A stretch of 64,000 nt of DNA from Pseudonocardia sp. T1-2H (GTDB lineage Bacteria; Actinomycetota; Actinomycetes; Mycobacteriales; Pseudonocardiaceae), in the NCBI RefSeq assembly GCF_038039215.1, contig NZ_JBBPCL010000001.1:5270001-5334000 (forward strand), given 5' to 3'. Below, piece by piece: positions 1-64,000 of the stretch. The position numbers and the translations under genes were made by a program. The notes under the pieces were generated by a model. The model did no database searches and was not told the DNA's origin. It saw only the letters and a program-made list of their open reading frames with translations. How positions within the stretch are numbered: position 1 is the first letter of the stretch; each line of letters starts with the position of its first letter.

Positions 1-281
1 AGCACCCGGGTGCGGCGCGGGTCCTGCGCTCGGCGGGCCCAGAACATGCCCTTGACGGCGAGATTGTCGCTCTCGGTGCCACCGGTGGTGAGGACGATCT
101 CGGACGGGCGGGCGCCGAGGGCCGCGGCGATCCGCTCCCGGGCCTCCTCCACCTCGCGGCGCGCGCGGCGGCCCGCGGAGTGCAGCGAGGAGGCGTTCCC
201 GGTGCGGCCCATCGCCGCCGTCATCGCCGCGACGGCATCGGGAAGCATCGGCGTGGTCGCGGCATGGTCGAGGTAGGTCAC
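1..281 (-). CDS. iscS: Cysteine desulfurase, N-terminal part (window edge)
   Basis: PLP-dependent cysteine desulfurase of the NifS/IscS class, which releases sulfur from cysteine for Fe-S clusters and tRNA thiolation. Only about 93 N-terminal residues lie in the window; the gene runs off the left edge. The visible part is diagnostic: [10 protein letters not shown] at residues 3-12, [11 protein letters not shown] at 28-38 and TTGGTESDN at 64-72, the last being the PLP-phosphate binding segment. The GTG at 281 is preferred because it sits just behind a GGGGGA ribosome-binding site and starts where the family normally starts; an in-frame ATG at 350 would only add a low-complexity extension. From memory, the neighbour order matches M. 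tuberculosis iscS (Rv3025c). Confidence 0.9.
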
Positions 282-385
282 GACCCGTGTCCCCCGTGTG
301 GTGGTGCGGGCGTGACCGGCGCCCCTGCGTCCGGCTCGGTCATCGGTCATCAGGGTAGACGCCGACGGGAGCCGGGGCCGTCGGG

Positions 386-1294
386 CTACCCGGCTGCGAG
401 CTCCGGCCCGCCGACCGGGGTCGCGGTGGTCACGCTGGGTGCTGTGCCGCTGACCGCCAGTTCCGCGCGGCGGGCCAGGGTCCGCCGGTCGCCCAGCGGG
501 GCCAGCGCCGGGAGCAGCGTGAGCTCGCACACGAGGCCCGGCAGGCGCAGGACCCGGGCGACCGAGTCCCACAGCGTCTCGTCGCCGACGAACGCGCCCG
601 CGGTCGTGGGCCGGCCGCCGGGGAGTTCCAGGGTGATCCGGACCGGACGGACGGGCACGCCGGCGTCGAGCGCGGCCTGGAACGCGGCCCGGCGGAACGG
701 GCCGGAAGCCGAGCCGCACCACGTCGTCCCCTCGGGGAAGACGCCGACCACGGCCCCCGCCCGGAGCGCGCCGGCGGTCTCCGCGACGACCGCAGGCAGC
801 CCGTGCAGGCCGGCGCGGTCGACGAAGAGCGTGCCGCAGCGCCGCGCCAGGTCGCCGAGGAGCGGCCAGTCCGCGACCTCCCGCTTGGACAGCATCCGGA
901 CGGGCGCCACGGCGCCGAACGCGACGACGTCGATCCAGGACAGGTGGTTGGCGACGACGAGCACGCCGCGTCCCGGCTCGGTGCGGTAGCCGGTCTCGCC
1001 GGCGAGCCGCAGCTCGATCCCGGCGGCGCGCAGGACGGCGCGGAACAGGGCGCCGACCGCCCGGTCCCGGCGCTCGTCGCCGAGCAGCGGGAGGAACGGC
1101 AGTGCGACGACGCCGGCCAGCAGCGTCGTGACCAGGGCGAGGGTGCGGTGGACGAGGCGCCAGGACAGGCCCGTCGTGCGCGGCGGCAGGCACTCGGAGC
1201 CGCACGGGGACGACGGGGCCCAGGCGGGCCGGTCGGCGTGGAGGCCGGGATGCGTCGGGTGCACCGCCGTGGTGGTCACCGCCGTGGGGCTCAC
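386..1294 (-). CDS. 1-acyl-sn-glycerol-3-phosphate acyltransferase family (PlsC/OlsA-like)
   Basis: Membrane-associated acyltransferase of 302 residues that should move an acyl chain onto a lyso-lipid. The PlsC catalytic motif NHLSWID is at residues 116-122 and the substrate motif FPEGT at 186-190. A hydrophobic stretch at about 50-70 probably anchors it. The GTG start overlaps the stop of the upstream N-acyltransferase as GTGA, so the two genes are translationally coupled. The pairing of an OlsB-like and an OlsA-like acyltransferase suggests ornithine-lipid or a related aminolipid synthesis; this is inferred from the pair. Ordinary phosphatidic acid synthesis is the alternative. The M. tuberculosis counterpart is probably Rv3026c. 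Confidence 0.88.
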
Positions 1295-2055
1295 CGCTCG
1301 CCGCCCAGGAAGAACCTCAGGTAGCGGTCGTCGGCGTGGTCCAGGCCGAGCAGGACCGGGAAGTCCGCGCAGTCGAAGTCCGGGTCGAACGCGGGGGCGC
1401 CGCAGACCCAGGCACCGAGCCGGAGGTAGCCGCGCAGCAGCGGCGGCATGCTCGCGCGCCGGTGCCGGGTGGCGCCGTGCACGTCCCAGGGGGTGTGCGG
1501 GCGGGCCCGGTACTCCTCGGGGGCGAGGTGCCCGGCGAGCACGCGGTCCCAGACGCCCGCGGCGAGCGCGCCCCCGTCGGACAGGGGGACGCTCGCGCAG
1601 CCGGTGAGCCAGCGGTTGCCGGTGAGCAGCATGTACCGGGCGATTCCGGCCCACACCAGCCCGACGACCGCGCCCGCCCGGTGGTCCGGGTGCACGCAGG
1701 AGCGCCCGGCCTCGACCAGCGAGGACCGGATCGGGGCGAAGGAGGCGAGGTCGAACTCGCCCTCGGAGTAGAGGGCGCCGGCCGCGGCGGCCCGGGCGGG
1801 CGGCAGCATCCGGTAGGTGCCGACGACCTCGCCGGAGGTGTCGTCGCGGACCACGAGGTGGTCGCAGAATTCGTCGAAACGGTCGACGTCCAGGCCCGGG
1901 CGCGGCGTGTGGAGCCGCGCGCCGAGCTCGTCGGCGAAGACGAGGTGGCGGAGCCGCTGGGCGGCTTCCACCTCGGACGCGTCGGTCGTGAGCAGCAGCG
2001 AGTAGCGCGCCGCGGCCGCCTGAGGGGTGCGGACCAGAACCTGTGAAGAGGTCAC
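1291..2055 (-). CDS. OlsB-like GNAT-fold N-acyltransferase
   Basis: Protein of 254 residues resembling the L-ornithine N-alpha-acyltransferase/hemolysin-like GNAT family (Acetyltransf_5). Supporting segments are [20 protein letters not shown], then LVFADELG near the N-terminus, [10 protein letters not shown], and the acyl-carrier binding segment [12 protein letters not shown] followed by a conserved [12 protein letters not shown]. These proteins attach a 3-hydroxyacyl chain from ACP to an amino acid or lysine side chain. The GTG at 2055 is chosen because the family homology begins immediately after it. The gene overlaps the downstream acyltransferase by four bases. The exact amine substrate cannot be read from the sequence. 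Confidence 0.82.
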
Positions 2056-2130
2056 GGGCCCTGAGTACCGAGCCCGATCGACCGTCCCCGGCCCTCCCGT
2101 CGTCCGGCACATGACGATCACATGAACCCG

Positions 2131-2284
2131 CGAGTCAGGCCCGGCAACCGCGCGAGTCGCGGCCCGAGGCCCCGCGAGTCGCGACCTGAGGCCCCGCGAG
2201 TCGCGCTCTGGCGCCGCACGAGTCGCGCTCTGGCGCCGCACGAGTCGTGCTCTGGGGCCGCACGAGTCGCGGCCTGAAGCCCGC
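2131..2284 (+). repeat. Array A: seven units of a 22-bp tandem repeat beginning CGAGTC
   Basis: CGAGTC recurs at 2131, 2153, 2175, 2197, 2219, 2241 and 2263, an exact 22-base spacing throughout. A typical unit reads CGAGTCGCG followed by a CTCTGGCGCCGCA-like remainder. The array lies in the 5' intergenic space of the acyltransferase operon and has no convincing reading frame of its own. Period and core match array B at 2543-2737, which lies in the opposite orientation. There are no unique spacers, so this is not CRISPR. Confidence 0.9.
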
Positions 2285-2339
2285 CGGTCGCGGCATCCCG
2301 TGGCAGGGCCACCGGCCGGCGGCCACCGGCACCTATTGG

Positions 2340-2402
2340 TGATCGCGATCTCGGGAGCGGCGGCGACGTCTCACGTCGCTTCCGCTCCCAGATTCGTGAT
2401 CA
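2340..2402. repeat. Long imperfect inverted repeat (about 30-bp arms, 3-nt loop)
   Basis: Arms at 2340-2369 and 2373-2402 pair in 23 of 30 positions. The inner part GCGACGT/ACGTCGC and the middle GGGAGCGG/CCGCTCCC are perfect, and both outer ends are TGATC. The hairpin lies between the two oppositely oriented 22-bp arrays. No terminator U-tract follows on either strand. Confidence 0.75.
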
Positions 2403-2542
2403 AGGCGCTGTGCAAGGCGCACGATCACAGCCCGACGACTACCCGCGGCGACAGGGCTTGGCCGTCCCCTTTCACGAACATCCCCGCCCGGCCCGCGAGG
2501 AGCTCTCCTGCCGGTCGGGCGCCGCGCCCGCAGGAACACAGC

Positions 2543-2737
2543 GACTCGCTGACGGAACCGCCCGACTCGCTGACGGAAACCCCGACTCGCGCGGTCTGGG
2601 ATCCCGACTCGCGCGGTCTGGGATCCCGACTCGCGCGGTCGGAGATCCCGACTCGCGCGGTCGGAGATCCCGACTCGCGCGGTCGGAGATCCCGACTCGC
2701 GCGGTCGGAGATCCCGACTCGCGGGGCGGAAACGCGA
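2543..2737 (-). repeat. Array B: inverted copy of the 22-bp tandem repeat
   Basis: GACTCG recurs at 2543, 2564, 2584, 2606, 2628, 2650, 2672, 2694 and 2716. The last seven starts have exact 22-base spacing and the first two intervals are 21 and 20 bases. Read on the minus strand the unit is CGAGTCGGGATC followed by TCCGACCGCG or CCAGACCGCG, clearly related to array A. Positions 2584-2715 are nearly identical units, which suggests recent expansion. Confidence 0.9.
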
Positions 2738-2741
2738 CGGC

Positions 2742-2772
2742 GGCCCCGCACCCCCTCGGAGGGTGCGGGGCC
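2742..2772 (-). terminator. Hairpin terminator downstream of etfBA
   Basis: Perfect 12-bp arms GGCCCCGCACCC (2742-2753) and GGGTGCGGGGCC (2761-2772) enclose a 7-nt loop. It lies 19 bases past the etfA stop on the minus strand. No U-tract follows, as is usual for GC-rich actinobacterial terminators. Confidence 0.72.
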
Positions 2773-2791
2773 GTCGTGGGCGTGCGCGAGG

Positions 2792-3742
2792 TCAGCTCCT
2801 GCGCTTCGCGACCTCGTCCTTGAGCTGCGGCGCGACCTTGAACAGGTCACCCACCACACCGAAGTCCGCGATCTCGAAGATCGGGGCCTCGGTGTCCTTG
2901 TTCACCGCGATGATCGTCTTCGACGTCTGCATCCCGGCCCGGTGCTGGATCGCACCGGAGATCCCGAGCGCGATGTAGAGCTGCGGGGACACCGTCTTGC
3001 CGGTCTGCCCGACCTGGAACTGGTGCGGGTAGTAGCCCGAGTCCACCGCCGCGCGGGACGCGCCGACCGCGGCACCGAGGGAGTCCGCCAGCGCCTCGAC
3101 GACGGTGAAGTCGTCCGCCGACCCGACGCCACGGCCACCGGAGACGATGACCGAGGCCTCGGTCAGGTCCGGGCGGTCGCCCTGGGTCACCGGCTCCCGC
3201 GAGGTCACCGTCGCCGAGCGGCCGGACGCGGCCGGGATCTCGACGGTCTCCTCCGCCGCGGCACCCTCGGCGTTCTCCACCTCCACCGAACCCGGACGCA
3301 GCGTGATCACCGGGTGCGCGGTGTTCGCCTTGGCCTCGGCGATGAACGCCCCACCGAACACCGAGTGCGTCGCGCTCGGGCCCTCGCCGACCGCGACGAC
3401 GTCACCCAGCAGCGCCGAGTCCGTGCGCACGGCCAGCCGCCCGGCGATCTCCTTGCCGTCGGCGGACACGCCGATCAGGACCGCCACCGGGTCCTTGGAC
3501 TCGACGAGCGAGGCCAGCACCGACACCTGCGGGGTGAGGAAGTCGGTGGAGTCGGTCTCCGCGACGTAGACCTTGGCCGCGCCGTGCGCCTTCAGGCCGT
3601 CGGCCAGCTTCCCGGCGGTGCCGGCCGGGCCGACCACCACCGCGGACGGCTCACCCAGCGCGCGGGCCGCGGTCAGCAGCTCGAACGTGCTCTTCTTGTT
3701 CTCCCCGTCGACGTGATCGACGAGGACCAGAACCTCAGCCAT
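2792..3742 (-). CDS. etfA: Electron transfer flavoprotein subunit alpha
   Basis: The 316-residue EtfA/FixB subunit binds FAD and passes electrons from acyl-CoA dehydrogenases toward the quinone pool. The N-terminus MAEVLVLVDHVDGENKKST is typical. The C-terminal FAD domain has VIVSGGRGVGS, SRAAVDSGYYPH, QVGQTGKTVSPQLYI and the GISGAIQHRAGM segment, ending with IADFGVVGDLFKVAPQL. Full family length. It lies 30 bases downstream of etfB with an AAGGAAA ribosome-binding site, so the two form one operon. Corresponds to M. tuberculosis fixB (Rv3028c). Confidence 0.97.
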   Translation of the reverse strand: MAEVLVLVDHVDGENKKSTFELLTAARALGEPSAVVVGPAGTAGKLADGLKAHGAAKVYVAETDSTDFLTPQVSVLASLVESKDPVAVLIGVSADGKEIAGRLAVRTDSALLGDVVAVGEGPSATHSVFGGAFIAEAKANTAHPVITLRPGSVEVENAEGAAAEETVEIPAASGRSATVTSREPVTQGDRPDLTEASVIVSGGRGVGSADDFTVVEALADSLGAAVGASRAAVDSGYYPHQFQVGQTGKTVSPQLYIALGISGAIQHRAGMQTSKTIIAVNKDTEAPIFEIADFGVVGDLFKVAPQLKDEVAKRRS

Positions 3743-3772
3743 TCCGGTTTCCTTCCTCTTCGTCTAGGGGGG

Positions 3773-4558
3773 TCAGATGAGCTTCTGCGAGACCAGGAAC
3801 GCGGCGATCTTCGCGCCGCCGTCGCCCTCGTCCTCGACCTTCTCACCGGCCGACTTCGGCGGCTTCGGCTGCGCCGAGGTCACCGAGGTCAGCGCGTTCG
3901 CGAGCCCGACCTCCGACGCGTCGATCCCGGCGTCGGCCAGCGACAGGGTGGTCACCGGCTTCTTCTTCGCCGCCATGATCCCCTTGAACGACGGGTACCG
4001 CGGCTCGTTGATCTTCTCGTTCACCGAGACGACCGCCGGCAGCTCCGTGGTCAGGATCGTGACGCCGTCGTCGGTCTCCCGGCGCACCGTGACCGTCGAA
4101 CCCTCGACCGTGAGCTCACGGGCGTGGGTCAGCGCCGGCAGGTCCAGGATGTCCGCGACCATCGCCGGGATCGCGCCCGAGCGGCCGTCGGACGCCTCGT
4201 TGCCGGCCAGGACCAGGTCCACCTCACCGAGGGTGCCGATCACCTTCGCCAGCGCCTTCGCGGTCTGCACCGCACAGGAGCCGTGCAACGCGGAGTCCGA
4301 GAGGTGCACCGCCTTGTCCGCACCCATGGACAGCGCCTTGCGGATCGCGTCCGTGGCCCGGTCCGGCCCCATCGTCACCACGGTGACCTCGGAGCCGTCG
4401 TTGGCCTCCTTGAGCTGCAGCGCGGACTCCACCGCACGCTCGTTGATCTCGTCCAGCACCGCGTCCGTCGCGTCGCGGTCCAGGGTGTGGTCACCGTCGG
4501 ACAACTTCCGCTCGGAGTAGGTGTCCGGCACCTGCTTGACCAGTACGACGATGTTCAT
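3773..4558 (-). CDS. etfB: Electron transfer flavoprotein subunit beta
   Basis: The 261-residue EtfB/FixA subunit carries the AMP-binding domain of the ETF heterodimer. It begins MNIVVLVKQVPDTYSERKL and contains the signature LVLAGNEASDGRSGAIPAMVA, then LPAVVSVNEKINEPRYPSFK, the hallmark of beta subunits contacting acyl-CoA dehydrogenases. The ATG at 4558 follows an AAGAGG ribosome-binding site. The gene is first in the etfBA operon. Its C-terminal 30 residues are charged and less conserved. Corresponds to M. tuberculosis fixA (Rv3029c). Confidence 0.97.
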   Translation of the reverse strand: MNIVVLVKQVPDTYSERKLSDGDHTLDRDATDAVLDEINERAVESALQLKEANDGSEVTVVTMGPDRATDAIRKALSMGADKAVHLSDSALHGSCAVQTAKALAKVIGTLGEVDLVLAGNEASDGRSGAIPAMVADILDLPALTHARELTVEGSTVTVRRETDDGVTILTTELPAVVSVNEKINEPRYPSFKGIMAAKKKPVTTLSLADAGIDASEVGLANALTSVTSAQPKPPKSAGEKVEDEGDGGAKIAAFLVSQKLI

Positions 4559-4948
4559 CGGACCTCTTCGACCTCCTGCCGGTGCGAGTCACGCCCCGTC
4601 GATGGTGCGTGCTCGTCGTTCGCCTGCGAACCTACTGCCGTTCCTGATGCCGTTGACATGTCGCGACGCTCACGGCTCCGTCAGGAGCGGAACGCACCGC
4701 GCCGATGACCTCGCGACCCGGTCGGCAGACCTCGAGATGGAATCGACTCTGCCAGCCGCCCCGCTGGTCCGCGCGGCGGACGTGGTCGCACGATTGTTAC
4801 CGCGGGGTAGCGGCCCGGCAAACGACTGCGCAGGTGAGACTGCTCACGAGGGTGCGGGGCAGGAGGCCTGTCCGCACCGTCCCGTCGGTCGTGTTTGCCG
4901 GGGGCCGGGGGCCGGGTATGTCCGAATCCCCTACCACCGGAGGACGTT
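4559..4948. other. Intergenic region between etfB and the polysaccharide-side genes
   Basis: This 390-base region holds no convincing gene. A palindrome GTTCGC-CT-GCGAAC at 4618-4631 lies 60 bases upstream of the etfB start and could be an operator for etfBA. On the right end, GGAGGA at 4939-4944 is the ribosome-binding site of the small gene at 4949. No clear -35/-10 pair was found. Confidence 0.5.
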
Positions 4949-5089
4949 GTGCCGATCCTGGACAAGATCAAGAACTTCCTGCGCAGCCCGCAGGGCCGCA
5001 AGCTGGCGGATCAGGGCAGGCGCTATGCCTCGGACCCGAAGAACCAGGAGAAGCTGCGGCGGCTGATGAACAAGCGCCGCGGGGGCTGA
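4949..5089 (+). CDS. Small conserved-looking basic protein (46 aa)
   Basis: Short protein of 46 residues, VPILDKIKNFLRSPQGRKLA at the start and KLRRLMNKRRGG at the end, predicted to be helical and strongly basic. The GTG at 4949 follows a GGAGGA ribosome-binding site with proper spacing, which decides this start over an upstream in-frame ATG at 4895 that would add low-complexity residues. The pattern (short amphipathic helix, SPQGRKLADQGRRYASDPKN) recalls small actinobacterial proteins of unknown function. I do not recognise a function. An imperfect hairpin follows at 5118-5160. Confidence 0.65.
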   Translation: MPILDKIKNFLRSPQGRKLADQGRRYASDPKNQEKLRRLMNKRRGG

Positions 5090-5117
5090 TCACGACCGCT
5101 CGGCGCTCTACCGTTCG

Positions 5118-5160
5118 GCGCTGTGACCCGCCGCCGCCGCGAGTGGCGCGATCACAGCGC
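5118..5160 (+). terminator. Possible terminator hairpin after the small basic protein gene
   Basis: Nine-base arms GCGCTGTGA (5118-5126) and TCACAGCGC (5152-5160) are separated by a GC-rich 25-nt loop, about 30 bases past the stop codon. The stem is short and the loop long, so this is weak. Confidence 0.35.
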
Positions 5161-5234
5161 TGGACAGCGGTCGCGGGGCGGATATGGTCACCGCGATCTC
5201 TCCCCACCCCGCTGACCGACCCCGCGGAGCAGCC

Positions 5235-6221
5235 ATGACGGCCGTCGCGTCGCCTCCCCGTTCCCGGATCCGCGTGCGACGCCTCGCCGTCGGGCTGGTG
5301 CTGGTCGCCGGGCTCACCGCATGCGGTGAGGGCAATCCGGAAGCACCCCTCGGCCCGCTCAGGGACGGCCTGCCCGCCCTGGCCGGCCGGGTCCCCGGCA
5401 CGGTCACCCGTGCGGGCGGCACGGACACCGCGGACGTCGTCGCGAAACTGCAGGCCGCCCTCACGTCGAAGGGCGGCGCGGTCGCGACCGTCGTCGACCA
5501 CTCCGTCAGGGCCGCGCGGGCCGGCACCTCGTTCCCCGAGGTCGTCACCGTCGTCGGCGGCTCCCCCGCCAGCCAGGTCCCGCTGTTGCGGCTCGACCAG
5601 CGGGCCGGTGTCCTGCTGCCCGAGCGCTACCTCGTCCGGCAGGACGTCGAGGGTGGCGCCGTGACCGTCACCTACGACTCGGCCGACTACGTCGCGGCGG
5701 TCTCCGGCATCGGCGACGCCGCCGCGTCGGCCCCGCTGGCGGCCGCCGCCGCGGACGTCGCGTACGCGGCCACCGGGAACGACCCGCAGGCCCTGCCGAC
5801 CCCGCTCATCGGCGTCACCCCGGCGAGGTTCGTGGTCAGCGTGTTCGGCAGCGCGGACGTCCCGGTCACCGTCGGCCGGCTCACCCGCGCCGCGGGCCTG
5901 GCGCCCACGAGCAACGCCGCGACCGTGGACCTCGCCGCGGGATCCGCGACGGACGGCCCGGCGATCCGGCCCACCACCGCGGTCCTGGTGAACGTCCCCG
6001 AGGCCGAGGGCCCGCTGCTGCAGGCGGCGCCGTCGATGGCGCTGGAGTTCCCCCTGCGGTTCCTGGTCTGGGTCGACGACCAGAACCGCACCCTGATCGG
6101 GTATCCCTCCCCCGCGTCGCTCGCCGCCCGGCACGGCGTGGCCGCCACCGACCCGGCAGTCGTGAAGCTCACGACCGAGGCCGATCGGCTCGCCCGGACG
6201 GCGGCGGGACTGCTCCAATGA
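5235..6221 (+). CDS. Lipoprotein with two DUF302 domains
   Basis: Predicted exported lipoprotein of 328 residues. A basic, hydrophobic signal peptide ends in a lipobox (VAGLTAC) with the lipidated cysteine at residue 30. Two DUF302-like repeats follow. The first, about 50-140, has VDHSVRAARAG and SFPEVVTVVGGSPASQVPLL. The second, about 190-310, has TPARFVVSVFGSADVPVTV, ALEFPLRFLVWVDDQNRTL and IGYPSPASLAARHG. DUF302 proteins are small periplasmic or cytosolic proteins without a settled biochemical role, and a secreted tandem copy is less usual. The ATG at 5235 gives a compact signal peptide. Function unknown. Confidence 0.78.
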   Translation: MTAVASPPRSRIRVRRLAVGLVLVAGLTACGEGNPEAPLGPLRDGLPALAGRVPGTVTRAGGTDTADVVAKLQAALTSKGGAVATVVDHSVRAARAGTSFPEVVTVVGGSPASQVPLLRLDQRAGVLLPERYLVRQDVEGGAVTVTYDSADYVAAVSGIGDAAASAPLAAAAADVAYAATGNDPQALPTPLIGVTPARFVVSVFGSADVPVTVGRLTRAAGLAPTSNAATVDLAAGSATDGPAIRPTTAVLVNVPEAEGPLLQAAPSMALEFPLRFLVWVDDQNRTLIGYPSPASLAARHGVAATDPAVVKLTTEADRLARTAAGLLQ

Positions 6222-6272
6222 CCGTCCGGCCCGCCCGGCCACGGGTGGGCCGGCGAACGTGAGGAGGCTGCC

Positions 6273-6596
6273 GTGCTCGTGACCGGCTACGACGACCGGA
6301 CCGGCCAGGGTTACGTCGTGAAGACCGGGAGCGACCGCTCCGCTCCGGAGCCCGGGGTCCGCGAGGTCAGCCACGACGGTGTGACGGTCCTCATGACCGA
6401 CGGCCTCGCCCTGCTCCTCGACGACGCGCTGGCCCACCGGCCCGTCGCCCTGCTGTCCTGGTCCGGCCCCGAGGTGCCGCTGACCCTGGACGACCACACG
6501 CTCCTGGCGTGGCTGAACTCCGCGGTGGGCGGGGTGGTCACGGTGTCCGGGGACCCCGGACCGGATCCGCGGCTGAGCGGGGCGACACCCGGCTGA
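6273..6596 (+). CDS. Hypothetical protein (107 aa)
   Basis: Small protein of 107 residues starting with a GTG that follows a strong GAGGAGG ribosome-binding site. It begins VLVTGYDDRTGQGYVVKTGS and includes MTDGLALLLDDALAHRP and WLNSAVGGVVTVSG. Third codon positions are almost all G or C, supporting real coding. No signal peptide or membrane segment is visible and I do not recognise a family. It lies 51 bases after the DUF302 lipoprotein and is probably co-transcribed with it. Confidence 0.6.
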   Translation: MLVTGYDDRTGQGYVVKTGSDRSAPEPGVREVSHDGVTVLMTDGLALLLDDALAHRPVALLSWSGPEVPLTLDDHTLLAWLNSAVGGVVTVSGDPGPDPRLSGATPG

Positions 6597-6775
6597 CCGG
6601 CCGCAGGAGATGGGCTGTTCGCGCCGCCCGGTGTGGCGATCGACCTCAGCGGTCTTCCACTAAGGACGCCGGCCCAGGACCAGCCGCGTGATCGTCGTAA
6701 CAGTCGCTCCCGACCCCGCGAGAACCCTCTAGTGCCTCCCGTGCCGTCACGCGGCGGGGCCCGGAGGTGACCGAT

Positions 6776-7986
6776 GTGAGGGTGCGACCCCGCGACCGAC
6801 AGCACCACGAGCCCGAACGAGACCAGCCCGCCAGCGCAGGCCGGGGCGATCTCCGTGTGCGGCTCCTCGCCGAGCCGGACGCGGCCGCCCGACGGTCCTG
6901 GGACGCCCTCGTCGACCGCACTCCCGGTACGGACGTCACCCAGCTCACCGCCTGGCCACGGGTCCGCGCCCTGTCCGGATTCACCGCGCGGTGGGTCCTC
7001 GCCGAACGGGACGGCGAGCTGGTGGGCGGCGCCCAGCTCCTGATCCGCCGGCTGCCGGTCCTGGGCGAGGTCGGCTACGTCCCCTACGGACCGGTGGTCC
7101 CTGCCGGCACGGCGGACCGTCCGGCGGTGGTCCGTGCCCTGGCGGGCGCGCTGGCCGGGCCGGGCGCCCGGGGAACCCGGGCACTGTTCGTCCAGCCCCC
7201 CGAGGACGGCGCGGACGTCTCGGCCGAGCTGCTCGCCCGGGGCTTCCGGCCATCGGAGGCCGGCATCGCGCCGGTCGGCTCGATCCGGATCGACCTGACC
7301 GAGGACCTCGACCTGATCCGCGGCCGGTTCGGCCGCAGGCTGCGTTCCTGGACGAACCGGTGGGAGAGCCGCGGGGTCCGCGTGCGCCGGGGGACGAGGC
7401 GGACGTCCCACTGCTCGCGAGCCTGTTGGAGCACACCGCTGCCCGGCAGGGCCACACGGCGCTCCCCGCCGGGTACGTGCAGGTGCTCTACCGCGAGCTC
7501 GCGGCGAGCGGGCACGCCGAGCTCTTCGTCGGGGAGGTCGACGGGACGCCCGTCGCCGCGGACCTCGTCACGCGCTGCGGTGGGATGGTGCGCGGGCGGC
7601 TCACGGGCTTCGACCGCTCCGGCGAGGCGGGGCGGCTGAGCGTGCCGGCCGCGATCCGCTGGGAGATCATCCGCTGGGGCCACGCGAAAGGCTTGCACTG
7701 GCTGGACTTCGGTGGCCTGCGCCCCGCCACCCTCGACGCGCTCGACGCGGGCGGCGGGCCCCCGCCGGGGGGCTGGCTGCCGGTCGACCAGCCCAAGCTG
7801 ACGTTCGGCGGCACCGCCTTCCGCTACCCGCAGGCGATGGAGCTGCTCTCGCCGCGCCCGGTGCGGGCCGGCTACGACCTCGTCGCCCGCTCGCCGGCGG
7901 GCAGGCAGGCACTCGACCGTGCGCGGAACCTGCTGCGTGACGTCCGAGGCCTGCGAAGCCGACCCCCGCGCGAGGTGGCGACATGA
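6776..7986 (+). CDS. FemAB/GNAT-like acyltransferase (PF13480 type), frameshifted
   Basis: Protein of about 400 residues with the double-GNAT layout of FemAB-like proteins found in polysaccharide loci. The N-terminal half (DLRVRLLAEPDA, RSWDALVDRTPGTDVTQLTA, LVGGAQLLIRRLPVLGEVGY) is in one frame. The C-terminal half (PLLASLLEHTAARQGHTALP, HAELFVGEVDGTPVAADLVT, KGLHWLDFGGLRP) continues in the -1 frame. The break is at a run of five G at 7389-7393; a sixth G would join the frames as VRRGDEADV. The GTG at 6776 is preferred over 6767 because of ribosome-binding-site spacing. The stop overlaps the next start as ATGA. Its substrate is unknown. Confidence 0.75.
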
Positions 7987-9203
7987 AGATCACCTGCGTC
8001 GGCGGCGGTCCGGCGGGGCTCTACCTCGCGGTGCTCGCGGCCCGGCGGGACCCGCGACACCGCATCACGGTCCTCGAGCGCAACCCCGAGGGCGCGACCA
8101 GCGGCTGGGGCGTCGTGTTCTGGGACGACCTGCTCGACGACCTCTACCGCAACGACCCCGTCAGCGCCGCGGCGCTGCGCCGGGACGCGGTGCTCTACCA
8201 GGGCCAGACCGTCCTGCTCGACGGCCACCCGGCCGCGCACCTCGGCGGCTACGGCTACAGCATCGGCCGGCGGCGGCTGCTCGAGATCCTGACCGGGCGC
8301 GCCCGGGAGCTCGGCGTCGACGTCCGGTTCGACACCCCGGCCGACGACGCCGCGACGGCCGGGGCCGACCTCGTCGTCGCCGCGGACGGGGTGTCCAGCG
8401 GGCTGCGGAGCCGGCACGCCGAGGCGTTCGGCACCGCGGAGACGGTGGGCCGCAACTCCTACATCTGGCTCGGCACCGACAAGGTCTTCGACACCTTCAC
8501 CTTCGCGTTCGCCCACACCGCCGCCGGCTGGATCTGGTTCCACGCCTACCCTTGCGCGGAGGGGATCAGCACCTGCATCGTCGAGTGCGCCCCGGAGGTG
8601 CGCGCGGGCCTCGGACTCGACGGGCCCGATCCCGACGCGCACATCGCCCGGCTCGAACAACTCTTCGCCGGGCCCCTCGGCGGCCGGCGGCTGCTCAACC
8701 GCGCCCCGGGCCAGCAGCCCGCGCCGTGGATGCGGTTCCACGAGATCCGCAACACGACCTGGTGCCGCGGGCGCACCGTCCTCGTCGGCGACGCCGCCCA
8801 CACCACGCACTTCAGCATCGGGTCGGGCACGAAACTGGCGCTGCGCGACGCCATCGAGCTCGCCGCGCTGCTCCCGTCGGACACCACCCGGATCGACGAG
8901 CGGCTGCACACCTACGACGTGCGCCGGCGGGCGGCGCTGGGCCCGATCCAGGACGCCGCCCGCCGGAGCATGGCTTGGTTCGAGCACGTCGATGCACACC
9001 TGGGACCGGAGCCCGGAGCGGTCGACCCGGTGCTCTTCGCCTACGACCTGTGGCGGCGCCGGGGGCAGTACCCGCTCTGGCGCTACCACCTGCACCTCGC
9101 GACGCAGGTCGCGACGGTGCGGACGGCGCGCCGTGCGGTGGGCACGGTCCGCCGGGCCGTCCGCGAGCGGTGGCGTCCGCACGCGCCCGTGGGGACGCGA
9201 TGA
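7983..9203 (+). CDS. FAD-dependent monooxygenase
   Basis: Flavoprotein hydroxylase of 406 residues in the PHBH fold group. The dinucleotide motif GGGPAGLYLAVLAAR is at residues 6-20, followed by LERNPEGATSGWGVVFWDD. VAADGVSSGLRSRH corresponds to the DG motif, and VLVGDAAHTTHFSIGSGTK is the second FAD-phosphate/ribose motif. The closest pattern I know is the N-terminal FAD half of salicylyl-CoA 5-hydroxylase and anthraniloyl-CoA monooxygenase, but the C-terminal OYE-like half of the latter is absent. It overlaps its upstream and downstream neighbours as ATGA, so it is a true member of the polysaccharide operon. The substrate is not evident. Confidence 0.85.
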   Translation: MKITCVGGGPAGLYLAVLAARRDPRHRITVLERNPEGATSGWGVVFWDDLLDDLYRNDPVSAAALRRDAVLYQGQTVLLDGHPAAHLGGYGYSIGRRRLLEILTGRARELGVDVRFDTPADDAATAGADLVVAADGVSSGLRSRHAEAFGTAETVGRNSYIWLGTDKVFDTFTFAFAHTAAGWIWFHAYPCAEGISTCIVECAPEVRAGLGLDGPDPDAHIARLEQLFAGPLGGRRLLNRAPGQQPAPWMRFHEIRNTTWCRGRTVLVGDAAHTTHFSIGSGTKLALRDAIELAALLPSDTTRIDERLHTYDVRRRAALGPIQDAARRSMAWFEHVDAHLGPEPGAVDPVLFAYDLWRRRGQYPLWRYHLHLATQVATVRTARRAVGTVRRAVRERWRPHAPVGTR

Positions 9204-10339
9204 GCGCCGCGAAGCCGGCGTTCGACCCGTCGCCCCGCGCCCCCCTCGCACCGCGCGGCGTGCGGTCGGGCGCGGCGCTGCCGGTCGTCGTGCACGTCGG
9301 CGTGCACGGGGACGTCCCGGGTGGGATGGCGCAGGTGCTCGCGGAGTACCTGGCGTGGCCGTTCGAGGAGCTGCGGGTCCGGGCCATGGCCTCGACGCTC
9401 GGCCGCGGGCGGCGGTGGTCGATGTGGCGGGCGGGGGTGTGCGCCCTGCGCCTCCCGCTGCTGCGGCTCTCGGGCACCTCGAACGCCGTGGTCGTGCATC
9501 TCTCGAGCGGCGGGTCGTTCCTCCGGGAGGGCGCCCTCGCCGCGATCGCGCGCGCATGCGGCCTCCCGGTGGGGATTCATCTGCACGGCAGCGTGTTCCA
9601 CCGCGACGCCGAGCGCAGGCCGCGGCTCGTGCGAGCGGTGCTGAGCCGCGCGCACGTCGTCTACGTGCTCAGCGACGAGGCCCGGCGGCTGGTGCGGGCG
9701 TCCCTCGGGCCCGGCGCCCCGGTTCGGACGGTGGCGAACGGTGTCGAGGTGCCCGCGGAGGGCCCCGTGAAGGAACCCCTGGTGCTGTTCGCCGGCGAGG
9801 TCGGCCCGCGCAAGGGCGTGGACGTGCTGTGGACCGCCTGGACCGCGGTCGCCGCGACCCACCCGGGCTGGCGGTTGCTCGTCGCCGGGCCGGTCGAGCC
9901 GGAGATCGCGGCGCTGCCGCTCCCGCCGGCGACCGAGTTGCTGGGGGCGCTCCCCCGGGCGGAGACGCTCGGCGTCACCGCCCGGGCCGCCGTGGCCGTC
10001 CTGCCGTCGCGGCACGAGGCGCTGCCGATGTTCCTGCTCGAGGCGATGGCCCGCGGATGCGCGACGGTCGGAACCCCGGTCGGCGACGTGGCCCGGCTCC
10101 TCGACGGATGCGGCGCGCTCGTGCCGGTGGACGACGCCGACGCGCTGGCGACGACGCTCGCCGGCCTGATCGACGACCCGGCGGCGCTCGCCGAGCTGGG
10201 CGCCGCGGCGAGGGAACGGGTGCGGGAGCGGTACTCCGCGCCGGTGCTCGTCCGGATGTTCGAGCGCGAGTGGGGGCTGCTGCTCGGTGCCCGAGGCGGC
10301 ATCGCCGGGGGGCGGCGCGGCGCGAGGGGGGTCGGCTGA
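9200..10339 (+). CDS. GT4-family glycosyltransferase
   Basis: GT-B fold glycosyltransferase of 379 residues, probably cytoplasmic. It has a C-terminal Glycos_transf_1 region with PLVLFAGEVGPRKGVDVL, then LAVLPSRHEALPMFLLEAMA-like residues with the E-x7-E sugar-nucleotide motif, and GTPVGDVARLLDGCGALV. The N-terminal acceptor domain has HVGVHGDVPGGMAQVL. The ATG at 9200 overlaps the preceding stop as ATGA. It likely adds one sugar during assembly of the repeat unit of the exopolysaccharide encoded around it. Donor and acceptor cannot be told from sequence. Confidence 0.88.
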   Translation: MSAAKPAFDPSPRAPLAPRGVRSGAALPVVVHVGVHGDVPGGMAQVLAEYLAWPFEELRVRAMASTLGRGRRWSMWRAGVCALRLPLLRLSGTSNAVVVHLSSGGSFLREGALAAIARACGLPVGIHLHGSVFHRDAERRPRLVRAVLSRAHVVYVLSDEARRLVRASLGPGAPVRTVANGVEVPAEGPVKEPLVLFAGEVGPRKGVDVLWTAWTAVAATHPGWRLLVAGPVEPEIAALPLPPATELLGALPRAETLGVTARAAVAVLPSRHEALPMFLLEAMARGCATVGTPVGDVARLLDGCGALVPVDDADALATTLAGLIDDPAALAELGAAARERVRERYSAPVLVRMFEREWGLLLGARGGIAGGRRGARGVG

Positions 10340-10358
10340 CGTGCGCCGTTGCCCGCTC

Positions 10359-11873
10359 TCAGATCGTGTGGACCGGTTCGGCTTCCGGCTCGGGCTCGGC
10401 GGACTCCGCCGGCGCGCGGTCGCTCACCGCGGCGAGCACCCCGGCCAGGGCGAACAGCGGCCCGTAGGCGGGCGGGCCGGTGAACACGACCGTCGCCACG
10501 GACTCCACCAGGGACACCACCACCAGCCCGGCGGTGGTCAGCCCGACCCAGCGTGGCAACGGCCGCCCGCCCGCCCGCCACAGGGCGCGGCCGCGCCGGT
10601 ACACCGCCACCAGCCCGGCCAGGAACGCCGCCGCACCCACCAGGCCGGTCTCCCCGAGCAGCGCGGGCCACTGGGTGTCCGTGAGGAACTGCCCGGTCTT
10701 CTCGGTGGTGCCGAGCCCGTAGATCGCCGGGTAGTTCCGCGCGACGTACTCCGGGCTGTAGGTGGCCGCGGCCGTCTCGGACCCGAACCGGCCGAAGCCC
10801 GCGCCCAGCGGGAACCGCTCGACGGCGAGCGTGGCGGCGTCCTCGGTGAGGACGGTGCGGGCCGCCGAGTCCCCGCCGACCACGTAGTCGTCGTAGGTGA
10901 GGCCGACGACGGCCGTGAGCGGACCGGCCAGCAGGACTGCCAGCAGGGGCGCCGCCGCCGCGGCCACCAGCAGTGCGCGCACGTCCCGCAGCTGCAGGCG
11001 CAGCCACGCGAGCACCACCAGCAGGCCTGCGATGGCGGTGCGCCGGAAGCTCAGCAGCGTCGCGGCGCAGGTGCCCACCACCAGGACGAAGGTAAACGCG
11101 CTGCGGCCCACGGTGGCCCGCCACGCGAGCACGGCGACCGCCGCGGCCGCCATGACGGCCCCGAGGTCCAGCGGGTGCACGAACGGGCCGACCAGGGAGG
11201 GCAGGCCGAACCGGACGTCGACCGAGGCGCGGTTGGCGAGCAGGGCGGACCACGGGCCGGGGGCGACGAGGTTCGCGGCGACCGCGACGAGCGACACGAC
11301 GATGACGCCCGCGCCGAACCGGGCCGCGGTGCGCAGGTGCCGCTCCGCCCAGTCCACCTGGGCGACGGCCCAGCCGAACAGCCAGCCCTTGCAGAGCAGG
11401 AAGCCACCCACGAGCACGGTCGAGGCCGCCGCGCCCGCGACGAACCCGCTCACCAGGCCGAACACCGCGAAGACGGCGAAGAAGCCCAGTCCGGGCAGCC
11501 ACCGCAGCCGCAGACCGAGCACCAGCCTGCGCAGCGGCAGCACCACCACGCAGAGCACGACGAGCCCCTCGTCGAGGTAGCCCAGAGCGGAGATCGGAAC
11601 GAGATGCTCGAGGGTGCGGACGAAGAGGATCACCAGCAGCGTCAGCCCCACGGTGGTCCGTGGCAGCGCGACCGCGCCGGCGAGCACGACGACGCCGACG
11701 AGGGCGGGCACCGCGATCTCCGGACGCGCGGCGACGCCGGCGCCGGCGCCGGCGACCAGCACCGGCCAGGCGACCCACAGCCACATCGACCCGGACGTCG
11801 CCCGGGAGAGCGCGGAACGCGGCGTCGTGGTGCGGACGACACCCGGCAACGGCCGGTGGACCCGGATCGACAC
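10359..11873 (-). CDS. O-antigen ligase/Wzy-like polymerase
   Basis: Integral membrane protein of 504 residues with many hydrophobic segments from residue 28 to about 470, matching O-antigen ligase/polymerase (Wzy_C) proteins. The large extracellular loop (about 320-410) contains AARTVLTEDAATLAVERFPL followed by GAGFGRFG and a conserved region ending TQWPALLGETGLVGAAAFL, the characteristic H/G-rich loop position of the family. In this locus it is the natural candidate to polymerise lipid-linked repeat units outside the membrane. It converges with the GT4 gene, 19 bases apart. Its C-terminus ends in an acidic PE-rich tail. Confidence 0.85.
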   Translation of the reverse strand: MSIRVHRPLPGVVRTTTPRSALSRATSGSMWLWVAWPVLVAGAGAGVAARPEIAVPALVGVVVLAGAVALPRTTVGLTLLVILFVRTLEHLVPISALGYLDEGLVVLCVVVLPLRRLVLGLRLRWLPGLGFFAVFAVFGLVSGFVAGAAASTVLVGGFLLCKGWLFGWAVAQVDWAERHLRTAARFGAGVIVVSLVAVAANLVAPGPWSALLANRASVDVRFGLPSLVGPFVHPLDLGAVMAAAAVAVLAWRATVGRSAFTFVLVVGTCAATLLSFRRTAIAGLLVVLAWLRLQLRDVRALLVAAAAAPLLAVLLAGPLTAVVGLTYDDYVVGGDSAARTVLTEDAATLAVERFPLGAGFGRFGSETAAATYSPEYVARNYPAIYGLGTTEKTGQFLTDTQWPALLGETGLVGAAAFLAGLVAVYRRGRALWRAGGRPLPRWVGLTTAGLVVVSLVESVATVVFTGPPAYGPLFALAGVLAAVSDRAPAESAEPEPEAEPVHTI

Positions 11874-12037
11874 GGTCCCCCCTCTCGGCCCGGCGGCGAC
11901 GGCAGGATACCCCGATCGAGCGACCGAGGTAGGGCCTCGTCGAATTCTTTGCCCAATTTCCGAAAAGCCGGGAATTCACCGGAGATCGTCCTCAGGAAAT
12001 ATCTCCGCGCCCAGTGGCTCGCACCTCCGGAAATGCT

Positions 12038-12043
12038 TAGACT
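12038..12043 (+). promoter_or_regulatory. Possible -10 element of the Wzz/BY-kinase gene
   Basis: TAGACT at 12038-12043 lies 36 bases before the start at 12080. The hexamer 17 bases upstream (TGGCTC, 12015-12020) is a poor -35 match. The region 11874-12079 is AT-richer than its surroundings and separates two divergent genes, which supports a promoter here. Confidence 0.35.
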
Positions 12044-12079
12044 CGGGTCGCCTGATCCGACGACCTCACGGAGCGGATC

Positions 12080-13645
12080 GTGACCGTCAATGATGTTCTC
12101 CGCGTTCTGCGCGAGCGCCGGCTGCTCGTCGTCGGCTGCCTCCTGCTGGGCCTGCTCGGGGCGACGGCGGCCACCAGGCTGCTGCCGCGGGACTACTCGT
12201 CACAGGTCACGATGTACGTCTCCGCGACGGCCACCCCCGCCGTGACGCCGGCCGCACCGGCGACCCCGGCCGCACCGGCGCCCGCGGCGCAGCCCGGCGA
12301 GTCGGCGTACCAGGCCAACCAGCTGGCCAAGGACCGGATGCCGTCGTACGTGCAGCTGCTCTCCAGCGACCGGATCACCAGTGCCGTGATCCGCACGCTC
12401 GCCCTGCCCACCACCCCCGCCGAGCTCGCCACGCGCATGACGGTGACGGCCCTGCCGGACACCCAGGTGATCACGGCGGCGGTCACGGACCGCTCACCGG
12501 AGCAGGCCGCCGCCATCGCCAACGCGGTGGCCAGCGAGTTCACCGCGCTCGTCGGGCAGCTGCAGCAACCCGGTACGGGCGAGATCAGCGTGCAGATCGT
12601 GCAACCGGCCGTGCCGCCGACGACGTCGCTCGCCCTGCCCGCCGCCCTGACGATCGGCCTGGGCGGCGTGGTGGGTCTGCTCCTCGGCCTCGTCGCGGCG
12701 TTCTTCCGCAACGCCGTCGACACCTCGGTGCGGTCCCCGGGCCACCTGCGCGACCTGACCGGGGCGCCGACGCTCGGGACCGTCCCGGCCGTGCGCGCCG
12801 TGCGGAAGTCGCCGCTGGTCACCGCGTACGACGCCAGCGCACCGCTCACGGAGGCGTTCCGGAAGATCCGGACGGCGCTGTACTTCCGGGGCGAGCGCGA
12901 CCACGACGGCGCCGGCGGCACGGTCGTCGCGGTCACCGCCGCGGCGGCGGGCGAGGGCAGCACCACCACCGCGTGCAACATCGCGATCGCCGCGGCCGGT
13001 GCGGGCTGGACGGCACTCGTGATCGACGCCAACCTGCGGACCCCGAAGGTCTCGACCCTCTTCGGTCTCGACGCCTCGCCCGGCCTGACCGACGTGCTCG
13101 CCGGCCGTTCCGCACTCGGCGAGGCCCTGCAGTCCTACCGGCACGAGGACGTGATCGTCGACGTCCTGGCGGCGGGCAGGGTCCGCAAGGAGGACACCGG
13201 CCGGGTGACCAGCCTGCTGGACCTGACCGAGATCGTGGACGAGGCGCGCCGCAACTACGACCTCGTCGTGCTGGACACCCCGCCGATGGGCCCGGTCGCC
13301 GATGCCGCCGCCGTGGCCCCGCTGACCGACGGCGCCGTGGTGGTCGTGCGGCACGGCCGGACCCACTCTGCCGCGCAGGTCGACGGCGTCGTCGAGACCC
13401 TCCGCGCGGTGGGCGCCCCGCTGATCGGGTCCGTGCTCACGATGGTGCCCGCGGCGAAGCGGGCCGCCCGTCCGCGCAGGCCCGCGCCCCCGGTGAAGAC
13501 CTCCACCTGGACGTCGTCCAGGAGGCGCAACGGGACCTCGGCCGAGGTTCCCGCGCCCCGTCGGAACGACTCCGTCCCGCGGGACCCCGTCCTCACGAGG
13601 AACGGCCGGCCGCGGCGGGAACCGGCCGCGGATCCCGACCCGTGA
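12080..13645 (+). CDS. Wzz-type chain-length regulator fused to a CpsD/BY-kinase-like domain
   Basis: Protein of 521 residues. Wzz domain: transmembrane segments at about 14-32 and 183-208 flank an exported loop containing an Ala/Pro/Thr stretch at 50-72. The cytoplasmic domain (about 255-445) resembles bacterial tyrosine kinases, with TEAFRKIRTALYF, a Walker A-like AAAAGEGSTTTACN (287-300), Walker A' LVIDANLR (313-320) and Walker B DLVVLDTPP (394-402). The Walker A lysine expected at 294 (GEGKST) is serine. The C-terminal tail has no tyrosine cluster. It should control polymer length with the Wzy and flippase, but kinase activity is doubtful. Confidence 0.87.
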   Translation: MTVNDVLRVLRERRLLVVGCLLLGLLGATAATRLLPRDYSSQVTMYVSATATPAVTPAAPATPAAPAPAAQPGESAYQANQLAKDRMPSYVQLLSSDRITSAVIRTLALPTTPAELATRMTVTALPDTQVITAAVTDRSPEQAAAIANAVASEFTALVGQLQQPGTGEISVQIVQPAVPPTTSLALPAALTIGLGGVVGLLLGLVAAFFRNAVDTSVRSPGHLRDLTGAPTLGTVPAVRAVRKSPLVTAYDASAPLTEAFRKIRTALYFRGERDHDGAGGTVVAVTAAAAGEGSTTTACNIAIAAAGAGWTALVIDANLRTPKVSTLFGLDASPGLTDVLAGRSALGEALQSYRHEDVIVDVLAAGRVRKEDTGRVTSLLDLTEIVDEARRNYDLVVLDTPPMGPVADAAAVAPLTDGAVVVVRHGRTHSAAQVDGVVETLRAVGAPLIGSVLTMVPAAKRAARPRRPAPPVKTSTWTSSRRRNGTSAEVPAPRRNDSVPRDPVLTRNGRPRREPAADPDP

Positions 13646-13697
13646 CGGCGCCCCGCAGGCCACGGCCGGCCCGACCGGAGACGAGACAAGGTAGATC

Positions 13698-14802
13698 ATG
13701 AGATCCCGATCGAGTTCCGCACCGCGCGACCCGGGGCCCCTCGGTCGCGGCCTCCGGGAGAGCCCGGGTGGCGGCACGCCTTCCTCGCGTCCGGGATCGG
13801 CCTTCCTCCGCACGGCGACGAGCGTGATCGTCGCCGCCGCCGTGCTCGCCGCCTGCAGCACCGGCACGCGGCCCGAGCCTGCGCCCCCGCCCGCTCCGCC
13901 GTCGGCCGTGCCGGGCATGCCGCTGCTCACCTGGGCGCCCCCGGTGCTCAACGACCCGGAGACCATCGAGCTCGACCGCGGGATGACCACGACCATGCTC
14001 GACCCGGCCAAGGACTACATCCTGAAGCTCCCGCGCGTGGGCAAGGGCGACACGTTCGTCCGCGGTGGCCACAACATCGTCCTCATCGGCGGCCACATCT
14101 CGACCGGCCAGGAGACGCCCCCGTGGGAGGCCCCGGAGCACCGGGCCCTCTACTTCGCGGACACCACGGGCACGATCCACGTCGAGGGCGTGCTCATCGA
14201 CGACGTCGACAGCGGCCAGGGCGACGGCATCAACGTCGCCGCGCCCCTGGCCACCCTGCAGATCGAGAACGTCCGGGTCACCGGGCTGACCGGGTCGGAG
14301 CAGGGCAACCACGCCGACGTGATACAGACCTGGGGCGGGGTGAAGGAGCTGCGGATCGACCGCCTCACCGGGTCGACGGACTACCAGGGCCTGCACATCC
14401 AGCCGGAAGCTCGGCCCGATCGGCAGCGAGATCGTGAAGAACGCGAACGTGTCCTCCACCAGCACGACCGCGGGAAACTGGCTCACCTGGCTGGCCACCG
14501 GATCGAACACCTGCAGCACCGCGGGGCAGGTGAACCTGGACCAGGTCTACGTCACCCCGCGCAAGGGTCGCGGGCTCGGCAACTCGGTGTGGCCGCCGAG
14601 CAGCGCGTCGAACGTCGACGACGGGCCGAACCCGGTACAGGGCTGCCTGTCCTCGCTGTCCCCCGACGGGTCCGAGCTGACCTTCCCCGGGCTTCCCCAG
14701 ATCTCGGGGTCGGTGAAGGAAGGCCCCCCGCCGGGCGGCGACTTCGTGCCCGAGGGCGTGGCGGGACCGGACTACGTGTCGCCGGGCTACCTCCCCGGGT
14801 GA
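13698..14802 (+). CDS. Beta-helix lipoprotein, frameshifted
   Basis: Exported lipoprotein of about 367 residues. A signal peptide ends in the lipobox VLAACSTG around residue 53, followed by a Pro/Ala spacer. The body looks like a right-handed parallel beta-helix: HNIVLIGGHISTG, YFADTTGTIHVEGVLIDDV, GDGINVAAPLATLQIENVRV and HADVIQTWGGVKELRIDRL are successive rungs. The frame breaks at CCGGAAGCTCGG (14403-14414). Removing one A gives QPELGPIGSEIVKNANV and continues to VSPGYLPG at 14802. Such proteins in exopolysaccharide loci are often epimerases, lyases or polymer-binding proteins. Its 3' end overlaps the convergent HAD gene by 16 bases. Confidence 0.75.
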
Positions 14803-17453
14803 CGCCGGGCGGCCAGCTCCGCCGCCAGCCTCAAGGTGGCGGCGGGCAGGCCGGCCCGGCCCGCCCGCGGGGCGTCGAGGATGGTCAGCAGCAGCCGTGT
14901 ACCCGCCCGGTGCCGCGCGGGCCGGCACGCCGGGCAGCCGCCCGGCCGGTGGCCCAGCACGCGCGCGACGGCCGCGTCGACCCCCGCGGCGTAGGCCTGG
15001 CGCAGCACCGTGACGCCGGACCCGCGGACGGCGTCGTCCGCGTTGGCGGGTGCCCAGGCCTGCTCGGCGACGGCGAACATCGGCAGGTCGGACCCGGTGT
15101 CGCCGACCGCGAACCGGACGGCCGGGGCGCTGTCCTCCGCGCGGCCGAGGAGCTCCACCAGCGCCCGTAGGCCCCGCCCCTTGTCGACCGCGGCCGCCAC
15201 GACATCCGTCTGGTACCGGCCGGGCACGACGCGCAGCCGGCGGCGGTCCTCGCCCAGCGAGGCGAGCGCACCCTCCAGCGCCTCGGCCGGCACCGGGCCC
15301 CAGCCGTCGCCGGTCCGGTAGGCGCGGACGCTGTAGCGGTAGTCCTCATCGATGCGGGTGCCGGGCGCGCGGGACAGGGCCGCCCGGAGCCGGTCCAGCA
15401 GCGCCCGGTCCGCGTCGCCGACCACCTGCACGCTCACGCCGCGGGCCTGGTCGTGGACGACCGACCCGTACTCGGCCACGCCCCCGGCCAGGCCCAGCGT
15501 CGCGCACCGGTCCCGCACCTCCTCCAGGCTGCGCCCGGTCACCGGAACCGGGCGGAACCCGTGGTGCGCGAGCGCCCGCAGCGCCAGGACGGCCGTGGGG
15601 GTGATCACCGGGAAGCCGTACGCGAGCGACTCCAGCACGCCGTCGATGTCGAGGGCGCACAGCGGGCCGGCGGAGGGCTCCGGGGCGGGGAGGATCCCGG
15701 CGAGGTAGCGCTGCACCGCCCGGGCCGACGCCCGCCGGTCCCGCGACCAGCCCGTGAAGGAGTCCTGCAGGTGGACGAGCTCGTAGAGCAGGAAGCGCTC
15801 CGGGTCCGACGGGTGGGCGGCGCGCAGGGCGTCGACGAAGGCGCCGTCGGCCGAGCCGGGGTCCACCCCGGCCAGGTCGTACACCGCGTCGTAGCAGGCG
15901 TGGTCGAGGTTGCCGAAGGCGAGATCGTCCGCGCGGACCTTGCGCAGCGCGCCGTCGACGCGGAACCAGGTGTCCAGCCCGGTGGCACCGTCGACCACGG
16001 ACGGCCGCGGCGACCGCAGCAGCCGGCGCGCGGCCGGGTCCAGCAGCGGCAGCCGCAGCCCGACCCCGAACCGGCCGTACCCGCGCTGCAGCAGCCTGCT
16101 CGCCTGTTCCCAGGCCGGTTCCCGGCCCGCCAGGCCCGCGGCGCGGTCCCGCACCGCGGGCATCGCGGCGGCCCGGTCGGCGACGTAGCGAGCGTAGTCC
16201 GCGGCGTCGGCCACCCGCGCCGCCGGCACCCTCGCCGCTCCCGGCAGCCATTCCCGGTAGACCAGCCCGTCCCGGAAGCCGTAGGTCGTCGCGACGTGCC
16301 GGGGCACCGCGGCCGCCACGGCGAGGGAGTAACGCCCCAGGTACCCGACCCCGGCGCCGGACACCACCACCCTGCGCCGCCGCCCGGACCCCAGCTCGGC
16401 CTGCAGCACCCGGGTGAGGTGGTGACGGCCGCCGCCTCCGTCTCTCCCCGCGCCGTCGACCCGCTCGACCGCGGAGACGGCCTCGCCCCACAGCGAGGCC
16501 AGCACCTTCGCGACCGAGTCCGGTTCCAGCAGCGCGTGCACCGCCCACCGGCGGAACGGGAGCTCCACGCGCCGGTACGCGGACAGGGCCGACGGCGCCG
16601 CCTCGCCGAACAGCGGGACCAGCAGCGTGATCGCCTCGGCCGGGGCGCCGTGCGCCTCGAGCAGCTGAGCCGAGTCACGCAGGGAGCCGCCGGTGTTCGG
16701 CGGATCGTCCACCACCGCGGCCGCCCCGCCCCCGGCCAGGACCTCGGCCAGCGCCCGCGCGTCCGCCGGGAGCAGCGGTTGTCCGGGACGGGTCGACGCC
16801 GCCCGCGCGCGGGAACCGGACGCCCGCAGCGCCGCGGCGACCAGGGGACCCAGGTAACTGCCCGAGGTGCGGACCCCGAGGACCAGCACCTCGCGGCCCT
16901 CGACCGAAGGCGCGTAGTCCGCGGCCAGCCGGACCGCGTCGGCGGGGAGCAGCCCGTGGCCCCGGAAGCACGCCGGGAGCCGCAGGACCTCCCCGTCCAC
17001 GGCGGCCGGGAGCCCGTCGAGGCCATCCAGGAGGAGCCCGGTCCGGTGACGCAGCCGGCGCAACGACTCCTCGTCCGGCGGATCCCCGACGACGGCGTCG
17101 GCCAGCAGGTCGCGGACCGCGGCGGCCCCGGCGCACCAGGCGAGGGCCCGCCGTGTCGCCGGCCCGCGACCGGCGACGCCGACGACGGCCGCCGCCGCGG
17201 ACAGCGGTAGCGCCGCGGGGCCGCCGAGGTACTTCGCCGAGCGGCGCAGGGACAGCGGGTCCCGCTGCAGGTGGTCCTCGACGATCTGCACCGCGCCGGC
17301 GGCGAAGAGGAACGCGTCGAGGAGATGGCCGAGCCGGACGCACGTGGCCAGCCGCTCGCAGACCTCGCGCAGGTCCGCCAGGAGGTCGGCGACGACCGGT
17401 CCCTCCGCGGCCCCCGCACCCGGCAGGCCGACATCCCGCACGACCTCCGCCAT
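14787..17453 (-). CDS. Multidomain protein: phosphoribosyltransferase-like, kinase-like and HAD phosphatase domains
   Basis: Large cytoplasmic protein of about 888 residues that I do not recognise as a named family. A helical N-terminal region (1-180) is followed by a type I phosphoribosyltransferase-like domain (about 185-290) with VLVLGVRTSGSYLGPLVAAA and the PRPP loop AAVVDDPPNTGGSL. The middle region (about 360-590) has SGAGVGYLGRYSLAV and LRKVRADDLAFGNLDHACYD, then YDLAG, weakly recalling aminoglycoside/choline-kinase folds. The C-terminus (about 600-850) is a HAD hydrolase: LCALDIDGVLES, VPVTGRSLEEV, DKGRGLRALVELLG and AVGDTGSDLPMFA. The ATG at 17453 is chosen over a GTG at 17471; neither has a strong ribosome-binding site. 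It is divergent from the HprK-like gene. Confidence 0.75.
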   Translation of the reverse strand: MAEVVRDVGLPGAGAAEGPVVADLLADLREVCERLATCVRLGHLLDAFLFAAGAVQIVEDHLQRDPLSLRRSAKYLGGPAALPLSAAAAVVGVAGRGPATRRALAWCAGAAAVRDLLADAVVGDPPDEESLRRLRHRTGLLLDGLDGLPAAVDGEVLRLPACFRGHGLLPADAVRLAADYAPSVEGREVLVLGVRTSGSYLGPLVAAALRASGSRARAASTRPGQPLLPADARALAEVLAGGGAAAVVDDPPNTGGSLRDSAQLLEAHGAPAEAITLLVPLFGEAAPSALSAYRRVELPFRRWAVHALLEPDSVAKVLASLWGEAVSAVERVDGAGRDGGGGRHHLTRVLQAELGSGRRRRVVVSGAGVGYLGRYSLAVAAAVPRHVATTYGFRDGLVYREWLPGAARVPAARVADAADYARYVADRAAAMPAVRDRAAGLAGREPAWEQASRLLQRGYGRFGVGLRLPLLDPAARRLLRSPRPSVVDGATGLDTWFRVDGALRKVRADDLAFGNLDHACYDAVYDLAGVDPGSADGAFVDALRAAHPSDPERFLLYELVHLQDSFTGWSRDRRASARAVQRYLAGILPAPEPSAGPLCALDIDGVLESLAYGFPVITPTAVLALRALAHHGFRPVPVTGRSLEEVRDRCATLGLAGGVAEYGSVVHDQARGVSVQVVGDADRALLDRLRAALSRAPGTRIDEDYRYSVRAYRTGDGWGPVPAEALEGALASLGEDRRRLRVVPGRYQTDVVAAAVDKGRGLRALVELLGRAEDSAPAVRFAVGDTGSDLPMFAVAEQAWAPANADDAVRGSGVTVLRQAYAAGVDAAVARVLGHRPGGCPACRPARHRAGTRLLLTILDAPRAGRAGLPAATLRLAAELAARRHPGR

Positions 17454-17571
17454 GACGAGAAAAACTAGCACGATGTCCGCCGATAAATGCTCGCACGCGC
17501 AATGACGTCGGTATGTCGCGCCTTCTTCCGGACACTTCGCGCGGGACCGGAGAAATCAGCTGGAATTCGAC

Positions 17572-17599
17572 TTGACAGTCCGGACACGCCGCTTACGCT
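17572..17599 (+). promoter_or_regulatory. Probable sigma-70-type promoter of the HprK-like gene
   Basis: TTGACA at 17572-17577 is a perfect -35 hexamer. TACGCT at 17594-17599 is a reasonable -10 at 16-base spacing. Transcription would begin near 17606, leaving a leader of about 110 bases before the start at 17718. The surrounding region 17454-17717 is clearly AT-richer than the genes. Confidence 0.6.
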
Positions 17600-17717
17600 C
17601 GAACACGGACGGGTGCGGGCCAATCGTCGGGGCTGGCCTGCGAGAGATCCGTGAGGGGCGCGCCGGTCGGCCGGCGCCGGATTGCTCGACTTATGCCGAC
17701 GACGGCCTGGAGGGATC

Positions 17718-18839
17718 ATGGATCCGGACGTCCGGCGCATCGGGCTCGGGCGGCTCGAGATCGAGTTCTCCGGTCGGGACTTCATCGCCGAGGCGGCCGC
17801 GGCGGAGCTGGAGCACCAGAGCCGGGACTGCACCGGCTGCAAGGGGAGCCTCTGCTTCCGGTTCGGCCCGCACGTCGTTCCCGCGGGCGAGGCGGTCGAG
17901 GTGGACCGGTTCTTGGTGGGCCCGGACGCCGTGGCCGTCCGGGACCGGTACCTGTCGCACTCGCTGCGGTGGGACGGGCCGGCGCTGGAGGTGGCGGTGG
18001 AGTCGGCGCCCGGCTGGTGGCGGAGCCCGCCGGCCGCGCGCGCCGTGCGGCTGGTCGACCAGTCCTTCGACGACGCCGCGGGACGGCTGGCCAAGCGCTT
18101 CTACTACACCGTGTTCGACCAGGCGGTGCAGCTCGCCCAGGTGCCGCTGGGCCAGTCGTGGGTCCATTCCAGCGCCGTGACGAACGGCGACCGGACCGTC
18201 CTGTTCATGGCCTGGGGCGGCGTCGGCAAGACCGCCGCACTGCTCAAGATGCTCGAGACCGGGTCCTGGCGGTTCCTCTCCGACGACCTCTCCGTCCTCG
18301 ACGTGTCCGGGACGGCCCACCGCACGCCGCAGCGGGTGCAGGTGTTCGCCGCCAACGTGGCGGGCCAGGGGGCGCTGCGCCGCGAGCTCCTCCGCGGCAG
18401 GTCGCGGGCGGACCGGTTCCACTGGGAGGCGCGCCGGCGTCTCCTGGGCGCGCGGAGCGTGCGGCGGCGGGTCCACGGCGAGGACCTCTTCTCCGACGGC
18501 GCGGTCGCGGAGTCGGGCCGGGTCACCGAGGCGGTCCAGCTCAGGCGGACGGACTCCGCCGACTTCACGCTGGACGTCTCGACCCCCCACGACCTCGCGC
18601 GGGTCGCCACGTCGGTGCTGGCTGTGGAGCTGGAGCCGCTGGGGCTCTGGCTGGCGGCCATCCACGCGGCCGGTCCCACCACGCGGTGGCCGACCGCGGA
18701 CGCGATGATCCGGGAGACCGCGGCCGTCATCGAGGCGGGGCTGTCGGAGGCGCGGGCGCGCTGTCTCGTCGTCGGCGTGCCCCGGCACTGCGGCCCGGAC
18801 GCGCTGCTGCGGTTCCTCGAGGACGAGGTCCTGGCCTGA
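17718..18839 (+). CDS. HprK-like P-loop kinase
   Basis: Protein of 373 residues with an HPr kinase/phosphorylase-like P-loop domain. SWVHSSAV (147-154) precedes the Walker A GGVGKT (167-172), and FLSDDLSVL (186-194) matches the catalytic acidic region of HprK. The N-terminal domain carries a cysteine group C38-x2-C41-x4-C46 that could bind metal or act as a redox switch. The ATG at 17718 follows GGAGGG. No HPr or PTS gene is in the window, so the substrate is more likely a small molecule, sugar or partner protein of the polysaccharide locus. It is followed after 25 bases by the flippase. Confidence 0.75.
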   Translation: MDPDVRRIGLGRLEIEFSGRDFIAEAAAAELEHQSRDCTGCKGSLCFRFGPHVVPAGEAVEVDRFLVGPDAVAVRDRYLSHSLRWDGPALEVAVESAPGWWRSPPAARAVRLVDQSFDDAAGRLAKRFYYTVFDQAVQLAQVPLGQSWVHSSAVTNGDRTVLFMAWGGVGKTAALLKMLETGSWRFLSDDLSVLDVSGTAHRTPQRVQVFAANVAGQGALRRELLRGRSRADRFHWEARRRLLGARSVRRRVHGEDLFSDGAVAESGRVTEAVQLRRTDSADFTLDVSTPHDLARVATSVLAVELEPLGLWLAAIHAAGPTTRWPTADAMIRETAAVIEAGLSEARARCLVVGVPRHCGPDALLRFLEDEVLA

Positions 18840-18864
18840 TGCCCGCCGGCGGGGTCTGCTGACC

Positions 18865-20127
18865 GTGGGCTGGAGCGAGGAGTCGGACGGCGGCGAGGAG
18901 CCCCGGCGGCGGACGACGGCCCAGACCGTGCGGCTGCTGGGCAACATCGTCGACCAGGGGCTGTCCAGCCTCACCAACCTGCTCGTCTCGCTCTTCGCCG
19001 CCCATCTGCTCGGGCTCGAGTCGTTCGGCGTCGTGAGCGTGGCCATGACCACCTACTTCGTGTGCGTCGGGATCGGCCGGGCCGTGGTGGGCGACCCGCT
19101 GCTGCTGACCAGGGCCGATGCGGCGCAGGACGTCGTCGGCCGAGCCGTTTCGGCCGCGTTCGCCCTGGGGGTCCTGTTCACCCTCTGCTCCTGGGTCGCG
19201 TGGTCCGTTGCGGGCGGGAGCGCGCTGATGGGCGCCCTCCTGGTGCTCGGCGCGGGGCTGCCGTTCCTCCTGCTCCAGGACATCGCCCGCTACATCGCGT
19301 TCTGGCGGGGGTCGCCCTGGCTGGCGGCGGCGAACGACCTGCTCTGGCTCGTGGGGGCGCTCGCGTCCCTGGCCCTGCTCCCCCGGGCGGCCACCTCGGC
19401 CTCCACGGTGCTCGCCTGCTGGGTCGTGTCGGGCGGGGTCGCGGGGCTGGTGTTCGCGGTGCGGCTGCGGTGGCGGCCGAGCATCCGGGCCGCAGCGGAG
19501 TGGCTCCGCGGGAACCGCACGATGATCCTGCCCATGCTCGGCGACTACGGCCTGATCGCGCTGCTGCAGCAGGGCGTCGTCTACCTCATCACCGCCGTGG
19601 CCGGCCTGCGCGCCACCGCCGCCTTCCGGGGCGCGCTGGTGGCCCTCGGCCCGGTCAACGTCCTCACGGCCGGGGTCTCGGTGTTCCTGGTGCAGCTCGC
19701 ACGGCGCACCCAGGACACGACCCCCACGGCGTTCCCGGGCCGGATGCTGCGGCTCTCGGCCCTGATGGCGGCAGCCGTCCTGGTGCTGTGCCTCGCGGTG
19801 TACTTCATGCCGGCGCAGCTGGGGGAACTCCTGCTGGACGAGGTGTGGGCCGAGAGCCGTCCGCTCATCCTGCCGCTGGCGTTCGTCTTCGCGACGGCGG
19901 CGTTCAACTTCGGCGCGACGACCGGGCTGCGCGTCATCGGGCAGGCGGCCCGGTCGTTCCGGGTCCGCGCGATCGCGGCCCCGCTGATGCTCGTGGTCGT
20001 CGCGGTGGCGTGCTACCAGGGTGGGGTCATGGCCGCGGTGGTGGCGCAGGCCGTGGCCGGCGGGGTGGCGACGCTGCTGTGGTGGCGGACGTTCCTGGTG
20101 GCGCACCGCCGGTCCCTGCGCGGGTGA
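18865..20127 (+). CDS. Polysaccharide flippase (MATE/MOP superfamily, Wzx-like)
   Basis: Integral membrane protein of 420 residues with about twelve hydrophobic segments. The N-terminus, IVDQGLSSLTNLLVSLFAAH followed by LLGLESFGVVSV, is the classical polysaccharide-transporter opening. WRPSIRAAAEWLRGNRTMIL with MLGDYGLIALLQQGVVYLIT marks the start of the second half. It should move undecaprenyl-linked repeat units outward for Wzy polymerisation. The GTG at 18865 lacks a clear ribosome-binding site, and coupling to the HprK-like gene 25 bases upstream is likely. It converges with the dehydrogenase gene 22 bases away. Confidence 0.87.
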   Translation: MGWSEESDGGEEPRRRTTAQTVRLLGNIVDQGLSSLTNLLVSLFAAHLLGLESFGVVSVAMTTYFVCVGIGRAVVGDPLLLTRADAAQDVVGRAVSAAFALGVLFTLCSWVAWSVAGGSALMGALLVLGAGLPFLLLQDIARYIAFWRGSPWLAAANDLLWLVGALASLALLPRAATSASTVLACWVVSGGVAGLVFAVRLRWRPSIRAAAEWLRGNRTMILPMLGDYGLIALLQQGVVYLITAVAGLRATAAFRGALVALGPVNVLTAGVSVFLVQLARRTQDTTPTAFPGRMLRLSALMAAAVLVLCLAVYFMPAQLGELLLDEVWAESRPLILPLAFVFATAAFNFGATTGLRVIGQAARSFRVRAIAAPLMLVVVAVACYQGGVMAAVVAQAVAGGVATLLWWRTFLVAHRRSLRG

Positions 20128-20149
20128 CGGTCCCCGTCCGCGGGCGTCG

Positions 20150-21430
20150 TCAGAGCCGGTCCACCGCGGGCCCGCGGAGCCGGTTGCGGGTGTCCAGCAC
20201 GTGCTCGGGCACGCTGCCGAGCAGCTCCCAGTCCAGCTCGTCGTGGTCGGTCAGCACGACGACGAGATCCGCGGCCGCGACCTGCTCCGCGTCGCACGGG
20301 ACCAGCTCGACGCCCTCGGGCACGTCGGCCGCCGTCAGGAACGGGTCGACGGCGTGCAGGTCGGCGCCCAGAGCCTGCAGCCGCCGCGCGACGAGGATCG
20401 CGGGGGACGATCGGACGTCGCCGGAGTTGCGCTTGTACGTCAGCCCCGCCAGCAGGATCCGGCTGCCGTTCACCGCGAGCCGCCGGCGGTTGAGGTGTTC
20501 GGCGACGCGCGCGACGACGTAGCCGGGCATGTTGTCGTTGACGTCGTTCGCGATCTCGACGAACCGGAAGGTCCGGCCCAGCGCCCGGCGCACCTGCCAG
20601 GACAGGTACGAGGGGTCGATCGGCAGGCAGTGCCCGCCCACGCCGGGGCCCGGGGTGAAGCGCATGAAGCCGAAGGGCTTCGTGGCGGCCATGTCGATCA
20701 CCGACCAGACGTCGATGCCGAGCTCGTGGCAGTAGATCGCCAGCTCGTTGACCAGCGCGATGTTCACGTGCCGGAAGGTGTTCTCGAGCAGCTTCGCGAG
20801 CTCGGCCTCGCGCACGGAGCCGGCGAGCACGGTCTCGTCGACGAGCAGGTCGTAGAACGCCCGCACGGCCCGGACCGAGGCCTCGTCGACCCCTGAGACG
20901 ATCTTGGGCGTGTTCACCAGCCCGAACCGGGGGTTCGTCGGGTCGATGCGTTCGGGGCTGTAGCCGAGGTGGAAGTCCGGCCCCGCACGCAGGCCGGAAC
21001 CCGCCTCCAGGATCGGGGCGAACACCTCCTCCGTCGTGCCCGGGTAGGTCGTGGACTCGAGCACCACGCAGCAGCCCGGGGTGACGTGCGGTGCGAGCAG
21101 CCGCGCGGCACTCTCGATGTGCCCCAGGTCCGGCGCGCCGTCGCGCAGCGGGGTCGGCACGCAGACCACGGCCGTGGAGAACCCGGCCAGCTCGGCCGCG
21201 TCGTCGCCCGCCCGGAACCGGCCGTCGGCGATCACCGTGCGCAGGTCCGCGTCGGTGACGTCGTCGACGAAGCTCTCCCCGCGCCGGAGCTTGTCGACCC
21301 GGTCCTTGTCGAGGTCGAAGCCCAGGACCCGGCGGCCCACCCGGGCCGCCCGCAGGGCGACCGGAAGGCCGACGTACCCCTGCCCGACCACGACGACGTC
21401 GGGGCCTTCGGCTGTTGCGGGTTCGGGCAC
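20150..21430 (-). CDS. Nucleotide-sugar dehydrogenase (UDP-GlcNAc/UDP-ManNAc 6-dehydrogenase type)
   Basis: Protein of 426 residues that oxidises C6 of a UDP-sugar to the uronic acid with two NAD. The NAD motif VVGQGYVGLP is at residues 14-23, the active-site cysteine C268 lies in GPGVGGHCLPID, and K-L-L-E-N-T (214-218 region) supplies the conserved lysine. The C-terminal domain has GLTYKRNSGDVRSSPA. The sequence resembles WbpA/WecC-type enzymes more than UDP-glucose dehydrogenase. It is last in the minus-strand operon, 33 bases after the FemAB-like gene, and should make the uronic acid precursor for the Gfo/Idh and DegT enzymes upstream. Confidence 0.92.
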   Translation of the reverse strand: MPEPATAEGPDVVVVGQGYVGLPVALRAARVGRRVLGFDLDKDRVDKLRRGESFVDDVTDADLRTVIADGRFRAGDDAAELAGFSTAVVCVPTPLRDGAPDLGHIESAARLLAPHVTPGCCVVLESTTYPGTTEEVFAPILEAGSGLRAGPDFHLGYSPERIDPTNPRFGLVNTPKIVSGVDEASVRAVRAFYDLLVDETVLAGSVREAELAKLLENTFRHVNIALVNELAIYCHELGIDVWSVIDMAATKPFGFMRFTPGPGVGGHCLPIDPSYLSWQVRRALGRTFRFVEIANDVNDNMPGYVVARVAEHLNRRRLAVNGSRILLAGLTYKRNSGDVRSSPAILVARRLQALGADLHAVDPFLTAADVPEGVELVPCDAEQVAAADLVVVLTDHDELDWELLGSVPEHVLDTRNRLRGPAVDRL

Positions 21431-21463
21431 GGTGACTCCCTCGTGCCGGCGCGGGGCCGGCGG

Positions 21464-22549
21464 TCAGCAGAACCAGCGGTAGAGCAGGGCGCCTGCCTGT
21501 TCGGTGATCGGGTCCGGCACCGAGGCGTCGGTGAGCAGCCGGGTGAGCTCGGCCAGGGTCGCCCCGAACGCGGCGTTCCCGGGGTCCGGCTCCCCCGCGC
21601 GCAGGGTGAGCAGGCTCCGCTCGGCGGAGGCCCACTTCCGTTTGAAGGCCACCAGGCCCGGCTGGTCGAGGTCGCTGAGCCCCCAGTCGACGAGTTCGAG
21701 CCCGCGCCCGAGGCCGTGGCCGAGGCCCGCCCAGTAGACGGCGTCGTTGGGCCGGGCCGCGAGGTGCTCGTGCCGGGAGGCGCCGAACTTGTAGTAGAGG
21801 ACGCCGTCCCACTCCAGGAACAGCGCGCCGGCCACCGCTTCGCCGTCGACCAGGGCCAGCGCGGTGACCAGGTGGTCGTCCGGCGCGAACTCGGCCCAGA
21901 TCCGCTCGAAGAAGGCGAGCGGCGGGGCGAGCATGCGGTACTTGTCCTTGCGCAGCCGCACGTGCAGGCCGTGGAAGGTGCGGACCGCGCCGAGATCGCT
22001 CCGCAGCTCGACGACGACGCCCGAGCGCCCCGCCTTGGCGACGGCGCGCCGGGCCGAGGGGTCGAGCCGCGCGAACAGCTCCTCCGGCGAGGTGTCCAGC
22101 CGGGTGCCGTGCCACGCCGCCCGTCCGGTGGTGCGCAGCCGCGGATCGGCCTCCGCGGACGAGCCGTCGAGACAGCGCAGGGCGAACGGGGGCGCGCCGG
22201 GTGCGGCGAGGCCGGAGGCGTCGAGCAGGTTCGCCCACGTCGCCTCGTCGGCGCACAGCGGGTCCGCGCGGTCCGAGAACGGCAGGCTGGAGGTCCGCGC
22301 GCCCCGGGGGTCGTCGAGCGGGACCCACGTCAGACCGCCGACCGGCGAACCCCCGCCGTCGCGCGCCACCACCGCGTGGGGCGTGAAGCCGTAGGCCCCG
22401 CAGACGGCCCGGAGCCACGGCGGTGAGGTGAAGAGGCTCCCCGGACCGGTGCGGACCAACCGTTCCCAGGCCGGGTCGGTCCGCGGGTCGACCTCCACCG
22501 TCTCCCGCACCGGGAGCCGGGGCCCGGGGGTGGTGCGCAACACGGTCAT
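21464..22549 (-). CDS. FemAB/GNAT-like acyltransferase (second copy, intact)
   Basis: Protein of 361 residues with the FemAB-related, PF13480-type architecture. The first lobe is LVRTGPGSLFTSPPWLRAVC and FTPHAVVARDGGGSPVGGLT. The second lobe is FHGLHVRLRKDKYRMLAPP, HLVTALALVDGEAVAGALFL and WGLSDLDQPGLVAFKRKWAS. Proteins of this type in exopolysaccharide clusters are thought to transfer an acyl or aminoacyl group to a sugar. The ATG overlaps the upstream stop as ATGA. It is the intact counterpart of the frameshifted protein at 6776-7986, though the two are not close copies. Confidence 0.83.
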   Translation of the reverse strand: MTVLRTTPGPRLPVRETVEVDPRTDPAWERLVRTGPGSLFTSPPWLRAVCGAYGFTPHAVVARDGGGSPVGGLTWVPLDDPRGARTSSLPFSDRADPLCADEATWANLLDASGLAAPGAPPFALRCLDGSSAEADPRLRTTGRAAWHGTRLDTSPEELFARLDPSARRAVAKAGRSGVVVELRSDLGAVRTFHGLHVRLRKDKYRMLAPPLAFFERIWAEFAPDDHLVTALALVDGEAVAGALFLEWDGVLYYKFGASRHEHLAARPNDAVYWAGLGHGLGRGLELVDWGLSDLDQPGLVAFKRKWASAERSLLTLRAGEPDPGNAAFGATLAELTRLLTDASVPDPITEQAGALLYRWFC

Positions 22550-23526
22550 GTCCGCAGCTCGAAGGCCCGGACCGTCGAGACCCGGCGTACCGCCGTGGCC
22601 AGGGTGGCGAGCAGGTCCTCGACACCGAGGCCGCCGACCTCCCGGTGCAGGGCCAGCCCGCGCCCGTCGAGCTCGCGGGCCAGCTGGCGCTGGTGGTCGT
22701 CCCCCGCCTCGCCCAGCCGCGCCTCGCGCGGCACCACCACGGCGAACCGGCCGGCCTCGAGGCTGGCCAGCGCGGATCCCGTCCCGGCGTGGCTCACGAC
22801 GACGTCCGCGCGGGCGAGCGCCGCCGCCAGGTCCGCCGCCGGGAGGAACGGGACGGCGTCGAGCCGCAGGTCCTCCACGGGCGTGCCACCGGTCTGCCAC
22901 AGCACCTCGACCCGCCGGCCCGCCGCGCGTTCGAGCTCGCCACCCCGGCCGAGCAGCGCGGCCAGCCGGACGAACAGCCTGCGGAAGGGGAACTCGTGTG
23001 CCGTGCCGACCGTGACCACCACCCGCAGCGGCGTCCCGGCCGCCCGTTCGCGGTGGCAGGAGGCCGCCTCGTAGGCGTCGAACCCGTTGCCGCCGTAGTG
23101 CCAGTGGGCGTCGGCCCAGCCGCGGTGCTGGGTGTAGGTGTGCACCCGCGGCACCCGGCGGAGCAGCCGGCCGGTGAGCGAGGGCCCGCCCACGCGGGCG
23201 GCGCTCTCGATGTAGTGACACTCCACGCCGTGGGCCGCGAGGTAGGGCAGGAACCCCAGGGCGATGCCGGAGCCGGTCGACACCACCCGCGTGACGTCCC
23301 GCCGGCGCAGCAGGTCCCGGGCGACGGGGACGCAGCGCAGGACGCCGGGGACGTCGCGCACCCCGACGTAGGGCAGGTAGACGACCTCCCGGCCGTCGAG
23401 CAGCGAGCGGCTCTGCTCGTTGGCGTGCGTCACCCAGAAGCTGTCCGGGTCCTCCGGGATGCGCTCGGCGAGGGCGACCAGCTGGGTCAGGTGGCCCCCG
23501 GTCGTGGCGAGGAACAGCGTGCTCAT
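22546..23526 (-). CDS. Alg14-Alg13-type fused glycosyltransferase (GT28-like)
   Basis: Protein of 326 residues in which both subunits of an Alg13/Alg14-type transferase are joined. The N-terminal Alg14-like half has FLATTGGHLTQLVALAERI and CHYIESAARVGGPSLTGRLL, then HTYTQHRGW, the membrane-anchoring and acceptor-binding part. The C-terminal Alg13-like half has LRVVVTVGTAHEFPFRRLF, ADVVVSHAGTGSALASLEAG and RFAVVVPREARLGEAGDDHQ, the UDP-sugar binding site. In eukaryotes and in bacterial EpsE/EpsF-type pairs these are separate proteins. It would add the second sugar onto the lipid-linked monosaccharide made by the transferase encoded directly upstream, which it overlaps as ATGA. Confidence 0.87.
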   Translation of the reverse strand: MSTLFLATTGGHLTQLVALAERIPEDPDSFWVTHANEQSRSLLDGREVVYLPYVGVRDVPGVLRCVPVARDLLRRRDVTRVVSTGSGIALGFLPYLAAHGVECHYIESAARVGGPSLTGRLLRRVPRVHTYTQHRGWADAHWHYGGNGFDAYEAASCHRERAAGTPLRVVVTVGTAHEFPFRRLFVRLAALLGRGGELERAAGRRVEVLWQTGGTPVEDLRLDAVPFLPAADLAAALARADVVVSHAGTGSALASLEAGRFAVVVPREARLGEAGDDHQRQLARELDGRGLALHREVGGLGVEDLLATLATAVRRVSTVRAFELRT

Positions 23527-24152
23527 CGGGCCCCGTTCCCGCCCAGCAGGGCCGGCACGGTCCGGACGAGGATGACCAGGTCCACCCAGAGCGAGCGGCG
23601 CCGGACGTACTCGAGGTCGAGGCGGAGCATGTCCAGCGTGCCGAGCCGGCTGCGCCCGCTCACCTGCCACAGCCCGGTGAGCCCGGGACGCACGCCGAAG
23701 CGGGGCAGGAACTCCTCGGGGAACAGCTGGGCCTCCCACTCCAGGCACGGCCGGGGCCCGACCAGCGCCATGTCGCCGCGGACCACGTTGAGCAGCTGGG
23801 GCAGCTCGTCCAGGCTGGAGCGGCGCAGGAAGCTGCCGAACGCGGTGACCCGCGAGTCGCCCGCGAGCTTGGAGCTGCCGTCGACGACCGTGTCCTCGCC
23901 GCGGAGCTCGCGGCCGATCAGGTCCCGCAGCCCGCCGTCGTCGACGCCCACCGACATCGTCCGGAACTTGAGCATGGTGAAGGGGCGGCCGCCCCGCCCG
24001 ACCCGCCGCTGGCGGAACAACGCGGGCCCGCGGCTCTCCAGCCGGATCGCGGCCACGATGAGCAGCATCAGGACGCCCAGCAGGATCAGGAGCACGAGGG
24101 CGATCAGGACGTCGAGGACCCGCGCGAAGCGCCCGGTCGCGATCGGGGTCAT
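23523..24152 (-). CDS. Undecaprenyl-phosphate sugar phosphotransferase (initiating transferase)
   Basis: Protein of 209 residues of the bacterial sugar transferase family (PF02397), short WbaP/WcaJ catalytic type without the large N-terminal membrane domain. One N-terminal hydrophobic helix (RVLDVLIALVLLILLGVLML) is followed by the catalytic core: FRQRRVGRGGRPFTMLKFRT, SFLRRSSLDELPQLLNVVRG, DMALVGPRP and RPGLTGLWQVSGRS. It starts repeat-unit synthesis by moving sugar-1-phosphate onto the lipid carrier. It overlaps its neighbours on both sides by four bases in a tight operon. The sugar is not readable, but the operon suggests an amino sugar or uronic acid derivative. Confidence 0.93.
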   Translation of the reverse strand: MTPIATGRFARVLDVLIALVLLILLGVLMLLIVAAIRLESRGPALFRQRRVGRGGRPFTMLKFRTMSVGVDDGGLRDLIGRELRGEDTVVDGSSKLAGDSRVTAFGSFLRRSSLDELPQLLNVVRGDMALVGPRPCLEWEAQLFPEEFLPRFGVRPGLTGLWQVSGRSRLGTLDMLRLDLEYVRRRSLWVDLVILVRTVPALLGGNGAR

Positions 24153-24982
24153 CGGGGCCTCCCCGCCCGCACACCTCGCGCGGCGCCGATCGCGAACCGG
24201 GCCCAGCGGCGCAGCCGCGGCACTCGTCCCGCCACTCTGGACACCATCCGGTAACCGACGGTGAGCTTGAACCGGAACAGCGGCAGCGGGTCCCCGCGGC
24301 GGACGTAGACCCGGTCCACCCCGAACGGGCCCGCCTCGCGGGCCACGGCGAACGCCACCTCGAAACCCGCGTCGGCGACGGCGCGGCGGGAGTCGGCGTC
24401 GTGGGTGCCGAAGGGGTAGGCGAAGGAGCGGGCGTCGACGCCCGTCACGCTGCGCAGCAGGGACCGCGCGTCCGCGGTCTGCGCCCGGAGGACCTCGGGC
24501 CCGACCGCGGCGAGGCGGGTGTGGTCGAGTCCGTGGACGCCCAGTTCCATGCCCTGCGCGGGCAGGGCCGCGATCCGTTCGGCACCCGCCAGCGGCTCGT
24601 CGGGGTAGTGCTCGGACCAGCGCGCCCGGTCGCCGAGCAGCGCGGGGCAGACGAACAGCACGGACGGCACGCCCGCCTCGGCGAGCATCGGGGCCGCGAC
24701 GTCCACGACGGACTCGTGTCCGTCGTCGATCGTCAGCAGGAACGAGCGGCGCGGGGTCGGCGCGCCGGCGACCGCCGCGAGGTAGCCGTCGAGGTCGAGC
24801 GGCCGCCAGCCGCGGGAGCGCAGGTCCGCGAGCTGGGCGGCGAACTCGTCCCGGCCGACGAAGAGCCGTTCCGGGTCGCCGGTGGCCGGGGGCTCGCCGA
24901 AGAAGTGGTACATGAGCACCGGCGGGGTGGCCGGGACCGTGAGCCCGCGCAGCGAGCGCGCCCGCTCCCGCAGCGCGCTCAC
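24149..24982 (-). CDS. Polysaccharide deacetylase (NodB domain)
   Basis: Protein of 277 residues with a NodB homology domain. SFLLTIDDGHESVVDVAAPM supplies the TFDD-like motif with metal/catalytic aspartates, MELGVHGLDHTRLAAVG supplies the HxxxH metal motif and ARSFAYPFGTHDADSRRAVA the third motif. It starts at a GTG overlapping the aminotransferase stop as GTGA. No signal peptide is visible, so it may act on a cytoplasmic lipid-linked or nucleotide-linked N-acetyl sugar rather than on mature polymer. Alternatively it may be exported by an unrecognised route. The motif has an isoleucine where phenylalanine is usual (TIDD). Confidence 0.88.
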   Translation of the reverse strand: MSALRERARSLRGLTVPATPPVLMYHFFGEPPATGDPERLFVGRDEFAAQLADLRSRGWRPLDLDGYLAAVAGAPTPRRSFLLTIDDGHESVVDVAAPMLAEAGVPSVLFVCPALLGDRARWSEHYPDEPLAGAERIAALPAQGMELGVHGLDHTRLAAVGPEVLRAQTADARSLLRSVTGVDARSFAYPFGTHDADSRRAVADAGFEVAFAVAREAGPFGVDRVYVRRGDPLPLFRFKLTVGYRMVSRVAGRVPRLRRWARFAIGAARGVRAGRPR

Positions 24983-26121
24983 GCGGCACCGCCGAGCGCC
25001 GGGACCGACGCGAGCACCGCGCACACCCGTTCGACCTGTTCCGCGGTGAGGGTGGGCGACATGGGGAGCGAGAGGACCCGCCGGGCCGCCGCGTCGGCGA
25101 CCGGCAGGGGCACGGGGGGACGGCCGTCCCGCAGGAACGCGGGCTGCCGCTGGCAGGGAACCGGGTAGTGCAGGCCCCAGCCGATGCCCGCCTCGGTGAG
25201 GGCCCGGGTCGTCACCGCCCGGTCCTCGACCTGCACGACCGCCAGATGGTGTACCGGGTCGGCGGCGGGCCGGACGGCGAGGGGCACGCATCCGGGCGGC
25301 AGGGCGGCGCGGTAGTGCGCCATCGCCGCCACCCGGGCCGCGTTGGCGGCGTCGAGCCCGCGCAGCTTCACCCGGAGGACCGCCGCCTGCAGACCGTCGA
25401 GCCGGCTGTTGCGCCCGGACACCACGTGCAGGTGCCGGTCGTCGTCGGACCGCCCGTGGTCCGCCGCCCGGCGGACGCGGGCGGCGAGCGCGTCGTCCCC
25501 GGTGACGACCGCGCCGCCGTCGCCGAGGGCACCCAGGTTCTTGCCGGGATAGAAGCTGAACGCGGCGGCGACGCCGACCGAGCCGGCCCGCCGCCCGGAC
25601 AGGCGCGCCCCGTGCGCCTGTGCCGCGTCCTCCACGAGCGCGAGGCCGTACCGGTCGGTCACCCGCGCGAGCGCCTCCAGATCGGCCATCTGCCCGTACA
25701 GGTGGACCGCGACGACGGCCACGGTGCGGGGCCCGATCGCGGCCTCGACCGCCGCCGGGTCGAGCAGCAGCGTGTCCGCGTCGACATCGACGAAGCGCGG
25801 CACCGCCCCCACCCCGACGACCGCCTCGGCGGTCGCGACGAACGTGGCCGCGGGGACCACGACCTCGTCACCGGGGCCGACCCCGAGCGCCTCCAGCACC
25901 AGCTCGAGAGCGTCCGTCCCGTTCCCGACACCGACACAGTTCGCCGCCTCGCAGTATGCGGCGAACTCGGCCTCGAACGCGGCGACCTCCGGCCCGCCGA
26001 CGAACCGACCGCTGCCCAGCGTGCGGTGCCAGGCCTCGTCGAGCTCGGCTCGCATCCGGGCCGACGCCGCGAGGTCGGACCCGAGGTCGAGGAAGGGGAC
26101 CGTCGCCGCCGGGGCCGTCAC
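24979..26121 (-). CDS. DegT/DnrJ/EryC1/StrS aminotransferase (WbpE-like)
   Basis: PLP-dependent sugar aminotransferase of 380 residues. The internal aldimine lysine is K194 in FSFYPGKNLGALGDGG. D165 and Q168 in LVEDAAQAHG contact PLP, and VGNGTDALELVL (65-76) is the phosphate-binding region. In nucleotide-sugar pathways these enzymes aminate a keto-sugar from glutamate. The sugar oxidoreductase immediately upstream (GTGA overlap) and the 6-dehydrogenase in the same operon make a WbpE-like role likely, forming a 3-amino uronic acid. This is inferred from context. Confidence 0.9.
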   Translation of the reverse strand: MTAPAATVPFLDLGSDLAASARMRAELDEAWHRTLGSGRFVGGPEVAAFEAEFAAYCEAANCVGVGNGTDALELVLEALGVGPGDEVVVPAATFVATAEAVVGVGAVPRFVDVDADTLLLDPAAVEAAIGPRTVAVVAVHLYGQMADLEALARVTDRYGLALVEDAAQAHGARLSGRRAGSVGVAAAFSFYPGKNLGALGDGGAVVTGDDALAARVRRAADHGRSDDDRHLHVVSGRNSRLDGLQAAVLRVKLRGLDAANAARVAAMAHYRAALPPGCVPLAVRPAADPVHHLAVVQVEDRAVTTRALTEAGIGWGLHYPVPCQRQPAFLRDGRPPVPLPVADAAARRVLSLPMSPTLTAEQVERVCAVLASVPALGGAA

Positions 26122-27242
26122 CAGTCCGCCCGCGGACGGGGCACGACCTGGCGCTCCTGGGGCGGCACCCGCCGGAGCCCCGGCCCGCCCATCCGGTCGG
26201 GGCCGCCGGGCACCACGCCCCGCTCGTCCCCGACCCAGGTGGCACGGCCCGACGCCAGGGCGCGGTCCGTCGCCTCGAGCACCCGGACGACATCGAGGCC
26301 GCGCCGGCCCGGGGTCTCCGGCACCGCCTCACCCCGGACGCACTGCACGAAGTGCTGGTCCTCGATCATCAGCGGCTCACCGAACGGGAGGTACGGCGAG
26401 GTGATGTCCCCGGTGCGGTAGCTCACCGGCATGTTCCCGGTCGACGGTTCGGCGTCGGCCACGTCGGGATCGACGCCGATGTCGTAGATGCGGATCCGCT
26501 CCTTGTCGGAGAGGTCGTCGTAGACCACCATCTGCCGTTCCCCGACGATCGTGGTCCGGCGCACTTTGTCCGGGTTCAACCAACTCACGTGAATGAATGT
26601 GTGGGTGTCCGGGAAATCCAGTCGTAGATACGCGACGTCCGGATGTCCGCGCCCGACGTTGCGCCACGCCCAGACGGCCGTGGAGATCGGCATCGCGTCC
26701 AGGACGTAGGAGGCGATGGAGATGTCGTGGGGCGCGAGGTCCCAGATGACGTTCACGTCACGCTGGTAGAGCCCGAGGTTGAGCCGGGCGGCGTCGATGT
26801 AGAGGATCCGGCCGAGCACCCCGGACCGGACGATGTCGCGCAGGCGGCGGACCGCCGGGTTGTACTCGAACGTGTGTCCGACCATCAACGTCAGCCCCGC
26901 CGCCTCGGCGGCGTCGACGAGCGTCTCGGCGTCGACCACGGACGTGGCCAGCGGTTTCTCCACGAGCACGTGCAGGCCGGCGGCGAGTGCCTCGGCCGCC
27001 AGGGCGTAATGGGTCGACGGAGGCGTCGCGATGATCACCGCGTCGAGGTCGTCGGCCACCGCGGCGAGGCGGCGCGCGGTCCGCACCGTCGGGTGATGGG
27101 AGACGGCGTCCGCCAGCCGGTCGAGGTCCGGATCCACCACGGTCACGTCGACACCGGGCACCGTTCCCAGCACCCGGACGTGTTTGCTTCCCCAGTAACC
27201 GAACCCGATCACTGCGATACGCGAAAACGTTTTCGCGCTCAT
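26118..27242 (-). CDS. Gfo/Idh/MocA sugar oxidoreductase (WbpB-like)
   Basis: NAD(P)-dependent sugar oxidoreductase of 374 residues and first gene of the minus-strand operon. The Rossmann motif IAVIGFGYWGSKHVRVLG lies at residues 9-26, the family motif VLVEKPLA at about 106-113, and the substrate half has HTFEYNPAVRRLRDIV and WDLAPHDISIASYVLDAMP. With the WecC/WbpA-like dehydrogenase and the DegT aminotransferase it forms a set that in Pseudomonas converts UDP-GlcNAc to UDP-2-acetamido-3-amino-uronic acid. A perfect 18-bp palindrome lies over codons 2-8. The proline/arginine-rich C-terminus after about residue 340 is poorly conserved. Confidence 0.9.
   Translation of the reverse strand: MSAKTFSRIAVIGFGYWGSKHVRVLGTVPGVDVTVVDPDLDRLADAVSHHPTVRTARRLAAVADDLDAVIIATPPSTHYALAAEALAAGLHVLVEKPLATSVVDAETLVDAAEAAGLTLMVGHTFEYNPAVRRLRDIVRSGVLGRILYIDAARLNLGLYQRDVNVIWDLAPHDISIASYVLDAMPISTAVWAWRNVGRGHPDVAYLRLDFPDTHTFIHVSWLNPDKVRRTTIVGERQMVVYDDLSDKERIRIYDIGVDPDVADAEPSTGNMPVSYRTGDITSPYLPFGEPLMIEDQHFVQCVRGEAVPETPGRRGLDVVRVLEATDRALASGRATWVGDERGVVPGGPDRMGGPGLRRVPPQERQVVPRPRADW
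27220..27237. promoter_or_regulatory. Perfect 18-bp palindrome, LacI-family-type operator candidate
   Basis: CGCGAAAACGTTTTCGCG is an exact palindrome with a central CG, strikingly A/T-rich inside very GC-rich DNA. It has the form of LacI/GalR/PurR-family operators. It covers codons 2-8 of the first gene in the seven-gene minus-strand operon, where repressor binding could block elongation. No LacI-family gene is in the window. Confidence 0.6.
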
Positions 27243-27357
27243 ACACCCACCCCCGCAGGTGATTGCCAGTCCGTCCTTCATGTGGCGCGCCGCTCCGCCC
27301 CCGCGAAGTGGCCGACTCGTCCGGTCCATGAACAGGATCGAAACAGCGGTGATCGGA

Positions 27358-27386
27358 GTTACAGCTCCAGGATGTCTTTCTGGTAA
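27358..27386 (-). promoter_or_regulatory. Possible promoter of the minus-strand polysaccharide operon
   Basis: On the minus strand TTACCA (27386-27381) and TGTAAC (27363-27358) are 17 bases apart and approximate -35 and -10 elements. The region 27243-27484 is AT-rich by local standards. A leader of about 110 bases would lead to the start at 27242. Confidence 0.4.
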
Positions 27387-27484
27387 TCCGCCCAAATAGC
27401 GGCCGAATGCAGATGATGTTCGTCCGATCGTTCTAGAACCACGACCCCGGACCCGGCCGCGGACGCCACCGGACGTCTGGCACC

Positions 27485-28252
27485 GTGCAGAGGGTGACGC
27501 CTTCCGCCGACGCACCCGCGGGCCTGCCCCTGACCGGGGAACGGACCGTTCCGGGGATCCCCGAGGAGAACTACTGGTTCCGCCGGCACGAGGCGGTCTA
27601 CGCCGCGCTCGCGCCCCGCTGCGCCGGCGCGACCGTCCTGGAGGCCGGATGCGGCGAGGGTTACGGGGCGGACCTGCTCGCCCGGGTCGCGCGCCGGGTC
27701 GTCGCGCTGGACTACGACGTCGCGACGGCCGCGCACGTCGTCCGCCGCTATCCCGAGGTGGCGGTGGCGAGGGCGAACCTGGTGGCGCTGCCCCTGGCCA
27801 CCCGGAGCCTCGACGCGGTGGTCTCCCTGCAGGTGATCGAACACCTGTGGGACCAGCCGGGCTTCCTGCGGGAGTGCCTCCGGGTGCTCCGCCCCGGTGG
27901 CACGCTCGTGGTCTCGACCCCGAACCGGATCACCTTCTCCCCCGGCCTGGACACGCCGCTCAACCCGTTCCACACGCGCGAGCTGGACCCCCGCGAGCTG
28001 GCCGGCCTGGTCCGCGAGGCCGGGTTCGACGCCGTCGAGGTGCGGGGGCTGCACCACGGGCCGCGGCTGCGCGAGCTCGACGTGCGGCACGGCTCCCTGG
28101 TGCAGGCGCAGGTCGCGGTCGCGCTGGGCGGCGGGGAGTGGCCCGCGGAGCTGCGCGCGGACGTCGAGGGCGTGACGACCGGGGACTTCACGCTGACCGC
28201 CGACGACCTCGACGCGAGCCTGGACCTCGTCGCGTTCGCCGTCCGCCCGTGA
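27485..28252 (+). CDS. SAM-dependent methyltransferase (Rv3030-like)
   Basis: Class I methyltransferase of 255 residues. Motif I is VLEAGCGEGYGADLLARVA. ALDYDVATAAHVVRRYP binds the adenosyl ribose, and VVSLQVIEHLWDQPGFLREC with VLRPGGTLVVSTPNRITFS is the typical motif IV-V region. Followed by a GH57 branching enzyme and a GT4 glucosyltransferase, it matches the order Rv3030-Rv3031-Rv3032 in M. tuberculosis, the methylglucose lipopolysaccharide cluster, so it may methylate a polymethylated glucan. The start is GTG at 27485, with GTG at 27494 as an alternative. The stop overlaps the next gene as GTGA. Confidence 0.88.
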   Translation: MQRVTPSADAPAGLPLTGERTVPGIPEENYWFRRHEAVYAALAPRCAGATVLEAGCGEGYGADLLARVARRVVALDYDVATAAHVVRRYPEVAVARANLVALPLATRSLDAVVSLQVIEHLWDQPGFLRECLRVLRPGGTLVVSTPNRITFSPGLDTPLNPFHTRELDPRELAGLVREAGFDAVEVRGLHHGPRLRELDVRHGSLVQAQVAVALGGGEWPAELRADVEGVTTGDFTLTADDLDASLDLVAFAVRP

Positions 28253-29724
28253 AGACCGTCGGGACGTTCTGCCTGGTCCTGCACAGCCACCTGCCGTGGC
28301 TCCCGCACCACGGCCGCTGGCCCGTCGGCGAGGAGTGGCTCTACCAGGCGTGGGCCCACTCCTACCTGCCGGTGACGGCGATGCTGCGGCGCCTCGCGGA
28401 CGAGGGCCGCCGGGAGTTGCTGACCCTCGGCGTCACGCCCGTCCTGGCCGCGCAGCTCGACGACCCGTACGCCCTGCGCGGCGTCCACGACTGGCTCGGC
28501 GGCTGGCAGCTCCGCGCCCACGGCGCGGCGCCCCGGCTGGGCGAGCTGGCGGCCCACGAGCACCGGACGTCCGCGGCCGCCCTCACCGAGTTCGAGACGC
28601 GCTGGCGGCACGGCGGCTCGCCGGTGCTGCGGTCGCTGGCCGACTCCGGCGCGGTCGAGCTGCTCGGCGGCCCGGCCACGCACCCGTTCGGCCCCCTCCT
28701 GGACCCCCGGGTGCGCGCGTTCGGGCTCGAGGCGGGCCTCGCCGACGCCGCTCTGCGCACCGGGACGCGGCCGGCGGGCATCTGGGCCCCGGAGTGCGGC
28801 TACGCGCCCGGCATGGAGACCGGTTACGCCGCGGCCGGGGTGCGCCGGTTCCTCGTCGACGGGCCCGCGCTGCGCGGGGACACCGCGCTGGCCCGGCCGG
28901 TCGGGGACTCGGACGTCCTGTGCATCGGCCGGGACCTCGACGTCACCTACCGGGTGTGGGCGCCCCGCAGCGGCTACCCCGGGGGCAGGGACTACCGGGA
29001 CTTCCACACCTACGACCACCCGTCCGGCCTCAAGCCCGCCCGGGTGACCGGCCGGAACGTCGCACCCGAGGACAAGGCGCCCTACGACCCGGGGCGGGCG
29101 GCCGCCGCCGTCGCGCGGGACGCCGCGGACTTCGTCGCGGTGGTGCGGGAGCGGCTCGCCGGCATCCGGGAACGGCTCGGCCGGCCGGGGCTCACCGTCG
29201 CCGCCTTCGACACGGAGCTGTTCGGACACTGGTGGCACGAGGGCCCGGCCTGGCTCGAGGCCGTGCTGCGGGCGCTGCCGGAGGCCGGGGTGCGGGTGAC
29301 CACGCTGGCCGGGGCGGTCGACGCGGGGCTGGTCGGCGAACCCGTCGCGCTGCCGGAGTCGTCGTGGGGCTCGGGCAAGGACTGGCGGGTCTGGGCGGGG
29401 TCGCAGGTCGCCGACGTCGTGGCGCTGAACACACGGGTACAGGAGCAGCTGCTGGCGGCGCTCTCCCCGGGTCTCGTCCGGGACCCGCTGCAGGACCGCC
29501 TCGCGGACCAGGCGCTGCTCGCCCTCTCCAGCGACTGGGCCTTCATGATCAGCAAGGACTCCGCCGCCGGGTACGCGCGGGGCCGCGCCGAACGCCACGC
29601 GACGCGGGTCGCCGACCTCTCCGCCCTCCTCCTCGACGGCAAGCACACCGACGCCGCCGCCCTCGTCGAGAGCTGGGAGCACCCGGTCTTCGGCCACCTC
29701 GACGCCCGCTCCCTCGCCCCCTGA
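28249..29724 (+). CDS. GH57 1,4-alpha-glucan branching enzyme (Rv3031-like)
   Basis: Glycoside hydrolase family 57 protein of 491 residues with a C-terminal DUF1957 region. The five GH57 motifs can be followed: FCLVLHSHLPW (1), ELLGGPATHPFGPLL (2), GIWAPECGYAPGMETGY with the glutamate nucleophile (3), AAFDTELFGHWWHEGPAWLE with the aspartate acid/base (4), and ALSSDWAFMI (5). The enzyme introduces alpha-1,6 branches into an alpha-1,4-glucan. It starts at a GTG overlapping the methyltransferase stop. In mycobacteria the counterpart contributes to glycogen and methylglucose lipopolysaccharide. A second, GH13 branching enzyme (GlgB) is encoded at 51659-54685. Confidence 0.92.
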   Translation: MKTVGTFCLVLHSHLPWLPHHGRWPVGEEWLYQAWAHSYLPVTAMLRRLADEGRRELLTLGVTPVLAAQLDDPYALRGVHDWLGGWQLRAHGAAPRLGELAAHEHRTSAAALTEFETRWRHGGSPVLRSLADSGAVELLGGPATHPFGPLLDPRVRAFGLEAGLADAALRTGTRPAGIWAPECGYAPGMETGYAAAGVRRFLVDGPALRGDTALARPVGDSDVLCIGRDLDVTYRVWAPRSGYPGGRDYRDFHTYDHPSGLKPARVTGRNVAPEDKAPYDPGRAAAAVARDAADFVAVVRERLAGIRERLGRPGLTVAAFDTELFGHWWHEGPAWLEAVLRALPEAGVRVTTLAGAVDAGLVGEPVALPESSWGSGKDWRVWAGSQVADVVALNTRVQEQLLAALSPGLVRDPLQDRLADQALLALSSDWAFMISKDSAAGYARGRAERHATRVADLSALLLDGKHTDAAALVESWEHPVFGHLDARSLAP

Positions 29725-29798
29725 CCCTCCGCGGGTCGCGGTGCCGGGCGGGCTACCCGCCGGTAACCCGGTTTGACGTGCCTGCCAGGATGCGCGGG

Positions 29799-31087
29799 GT
29801 GCGGGTGCTGATGGTGACGTGGGAGTACCCCCGGTGGTCGTCGGCGGGCTTGGCCGGCACGTGCACGCCCTGGCCCGCGAGCTGACGGCGGCCGGGCACG
29901 AGGTCGTCGTCCTGTCCCGGCAGCCGGCCGGCAGCGACGCCGGCACCCACCCGACCGCCGACGCCGCGGTCGACGGGATCCGGGTGCTGCGCGCCGCCGA
30001 GGACCCCGCCCACCTCGAGTTCGGCCGGGACATGGTGGCCTGGACGCTCGCGATGGGGCACGGCATGGTCCGCGCGGCGCTGACCCGGCTCGGGACCTGG
30101 CGCCCGGACGTCGTGCACGCCCACGACTGGCTCGCCGCGCACGCCGCCGTCACCCTCGCGGACGTCGCCGGCGTGCCGCTCGTCGCCACGATCCACGCGA
30201 CGGAGGCCGGGCGGCACGCGGGCTGGCTGTCCGCGCCGCTCAACCGGCAGGTGCACTCCGTGGAGTGGTGGCTCGCCAACCGGGCGGACACCGTGATCAC
30301 GTGCTCGGAGGCGATGCGGGGCGAGGTGGCCACGCTGTTCGACCTCGATCCCGCGCGGGTCGCCGTCGTCCACAACGGCATCGACGCCCGCGGCTGGCGG
30401 ATCCGGAAGGACCGTGCGGCCGCGGTGCGCGCCGCCTACGCACCCCACGGCAACCCCCTGCTGATGTACCTGGGCCGGCTCGAGTACGAGAAGGGCGTGC
30501 AGGACCTGATCGCCGCGCTCCCCCGGATCCGACGAGACCATCCGGGCACGCGGCTGCTCGTCGCCGGCACCGGGACGCAGCGGGAGTTCCTGCTCGCCGA
30601 GGCACGGCGGCACCGGGTGCGACGCAGCGTCGACTTCCTCGGCCACCTCCCGGACCGGGACCTGTCCGGGCTGCTCGTCGCGGCCGATGCGGTGGTGCTG
30701 CCGAGCCGCTACGAGCCGTTCGGGATCGTCGCGCTGGAGGCGGCCGCCGCCGGGGCACGGATCGTCGCGTCGACAGCGGGCGGGCTGGGCGAGATCGTGG
30801 TCGACGGCGAGACGGGGCTGTCGTTCGCCCCCGCGGACGTCCCGGGGCTCGCCGCCGCGGTGGGCCGCGCCCTCGACGACCCGGCCGCGGGAGCCGTCCG
30901 CGCCCGCGCCGCCCGGGCCCGGCTCGCGCGGGACTTCGACTGGGGGCAGATCGCCGCCCGGACCGCTGAGGCCTACGCCGCGGCGCCGAACGGGGGCCCG
31001 CAGGACCTGCCCCGCCCCAAGATCCCCACGGGCAACGTCCTCGACACCCCCGCGAGTCGCGCTCCCGGGCCTACCGAGTCGGGGTGA
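29799..31087 (+). CDS. GT4 alpha-1,4-glucosyltransferase (Rv3032-like), frameshifted near the start
   Basis: Glycogen-synthase-like GT4 enzyme of about 430 residues. The N-terminus MRVLMVTWEYP lies in one frame, and PVVVGGLGRHVHALARELTA onward in the -1 frame. The break is a run of five C at 29828-29832; six would restore the WEYPPVVVGGLGRHV opening of this family. Further motifs are VHAHDWLAAHA, LGRLEYEKGVQDLIAALPR, and the E-x7-E motif within PFGIVALEAAAAGARIV. The GTG at 29799 is preferred over the ATG at 29790 because AGGA sits eight bases upstream. The last residues are encoded inside two 22-bp repeat units. It probably elongates methylglucose lipopolysaccharide or glycogen chains. Confidence 0.8.
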
Positions 31088-31182
31088 GCGGCGGTCCGTC
31101 CGCCGCTTGAGTGGCTCAAGCGCCAGCGACGCCGCTCGAGCCACTCAAGTGGCGGGAGGCGCGCCCACAGACCCCGACTCGG
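31053..31182. repeat. 22-bp repeat pair and nested inverted repeats between convergent genes
   Basis: CGAGTC occurs at 31053 and 31075, again 22 bases apart, inside the end of the glucosyltransferase gene. CCGAGTCGGGG (31074-31084) is matched by its inverse CCCCGACTCGG (31172-31182). Inside this, CTTGAGTGGCTC (31106-31117) pairs perfectly with GAGCCACTCAAG (31138-31149). The nested structure fills the gap between two convergent stops and probably acts as a bidirectional terminator built from the repeat family at 2131-2737. Confidence 0.75.
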
Positions 31183-31186
31183 GGGG

Positions 31187-31936
31187 TCAGGTGCGGTGGA
31201 GGCGCTCCTCGACCGCGACCCGGTGCTTGCGCGCCATGTCCGCGATCGCCGCGCGGCGTTCCGCGTCCGCCTCGTAGTCCGCGAGCCGGTTGCGGACCAC
31301 CCTGGCCGGCGCCCCGACGGCGATCGAGTACTCCGGGATGTCCCCGCGCACCACGGCATGCGCACCGAGCACCGAGCCCCGGCCGACCCGGGCTCCCCGC
31401 AGCACCGTCACCTTCGCGCCGATCCACGTGTCCGGCCCGATCCGCACCGGCGACTTCACGATCCCCTGGTCCTTGATCGGCACGTGGACGTCCGCGGTGA
31501 CGTGGTCGAAGTCCGTCACGTACACCCAGTCCGCGACGATCGAGGCCGCGCCGATCTCGACGTCGAGGTAGCAGTTCACCGTGTTGTCCTTGCCGAAGAC
31601 GACCTTGTCCCCGATCCGCAGCGACCCCTCGTGGCAGCGCAGCGAGTTGCCGTCGCCGATGTGCACCCAGCGGCCGATCTCCAGCCGGCCGTACCCGGGC
31701 CGGGCGTGCAGCTCGACGCGGCGGCCGAGGAACACCATGCCGTTGAGGATCACGTGCGGGTTCGCGGCCCGGAACCGCAGCAGCCGCCAGTAGCGGACGA
31801 GGTACCAGGGGGTCCAGGCCCGGTGCCGCAGGACCCACCGCAGCGAGGCCAAGGTGAGGAAGCGGGCCTGCCGCGGATGGCGGCCGCCGTCCGGCCGGAG
31901 CCGTTCGCGCAGCGGCGAGCCCCACATCGTCGTCAT
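31187..31936 (-). CDS. Left-handed beta-helix (hexapeptide) acyltransferase (Rv3034c-like)
   Basis: Protein of 249 residues with a hexapeptide-repeat acyltransferase fold. Successive rungs include LEIGRWVHIGDGNSLRCHEG, LRIGDKVVFGKDNTVNCYLD, VRIGPDTWIGAKVTVLRGAR and GRGSVLGAHAVVRGDIPEYS, and it ends with IAVGAPARVVRNRL. VTDFDHVTADVHVPIKDQ carries the histidine expected in the active site of maltose/galactoside O-acetyltransferases. Context next to the Rv3032-like gene matches Rv3034c, proposed to acylate methylglucose lipopolysaccharide. It could also supply the missing N-acetylation step of the Wbp-like operon. Start ATG at 31936. Confidence 0.87.
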   Translation of the reverse strand: MTTMWGSPLRERLRPDGGRHPRQARFLTLASLRWVLRHRAWTPWYLVRYWRLLRFRAANPHVILNGMVFLGRRVELHARPGYGRLEIGRWVHIGDGNSLRCHEGSLRIGDKVVFGKDNTVNCYLDVEIGAASIVADWVYVTDFDHVTADVHVPIKDQGIVKSPVRIGPDTWIGAKVTVLRGARVGRGSVLGAHAVVRGDIPEYSIAVGAPARVVRNRLADYEADAERRAAIADMARKHRVAVEERLHRT

Positions 31937-32014
31937 GCCGAACGACCCTAATCGGGTGTGTGGTCGGGCCCCGGGACGGGCACTCCACCGAACCCGACCC
32001 CCAGGAGGACCCCT

Positions 32015-32227
32015 GTGAGCGACACCGAATCCCGCACCGGCGACGCGCCCGGCGACGAGGGCGACGCCAACCCGGTCACCGGCGCGGGCGCCCGTACCGT
32101 GCGCGGCGAGCTCGGCAAGCACGGCGAGAAGCGCACCGGGGACCTGCCGAGCGACGCCGGCGCGACGGACGAGGCGGCCGAGGACCTCGAGGGCGAGAAC
32201 GAGAGCGAGCCGACCCGCTCCGAGTAG
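32015..32227 (+). CDS. Small acidic hypothetical protein (70 aa)
   Basis: Short, highly charged and probably disordered protein of 70 residues. It starts VSDTESRTGDAPGDEGDANP, has a short basic segment RTVRGELGKHGEKR, then returns to acidic residues. The GTG at 32015 follows an AGGAGGA ribosome-binding site, which decides the start over an in-frame upstream codon at 31958. I do not recognise a family. Base composition and codon bias are like neighbouring genes. Confidence 0.6.
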   Translation: MSDTESRTGDAPGDEGDANPVTGAGARTVRGELGKHGEKRTGDLPSDAGATDEAAEDLEGENESEPTRSE

Positions 32228-32302
32228 GTCGTCGCCTCGTACGCGGTCACCCGGCAGCGGTGATCGTGTACGGCCGTCGGACGGGCAGGCTAGCGTGATT
32301 CC

Positions 32303-33232
32303 GTGCCGACACCACTGATCATCGACACCGATCCCGGCGTGGACGACGCCGTCGCCGTCGTCCTCGCGTTACGCAGCCCCGAGGTCGACGTCCGCGCGGT
32401 GACCGTCGCGTTCGGGAACGTCGCGCTCGGGTTCACCCTGCCCAACGCCCGCAAGCTCCTCGCCCTCGCCGGCCGGACGGACGTCCCGGTCGCCGCCGGC
32501 GCGGCCCGTCCCCTCGTGTACCCGCAGGCCGAGGAGGCCGCGGACTGGCACGGCGCGGACGGCCTGGGCGGGCGGGCGGCGAGCCTGCTCGCCGAGGCCC
32601 CGCTGGACCCGCGCCCCGCCGTCGACGTCATGACGGAGGTCCTGCGGCAGGCCGCCGAGCCCGTCACGATCGCCTCGATCGGCCCCCTGACCAACACCGC
32701 GCTGCTGCTCGCCACCCACCCCGAGCTCGTCGGCCGGATCGGCCGGATCGTCGTGATGGGCGGCTCGCTCGGCGCCGGCAACACGACCGGCGCGGCGGAG
32801 TTCAACGTCTACGCCGACCCCGAGGCGGCCCACCGGGTCCTGACCCAGGTCGACGTCCCGGTCACCCTGGTGCCGCTGGACCTCACGATGCGCTGTGCGG
32901 CGCCCGGCCCGTGGGTCGACGCGCTCGCCTCGGGGAGCGCGGTCGGGGCGGCCCTGGCGGACATCCTGCTGGCCTACCGGGCCGCGTTCCGCGAACGCTA
33001 CGGGCGCGACGCCGTGGCCCTGCACGACGCGGTCGCCCTGCTGGAGGCGATCGTTCCCGGCACGCTCCGCACCACCCCGCTGCCGATCCGGGTGGCCTGC
33101 GACCACGGCCCGGCCCGCGGCGCCACGGTCCCCGACGGGCGGCCGGACGCACCGGGCCCCATGGTCCACGTCGCCCTCGACGCCGACGTCGACGCGGTTC
33201 TGGAGGAGATCGCGCGCCGCCTGCGGGACTGA
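32303..33232 (+). CDS. Inosine/uridine-preferring nucleoside hydrolase
   Basis: Ribonucleoside hydrolase of 309 residues that cleaves the N-glycosidic bond of nucleosides. The calcium-binding signature IIDTDPGVDDAVAV is at the N-terminus. VVMGGSLGAGNTTGAAEFNV with the following YADPEAA supplies substrate residues, and VALHDAVALLEAIVPG the final conserved His-Asp pair. Length is typical. The start is a GTG at 32303 with a weak ribosome-binding site. It is transcribed alone toward the convergent regulator gene. Confidence 0.92.
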   Translation: MPTPLIIDTDPGVDDAVAVVLALRSPEVDVRAVTVAFGNVALGFTLPNARKLLALAGRTDVPVAAGAARPLVYPQAEEAADWHGADGLGGRAASLLAEAPLDPRPAVDVMTEVLRQAAEPVTIASIGPLTNTALLLATHPELVGRIGRIVVMGGSLGAGNTTGAAEFNVYADPEAAHRVLTQVDVPVTLVPLDLTMRCAAPGPWVDALASGSAVGAALADILLAYRAAFRERYGRDAVALHDAVALLEAIVPGTLRTTPLPIRVACDHGPARGATVPDGRPDAPGPMVHVALDADVDAVLEEIARRLRD

Positions 33233-33269
33233 GGGGCTGCGGGGCCGAGGGTTGCGGGACCGGAGGGGC

Positions 33270-33908
33270 TCAGGCCAGGCCGTGCTCGATCGCGTAGCGG
33301 ACCAGCGCGGCCCGGCCGGGCACGTCCAGCTTGCGCAGCGTGCGCTGGATGTGGTTCTCGACCGTCCGCGGGGAGAGCACGAGCCGGGTCGCGATCTGCC
33401 GGGCGGTGAGCCCCTCGACGACGAGGCGCAGCACCTCGGCCTCGCGCTCGGTGAGGTGCGGGACGACCTGCGCGCCCGGATCCGCGACGGACTCCAGCAC
33501 GATCTCCGCGAGCCCCTGGCCGAACGCGACGCCCCCCGACGCCGCCGAGCGGATGATGTCCGCGGCGGCCGGGTCGTCCCGCAGCACGTAGCCGGTCGCG
33601 CCCGCACGCACCACGTCCAGCACCGCGGTGTGCTCGGCGCGGGCGGACACCGCGACGACGGGGACGTCCGGGGCCTCCGCGGCTAGGGCGCCGACCGCGA
33701 TCGTGGCGCGCTCGTCCGCGTCCAGGTCCACCACGACGACGTCCGGCCGGACCTGGAGGACGCCGGGCACCGCGTCCGCCGACGCCACGAGGGCGACGAC
33801 GTCGAACCCGGCGAGCGTCAACGGCTCGGCGCCCACCGGGATCCCGACCACCACCGCCGTGGTCGAGGCGCCGTCCACACCGGACACGCCACCGCCGCGC
33901 GCCGCCAT
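33270..33908 (-). CDS. LuxR-family regulator with a degenerate receiver domain
   Basis: Protein of 212 residues. The receiver-like N-terminal domain (about 15-130) keeps an aspartate in VVVVDLDADE. However, the acidic pair normally opening the domain is replaced (AVVVGIPVGAEP), and the conserved lysine is arginine (GATGYVLRDD), so normal phosphorylation is unlikely. The C-terminal LuxR helix-turn-helix is intact: LTEREAEVLRLVVEGLTARQ, then IATRLVLSPRTVENHIQRTL. It is closely similar at the C-terminus to the regulator at 34042-34695 and may have arisen by duplication. It lacks an adjacent kinase of its own. Confidence 0.88.
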   Translation of the reverse strand: MAARGGGVSGVDGASTTAVVVGIPVGAEPLTLAGFDVVALVASADAVPGVLQVRPDVVVVDLDADERATIAVGALAAEAPDVPVVAVSARAEHTAVLDVVRAGATGYVLRDDPAAADIIRSAASGGVAFGQGLAEIVLESVADPGAQVVPHLTEREAEVLRLVVEGLTARQIATRLVLSPRTVENHIQRTLRKLDVPGRAALVRYAIEHGLA

Positions 33909-34041
33909 CCCGCCCCCTCCGGAGCCGACGTGGTCCGGCTCCCGGCCGCGAATCCTGCCAGGTGGTTGATCACCGCGTGGCCGGCACGACGACCTTCACC
34001 CGCCCGGTGCACCGCCCGGTCACCCTGCGCGCACGCCCGGC

Positions 34042-34695
34042 TCAGTCGTCCGCCAGCCCCTGCTCGATCGCGTACCGCACGAGCTGGGACCTGTTGTGCA
34101 GCTGCAGCTTCCGCAGCGTGTTCTGCACGTGGCTCTCCACCGTCCGGTGCGAGACGACGAGCCGCTCGCCGATCTGCCGGGCCGTCAGTCCCTTCGCGAC
34201 GAGCCGCAGCACCTCGGTCTCCCGCTCGGTCAGCGCCGGCACGGCGGGCTCCCCGGAGGCGCGCGGCCCCTCCCCCGCGAGGCGCCGGTACTCCCCGAGC
34301 ACGAGCCCGGCCAGGCCGGGGGTGAAGACCGGCACCCCGTCCGCGGTACGGCGCACGGCGTCGATCAACTCGTCGACGCCGGCGGACTTCACCAGGTAGC
34401 CGGTCGCGCCGGCCTTGAGCGCCTCCAGGACGTCCGCATGCTCGCCGCTCGCCGAGAGCACCAGGACCCTGGTCCCCGGCAGCTTCGCGAGGATGCCCGC
34501 GATCGCCTCGACCCCTGAGCCGGCGCCCAGGTTGAGGTCCATGAGCACCACCTGCGGGCGCACCGCCGGGGCGATCCGCACCGCGGCCGGCCCGTCGGCG
34601 GCGGTGGCGACGACGTCGCAGCCCCGTTCGCCCAGGTCCCGGGCCACGCCCTCGCGCCAGATCGGGTGGTCGTCGACCACCATCACGCTCACCAT
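34042..34695 (-). CDS. Two-component response regulator, NarL/LuxR family (MacR-like)
   Basis: Response regulator of 217 residues with a canonical receiver: VMVVDDHPIWREGVARDL (acidic pair), QVVLMDLNLGAGSGVEAI (phospho-acceptor) and LKAGATGYLVKSAGVDEL (lysine). The LuxR DNA-binding domain has LTERETEVLRLVAKGLTARQ and LVVSHRTVESHVQNTLRKLQ. The ATG at 34695 lies one base after the stop of the sensor kinase gene, so the two form a coupled pair. Target genes are not evident. Confidence 0.93.
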   Translation of the reverse strand: MVSVMVVDDHPIWREGVARDLGERGCDVVATAADGPAAVRIAPAVRPQVVLMDLNLGAGSGVEAIAGILAKLPGTRVLVLSASGEHADVLEALKAGATGYLVKSAGVDELIDAVRRTADGVPVFTPGLAGLVLGEYRRLAGEGPRASGEPAVPALTERETEVLRLVAKGLTARQIGERLVVSHRTVESHVQNTLRKLQLHNRSQLVRYAIEQGLADD

Positions 34696-34696
34696 G

Positions 34697-35875
34697 TCAG
34701 ACCTCCACCGGTACCCGGATGATCCACTCGGTGCCGCGACCCGGCCCGGTGTCGAGCTCGAGACTGCCGCCCAGGTCCGACACCCTTCCGCGCATGGACC
34801 GCGCCACGCCGAGCCGCCCCTGCTCCGCGGCCTCGTCCAGCCGTCCTTCGGGGATGCCCGGGCCGTCGTCCCGCACGCTGACCTCGACGCTCCTCCCGAG
34901 GTCCTCGACCAGCACCCACGCCTGCGCGTCCGGCCCGACGTGGGTCTCGACGTTCGCGAGGGCCGCGCGCACGACGGCGTCCAGCTCGGCGACCGTCCCC
35001 GCGGACAGCTCCACCGGGTGCGCGGGCGCCGAGACCGTGACCCGGCCGGACGACAGGGCACGCAGCGCAGCGGCGAGGTCACGCTTGCCGCGCCGGTCCT
35101 CCGCCGACGACCCGCTGGTCAGGAGCGTGCGCAGGGCCACCTCCTGCTCCCCCGCGAGCATCCCCAGCTCGGCCGCACCACCGCCGAGCTCCGCCCCGCG
35201 GCGGCGGACGTGGGCGAGGACCTGCAGCACGCCGTCGTGGATCGAGCGGGCCAGCCGTTCCCGTTCCGCGGCCGCCGCCCGCTCCGCGACGGCGCGGCGC
35301 ACCCGTTCCGCGGCGCGGCGCAGCACGAGCGAGGCGAACCCGACGGTCAGCCCGGCCAGCGTGAGCAGCTCGATGTCACTCAGCTCCGCCAAAGAGACCC
35401 GGGACTTGGAGACGACGAGCGCCGCCGAGATCGCCGCGGCGCCGGCCAGCCCCCCGGGCAACGTGTAGGCGACGGCGAGCGCCAGCACCGAGCCGGACGT
35501 CCAGATCGAGCCCATGCCGGGCGTCCCCAGGTCCAGCTGGTCCGGCGTGACCAGCAGCGGCGTGGTCATCATGATCCCGACGCACACCACGACGTCCGCG
35601 ACCGCGAGGAGGCCACGCCGGTCCGGGGCGTCCGGCGGGGCGCCGAGGTACCCGCGGGCCAGCACCGCGGTCCAGACGGTCATCGCGAGCAGGACGGCGG
35701 TGACACCGACCGGCGAGGTGTAGGAGCCCAGGCGCCACAGCGCGACCCCGATGACGGTGACGAGCGTCAGCACCCGGAAGGCGATCACCCCGCGCCAGAG
35801 GGGTTCGAGGGGACGCTCCACGTCAGCCAGTGTGACCTGCGAGGTCAAGATCCCTCGAGGAGAGGAGGCGAGCAC
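34697..35875 (-). CDS. MacS-type sensor histidine kinase
   Basis: Membrane sensor of 392 residues. About five hydrophobic segments between 30 and 185 form a DUF5931-like sensory region. They are followed by a coiled segment and a HisKA_3 domain with H213 in ERLARSIHDGVLQVLAHV, and an HATPase domain with ALANVETHV, VRDDGPGIPEGRLDEA and GRLGVARSMRGRVSDLGG. The architecture matches the actinobacterial MacS kinases paired with LuxR-type regulators. The GTG at 35875 is chosen because of a GGGAGGA ribosome-binding site eight bases upstream; a TTG at 35848 is the alternative. Confidence 0.9.
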   Translation of the reverse strand: MLASSPRGILTSQVTLADVERPLEPLWRGVIAFRVLTLVTVIGVALWRLGSYTSPVGVTAVLLAMTVWTAVLARGYLGAPPDAPDRRGLLAVADVVVCVGIMMTTPLLVTPDQLDLGTPGMGSIWTSGSVLALAVAYTLPGGLAGAAAISAALVVSKSRVSLAELSDIELLTLAGLTVGFASLVLRRAAERVRRAVAERAAAAERERLARSIHDGVLQVLAHVRRRGAELGGGAAELGMLAGEQEVALRTLLTSGSSAEDRRGKRDLAAALRALSSGRVTVSAPAHPVELSAGTVAELDAVVRAALANVETHVGPDAQAWVLVEDLGRSVEVSVRDDGPGIPEGRLDEAAEQGRLGVARSMRGRVSDLGGSLELDTGPGRGTEWIIRVPVEV

Positions 35876-35919
35876 GCTGCCGATCCTCCCGGCCTGGTGA
35901 GGCCATCGGATCCGCAGGA

Positions 35920-36879
35920 CTACGGACTCGGCTTCGTTCCTGTGACCAGGGCGTTGTAGAACCAGCCGCGCGGGACCACCCGGGAGAGCACGTGCTCGTC
36001 GAGCCAGGAGAGCCGCTGCCAGCCGTGGTAGGCGAACATCGCCCAGCGCAGGCCGAGCCTCCCCGCCGGGACGGCCGCCTCGAACGTCCGCACCGGCCAG
36101 CCGAGCATGGCCGCGCTGAACTCCTCGGTGGCGACGCGGACCTGCCGGGCGCCGGCGCGTTGCGCCGTGCGCTCCAGGTCGTCCGGGTCGAACGTGTGGA
36201 TGTCCACGACGGACTCGAGCGCCGCGGCGCGCGAGGACTCGTCCAGCTCGGCCTGCGGGCGCCGCCAGCCCTTCAGCGGGCCGAGCTTCGTGAGCGTCGT
36301 CGTGGCCTTCCAGGTGAGCTGCCCGAGCTTGCGGGCGTAGGCGTCCCCGACGGTCGTCGGCTCGCCCGCGAAGACGAACCGGCCCCCCGGCCTGAGCACG
36401 CGCAGCACCTCGCGCAGGGACGCCTCGACGTCCGGGATGTGGTGCAGCACGGCATGCCCGACGACGAGGTCGAAGGTGTCGTCGTCGTAGGGGATCCGCT
36501 CGGCGTCCGCGACCCGGCCGTCGACGTCCAGGCCGAGGTGCCCGGCGTTGCGCAGCGCGGCCTGGACCATGCCGGGCGAGAGGTCGGTGACCGAGCCCTG
36601 CTTCGCGACGCCCGCCTGCATCAGGTTGAGCAGGAAGAACCCGGTGCCGGAGCCGAGCTCCAGCGCCCGCTCGTAGGGCCGGCCGTCCCAGCCGCTGACG
36701 AGCCGGAAGCGCCCGGCGGCGTAGTCGATGCAGCGCTGGTCGTAGCTGATCGACCACTTCTCGTCGTAGGTGCCCGCCTCCCAGTCGTGGTAGAGGACGT
36801 TGGCGAGCTTCGGATTGCGCCACGCGGCCTCGACCTGCTCGGCCGTCGCGTGCGGTGTGGGAGCCGGGTCCGTACTCAT
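35920..36879 (-). CDS. SAM-dependent methyltransferase
   Basis: Class I methyltransferase of 319 residues. Motif I is ALELGSGTGFFLLNLMQAGV, followed by GSVTDLSPGMVQAALRNAG and DTFDLVVGHAVLHHIPDVEA. The VLRPGGRFVFAGEPTTVGDA segment closes the Rossmann core. The C-terminal 100 residues contain VRTFEAAVPAGRLGLRWAMF and SWLDEHVLSRVVPRGWFYNA, possibly peripheral membrane contacts. Methyltransferases of this layout are common single genes in actinobacteria, with unknown substrates. The ATG at 36879 is well placed. It lies downstream of RNase Z with hairpins in between. Confidence 0.82.
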   Translation of the reverse strand: MSTDPAPTPHATAEQVEAAWRNPKLANVLYHDWEAGTYDEKWSISYDQRCIDYAAGRFRLVSGWDGRPYERALELGSGTGFFLLNLMQAGVAKQGSVTDLSPGMVQAALRNAGHLGLDVDGRVADAERIPYDDDTFDLVVGHAVLHHIPDVEASLREVLRVLRPGGRFVFAGEPTTVGDAYARKLGQLTWKATTTLTKLGPLKGWRRPQAELDESSRAAALESVVDIHTFDPDDLERTAQRAGARQVRVATEEFSAAMLGWPVRTFEAAVPAGRLGLRWAMFAYHGWQRLSWLDEHVLSRVVPRGWFYNALVTGTKPSP

Positions 36880-36899
36880 GAGTAGAAACCCTAACCCCT

Positions 36900-36939
36900 G
36901 TGCGCGCGCAGCCTCGCTGGAACGAGGCTGCGCGCGCAC
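36900..36939 (-). terminator. Hairpin between RNase Z and methyltransferase genes
   Basis: A perfect 17-bp stem (36900-36916 with 36923-36939) of the form GTGCGCGCGCAGCCTCG encloses a 6-nt loop CTGGAA. A second hairpin at 36955-36990 (CGGAGAACG/CGTTCTCCG, with an inner CCCAC/GTGGG stem) overlaps the end of the RNase Z gene. Together they probably terminate the RNase Z transcript. Confidence 0.65.
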
Positions 36940-36977
36940 GACCCCTGCTGACCTCGGAGAACGCCCACCTGTGGGCC

Positions 36978-37916
36978 TCAGCGTTCTCCGTGCCGGCCGG
37001 GCTCGCTGACGCGCCGCTTCGGCACCGGGACCCGCATGAGGTCCGCGGCGACCACCACCTCGCCGCCGAACACCGCCCGCGCCTGGTCCGTGAACCGCTC
37101 CGGCTCGGTGTAGCGCTGCGAGAAGTGCGTCAGGACGAGCGTGCGCACCCCGCACTCGGCCGCCACGGACGCGGCCTGCCCGACCGTCAGGTGGCCGTAG
37201 TCCCGGGCGAGGGCGACGTCCTCGTCGAGGAAGGTGGACTCGATCACCAGCATGTCCACGCCCTCGGCGAGCGCGTAGACGCCGTCGCAGAGCCGGGTGT
37301 CCATGACGAACGCGAAGCGCTGGCCGGGTCGCGGTGCGCTGACGTCGGCGAGCCGGACGTCGCCGAGCCGGCCGGTCCGCTGCAGCTCCCCGACCGCGGG
37401 CCCGGCGATGCCGGCCGCCGCCAGTCGCTCGGGCAGCATCCGGACGCCGTCGGGTTCGACGAGCCGGTAGCCGAACGCCTCGACGGGGTGGTCCAGGCGT
37501 CGCGTCTCCAGCGTGCCGAAGGAGTCGAGGGCGATCGGGCCGTCCCCGTCGATCGGGTGTTCCCGCAGGTCCGCGGACTCCCGGTAGGACGACGCGTACC
37601 GCAGCCGGGCGAAGTACTCCGCGCCGGACGCGGGGTAGTGGGCGTGCACGGGATGCGGGACCTGGTCCAGCGAGAGCCGTTGGACGACGCCCGGGACGCC
37701 GAGGCAGTGGTCGCCGTGGAAGTGCGTGAGGCAGATCCGGGTGATCACGCTCGCGGGAACGCCGGCGAGCAGCATCTGGCGCTGGCTGCCCTCGCCGGGG
37801 TCGAGGAGGAACCCCTGGTCGTCCCAGCGCAGCAGGTAACCGTTGTGGTTGCGGTGCCGGGTGGGGGCCTGGCTCGCGGTCCCGAGCACCACCAACTCCC
37901 GCGCCGCCACGGACAC
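36978..37916 (-). CDS. rnz: Ribonuclease Z
   Basis: tRNA 3'-processing endonuclease of 312 residues in the metallo-beta-lactamase superfamily. The zinc motif [10 protein letters not shown] is at residues 64-73. It begins with [20 protein letters not shown], where standard RNase Z has a glycine-rich first strand followed by the loop T-x-[27 protein letters not shown] and [10 protein letters not shown] complete the metal and catalytic sites. It starts at a GTG, either 37916 or the in-frame 37910. Length and motifs are complete. Confidence 0.92.
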
Positions 37917-37938
37917 GACGCTACCCGGCCGCCCGGAT

Positions 37939-37988
37939 GCACGAGCGGCACCTTCGTGCGGTAGGTCTGCACAAGGTGCCGCTCGTGC
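37939..37988 (-). terminator. Long-stem hairpin between enoyl-CoA hydratase and RNase Z genes
   Basis: Perfect 16-bp arms GCACGAGCGGCACCTT (37939-37954) and their inverse (37973-37988) enclose an 18-nt loop that can itself pair GTGC with GCAC. It lies 14 bases past the hydratase stop on the minus strand and just before the RNase Z start. Terminator is the simplest reading. Confidence 0.65.
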
Positions 37989-38001
37989 GGAAGAAGCAGG
38001 G

Positions 38002-38781
38002 TCAGCGGCCGGTGAAACTCGCCTTGCCCGGGCCGTTCTCGACGAACGACGCCATCCCCGCGCTCGCGTCGTCGGTGGCGAAGACGCCCGCGAACAGTTC
38101 GGACTCGATGTCCAGGCCGGTGCGCAGGTCCGTGTCCAGGCCGCCGTCGATCGCCTTCTTGGCGGCCGCGTAGGCCAGCCGGGGGCCACTGGTGAACTGC
38201 GAGACGTACTCGACGGCGCGGGAGTAGACCTCGTCCGCGGGCACGACCTCGTCGACCAGGCCGATGGCGAGCGCCTCCTCGGCGCCGACGAAGCGGCCGG
38301 TGTAGATCAGGTCCTTGGCCCGCGACGGGCCGATCAGCCGCGCGAGCCGCTGTGTACCACCGCCGCCGGGAAAGATGCCGAGCAGGATCTCCGGGAAGCC
38401 GAGCTTGGCGTTGTCCCCGACGATCCGGCGGTCCGCCCCGAGCGCGACCTCCAGGCCGCCGCCGAGCGCGAACCCGGTGACGGCCGCGACCGTCGGCTTC
38501 GGGATCGTGGAGATCGCTCCCAACCCGGCGGACAGCTTGCGGGCGACGGGCGCCACGTCCGAGTAGGACATCGTCGCCATCTCCTTGACGTCCGCGCCGG
38601 CCGCGAGCACCTTCTCGCCGCCGTAGACGATCACCGCGCGCACGTCGTCCCGGACGGTGGCCTCCTCGGCCACGACGAGCAGCTCCTGCTGCACCTGGCG
38701 GTTGAGCGCGTTCATGGGCGGCCGGTCCAGCCGGATCGTGCCCACCCCGTTGTCGACCTCGAGCCTCACGAATTCGGTCAC
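38002..38781 (-). CDS. Enoyl-CoA hydratase/isomerase family protein
   Basis: Crotonase-fold enzyme of 259 residues acting on acyl-CoA. The first oxyanion-hole region is [16 protein letters not shown]. The second is [20 protein letters not shown], followed by [20 protein letters not shown] with the catalytic glutamate region. [10 protein letters not shown] and [16 protein letters not shown] are the usual C-terminal elements. The GTG at 38781 is the plausible start. Whether it acts in beta-oxidation or a specific degradative pathway is not evident from the neighbours. Confidence 0.9.
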
Positions 38782-38860
38782 GCCGGGGACCCTACTTTGC
38801 GCCTGCGGCGCTCGTGCGCGGTTGTCGTCGTCCTGGCGACGAGAAGCGCGCACAGGCGGG

Positions 38861-39691
38861 TCAGCGCAACCAGGCGGTGAACCGGCCCCGGCGGCGCTGC
38901 ACGGCGAGCGGCAGGCCGAAGGTCTCGGAGAGGTTGTCGTCGGTGAGCACGTCGTCGAGCAGCCCCGCCGCGACCACCCGGCCGTCCCGGAGCAGCAGCC
39001 CGTGCGTGTACCCCGGCGGGATCTCCTCGACGTGGTGCGTCACCAGCACGGACGCGGGCGCGTCCGGGTCCATGGCCAGCGCGGAGAGCCGGGACACCAG
39101 GTCCTCGCGGCCGCCGAGGTCCAGGCCGGCCGCGGGCTCGTCGAGCAGCAGGAGCTCGGGGTCCGTCATCATCGCGCGGGCGATGAGCGTGCGCTTGCGC
39201 TCGCCCTCGGACAGCGTGCGCCACTCCCGGTCCGCGAGCCGCCCGACGCCCAGGGCGTCCAGCAGGTGGCGGGCGCGGTCCGTGTCCTGGGCGTCGTAGC
39301 GCTCGCGCCAACGGCCGAGCACGCCGTACCCGGCGCTGACCACGACGTCGGACACGATCTCGTCCCCCGGCACGCGGGTGCCGAGGTTGGCCGAGGTCAG
39401 GCCGATCCGGGGGCGCAGCTCGGTGAGGTTCACCCTGCCGAGCCGGTCCCCGAGCAGGTCGACCGTGCCGGCGGTGGGGTGCATCTCGGCGGAGGCCAGG
39501 CGCAACAGAGTGGTCTTGCCGGCGCCGTTCGGTCCGAGGACGACCCAGCGCTCGTCGAGCTCGACGTCCCAGGCGACGGAGTGGAGCAGGGTCGTGGGGC
39601 CCCGCCGCACCGTCACGTCCTCCATCCGGATCACCAGATCCGAGAGCTCGGGTGTGACGCTGTCCGCGGCGGGCGATCCGGGGTGACTCAC
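38861..39691 (-). CDS. ABC transporter ATP-binding protein
   Basis: ATP-binding cassette of 276 residues with Walker A GPNGAGKTTLLRLA (53-66), the signature LSEGERKRTLIARAMM, Walker B PELLLLDEPAAGLDLGGRED and the switch histidine in VLVTHHVEEIPPGYTHGLLL. The modified signature and the closing GLLLRDGRVVAAG segment recall the ModF/YjjK-like soluble ATPases common in actinobacteria. No permease gene is adjacent, so it may be a stand-alone ATPase or pair with a distant permease. The GTG at 39691 is 19 bases from the divergent glgX start. Confidence 0.9.
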   Translation of the reverse strand: MSHPGSPAADSVTPELSDLVIRMEDVTVRRGPTTLLHSVAWDVELDERWVVLGPNGAGKTTLLRLASAEMHPTAGTVDLLGDRLGRVNLTELRPRIGLTSANLGTRVPGDEIVSDVVVSAGYGVLGRWRERYDAQDTDRARHLLDALGVGRLADREWRTLSEGERKRTLIARAMMTDPELLLLDEPAAGLDLGGREDLVSRLSALAMDPDAPASVLVTHHVEEIPPGYTHGLLLRDGRVVAAGLLDDVLTDDNLSETFGLPLAVQRRRGRFTAWLR

Positions 39692-39710
39692 CCCCCTATC
39701 CTGACCGATC

Positions 39711-41720
39711 GTGCCGGTCTTCCCGTTGGGTGCCCACGCCGACTCTCGCGGCGTCCGCTTCGCAGTCGCCTCCACCAGCGCGGACGTCGTGGAGGTGTGC
39801 CTGGTCGACGGCGGCCCCGGCGCGCTGACCGAGCGGCGGGTCGAGCTGCTCGAGCACACCTTCGGCGTGTGGCACGGGCACATCCCCGACGTGCGGCCCG
39901 GGCAGCGCTACGGCTACCGGGTGCACGGCCCGTACCGGCCGTGGGAGGGCACGCGGGCGAACCCGCACAAGATCCTCGTGGACCCCTACGCCCGCCGGAT
40001 CACCGGCCGCGTCGACGATCTCGACGCCGCGCGCGGCTGGGTCGGGGACCCGATGACCGGCCCGCCCAGCACGGTGGACTCGCTGGGCCACGTGCCGCTG
40101 TCCGTCGTCGAGGAGCCGTTGGCCCTGTCGGCGCCGCCGCGGCCGGAGATCCCGTGGTCCGAGACGGTGATCTCGGAGCTGCACGTCCGCGGGTTCACGA
40201 AGCTGCATCCCGAGGTGCCGCCGGAGCACCGCGGGACCTACCTCGGGCTCGCGCACCCGGCCGTGATCGAGCACCTGACGAAGATCGGCGTCACGGCCGT
40301 CGAGCTCCTCCCGGTGATGGCCAGCGCCGCCGAGCCCGCCCTCGTGGAGCGCGGGATGGCGAACTACTGGGGCTACTCGACCCTCGGCTTCCTCGCCCCG
40401 CACGGCGGCTATGCGAGCGTGCCCGGCCAGGAGATCGCCGAGTTCCGGACGATGGTCGAGGCGCTGCACGCGGCCCGGATCGAGGTGATCCTCGACGTCG
40501 TCCCGAACCACACGTGCGAGGGCGGCGTCGGCGGCATGACGCTCTCCTACCGCGGCCTCGACGCCCCGGCGTACTACTCGCTCGGCGGCAGCGGCCACGA
40601 CGCGGACATCACCGGCTGCGGCAACACCCTCGACGCGGGCTCCCCGACCGTCATCCGGCTGGTCTGCGACGCGCTGCGGCACTGGGTGCTGGCGTTCGGC
40701 GTCGACGGGTTCCGGATCGACCTCGCGTCCGTGCTCGGCCGGCCGCGCTCGGGCGCCTTCGACCCGAACTCCGCGCTGCTCACCGCGATCGCGGTGGACC
40801 CGGTCCTGTCGACGACCAAGCTCGTCGCCGAGCCCTGGGACGCCACCGGCGAGGGCTACCGGGTCGGCGGGTTCGGGGTCGCGTGGTCGGAGTGGAACGG
40901 CCGCTACCGGGACGCGGTGCGGGACTTCTGGCGCGGCCACGGCCGGATCTCCGAGCTCGCCTCCCGGCTGACCGGCAGCTCGGACATCTACGGGCTCTCG
41001 GGGCGCCGGCCGTGGGCGTCGGTCAACTTCGTGACCGCGCACGACGGCTTCACCCTGCGCGACCTCGTGTCCTACGAGCGTAAGCACAACGAGGGCAACG
41101 GCGAGGGCAACCGGGACGGCACGGACGACAACCGGTCGCAGAACTTCGGCGCGGAGGGCGAGACGACCTCCCCGGTGATCAAGGAGCGCCGGCTCGCGAC
41201 CACCCGCGCGATGCTCGCGACCCTGCTGCTCTCCATCGGGACACCGATGATCGTCGGGGGCGACGAGCGGTGGCGGACCCAGGGCGGTAACAACAACGCG
41301 TACTGCCGCGACGACGAGACGTCCTGGGTGGACTGGACGGACACCTCCGAGGCCGCGCTGATGGAGGCGTTCACCGCCCGGGTCGCGGCGATCCGCCGCG
41401 AGTCCCCGGTGCTGCACCGGGACCAGTTCTACGTCGACGGCGAGGTGCTCTGGTGGCACCCGTCTGGCCGGCCGATGGAGGACGGGGACTGGCACGACGG
41501 CGACGCCCGCACCCTCGCGGTCGTGCTCGCGGACTACTACCTGCTGCTGATGCACGCGGGCGACGGCGCGGCGGCCTGCACGCTGCCGAAGGACCACGAC
41601 TACGAGCCCGTCCTGGACAGCACGGTCACGGACGGGACCCCGGCCAGCACCCGGCCGTTGAGGGGCGGGGCGACGATCACCCTGCCGCCGCGCTCCGTGC
41701 TGCTCCTCCGGAGCCTGTGA
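39711..41720 (+). CDS. glgX: Glycogen debranching enzyme GlgX (TreX-type)
   Basis: GH13 isoamylase-type debranching enzyme of 669 residues that removes alpha-1,6 side chains left by phosphorylase. An N-terminal CBM48 domain (about 1-120, GVRFAVASTSADVVEVCLVD) precedes the barrel. The catalytic residues lie in FGVDGFRIDLASVLG (nucleophile), TKLVAEPWDATGEGY (acid/base) and VTAHDGFTLRDLVSYERKHN. It starts with GTG at 39711. A GTGGAACCTCG hairpin follows three bases past the stop. The position next to GlgP and GlgE fits glycogen turnover. Confidence 0.94.
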   Translation: MPVFPLGAHADSRGVRFAVASTSADVVEVCLVDGGPGALTERRVELLEHTFGVWHGHIPDVRPGQRYGYRVHGPYRPWEGTRANPHKILVDPYARRITGRVDDLDAARGWVGDPMTGPPSTVDSLGHVPLSVVEEPLALSAPPRPEIPWSETVISELHVRGFTKLHPEVPPEHRGTYLGLAHPAVIEHLTKIGVTAVELLPVMASAAEPALVERGMANYWGYSTLGFLAPHGGYASVPGQEIAEFRTMVEALHAARIEVILDVVPNHTCEGGVGGMTLSYRGLDAPAYYSLGGSGHDADITGCGNTLDAGSPTVIRLVCDALRHWVLAFGVDGFRIDLASVLGRPRSGAFDPNSALLTAIAVDPVLSTTKLVAEPWDATGEGYRVGGFGVAWSEWNGRYRDAVRDFWRGHGRISELASRLTGSSDIYGLSGRRPWASVNFVTAHDGFTLRDLVSYERKHNEGNGEGNRDGTDDNRSQNFGAEGETTSPVIKERRLATTRAMLATLLLSIGTPMIVGGDERWRTQGGNNNAYCRDDETSWVDWTDTSEAALMEAFTARVAAIRRESPVLHRDQFYVDGEVLWWHPSGRPMEDGDWHDGDARTLAVVLADYYLLLMHAGDGAAACTLPKDHDYEPVLDSTVTDGTPASTRPLRGGATITLPPRSVLLLRSL

Positions 41721-41722
41721 GC

Positions 41723-41750
41723 GTGGAACCTCGCGAGAACGAGGTTCCAC
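41723..41750 (+). terminator. Hairpin terminator after glgX
   Basis: Perfect 11-bp stem GTGGAACCTCG (41723-41733) with CGAGGTTCCAC (41740-41750) and a loop containing GAGA, immediately after the glgX stop. It is nearly identical to the hairpin at 42077-42118, so the element is duplicated. Confidence 0.72.
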
Positions 41751-41823
41751 CCGCACGACCCCAGCTGAGCTGCGAAGACGTCGGCGGTGACCGGCGTGCG
41801 GTCCGCGGCGTAATCTGCTGCCC

Positions 41824-42051
41824 ATGCCGCGCTACGAGTTCCGCTGCCGGGAGTGCACCACGACGTTCGAGGTCGACCGGCCGATGGCCGCCGCCTCGGA
41901 CCCAGCGGACTGCCCGCACGGGCACGCCGACACCGTCAAGCTGCTCTCGACGGTCGCGCTCGGCGGCCGGGCCGGCGGCGCCGGCGCACCCCGGCCCGCG
42001 ATGGCGCCCGCCGGCGGCGGGGGCTGCTGCGGCGGCGGTTGCTGCGGCTGA
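41824..42051 (+). CDS. FmdB-family zinc ribbon protein
   Basis: Small protein of 75 residues. It opens MPRYEFRCRECTTTFEVDRP with the Cys-x2-Cys pair of a zinc ribbon, and a second metal site DCPHGHADTVKLLSTVALGG completes it. The C-terminus is Gly/Cys-rich (GGGGCCGGGCCG), which is usual for actinobacterial FmdB-family regulatory proteins. The function is generally unknown; a regulatory or metal-sensing role is proposed for the family. Start ATG at 41824. Confidence 0.88.
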   Translation: MPRYEFRCRECTTTFEVDRPMAAASDPADCPHGHADTVKLLSTVALGGRAGGAGAPRPAMAPAGGGGCCGGGCCG

Positions 42052-42076
42052 CGCGTTTCCCCTGGTCAGCGGGGGT

Positions 42077-42118
42077 TGTGCGCGTGGAACCTCGTGAGAA
42101 CGAGGTTCCACGCGCACA
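42077..42118. terminator. Bidirectional hairpin terminator with GAGA tetraloop
   Basis: A perfect 19-bp stem (42077-42095 with 42100-42118), TGTGCGCGTGGAACCTCGT on the left arm, closed by a GNRA-type GAGA loop. It lies between the convergent stops of the FmdB gene and glgP, two bases from the latter. Confidence 0.82.
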
Positions 42119-42120
42119 GG

Positions 42121-44658
42121 TCAGGCCAGGACGACCTTCCCCAGCTCCGCCGGTGAGGCGAGGAGCGGGTGGGTCGGCAGGACCCGGACGGTGTACCCGG
42201 TGAGGCCCGCGTGCGGCAGCGGGACGACCGCCTCGAAGCGCTCCCCCTCGCCGTCCGGCCCGACGTGCTTCATCGCCACCCGCACGGTGTCCTCGAGCTC
42301 GTCGGTCTCGTGGACCCGCCCGACGACGGCCTCGACGATCACGTCGTCCGGCGCGAGCCCGGCGAGGTCGACGACCGCGCGCACGGTCATCGGCGCGCCG
42401 ACCACCGGGGTGTCCGGCAGCCCGGATGCGTCGACCCCCGCGACCCGCACCTTCGTCCAGGACGCGTTCAGCTTGGCCCGGTACGCCGCGACCTGCTTGG
42501 CGCCCCCGAACGCCTCGCCGGTCTGCGACGGGCCGACGACGGCCGCGGCGGCCCGCGACGCCGGCGCATACCAGTCCTCGACGTACTCCCGCACCATCCG
42601 CGTCGCCTGCACCTGCGGGCGCAGCGTCTCCAGCGTGTGCCGGACCAGCTCGGTCCAGCGCGGCGGCACGCCGTCCCTGCGCTCGTAGAAGGCCGGACCG
42701 ACCTGGGTGGCGAGCAGCTCGTAGAGGGCGTTGGCCTCGAGGTCGTCCCGCTTGTGGGGGTCGTCGATCCCGTCCGCGGTCGGGATCGCCCAGCCGTTCG
42801 CGCCGTCGTACATCTCGTCCCACCAGCCGTCGCGGATGGAGAGGTTGAGCCCGCCGTTGAGCGCGGACTTCATGCCGGACGTCCCGCACGCCTCGAGCGG
42901 GCGCAGCGGGTTGTTCAGCCACACGTCGCAGCCCCAGTAGAGGTACCGGGCCATGGACATGTCGTAGTCCGGCAGGAAGGCGATGCGGTGCCGCACGGCC
43001 GGGTCGTCGGCGAACCGGACGATCTGCTGGATGAGCGCCTTGCCGCCGTCGTCCGCGGGGTGGGACTTGCCGGCGACGATCAGCTGCACCGGGCGGTGCG
43101 GGTCGAGCAGCAGGTCGCGGAGCCGGTCCGGGTCCCGCAGCATCAGGGTGAGCCGCTTGTAGGTCGGCACGCGGCGGGCGAACCCGACGGTGAGGACGTC
43201 CGGGTCGAAGACGTGGTCGGTCCAGCTGAGCTCGGGCGTCGAGGCGCCACGCTCCAGCCAGGCCGCGCGCACCCGGCGGCGCACCTCGTCGACGAGCCGG
43301 GCCCGCAGGCTGTTGCGCAGGCCCCAGAGCTCGGCGTCGCCCACGCCCTGGGTGGAGTCGCCGGGCCGGCCGATCAGCTCGGCGACCTCGCGGGCCTCCC
43401 AGGTGTGCCCGTGGACGCCGTTGGTGACCGAGCCGATCGGCACCTCGTCGGTGTCGAAGCCCTCCCAGAGCCCGCCGAACATGCCGCGGGACACGTCGCC
43501 GTGCAGCTTGGAGACGCCGTTGGCGCGCTGGGCGAGCCGCAGCCCCATGTGCGCCATGTTGAACATCGACGGGTTCTCCTCGGCGCCGAGCGCGAGGAGC
43601 CGGTCCGCCGGGACGCCGGGCAGCAGCTCGTCGGACAGGTAGTGCCGGACCATGTCGACCGGGAAGCGGTCGATCCCCGCCGGGACCGGGGTGTGCGTGG
43701 TGAACACGGTCCCGGAGCGGACGGCGGCGAGCGCCTGGTCGAAGTCCAGCCGTCGGCCGGTCTGCAGCTCGCGGATGCGCTCGAGGCCGAGGAACCCGGC
43801 GTGGCCCTCGTTGGTGTGGAAGACCTCGGGGACGGCGTGGCCGGTCGCGCTGCAGTACGCGCGGACGGCGCGCACGCCGCCGACGCCGATGAGGATCTCC
43901 TGCTTGATCCGGTGGTCCTGGTCCCCGCCGTAGAGCCGGTCGGTGACGCCGCGCAGGTCCGCGTCGTTGGCCTCGATCTCGGAGTCCAGCAGCAGCAGCG
44001 GCACCCGGCCGACCGCGGCCTGCCAGATGCGCGCGGACAGCGTGCGGTTCCCGGGCATCGCGACCTCGACGAGCACGGGCTCGCCCTTCGCGTCCGTCAG
44101 CAGCTGCAGCGGCAGCCCCTGCGGGTCCAGGACCGGATAGTGCTCGAGCTGCCAGCCGTCGAGCGAGAGCGACTGCCGGAAGTAGCCGGAGCGGTACAGC
44201 AGCCCGACGGCGATCAGCGGCACGCCCAGGTCGGACGCGGCCTTGAGGTGGTCGCCGGCGAGGACGCCGAGGCCGCCGGAGTAGTTCGGCAGGACCTCGT
44301 TGACCCCGAACTCCATCGAGAAGTACCCCACGGCCGCCGGCATCGACGGGTCCGCCTCGCGCGCGGACTGGTACCAGCGGTCCTCGTCGAGGTAGCGCTG
44401 CAGGTCCTCGGCCAGCTCGCGGACCTCTCCGACGATCTCGGTGTCCTCGGCCAGCTCGGCGAACCTCGCGCTCGGGATCTCGCCGAGCAGCCGGACGGGG
44501 TCCCGCCCGGCGCGGGCCCACGCGTCGGCGTCGAGGGAGGCGAACAGGTCGCGGGTGGCGGGATGCCAGCTCCACCGGAGGTTGGTGGCCAGGGTCTGCA
44601 GGGGCGCGAGCTGGGCGGGCAGCTGGGCACGGACGGTGAACCGACGGAGAGCTCTCAC
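42121..44658 (-). CDS. glgP: Alpha-glucan (maltodextrin/glycogen) phosphorylase
   Basis: GT35 phosphorylase of 845 residues of the short, DUF3417-containing actinobacterial type. The N-terminal region ALRRFTVRAQLPAQLAPLQT begins the DUF3417 domain. GYFSMEFGVNEVLPNYSGGL and GDHLKAASDLGVPLIAVGLL form the first catalytic half. The PLP-lysine motif is EACGTSGMKSALNGGLNLSI. The enzyme releases glucose-1-phosphate, or in actinobacteria may use maltose-1-phosphate-related chemistry. It starts with a GTG at 44658 and is divergent from glgE across a 400-base region, as Rv1328 and Rv1327c are neighbours in M. tuberculosis. Confidence 0.95.
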   Translation of the reverse strand: MRALRRFTVRAQLPAQLAPLQTLATNLRWSWHPATRDLFASLDADAWARAGRDPVRLLGEIPSARFAELAEDTEIVGEVRELAEDLQRYLDEDRWYQSAREADPSMPAAVGYFSMEFGVNEVLPNYSGGLGVLAGDHLKAASDLGVPLIAVGLLYRSGYFRQSLSLDGWQLEHYPVLDPQGLPLQLLTDAKGEPVLVEVAMPGNRTLSARIWQAAVGRVPLLLLDSEIEANDADLRGVTDRLYGGDQDHRIKQEILIGVGGVRAVRAYCSATGHAVPEVFHTNEGHAGFLGLERIRELQTGRRLDFDQALAAVRSGTVFTTHTPVPAGIDRFPVDMVRHYLSDELLPGVPADRLLALGAEENPSMFNMAHMGLRLAQRANGVSKLHGDVSRGMFGGLWEGFDTDEVPIGSVTNGVHGHTWEAREVAELIGRPGDSTQGVGDAELWGLRNSLRARLVDEVRRRVRAAWLERGASTPELSWTDHVFDPDVLTVGFARRVPTYKRLTLMLRDPDRLRDLLLDPHRPVQLIVAGKSHPADDGGKALIQQIVRFADDPAVRHRIAFLPDYDMSMARYLYWGCDVWLNNPLRPLEACGTSGMKSALNGGLNLSIRDGWWDEMYDGANGWAIPTADGIDDPHKRDDLEANALYELLATQVGPAFYERRDGVPPRWTELVRHTLETLRPQVQATRMVREYVEDWYAPASRAAAAVVGPSQTGEAFGGAKQVAAYRAKLNASWTKVRVAGVDASGLPDTPVVGAPMTVRAVVDLAGLAPDDVIVEAVVGRVHETDELEDTVRVAMKHVGPDGEGERFEAVVPLPHAGLTGYTVRVLPTHPLLASPAELGKVVLA

Positions 44659-45058
44659 CCCGGGAGACGATAGCGGTGGATCGGTGCCGGAATCGATCCC
44701 GGAGTCCCCTCGGGCCGATCCGGACACGCCGGGGCCCCTACCGGGTCCGAGCGGGCCCGGTCCACCGCACGATCGGGTGGACCCGGCCCGGGCCCGGGAC
44801 GTCCCCGATCGCGTCGCCGGCCACCGAGCGCGTCCGGCCGTCGACCCGGCGAACCCGGACGCGCCGAGCGGGACGTCCCGAACGGTGAGGTGCCGATGAA
44901 ATGCGTGTGAACGACCGGCGCAACGCCGGGTCCGGTTAGCGTCAGGACTGGACGGGGTAGGTACGGTTGTGACTCTCGCTGCTGGACAGGCCGAGACAAT
45001 CCTTACTTCTCGACACTGTGGGTTCCTCTCGGAATTCCCGAAACTGGGGGTGGCGTCG
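44659..45058. promoter_or_regulatory. Divergent regulatory region between glgP and glgE
   Basis: This 400-base region holds no gene. It contains a 15-bp hairpin with one mismatch (44752-44766 with 44776-44790). Two copies of the palindrome GGGACGTCCC lie at 44796-44805 and, extended to 12 bases, at 44869-44880, 74 bases apart. The right third is AT-richer and contains TTAGCG and TAGGTA separated by 16 bases as a weak promoter candidate for glgE. The paired palindromes are plausible operator sites for a shared regulator of both genes. Confidence 0.5.
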
Positions 45059-47030
<1,972 letters not shown>

Positions 47031-47041
47031 ACCGCACACCG

Positions 47042-47077
47042 CCACCGCGCCCGGCTCTCCCGAGCCGGGCGCGGTGG
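47042..47077. terminator. Bidirectional terminator between glgE and the deaminase gene
   Basis: Perfect 16-bp stem (47042-47057 with 47062-47077; core CACCGCGCCCGGCTC) and a TCCC loop, placed 12 bases after the glgE stop and 12 before the convergent deaminase stop. Confidence 0.85.
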
Positions 47078-47088
47078 GTGTGTCCTCG

Positions 47089-47538
47089 CTACGCCACGCC
47101 GGGCAGGTGTGCGTTCGCGCGGCGGACCAGCGGCGCCAGGTCCGCCATCTCGACGACCTCGCGTCCCGCCGCCCGCAGCAGCTCCGCGCCCTCGCAGTAC
47201 ACGAACAGCGCGGGCTCGCGCCAGGCGAACACGACCCGCGGGATGCCGGCCCCCAGGATGAGCCGGGTGCAGCTCACCGGGTGGGACGTGCGGGCGCTGC
47301 AGGGCTCCAGCGAGCTGTAGATCGTCGCGCCCGCGAGCCGGGGGTCGGCCGGGTCCAGCTTGGCGAGCGCGGTCTCCTCCGCGTGGTCGTGCGGGTCCGC
47401 CTCGCGGGAGTGGCCGGTGGCGAGGACGGTTCCGTCCGCGCCGACGACGACGGCCCCCACCGAGAACGCGGTGTCCGACGGGGGGCACCGCTCGGCCAGC
47501 GCGATCGCCTGCAGGAGGTGGCCGCGGTCGTCAGGCAC
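47089..47538 (-). CDS. RibD-type/CMP-dCMP deaminase
   Basis: Zinc-dependent deaminase of 149 residues corresponding to the N-terminal domain of Rib[12 protein letters not shown] provides the zinc histidine and catalytic glutamate, and [20 protein letters not shown] provides the two zinc cysteines. [20 protein letters not shown] is the typical opening of the fold. The GTG start lies inside the last eight bases of the preceding reductase gene, so the two are coupled. It may act in riboflavin synthesis or on a related pyrimidine; the split order (reductase first) is opposite to fused RibD. Confidence 0.85.
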
Positions 47539-48231
47539 GTGGGTCTCCGATCAGGTAGCGCAGCAGGACGACGTCGCCGATCGGACGCGCCTCGGCGAGC
47601 GTCATCCGGTGCGCCGGGTCCTGGGGAACACCCCCGGCTGCACGAACCGCGGCGCCGCGGCGTCCCCGACGAAGAACGGCGCGTAGACGAGCTGCAGCTC
47701 GTCGACGACCCCGGCCGTCAGGAACAGGGTGTGCATCGCGCCGCCGCCCTCCACCATCAGCGTCCCGATCCCGCGGGCGGCGAGGTCCGCGAGCACGCGG
47801 TGCACGTCGAGCGGGTCCCCGGCGCCGACCACGGTGGACACCGTGCCGAGCCGCGCGCGGACCCCCGCGACGGCCGCGTCCGAGGTGTACACGAGCTTCT
47901 CCGCCTCCCCCGCGCTGAAGAACCGCGCGTCCGGGTCGACGTCCCCGCTCGCCGTCACGGTGACCTTGGCCGGGGTGGCCGGCAGCCCGGCCTCGACCCG
48001 GCGGCGTCGGAGCTCCGCGGACCGCACCAGCAGGCGGGGGTCGTCCGCCCGGATCGTCCCCGCGCCGACGAGGATGGCGTCGACGGACGCGCGGACCTCG
48101 TCCACCCGGTCCAGGTCCTGCTGGTTCGACAGGACCAGCCGGCGTTCCGACGCGTCGTCGATGTAGCCGTCGAGGGACGAGGCGACCGACAGGAGCACGC
48201 GGGGGCGCGCGGTGTCCGCCTGCTGGTCCAC
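47531..48231 (-). CDS. RibD C-terminal-type pyrimidine reductase, frameshifted
   Basis: Dihydrofolate-reductase-fold protein of about 233 residues matching the reductase half of RibD. LLSVASSLDGYIDD, VDAILVGAGTIRADDPRLLV, GTLMVEGGGAMHTLFLTAGV and VDELQLVYAPFFVGDAAAPR are all typical. The frame breaks at a run of four G at 47623-47626 (C on the coding strand). With five, the protein reads VFPQDPAHRMTLAEARPIGD and ends [13 protein letters not shown] at 47531, the normal C-terminus of the family. The GTG at 48231 follows GGAGGG six bases upstream. It probably works with the overlapping deaminase gene. Confidence 0.82.
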
Positions 48232-48367
48232 GGCCAACCCTCCGATCGCCCCGTGGCACACGGTAACCGACCCGCGACGCATGGCCGGCCCCGGTCGCGA
48301 CCCCCGCACACCGTTGCGCACGGTCTCGTCCTGAAGATCCGGGTACGCCCGACTACTGTTGGCAGCG

Positions 48368-50131
48368 ATGAGCGAGATGGTCGAGACGGGCAGCGGCGAC
48401 GCCGGCGAGCACCTGACCGTGACCGAACCCCCCGCGGAGGATTTCGGGCATGCCCGGACCCTCGAGGTGGACCGGGACTGGTTCAAGACGGCGGTGTTCT
48501 ACGAGGTCCTGGTCCGCGCGTTCAACGACTCGAACCGGGACGGGTTCGGGGACCTACGCGGGCTGACCGAGAAGCTCGACTACATCCAGTGGCTCGGCGC
48601 GGACTGCCTCTGGCTCCCGCCGTTCTACGACTCACCGCTGCGCGACGGCGGCTACGACATCCGGGACTTCCGCGCGGTGCTGCCCGAGTTCGGAACCGTC
48701 GAGGACTTCGTCTACCTCCTCGACGAGGCGCACAAGCGCGGCCTCCGGATCATCACCGACCTCGTCATGAACCACACCTCGGACCAGCACCCGTGGTTCG
48801 AGGCCTCGCGGCGGGACCCCGAGGGCCCGTACGGGGACTTCTACGTCTGGTCCGACGACGACACCCGCTACCCGGACGCCCGCGTCATCTTCGTGGACAC
48901 CGAGTCGTCGAACTGGACCTACGACCCGGTGCGCGGCCAGTTCTACTGGCACCGCTTCTTCTCCCACCAGCCGGACCTGAACTACGACAACCCGGCCGTG
49001 CAGGAGGCGATGATCGACGTCCTGCGCTTCTGGCTGGACCTCGGGATCGACGGCTTCCGGCTGGACGCGGTGCCGTACCTGTTCGAGCGGGACGACACGA
49101 ACTGCGAGAACCTCACCGAGACCCACCAGTTCCTCAAGCGCTGCCGCAAGGTGATCGACGACGAGTACCCCGGCCGGGTCATGCTCGCCGAGGCCAACCA
49201 GTGGCCGTCGGACGTCGTGGAGTACTTCGGGGACGCGGAGGTCGGCGGCGACGAGTGCCACATGGCCTTCCACTTCCCGCTGATGCCGCGCATCTTCATG
49301 GCCGTGCGCCGCGAGAACCGCTTCCCGATCTCGGAGATCCTGGCCCAGACGCCGGAGATCCCGTCGGGCGCGCAGTGGGGGATCTTCCTGCGCAACCACG
49401 ACGAGCTCACCCTCGAGATGGTCAGCGACGAGGAACGCGACTACATGTACGCGGAGTACGCCAAGGACCCGCGGATGAAGGCGAACATCGGCATCCGCCG
49501 CCGGCTGGCCCCGCTACTGGAGAACGACCGCAACCAGCTCGAGCTGTTCACCGCGCTGCTGCTCTCGCTGCCCGGCTCGCCGGTGCTCTACTACGGCGAC
49601 GAGATCGGCATGGGGGACAACATCTGGCTCGGCGACCGGGACGCGGTCCGCAGCCCCATGCAGTGGACGCCGGACCGCAACGCGGGCTTCTCGATGTGCG
49701 ACCCGGGCCGGCTGTACCTGCCCGCCGTCATGGACCCGGTGTACGGCTACCAGGCGGTGAACGTCGAGGCGCAGTCGAACTCGTCGACGTCGCTGCTGAA
49801 CTGGAACCGGCACATGATCGAGATCCGCAAGCGGCACTGCGCCTTCGGCATGGGCGACTACCACGAGCTCGGCGGCTCCAACCCGTCCGTGCTCGCCTAC
49901 ACCCGCACCTACGACGGTCCCGAGGGCCGGGACACCGTGCTGTGCGTCAACAACATGTCCCGCTTCCCGCAGCCCGTCGAGCTGGACCTGTCGGCCTGGC
50001 AGGGAAGCGTTCCCCACGAGCTCACCGGAGGCGTGCCCTTCCCGCGGATCGGTCAGCTGCCCTACCTGCTGACCCTGCCGGGCCACGGCTTCTACTGGTT
50101 CTCGATCAAACCCGCGGAGGAGAGTGCATGA
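48368..50131 (+). CDS. treS: Trehalose synthase (maltose alpha-D-glucosyltransferase)
   Basis: GH13 enzyme of 587 residues that interconverts trehalose and maltose. The N-terminal part [20 protein letters not shown] and the following DGFGDLRGL are characteristic of TreS. Catalytic residues lie in [17 protein letters not shown] (nucleophile), [20 protein letters not shown] (acid/base) and [14 protein letters not shown] (transition-state aspartate). [20 protein letters not shown] follows. The ATG at 48368 is chosen as start. The TGA overlaps the maltokinase ATG as ATGA, so maltose is made and phosphorylated by coupled gene products. Confidence 0.95.
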
Positions 50132-51522
50132 CGGCCCCGGACGCGGCCCTGGCCGAGGAGCTGCCCCTCCACCTGCCCGAGTACCTGGTGCGGCAGCGTT
50201 GGTTCGCAGCCAAGGGACGCCCGGTGTCCGCGGTCTCCGTGGCCGCGGTGACTCCGCTCGTCGAGGGCTCTGAGCTGCTCCTCGATCTGTGCCTGCTGCG
50301 TGTGGAGTTCGCGGACTCGCCCGAGCCGGACCACTACCAGCTGCTGCTCGGCCGCCGGACCGTGCCGGCAACGGAGCTGGAGTACGCGACGATCGGCGCC
50401 GTCGGCGGGCACGTCGCCTACGACGCGATGTGGGACCCGGAGGCCACGCGCTGGCTGCTGGACGCGATCCGGGAGAGCCGCGTGTGCGGGGACGTGCGGT
50501 TCGTGCCCGAGCCGGGCGCGGAGCTGCCGGTCGGGATGCCGGGGCGGATCCTCGGCGTCGAGCAGTCGAACACCTCGGTCGCATACGGGGACAAGAGCAT
50601 CTTCAAGCTGTTCCGCCGGATCGCGCCCGGGCTGAACCCGGACCTCGAGCTGCACCGCGCGCTGCGCCGGGTCGGCAGCGAGCAGGTCGCCGGGCTGCAG
50701 GGCGCGGTCGAGGGCGTGCTCGACGGGCAGCCGGCCACGCTGGGCATGCTGCAGGACTTCGCGGGCAACTCGGCCGAGGGCTGGGCCATGGCGCTGGCGA
50801 GCGTCCGGGACCTGTTCGCCGAGGCGGACCTCTACGCGTCCGAGGTCGGGGGGGATTTCGCGGGCGAGGCCCACCGGCTGGGTCAGACCGTCGCCGTGCT
50901 GCACTCCGAGCTCGCCGAGGCGCTCGGCACGGGCAGCCGGGACGGCGCCGAGCTCGGCGCCGCGCTCGCCGCGCGGCTGTCCGTCGCCGCGGCCCAGGTC
51001 CCCGAGCTCGGCGAGCACGTGGCCGGCGTCCGCGCCGTCTACGAGTCGCTGTCCGGCACCATCCCGACCCAGCGCGTGCACGGCGACCTGCACCTCGGGC
51101 AGACCCTGCGCACTCCCTACGGCTGGCTGATCCTTGACTTCGAGGGCGAGCCGTCCGCGACGCTCGCCGAGCGCGTGCAGCCGGACTCGCCGCTGCGCGA
51201 CGTCGCGGGGATGCTGCGGTCGTTCGACTACGCGGCGTACCACCAGGTCGCCCGCCAGGGCGCGAGCGAGGGCGAGGAGCACCAGCTCCACCAGCGCGCC
51301 GAGGAGTGGGCCACCCGCAACCGCACCGCCTTCTGCGACGGCTACGCCGTGGGTGCCGGAGCGGACCCGCGGGAGCAGCAGACCGTGCTCAAGGCCTTCG
51401 AGCTGGACAAGGCGGTCTACGAGGTCGTCTACGAGACCCGCTCCCGTCCGACCTGGGCGCCTATCCCGCTGGGCTCGATCGCCCGGCTGGTGAGCGACTC
51501 GGCACCCTCCGCCGCCCGCTGA
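50128..51522 (+). CDS. mak: Maltokinase
   Basis: Maltose-1-phosphate-forming kinase (Pep2/Mak) of 464 residues with a eukaryotic-kinase-like fold. The N-terminal cap has [20 protein letters not shown]. The catalytic site is in [20 protein letters not shown], followed by [40 protein letters not shown] carries the ATP-binding lysine. It phosphorylates the maltose produced by TreS, giving the donor for GlgE. The ATGA overlap with treS and the neighbouring glgE and glgB genes assemble the entire GlgE pathway in this region. Confidence 0.94.
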
Positions 51523-51658
51523 CCCGCGGGCCGGGGCGCAGGGACCGCCGAGCCGGTCGGCCGAAGTCCGCCGTGGACCCCGCGCTAGCAGCCGATCGTG
51601 TACCCCACACGGCGGCCCAGGGGGAGCGCACGGGGTGAAGGAGCAATAGGGTTCACGG

Positions 51659-54600
51659 GTGGAGCTCGAGGACACCCGCACGATCGACCCCTGCCCCCCG
51701 GACCAGGCGACGACCGACCGGCTGCTGGGTGGTGCCCACCACAACCCGCATGGCGTTCTGGGCGCCCACCCGCATCCCGACGGCACCGTCGTCCGCGTGC
51801 TCAGGCCGCACGCCGACGAGGTCGCCGTCCTGCGCAACGGCGACCCGAACGACGCGCACCCGCTGGTGAAGGTGCACGACGCCGGGCTCTTCTCCGGCGT
51901 CGTCGAGGGACCGGGCGGCGACTACCGCGTCCGGGTCCGCTACGGCGACCGCGTCGACGTCGTCGACGACCCGTACCGCTGGCTCCCGACGCTGGGCGAG
52001 ATCGACCTGCATCTCATCAGCGAGGGCCGTCACGAGCGGCTCTGGGACGTGCTCGGCGCGCATGTGCGCCACTACGACACGATCTCCGGCCCCGTGACCG
52101 GCACCAGCTTCGCCGTCTGGGCGCCGACCGCCCAGGGCGTCCGGGTCACCGGGGACTTCGACGGCTGGGCCGGCTGGGCGCACCCGATGCGCTCGCTCGG
52201 CACGTCCGGCATCTGGGAGATCTTCCTCCCGGACGTCGGCGTCGGGACCCGGTACAAGTTCCGGATCCTCGGCCAGGACGGCCGCTGGCGGGACAAGGCG
52301 GACCCGATGGCGTTCGCCACCGAGATCCCGCCCGCTACCGCGTCCGTCGTGGCCGACCTGCACCACCGGTGGGGCGACGACGAGTGGATCGCCAAGCGTG
52401 CCCAGGGCACCCCGCACGCCGAGCCCATGAGCGTCTACGAGCTGCACCTCGGCTCGTGGCGCCAGGGCAACGGCTACCGGGAGATCGCGGACCAGCTCGT
52501 CGAGTACCTGGCCGAGACGGGCTTCACGCACGTCGAGCTGCTGCCCGTCGCGGAGCACCCGTTCGGCGGCTCGTGGGGCTACCAGGTCACCTCGTACTAC
52601 GCGCCGACGTCGCGTTTCGGCACCCCGGACGACTTTCGATACTTCGTGGACCGGCTGCACCAGGCCGGCTACGGCGTCATCGTGGACTGGGTCCCCGCGC
52701 ACTTCCCGCGCGACGAGTGGGCGCTGGCCAAGTTCGACGGCACCCCGCTCTACGAGCACGCGGACCCGCGGCGCGGCGAGCAGCCGGACTGGGGCACGCT
52801 CGTCTTCGACTTCGGGCGCAAGGAGGTGCGGAACTTCCTCGTCGCGAACGCGCTGTACTGGATCGAGGAGTTCCACGTCGACGGGCTGCGGGTCGACGCC
52901 GTCGCCTCGATGCTCTACCTGGACTACTCCCGGCCCGAGGGCCAGTGGCTGCCGAACATCCACGGCGGACGGGAGAACCTCGAGGCCGTCGCGTTCCTGC
53001 AGGAGATGAACGCGACCGTCTACCGGGCGCACCCCGGCGTCGTCACGATCGCCGAGGAGTCCACCGCGTGGCCGGGCGTCACCCGGCCCACGTACATGGG
53101 CGGGCTCGGCTTCGGGATGAAGTGGAACATGGGGTGGATGCACGACACGCTGGACTACTTCGGGCGTGATCCGATCCACCGCGCGTTCCACCACAACCAG
53201 CTGACGTTCTCGCTCATGTACGCGTTCAGCGAGAACTACGTGCTCCCGATCAGCCACGACGAGGTCGTGCACGGCAAGGGTTCGATGTGGACCCGGATGC
53301 CCGGCGACGACTGGAACAAGGCCGCCGGCGTGCGCGCCCTGCTGGCGTTCATGTGGGCCCACCCGGGCAAGCAGCTCGTCTTCATGGGCGGGGAGTTCGG
53401 GCAGGTCAGGGAGTGGTCCGAGCAGCGCTCGCTGGACTGGGACCTGCTCGCGGACCCGCTGCACGGCGGCATCAAGACGCTCGTCGGGGACCTCAACCGC
53501 GTCTACCGGGACAACCCGGCACTGTGGACGAAGGACAACACGCCCGAGGGCTTCGCGTGGATCGACGCGAACGACGCGGCCGGGAACGTGCTCAGCTTCC
53601 TCCGGTTCGGGAGCAACGACCCCGCGGTCGACGGGCGGCCGAACGTGCTGGCCTGCATCGCGAACTTCTCGGGGACGCCGAACGAGAACTACCGCGTCGG
53701 GCTGCCCTTCGGCGGCCGGTGGCGCGAGGTGGTCAACACGGACGCGAGCAGCTACGGCGGCTCGGGCGTGGGGAACCTCGGCGTGGTCGAGGCGGAGCCG
53801 GTGATGTGGCACGGCAGGCCCGCGTCCGCGGTGCTGCGGCTGCCCCCGTCCGGTGTGCTCTGGCTCGTCCCGGAGACGACCGGTGGTCCGGTCCACCCGA
53901 AGGCCGCCGCGGCCGGGGCCCGGGTCTCGACGCGGGTCGCCCCGGCGCCGATCACGTCGGCTCCGATCGCTTCCGCCCCGATCACCTCGAGCCCCGCACC
54001 GCTGCCGTCGGGCGGGCAGGTCACGTCGCCGGCGGCGGACCCGACGCCGGTGGACCCTGAGTTCGCGTCGGCACACACCCCGCCCACGGGCTTCCCGGCG
54101 GTGACGCCGGAGTCCCCGGCTGCCGACGCCGCGGTACCGGCCGAAGCGGAGGCCGAGACGGGCTCCGTTCCGGGCACGATGTTCGACGACACCGTGTTCG
54201 ACGACGAGCAGGACGCGGAAGCGGCCACCGGTTCGGCCGTCACGACGGCAGATGCACCGGCGGCCGGCGCCCCGTCGTCCCAGGTCGGGATGTCGATGTC
54301 GGATGGTGCGCCGGAGTCCGAGCCGTCGGATCCGGGGACGTCGGAGGCCTCCACGGACCCGGTGGAGACGAGCGCGGACCCGGCCGTCGAGACGCCGGCC
54401 GCGCCGCAGTCGTCCGGGAACCGGACGTACGGGGCGGCGAGCCCGACCGAGGCGTCCACGCCGGACACGTCCGAGGTGGCCACACCGGATCTCGTCGGGT
54501 CCGACGCCCCGGCGGCCTCGACCGCGGACAGCCCCCCGGCCGAGGCGCTGGTCGAGGACATCGCGGCCGACGAGGACGGGGGTGCCGCGTCGCCCTCGGG

Positions 54601-54685
54601 GGCCGGGGTCTCGTCCGAAGCCGAGCAGCCGTCCGGGACCTCGCCCGAGGCCGAGGGCCCGGAAGGGCCGCGCACCACCGGCTGA
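51659..54685 (+). CDS. glgB: 1,4-alpha-glucan branching enzyme GlgB with long disordered C-terminal tail
   Basis: GH13 branching enzyme that puts alpha-1,6 branches into the GlgE product. Two N-terminal beta-sandwich modules (about 20-110 and 130-230, with [20 protein letters not shown]) precede the barrel with [16 protein letters not shown] (nucleophile), [20 protein letters not shown] (acid/base) and [15 protein letters not shown]. The typical protein ends near residue 735 ([13 protein letters not shown]). Here about 270 more residues follow, rich in Ala, Pro, Ser, Thr, Asp and Glu with no visible fold, giving 1008 in total. The reading frame and G/C third-position bias continue into the tail. 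Start is GTG at 51659. Confidence 0.93.
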
Positions 54686-54703
54686 TCCTCGGACGCCGAT
54701 CCA

Positions 54704-54742
54704 CGCGCAGGCCCGGTCGCTCCCGGCGACCGGGCCTGCGCG
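54704..54742. terminator. Bidirectional terminator between glgB and the GT87 gene
   Basis: A perfect 17-bp stem (54704-54720 with 54726-54742; core GCAGGCCCGGTCGC) closed by a 5-nt TCCCG loop, lying between two convergent stops. Confidence 0.85.
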
Positions 54743-54753
54743 CGTTCTCGCGG

Positions 54754-56022
54754 TCAGACCCGGGCGTCGGCCCGGTCGGTCCTCACCGGCGCACCCGGGC
54801 GGACCAGGGTGAACCAGTAGGCCAGCAGGATCGCGCAGTACAGCGACCGTCCGACCGGCGACCACGGGTTCTCCGGCGTCCACAGGTCGCCCCAGGACAC
54901 CGGGATCACCGGGAGGGCCAGCAGCACGGCGCCCCACGCGCGACGCGGGCTCCCGGCGGGCGCCGCCGCGATCAGCACGAGCAGGCCGGGCAACAGCAGC
55001 AAGAGGTAGTTGTGCCAGGCGATGGGCGAGAACAGCAGCCCGGCCGCGACCACGGCCCAGGGCGCCGTGCCCGCGGGGTCCGTCCCGTGCGCCGTGCTCG
55101 CGATCGGGTCGATGCCGAACCGCTGGGCCCGCCGCCAGAACCAGGCGAGGGTCCCGATCAGGAGTACCGCGCCGAGCGCCGAGCCGACGGCCGAGGTGAT
55201 GCCCAGCCGTAGCGTCAGCCCGGGCAGCGCCGCGTTGTCCAGGACGTCCGGGACGGGCTCGGTGGTCGCGATGCGGATCCACTCGGTGCCGCTCTTGAGC
55301 CCGGCCACCAGCACACCGACGAGCGTCGCCACCGCCGCTCCCGCGATTCCGGCCGCGAACGGCCGCCACCGACGCTGCACGAGGGGCAGCACGAGGATCG
55401 GGGCCAGCGAAGGCTTCAGCGCGACGGTGACCCCGTACAGGACGGCGGCCAGCACCGGGTGCCCGCGACGCTCGGCGACCCAGCCCGCGACCAGCCCCAC
55501 GAGCAGCAACCCGTAGATCTGGCCGAGCACCAGGGTGCCGTGCAGCGGCGACGACGCCAGCAGCGCGAGCGTGGCCGCGACCGTCCAGCCCCGGGACAGC
55601 CGCAGCTCCCGGACCACGACCAGCACCGCCGCGACGATCAGGAGCAGCGTCAGCGTGGCGAAGACGCGATAGGCGGTCAGCGGATCGAGGGCCGCGAACG
55701 GCGCCAGCAGCACCGACAGCAGCGGCGGGTTCAGGTTGGTGAGCTTGGCCGGGGTGTCGTAGATGTCCTGGCCGTGCAGGAGCGCGACCGAGGACTGCCA
55801 GAAGGTGTCGAAGTCGACGTGCAGCTCGGTCATGTCCGTCGACGGCAGCAGCGTCACCAGCGCGTTCGGGTGCGTCCAGTGCAGGACGACCGTCAGCACC
55901 AGCACGATCCCGACGCCCAGCGCGGCGTACAGCCTCGACGGCGGCCACCGCCTCGGAGGCGTCGTCCCCGACGGGTCGGGGACACCCGGCACGGACGGCG
56001 CGGCGGTCGAGGTGTCGGACAC
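54754..56022 (-). CDS. GT87-family (DUF2029) polyprenyl-phosphate mannosyltransferase-like membrane protein
   Basis: Integral membrane glycosyltransferase of 422 residues with about ten hydrophobic segments. The GT-C signature is the acidic first loop VDFDTFWQSSVALLHGQDIY, followed by LTNLNPPLLSVLLAPFAALD and TLVLGQIYGLLLVGLVAGWV. It ends FSPIAWHNYLLLLLPGLLVL and a charged tail. Actinobacterial relatives transfer mannose or arabinose from polyprenyl-phosphate donors to lipoglycans outside the membrane. The specific sugar is not evident here. Start GTG at 56022. Confidence 0.87.
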   Translation of the reverse strand: MSDTSTAAPSVPGVPDPSGTTPPRRWPPSRLYAALGVGIVLVLTVVLHWTHPNALVTLLPSTDMTELHVDFDTFWQSSVALLHGQDIYDTPAKLTNLNPPLLSVLLAPFAALDPLTAYRVFATLTLLLIVAAVLVVVRELRLSRGWTVAATLALLASSPLHGTLVLGQIYGLLLVGLVAGWVAERRGHPVLAAVLYGVTVALKPSLAPILVLPLVQRRWRPFAAGIAGAAVATLVGVLVAGLKSGTEWIRIATTEPVPDVLDNAALPGLTLRLGITSAVGSALGAVLLIGTLAWFWRRAQRFGIDPIASTAHGTDPAGTAPWAVVAAGLLFSPIAWHNYLLLLLPGLLVLIAAAPAGSPRRAWGAVLLALPVIPVSWGDLWTPENPWSPVGRSLYCAILLAYWFTLVRPGAPVRTDRADARV

Positions 56023-56108
56023 GGTCGCCGACGGTAGCCTCGCCGTCCCGTGCGCTGGCGATGGCCTCCCCGTACCCGGACCGGCCCCCGCCCGCGCGCT
56101 CCGGCGGA

Positions 56109-57089
56109 TCAGAACAGCACGCGGGCCAGCGCCCGGCGCGCGGTGGTGACCCGCGGGTCGTCCGCCGGGTAGAGCTCGAACAGGCCGACGAGGTGCTCGC
56201 GCACCCGGTCCCGGTCCTCGCCGAAGGTCCGGCCGGCCGTGGCGACCAGCCGGGAGAACGCGGCCTCCACCCGGTCGATCGCCACCTCGGCGTCCGCGGC
56301 GGCGAGCTGCAGGTCCACGTTGTCCGGCTCGGCGTCCGCGAGCTCGATCGAGGCCGGGTCCGCCTTCTCCGCGCGGGCCAGGAACCGGACCTGCGAGAGG
56401 GCCGCGAGGGCCTGCTCGTTCGCGGGCTCGGCAGCCAGGATCGCCTGGTAGGCGGCCTCGGCGGCGTCGAGGTCGCCTACCTCGAGGGCCTCCTCGGCGG
56501 CGGTGAAGCGCGGGTCCTCCGGCTCCTCCTCGGGCTCGGCGGCGGTGCCGGCCCGGGCCTCCGCCTCGGCGATCGCCGGCATGCGCTCCCGCAGCGCGTC
56601 GAGCAGCGAGGAGATCCACTGCTTGATCTGCGGCTCGGGCAGGGCGCCGTTGAACGCGTCGACGGGCTGGCCGCCCACGACCGCGACGACCATGGGGAGC
56701 GATTGCACCCCGAAGGCCTGCGCGATGCGGGGGTTGGCGTCGACGTCGATCCGGGCGAGCACCCAGGCGCCGCCGCCGGCCGCCGCCGCGCGCTCCAGCA
56801 CCGGGGAGAGCTGCTTGCACGGCTCACACCAGTCCGCCCACAGGTCGACGACGACCGGGACCTGCATCGAGCGCTCGATGACGTCTGTCTGGAAGGTCTG
56901 TTCGGTGACGTCCAGGGCCCATTGACCACCGCCTCCGCCACCGGACGGCGCGGCGCCGCCGGCGGGCCGGCGCGCGGCGGCCTCCGTACGCGCCTTGAGT
57001 GCGGAGAGGTCGACGGCACCCGCCATCCTGGAGGACAGCGCCGCCGTCTGAGCTGCCTGACGTGGATCTGGTCGGGACACGCCGACCAT
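56109..57089 (-). CDS. Thioredoxin-domain protein with TPR-like C-terminus (YbbN/CnoX-like)
   Basis: Protein of 326 residues. The thioredoxin domain (about 55-165) has the complete active site [19 protein letters not shown] and the cis-proline region [20 protein letters not shown]. The C-terminal half is helical with TPR-like repeats, [40 protein letters not shown] and [20 protein letters not shown]. This combination resembles YbbN/CnoX co-chaperones. An N-terminal Gly/Ala/Arg-rich segment precedes the fold. It matches Rv1324, which also lies near glgB in M. tuberculosis. Confidence 0.9.
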
Positions 57090-57126
57090 CCTGGCACGAT
57101 CGGGTCCGGCGCGGCCGACCTGCCCG

Positions 57127-58035
57127 TCAGCAGGGGGCGGGAGTCGCTGCGGAGACGAGCGGCCGCATGCCCATCGGGTTGGTGGGCAGGAAGTCCCCGG
57201 CCGCCAGGACCGCCCGCACCCACGGCCCCGCGAGCGCGATCAGCCGTTCGGCCGGCTCGTCCCCGAGGGCCGTCCAGGCCACGTTCGCGAGGGCGTCCGT
57301 CCGGGCCTCCACGTCCTGGTGGAGCGCCCGTCCGGCCTCGGTGAGGACCGTGGCCCCCGCCGACGTGGCCAGGCCACGCGCCACCACCCGCTCGGCTCCG
57401 GCTGTCCACTCCTCTGGCGTCCACCCACGCCGTTCCCGCAGGTAGTCGGGTTCGAGGTCCTGGGCGGCGGCGAACACCACCAACGTCTCCACCGGGTCCA
57501 GGCCCGCCGCGACCAGCGCCGCCACGTGACCGTCGCCGCGCTGCTCGCGCAGCAGGGTCTGGGCGTGCCAGAGCACGAGGTGCGGCGGCTCCGGCCACGG
57601 CAGCGCCGCATTGGCGGCGGCCAGTGCCCGCCCGGCCGTCGGGACGGCGAGCGCCGCGGCCCGGGCCAGCTCCGCGGCCTCGGCCAGCTCCGGTGAGCCG
57701 AGGACCTCGGCTCCCAGGGACCGGCGCAGGACCGCGTCGACCGCCCGCACCCGCAGGGCGCAGAACTCCTCGGGCGTGGCGAGGGACCACACCTCGGGGA
57801 TCGCCCGGCGGACCAGGCCGGGGGCGAAGTTGTAGAACAGCGCCGTCACGACCTCGGCCGGGACCGCGCCGAGGGGTGCGGCGCGCTGGGCGAAGTAGCC
57901 CCGCCAGAAACCGCGGGCGCCGAGCTCCTCGCACGCGGCCTTGGGCTCCGGCGCGAAGTACGTCACCGCGTGCAACGGCTCCAGCGCCCGCCACAACCGG
58001 CGTGCCCGGTGCTCCCCGTCCTGTCCCCGCGTCAC
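57127..58035 (-). CDS. SCO6745/SalK-like conserved hypothetical protein
   Basis: Protein of 302 residues similar to the actinobacterial SCO6745 family, related to SalK-type proteins and named for their conserved two-domain layout. The opening [20 protein letters not shown] and the continuing [20 protein letters not shown] are typical, and the second domain has [20 protein letters not shown]. Members are sometimes called helix-turn-helix proteins, but the biochemical role is not known. The GTG at 58035 follows GGGAGGG. It is not linked to a recognisable pathway here. Confidence 0.75.
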
Positions 58036-58303
58036 TCCTGGCCCCCTCCCACCAGGCCCGGCCACGGGGCCCCGGTCCCTGCACGGTAGGCCGGACAGGC
58101 TCTCCCGGACCAGTGATCGCATTGGGCCGATCCGGTCACGGCGGGCACCACACGTCTCCGGCGGCTCCTCGATTGATCACCGGTCTGGTGGAGCACCGGA
58201 CGCGCCGCACCGTCGTTGAACACAGTGAAGTGACCAACTGTCACCGTGAGTAGCTTTTCCCGGGCCGCCGCCCCGCGGCCCGTCGCCTGACCGGAGGATC
58301 TGC

Positions 58304-58591
58304 ATGAGCCAGGAGAACACCGTCGCCGACCGTCTCGTCACCGACGCGCGGAAGAAGACGGCGCGCCAGGAGGGCCCGGCGCTCGGCAAGGCGTCGCTGA
58401 TCGTCGGCATCATCGCCCTGGTCGCCAGCCCGATCTCGATCGCGGGATGGGTCCTCGGACTCGTCGCGATCGGCCTGGGTGTCGCCGCCGTCCGCAAGCC
58501 CGCCACGGCCAAGCAGGCCAAGATCGCGATGGTGCTCGGCTTCGCCGCGCTGGTGGTCGGCACGTTCTTCTTCACCCTGAACATCGCCTGA
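58304..58591 (+). CDS. Small membrane protein (DUF4190-like)
   Basis: Protein of 95 residues with a charged N-terminal segment (MSQENTVADRLVTDARKKTA) and two or three hydrophobic segments: ASLIVGIIALVASPISIAGW, LGLVAIGLGVAAVRKP and IAMVLGFAALVVGTFFFTLN. The pattern of paired helices with a glycine-rich turn resembles the DUF4190 group of small actinobacterial membrane proteins. The ATG at 58304 follows a GGAGGA ribosome-binding site. It is monocistronic and followed by a strong hairpin. Function unknown. Confidence 0.8.
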   Translation: MSQENTVADRLVTDARKKTARQEGPALGKASLIVGIIALVASPISIAGWVLGLVAIGLGVAAVRKPATAKQAKIAMVLGFAALVVGTFFFTLNIA

Positions 58592-58813
58592 CACCCCGGG
58601 CGCGGGACACCGCGCCCGACCGGCGCGCGAGCGTCGACACCGGCCGGTGGTTCCCGGATGCACGATCCGGGGGTCGCCGGCCGTCGTCGTTCCCGGAGCG
58701 GTCCCCCGCGCCGGCGTGGCTCCAGGCATCTGCCCCGACTCCGCCGACGACTCCTCTGTGACGTCCCGGTGGAGGCCGCGGCGCGCCGACCAGGACCAGG
58801 GCGGACACCCAGC

Positions 58814-58845
58814 GGGGCCCGGCACGACGAGTCGTGCCGGGCCCC
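58814..58845. terminator. Hairpin terminator between two convergent genes
   Basis: Perfect 15-bp stem (58814-58828 with 58831-58845; core GGGGCCCGGCACGAC) with a minimal loop, between the small membrane protein gene and the convergent thiamine-binding protein gene. The rest of 58592-58886 holds no gene. Confidence 0.8.
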
Positions 58846-58886
58846 GTGCACGAGCACGACCGTCACCGGGCTCCGCGCCTGCCCAC

Positions 58887-59219
58887 CTAGGACCCCGTCG
58901 GGTCGACCCCGTCCGGAGCGTCGCCGCCCAGGGCCGCCTCGATCCGCTCGACCTTCGCCCCGAGCTGGCCGGACCAGCCCGGACGGATGTCCGCCTTGAG
59001 CACGAGGCTGACCCGCGGGGCGCGGGCCTGCACGGCCTCGACCGCACGTTTCACCACGTCCATGGCCTCGTCCCAGGTCTCGGCCTCGATCGTGGTGAAC
59101 ATCGAGGTGGTCTCGTTGGGCAGCCCGGACTCGCGGACGACCCGCACCGCCTCCGCCACCACGTCGCCGACACTGTCCGACCCGCCCCCGGAGGGCGCCA
59201 CGCTGAACGCTACGAGCAT
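58887..59219 (-). CDS. Thiamine-binding protein (MTH1187/YqgV family)
   Basis: Small protein of 110 residues of the DUF77/MTH1187 family, which forms ferredoxin-like-fold oligomers and in some members binds thiamine. It opens MLVAFSVAPSGGGSDSVGDV and has TTSMFTTIEAETWDEAMDVV and APRVSLVLKADIRPGWSGQL, all typical. The ATG at 59219 is the likely start. It lies divergently from the MarR regulator gene, 86 bases away. Confidence 0.87.
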   Translation of the reverse strand: MLVAFSVAPSGGGSDSVGDVVAEAVRVVRESGLPNETTSMFTTIEAETWDEAMDVVKRAVEAVQARAPRVSLVLKADIRPGWSGQLGAKVERIEAALGGDAPDGVDPTGS

Positions 59220-59305
59220 GGTCGACAGCCTGCCCCAGCCGGGCCCGGCCCGCCACGCACCATGATCGGAACCGTTCCGGCGCGGCACTGCTAGCGTCGC
59301 CCACC

Positions 59306-59809
59306 ATGAGCTCGCGCGACCGGCTGCCCTTCGACCCGATCCAGCGGGCGGCCGAGCTGTGGGCCGAACGTGTGGGGCCCTCGGGGACCATGGCCGCCGT
59401 CACCAGCATCATGCGGGTGCAGCAGATCCTCCTCTCGGCCGTGGACGGGGCGCTGCGCCCGCACGGGCTGACCTTCGCCCGGTACGAGGCCCTGGTCCTG
59501 CTGAACTTCTCCCGGCGCAAGAAGCTGCCGATGCGGGTGATGGGCGAGCGACTCCAGCTGCACCCGACCTCGGTCACCAACATCGTCGACCGGCTGCAGG
59601 CGGACGGCCTGGTGCGCCGCACCCCGCACCCCACGGACCGACGCGCGACGCTCGTCGAGATCACCGAGGACGGCGTGCACCGGGTCGAGGACGCCACCAA
59701 GTCCGTGACGGACGTGGACTTCGGCCTCACCGGGCTCGACGCGGACGAGCAGGCCCGGCTCACGGACCTCCTCGGCCGGGTCCGCCGGGCGTCCGGGGAC
59801 TTCGACTGA
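59306..59809 (+). CDS. MarR-family transcriptional regulator
   Basis: Protein of 167 residues with a MarR winged helix-turn-helix. LLSAVDGALRPHGLTFARYE, ALVLLNFSRRKKLPMRVMGE, LQLHPTSVTNIVDRLQADGL and the wing RRTPHPTDRRATLVEITEDG are complete. No ligand can be deduced. The divergent neighbour encodes a thiamine-binding protein, but a link is only positional. Start ATG at 59306. Confidence 0.9.
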   Translation: MSSRDRLPFDPIQRAAELWAERVGPSGTMAAVTSIMRVQQILLSAVDGALRPHGLTFARYEALVLLNFSRRKKLPMRVMGERLQLHPTSVTNIVDRLQADGLVRRTPHPTDRRATLVEITEDGVHRVEDATKSVTDVDFGLTGLDADEQARLTDLLGRVRRASGDFD

Positions 59810-59852
59810 CGACCGGGGCCGATGCCGGCCCTGCCGGCGCTCCGCGCCGCGC

Positions 59853-60221
59853 TCATCGCCTTCGCTCCTCACGGCGGGTTCGCCCTGCGCCCGGCCCGCC
59901 CGAGCCCGGCCCGCCGGACCCCGGGCCGTCCGAGCCCTGGCCGCCGGAACCCGGGCCCGCCGAGCCCGGGCCACCGGCGTCGGGACCGCTCGGGCCCGCG
60001 CCGCCCGGACCTCGGCCGACCGCGCCGGGCCCGCCACCGGACGGGCCGCCGCGCCCGTCCGGATGTCGCGTTCTCCGCCTGCGCCCCGGGGCGCCGCGGG
60101 TGGGCCCGGGCCAGCTGCGCATGACGCCCCCGGCTCCGCCCCGCCGCCTGCGCCCCACGACGTAGCCCGCCAGGCTCGCGCCGCCCGCGGCCGCCGCCAC
60201 ACAGACCGAGCACGTCAGCAC
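59853..60221 (-). CDS. Possible small membrane-anchored Gly/Pro-rich protein
   Basis: Uncertain gene of 122 codons. A GTG at 60221 follows a GGGAGGA sequence, and the first residues (VLTCSVCVAAAAGGASLAGY) could form a membrane segment, followed by an arginine cluster and a Gly/Pro/Ser repeat region (GPGSGG units). It diverges from the XRE regulator across the palindromic operator at 60242-60267. The repetitive composition may instead be non-coding. The region 59810-60305 holds nothing else recognisable. Confidence 0.35.
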   Translation of the reverse strand: MLTCSVCVAAAAGGASLAGYVVGRRRRGGAGGVMRSWPGPTRGAPGRRRRTRHPDGRGGPSGGGPGAVGRGPGGAGPSGPDAGGPGSAGPGSGGQGSDGPGSGGPGSGGPGAGRTRREERRR

Positions 60222-60241
60222 TCCATCGCCGTCCTCCCACT

Positions 60242-60267
60242 CCGTTGACGCACTGTTGCGTCAACGG
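60242..60267. promoter_or_regulatory. Perfect palindromic operator upstream of the XRE regulator
   Basis: CCGTTGACGCA (60242-60252) and TGCGTCAACGG (60257-60267) are perfect 11-bp inverted arms with a 4-base spacer CTGT. A third partial copy, GTTGAC, follows at 60269-60274 and resembles a -35 hexamer. It lies 38 bases upstream of the regulator start, which suggests autoregulation. Confidence 0.75.
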
Positions 60268-60305
60268 CGTTGACAGTAGGACGGGCCACCGACAGAATCG
60301 GCGGC

Positions 60306-61442
60306 GTGACCGCTCCCGCCACCCCCGAGGCCTCCCCGGAGGCCGGCCGCCCAGGCCTGCGCGCGGCCCGCGCGGCGCGGGGCTGGTCCCAGGCCGCGGC
60401 GGCCCGCGAGCTCGCTGCGCTCGGCCGGGAGCGCGCAGCTCCGACGGCGTCCGCCGCGAGCCTGAAGACCCAGCTCTCCCGCTGGGAGAACGGGCACGCC
60501 ACGCCGGATCCGCCGTACCGCGCGCTGCTCGCGGAGCTCTACGGCACGGACGAGGCCGCACTCGGGCTGGCCACGCCCGAGGCCGTGCCGGGTCCGGCGG
60601 CGAGTCCGCTGCCCGCCGCGCTGGCCGAGGCCCGCGCGATCGACGACGCCGCCCTCGAACTCCTCGCCGAGCAGCTCCGGCTCGTCGCCCGCCTGGACCA
60701 CCGGCTCGGCCCGGCGGGCGCGGCGGACGTGCTGACGGCGCTCGTCGAGCGGCTCGCCACGGTCCTGGACCACACGCTGCCGACGAGCCGTCGGCGGGCG
60801 GTCGCGACGCTGCTCGCCGAGGCCGCGGCCCTGGCCGGGGAGCTGGCGCTGGACCGCGGGAGGCCGGCCGAGGCGTGGGAGCTGCACGGACGCTCCCGCG
60901 CCGCCGCGCTGGAGGCCGGACACGAGGAGCTGGCCGAGCGCGGGGTCGTCGGCCGCGCGGCGGTGCTGCGGGAGACCGGGCTGGTCGAGGAGGCACTCGA
61001 GCTGCTCGAGGGCCGCACGAGCAGGTGGGCGGCCCTGGCCCGAGGCGAGGCCCACGCGGCGGCGGGGAGGGCGGGCCCGGCGAGGAGCGCCTTCGACGAG
61101 GCGCTCGCACCTCGCGCCGGGAGCACACCGGAGGTCGACGTCGCCACGGGGTCCCTGCCGATCGACGTGGACCTCGTGCACCGCCGACGCAGCCGGGCCC
61201 TCGCGTCCCTGGGAGACCTCGACGCCATGGACGCCCTCCGCACCACGGCCGAGGACGCCGCCGCCCCGGTCCGGGAACGGCTCGCCGCGACGAGCGGTCT
61301 CGCCCTGGGGCACGCTCACGCCGGCCATGAGCGGGAGGCCGGCGAGCACACCCGGCAGGCGCTGCTGCTCGGTCTCCGGATCGGCGCGGACGGGGTCCGA
61401 GACCGGCTCAGGCGCGCCCGGCCCCCGGAGGGGGCGCGGTGA
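60306..61442 (+). CDS. XRE-family regulator with long helical C-terminus
   Basis: Protein of 378 residues. The N-terminal helix-turn-helix (about 15-75) has LRAARAARGWSQAAAARELA and KTQLSRWENGHATPDPPYRA. The remainder is mostly helical, with LELLAEQLRLVARLDHRLG, GRPAEAWELHGRSRAAALEA and repeated Ala/Glu-rich helices like a TPR or ligand-binding region common in actinobacterial regulators. The GTG at 60306 is preferred over an in-frame start at 60270, which would lie inside the operator. Its 3' end overlaps convergent meaB by 35 bases. Confidence 0.85.
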   Translation: MTAPATPEASPEAGRPGLRAARAARGWSQAAAARELAALGRERAAPTASAASLKTQLSRWENGHATPDPPYRALLAELYGTDEAALGLATPEAVPGPAASPLPAALAEARAIDDAALELLAEQLRLVARLDHRLGPAGAADVLTALVERLATVLDHTLPTSRRRAVATLLAEAAALAGELALDRGRPAEAWELHGRSRAAALEAGHEELAERGVVGRAAVLRETGLVEEALELLEGRTSRWAALARGEAHAAAGRAGPARSAFDEALAPRAGSTPEVDVATGSLPIDVDLVHRRRSRALASLGDLDAMDALRTTAEDAAAPVRERLAATSGLALGHAHAGHEREAGEHTRQALLLGLRIGADGVRDRLRRARPPEGAR

Positions 61443-62466
61443 CGGACAGATCGGCCCCGAGGGTGCCCAGCAGCTCGTCCGCCGCCCGGTACGGGTCCAG
61501 GTCCCCGTCCACCACGCGCGCGGCGAGGGCGGGCAGGGCGGCGGACCCCCGGACGTCCTCGAAGCGGGTGCGCACCTGCTCCATGCCGATCGCCTCGATC
61601 TCGGACTCCGCGCGCCGACGACGCCGGCGGCCCCGCTCGCCGGAGCGGTCCAGCCAGTCCCGGTGCCGCTCGATCGCGGAGACCACGTCGTCGACGCCCT
61701 CGAGCCGGGCCGCCACGGTCCGCACCACGGGCGGCACCCACGGCCCGGGCCCCGCTCCGGCACCGGCGTCCGGAGCCGTCTCGGCCTCTCCCGAGCGGCC
61801 GGAGCGGTCCCCCAGGGAGAGCATGTACGTCAGGTCGCGGACGGTCTGGGCGGCGCCGTCCCGGTCCGCCTTGTTCACCACCAGGATGTCCGCCACCTCG
61901 AGGATGCCGGCCTTGGCGGCCTGGACACCGTCGCCCATCCCGGGGGCGAGCAGCACGATCGTGGTGTCCGCGAGCGCCACCACGTCGACCTCGGACTGGC
62001 CGACTCCCACGGTCTCGACCAGCACGACGTCGCAGCCGGCGGCGTCGAGCACGCGCAGGGCCTGCGGCGTGGACCAGGCGAGGCCACCGAGGTGGCCCCG
62101 GGTGGCCATCGACCGGATGAACACGCCGTCGTCCGTCGCGTGCTCCCCCATCCGCACCCGGTCCCCGAGCAGCGCGCCGCCGGAGAAGGGCGAGGACGGG
62201 TCCACCGCAAGCACCCCGACCCGCCGCCCCTCGGCGCGCAGCGCACCGACCAGCGCGGAGGTCGTCGTCGACTTGCCGACACCGGGCGAACCGGTGATGC
62301 CGACGACCTGCGCCCGGCCGGTGTACGGGGCGAGCGCCGCAGCCACCTCGCGCAGCTGCGGGCTCGCCCCCTCGACCAGCGAGATCAGCCGGGCGACGGC
62401 CCGGTGCTCACCCCGGCGGGCCCGTTCGACCAGATCGCCGGTGTCCTCGGTCCGTCGCCCGCCCAC
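61408..62466 (-). CDS. meaB: Methylmalonyl-CoA mutase-associated GTPase MeaB
   Basis: G3E-type GTPase of 352 residues that protects and reloads adenosylcobalamin-dependent methylmalonyl-CoA mutase. The P-loop is GITGSPGVGKSTTTSALVGA. VLAVDPSSPFSGGALLGDRV, DVVLVETVGVGQSEVDVVAL and ILVVNKADRDGA complete the GTP site. A Gly/Pro-rich insertion lies before VPPVVRTVAARLEGVDDVVS. It starts at a GTG and lies 11 bases downstream of the thiolase gene; the epimerase gene is close by, which fits propionyl-CoA metabolism. Confidence 0.93.
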   Translation of the reverse strand: MGGRRTEDTGDLVERARRGEHRAVARLISLVEGASPQLREVAAALAPYTGRAQVVGITGSPGVGKSTTTSALVGALRAEGRRVGVLAVDPSSPFSGGALLGDRVRMGEHATDDGVFIRSMATRGHLGGLAWSTPQALRVLDAAGCDVVLVETVGVGQSEVDVVALADTTIVLLAPGMGDGVQAAKAGILEVADILVVNKADRDGAAQTVRDLTYMLSLGDRSGRSGEAETAPDAGAGAGPGPWVPPVVRTVAARLEGVDDVVSAIERHRDWLDRSGERGRRRRRRAESEIEAIGMEQVRTRFEDVRGSAALPALAARVVDGDLDPYRAADELLGTLGADLSVTAPPPGAGRA

Positions 62467-62477
62467 GGAAGGACCTC

Positions 62478-63668
62478 TCAGCTCGCCGCCGGCACGCGGA
62501 TGATCAACGCGTCGCCCTGCCCACCACCGCCGCAGAGCGCGGCGGCGCCGACGCCACCGCCCCGGCGCTTCAGCTCCAGGGCGAGGTGCAGCGCGATGCG
62601 CGCACCGGACATGCCGATCGGGTGGCCGATGGCGATCGCGCCACCGTTGACGTTCACCTTGTCCTCGTCGAGGCCGAGCTTGCGCGAGGAGACGACGCCG
62701 ACGGCGGCGAACGCCTCGTTGATCTCCACCAGGTCGAGGTCGGCGGGCGTGATGCCCTCCTTCTCGCAGGCCTTCGCGATGGCGTTCGCGGGCTGCTCCT
62801 GCAGGCTCGCGTCCGGCCCGGCGACCACACCGTGCGCGCCGATCTCCGCCAGCCAGGTCAGGCCGAGCTCCTCGGCCTTGGCCTTGCTCATCACGACCAC
62901 CGCGGCGGCACCGTCGGAGATCTGCGACGAGGACGCGGCCGTGATGGTGCCGTCGGCGGAGAACGCCGGGCGGAGCTTGCCGAGCCCCTCCGCGGTGGTG
63001 TCGCCGCGGACGCCCTCGTCGGTGCTGAACACCACCGGGTCGCCCTTGCGCTGCGGGACCTCGACGGGGGTGATCTCGTCGTCGAAGACGCCGTTCTTGA
63101 TCGCGGCGGCGGCGCGCTGGTGCGAGCGGGCGGCGAACTCGTCCTGGTCCTGCCGGGTGATCTCGTACCGGCCGTTGTACTTCTCGGTAGACGCACCCAT
63201 CGCAACCTGGTCGAACGCGCAGAACAGGCCGTCGAGGGACATGTGGTCCGCCATGGTGACGTCCCCGAACTTGAAGCCCTCGCGGGACTTCGACAGCAGG
63301 TGCGGGGCCTGGGTCATGGACTCCTGGCCGCCGGCCACCACGATGTCGAACTCGCCCGCGCGGATGAGCTGGTCCGCCAGGGCGATCGCGTCGATGCCGG
63401 AGAGGCAGACCTTGTTGATCGTGAGCGCGGGGACCTCCATCGGGATGCCTGCCGCGACCGCGGCCTGCCGGGCCGGGATCTGCCCGGCGCCCGCGGTGAG
63501 CACCTGACCCATGATCACGTAGTCGACCTTCTCGGGCGCGACACCGGCGCGCTCGAGAGCGGCCTTGATCGCGACGCCGCCGAGCTGCGCACCCGAGAAG
63601 CCCTTGAGGGATCCGAGCAGGCGGCCGACGGGGGTGCGGGCTCCAGCAACGATGACGGATTCGGCCAC
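62478..63668 (-). CDS. Acetyl-CoA acetyltransferase (thiolase)
   Basis: Thiolase of 396 residues. The acylated cysteine is C88 in [44 protein letters not shown] and [15 protein letters not shown] contain the other catalytic residues, including the second cysteine. It condenses two acetyl-CoA or cleaves acetoacetyl-CoA and may work in fatty acid or polyhydroxyalkanoate-related metabolism. It resembles FadA4-type enzymes of M. tuberculosis (Rv1323), whose neighbour is also the epimerase gene. Confidence 0.94.
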
Positions 63669-63808
63669 GACGACCTCCAGCGACTACGGCGAGACAGGAT
63701 TGTCACGAGGACCCTACCTCCCGAAGCGGGACCGTCCGACGGGCCGAACGGACGGGTGAGCAGCCACACAAGGAGAGGACGGGGTCGTCCCCGGTTACAT
63801 TCCGCTCC

Positions 63809-64000
63809 ATGACGGCTCATTCGAAGACGCAGGACGCCGGAACCGGCGGAACCCTCGGCGCACTGGTCACGGCGGTCGACCACGTCGGCATCGCGGTGCC
63901 GGACCTCGACGCCGCGATCGCCTGGTACGCGGACACCTTCGGCCTGGTCGCGACGCACACCGAGATCAACGAGGAGCAGGGCGTCCACGAGGCGATGCTC
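63809..64000 (+). CDS. mce: Methylmalonyl-CoA epimerase, N-terminal part (window edge)
   Basis: First 64 residues of a vicinal-oxygen-chelate-fold protein cut by the right edge. VTAVDHVGIAVPDLDAAIAW and the continuing YADTFGLVATHTEINEEQGV are the metal-binding first strand and loop of methylmalonyl-CoA epimerases, with the histidine in DHVGIAV. The ATG at 63809 is the likely start. The divergent thiolase gene and meaB nearby support the assignment. Confidence 0.87.
   Translation, partial: MTAHSKTQDAGTGGTLGALVTAVDHVGIAVPDLDAAIAWYADTFGLVATHTEINEEQGVHEAML

Follow-up and report, generated by a model that had tools for sequence, protein, structure and literature searches.

Dispersed arrays of a 22-bp CGAGTC repeat at gene ends in Pseudonocardia: putative sites of a cooperative DNA-binding protein

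RESULTS

Two inverted repeat arrays between etfA and a GNAT acetyltransferase gene

The window analyzed here is a stretch of 64,000 nucleotides from the soil bacterium Pseudonocardia sp. T1-2H (contig NZ_JBBPCL010000001.1, 5,270,001 to 5,334,000), and positions are given in window coordinates, with genes placed by a simple gene finder. Two inverted arrays occupy the gap between etfA, encoding electron transfer flavoprotein alpha (2792..3742, minus strand; best match of the product in Pseudonocardia, P. oroxyli, 89%), and a GNAT acetyltransferase gene (PF13444; 1291..2055, minus strand). Array A (2131..2268, plus strand) adjoins the GNAT gene and holds seven CGAGTC cores, starting at 2131, 2153, 2175, 2197, 2219, 2241, and 2263, so that every step is 22 bp. 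Array B (2543..2721, minus strand) adjoins etfA and holds nine cores, read as GACTCG, with steps of 21 and 20 followed by six of 22. The seven exactly spaced cores and the nine inverted, mostly 22-spaced cores described in the initial annotation of this DNA were thus recovered, and both arrays were called by Tandem Repeats Finder. The pair pattern CGAGTC-N16-CGAGTC occurs 13 times in the window (12 times inside the two arrays), against a mean of 0.05 and a maximum of 1 in 100 shuffled windows. The outer edge of array A, where CCCG directly precedes the first CGAGTC, faces the GNAT gene start at a distance of 75 bp; between the outer edge of array B and the etfA 3′ end, which it faces, there are 70 bp. 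A GC-rich inverted repeat behind etfA (2742..2775, minus strand) looks terminator-like by eye, and array B starts beyond it.

A second, small element (31053-31181) sits between convergent genes. Its left end (31053..31080, plus strand), with two cores 22 bp apart, supplies the last codons and the stop of a glycosyltransferase reading frame (29834-31087), and its right end (31176..31181, minus strand) is a single core that leaves 5 bp to the end of the gene at 31187-31936 (minus strand). Rfam gave no match in the window.

Between arrays A and B lies the imperfect hairpin that had been annotated there (2340..2401), and DNA folding of 2335-2405 bore it out, at -27.3 kcal/mol compared with -12.07 (standard deviation, 2.17) in 200 shuffles (z = -7.02). 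Another locus of the family (L027:2879-2941) has a counterpart with a 78% match over 63 bases, also near an array. To judge from these sequences, the hairpin is probably a separate repeat, distinct from the array family. The interiors of eight paired arrays had only short matches in common, and the hairpin is therefore not part of a common architecture.

The repeat unit and the forms of the arrays

The core, CGAGTC(G), is palindromic apart from its central base and repeats every 22 bp. The consensus of 21 genomes, equally weighted, is CGAGTCGngCgtTCcgGnCcCG. Among 392 distances between same-strand neighbors, 369 are 22 and 9 are 21, in a set of cores preselected for a same-strand neighbor at 20 to 24 bp, a selection that raises the share of 22. 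Core and 22-bp step are kept across species and genera; the 16-bp linkers differ between species and are alike within one genome. In the genera read, the outer edge is again frequently CCCG followed by CGAGTC. Arrays occur solo, tail to tail, and head to head. In the nearest relative found (G055; EtfA identity, 94%), a 29-base end with two cores is present in 77 copies; 36 copies are exact, and many are arranged as inverted pairs. Eight small inverted pairs in G055 span 82 to 180 bp between outer cores, and in eight of nine an outer edge lies no more than 9 bp from a predicted gene end.

The near-palindromic part of the unit is confined to the seven-base core. Across 94 distinct units, 11 of 12 column pairs showed no hairpin covariation above expectation, the exception being pair 2-16 (66 of 94 versus 56.4 expected); a local RNA hairpin in the unit was rejected on this basis. 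An A/T wave of period 11 had an amplitude of 0.104 in the 21 genomes, below that of several other periods. At one locus of another genome (L165, G102), some arrays keep an exact step of 21 bp next to 22-bp arrays.

A dispersed family with patchy distribution

The initial annotation had proposed looking for 22-spaced CGAGTC cores throughout the genome and in its relatives, and a large dispersed family emerged. The 7.0-Mb source genome holds 260 matches to the pair pattern (127 plus 133 on the two strands), compared with 2 plus 0 for a reversed-pattern control; the own-genome stretches used below were drawn from the first 100 of these matches, leaving out two isolated ones. Absence from related genomes, which had been named as counting against the annotation, was not what we found: 36 of 59 other Pseudonocardia genomes have 13 to 374 matches, with 1 to 9 in a further 11 and none in 12 (reversed control, a maximum of 18, in G031, and no more than 7 in the rest of the genus). 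In the other families of the order, each of 40 genomes has 0 to 3 matches. A three-core requirement left matches in 35 of 297 genomes of the family, spread over 9 of the 46 genera sampled and patchy within genera. In a class-wide sample, 6 of 296 genomes matched; the sole array-rich one besides the source genome (G652; 39 plus 26) belongs to another family, and at four of six loci examined there (L294-L299) an array edge comes to within about 5 bp of where a predicted gene ends. The G652 arrays may reflect transfer or independent origin. An assembly artifact is unlikely to account for arrays A and B, since the corresponding gap of G055 also contains arrays and the family is present in many other assemblies.

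The core itself drifts, reading CGAGTT at 18 of 520 neighboring positions. In G184 (L300-L306), step-22 arrays have cores drifted to GAGTT or GAGTGTC and keep the linker part AACGCTCAG. Zero CGAGTC matches are therefore no proof of absence. The pair pattern was found in none of 80 stretches around relatives of etfA. A BLAST search of plasmids with the low-complexity filter on gave no match to array B, and a phage origin was rejected after 17 viral-contig stretches, inspected by eye, looked like unrelated short repeats, most in DNA below 60% GC.

Outer array edges often lie at gene 3′ ends

Placement was evaluated for the window, L009-L028, and L164-L203, leaving out arrays inside predicted genes. 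Among outer edges facing a gene 3′ end, 26 of 53 lie within 12 bp of it, compared with 12.0 under random placement (0 of 2,000 trials gave as many), while only 3 of 30 inner edges do so (3.9 expected). No edge facing a gene start (0 of 45) lies within 25 bp. The 64 array-bearing gaps, from 21 own-genome stretches and 40 stretches of other genera, are enriched in convergent gaps (24 of 64, versus 26 of 236 gaps without arrays; P = 4.7e-6) and depleted in divergent ones (5 of 64 versus 80 of 236; P = 1.6e-5). Selection alone could explain the avoidance of gene starts; it does not so explain the difference between outer and inner edges. Many arrays are far from any gene end. At 57 loci (L147-L203), seven protein families recur beside arrays in 3 to 5 loci each and none is singled out; no candidate binding protein recurs there.

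Sites are shared between close species and linkers differ

G055 has arrays in the same etfA-GNAT gap, with the GNAT-side edge at the same base as in the window and a different linker; the gap is array-free in 12 other relatives inspected. Repeats of other kinds also occur behind etfA: about 440 bp of an unrelated repeat (AAGATCGGCG ... CGATCATG) fills this gap at L122 (G031) and L124 (G025), and in Pseudonocardia lacus (L039) the etfA stop is followed by inverted repeats GTCTTCG/CGAAGAC at steps of about 18 to 22 by eye. When 11 loci of the source genome were compared with G055, three (L012, L015, and L023) were array-free there, one (L013) had single cores only, and the other seven carried arrays, mostly with different unit numbers. 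Eight stretches of a further genome, G052 (one cut by a contig end), held no array, and this genome has 292 matches elsewhere.

At eight sites shared by the source genome (G000) and G055, window included, linker identity averaged 0.44 between genomes; within each genome, identity to other loci was 0.64 and 0.57. The low cross-genome value is due to five sites (0.25 to 0.41); L011, L028, and the window (0.59 to 0.63) depart from the pattern because G055 holds two linker types. The simplest reading of these sequences is that linkers have been replaced at sites of unchanged position. The active turnover that the initial annotation suggested from the near-identical units of array B agrees with the differing unit numbers and linkers at orthologous sites of close species.

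Gaps at inverted junctions tend to follow the helical repeat

Were the cores read by a protein from one side of the helix, inverted junctions would be expected to respect the helix too. Among the matches listed, 98 distinct head-to-head junctions from four genomes with gaps of 0 to 30 bp (omitting G016, G010, and part of G000, with one nested row dropped, and including one junction with identical letters on two contigs, a possible duplicate) have 55 gaps at 10 to 16, 40 at 21 to 26, 3 below 10, and none at 17 to 20. The 61 tail-to-tail junctions with gaps of 18 to 48 bp among the matches listed, about half of all, fall at 18 to 21, 24 to 30, 35 to 39, and 46 to 48, leaving 22 to 23, 31 to 34, and 40 to 45 empty. 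A joint zero-phase fit gave 10.4 bp per turn with the site center 0.5 bp off the middle base, a score reached by none of 300 uniform controls. Hidden cores occur in 12 of the 61 tail-to-tail rows and in 1 of 37 long head-to-head loops. Refitting with the true innermost gaps or with the 12 rows dropped gave 10.4 and 10.45 bp per turn, respectively, and the result also holds after removal of these rows together with the possible duplicate; with innermost gaps, a few values of 5 to 7 and 14 to 17 appear, and 22 to 23, 31 to 34, and 40 to 45 are still empty. The grid is not perfect: fitted separately, head-to-head gaps are best at 12.05 and tail-to-tail gaps at 9.7; members of the short head-to-head class mostly miss two turns by 1 to 3 bp on the low side, and a class with 24 bp between centers, present in G129, falls between turns. 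G018 supplies 61 of the 98 head-to-head junctions.

Core centers thus tend to lie whole helical turns apart in any orientation. The claim that a 22-bp period keeps each core on nearly the same helix face gains independent backing from these junction classes, which fit one 10.4-bp grid. The spacing of the classes by about one turn suggests a cooperative protein that reads one DNA face. Alternatively, the classes could be loop lengths inherited from a few masters. Some related copies occur among the long head-to-head loops of G241 (5 of 120 pairs above the shuffled 99th percentile, 1.2 expected, with 16 of 25 loops used) and G004 (1 of 15). In G018 (4 of 253, 2.5 expected) and G007 (1 of 28 pairs, with 0.3 expected), most long loops are unrelated in sequence.

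DISCUSSION

A cooperative DNA-binding protein and its rivals

The explanation we favor, with slightly better than even confidence, is that the arrays form a dispersed, noncoding, BIME-like family of putative sites for a cooperative DNA-binding protein. A dimer would bind each core, and adjacent dimers would touch along one helix face; these contacts would fix the spacing and leave the linker free to drift. A block of protein behind a stop codon might then mark an end-of-gene boundary, halting read-through or absorbing supercoils between convergent genes, a role that placement hints at faintly. New copies would spread by a route that does not need RAYT transposases. A more ambitious version, which we regard as doubtful, is a chromosomal boundary system of the Pseudonocardiaceae in which a sequence-specific architectural protein lies along one face of 22-bp arrays behind genes, and protein and core persist across genera while the DNA between cores is continually rewritten without RAYT. 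If true, this would be the equivalent, in bacteria, of satellite arrays bound by a dedicated protein.

Tn7 and Mu ends carry arrays of 22-bp sites. The arrays could likewise be transposase sites in the inverted ends of a selfish mobile element, with MITEs moved by some enzyme and phasing required for the two ends of a very small element to pair. The many inverted pairs built from the 77 copies of one end in G055 fit this picture, as does an etfA gap filled in G000 and G055 and array-free in the 12 other relatives. We nevertheless hold it to be unlikely: target duplication was not visible by eye at nine small G055 pairs, although no close empty site was at hand for comparison, the eight paired arrays have no common interior, and the only sequence common to 12 larger G055 pairs is that of the end and the unit, with no shared gene and no transposase. 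The many solo arrays and head-to-head forms, and linkers replaced while sites stay unchanged, also speak against transposition. Still less probable is an element acting at the RNA level, in which inverted arrays would form hairpins behind stop codons and either terminate transcription in both directions or form mRNA 3′ ends. Complementarity within inverted pairs and their location between convergent genes are in its favor, yet the unit lacks covariation for a local hairpin (one of 12 column pairs above expectation), solo arrays have no partner, Rfam found nothing in the window, and RNA hairpins by themselves give no reason for loop lengths to fall into helical classes.

Two further readings do without a dedicated protein. 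Gyrase sites of the BIME-2 kind, with arrays serving gyrase wrapping between convergent genes, appear very improbable to us. Passages of PMC6379681 describe a gyrase motif with phased 10-bp G/C variation and sites clustered downstream of transcribed units. The 3′ placement of our arrays fits, yet the period-11 A/T wave is not dominant in the unit across the 21 genomes. Gyrase is not known to need a six-base core kept as strictly as that found here. Neutral satellites, arising by slippage and chance dispersal in tolerated DNA, would explain unit numbers that vary between close species and the near-identical units of array B; they would not explain a core kept while linkers change, junction gaps quantized although loops are mostly unrelated, or outer and inner edges that differ at gene ends, and we give this reading hardly any credence.

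No published description of a 22-bp CGAGTC repeat was found in the literature covered, which left most subscription journals and preprints outside. One table row of PMC12306157 matched the search terms; that row names neither Pseudonocardia nor Amycolatopsis. Molecular drive can be read with ease from these bacterial arrays: the number of sites in a genome ranges from scores to hundreds, and core and helical spacing are kept where the intervening DNA is replaced. For pull-down experiments, the 22-bp unit could serve directly as bait. Were a protein found, actinobacteria would gain a sequence-defined gene-end or nucleoid factor, and it would become apparent whether RAYT transposases are dispensable for the origin of BIME-like elements.

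Comparison with known repeat systems

A CRISPR array is ruled out by the six-base core and by linkers that are alike within a genome. Iterons and cooperative operator arrays likewise consist of direct repeats about two helical turns apart; the iteron-type reading offered initially is not supported, however, because the Pseudonocardia arrays are scattered over many chromosomal gene ends beside ordinary genes rather than at one origin or operator. MITEs and the ends of Tn7 and Mu resemble the arrays in having inverted ends with repeated 22-bp sites, and the near-identical small copies in G055 have terminal inverted repeats as MITEs do. Solo and head-to-head arrays occur as well, in contrast to MITEs, and target duplication is not visible by eye in G055; no autonomous relative with a transposase and the same ends was seen among the 12 larger G055 pairs or beside the 57 loci. 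The gyrase sites of BIME-2, as far as the passages on them describe, are similar in their intergenic clusters and 3′ placement and differ in that the Pseudonocardia unit has no clear 10- to 11-bp composition wave.

Closest in arrangement are the REP/BIME sequences, which passages of PMC2817692 and PMC1525189 describe as dispersed, extragenic, and high in copy number, occurring in inverted pairs and clusters with unrelated inter-repeat segments, and located at convergent gene ends. The Pseudonocardia arrays are also extragenic and dispersed, in inverted pairs or clusters at convergent gene ends. They differ in a tandem 22-bp step without hairpin covariation, in a helical grid shared across inverted junctions, and in the lack of RAYT: PF01797 is absent from the source genome (0 hits) and occurs in 5 of 60 Pseudonocardia genomes, including G003 with 4 array matches and G015 with none. 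A RAYT route was rejected on these grounds, the domain being missing from the source genome and not tied to array copy number. By the tests made, the family is not a RAYT-borne REP, yet it resembles BIMEs in placement and turnover. With cooperative DNA-binding arrays it shares putative sites that lie, deviations from the grid aside, on one helical face in any orientation.
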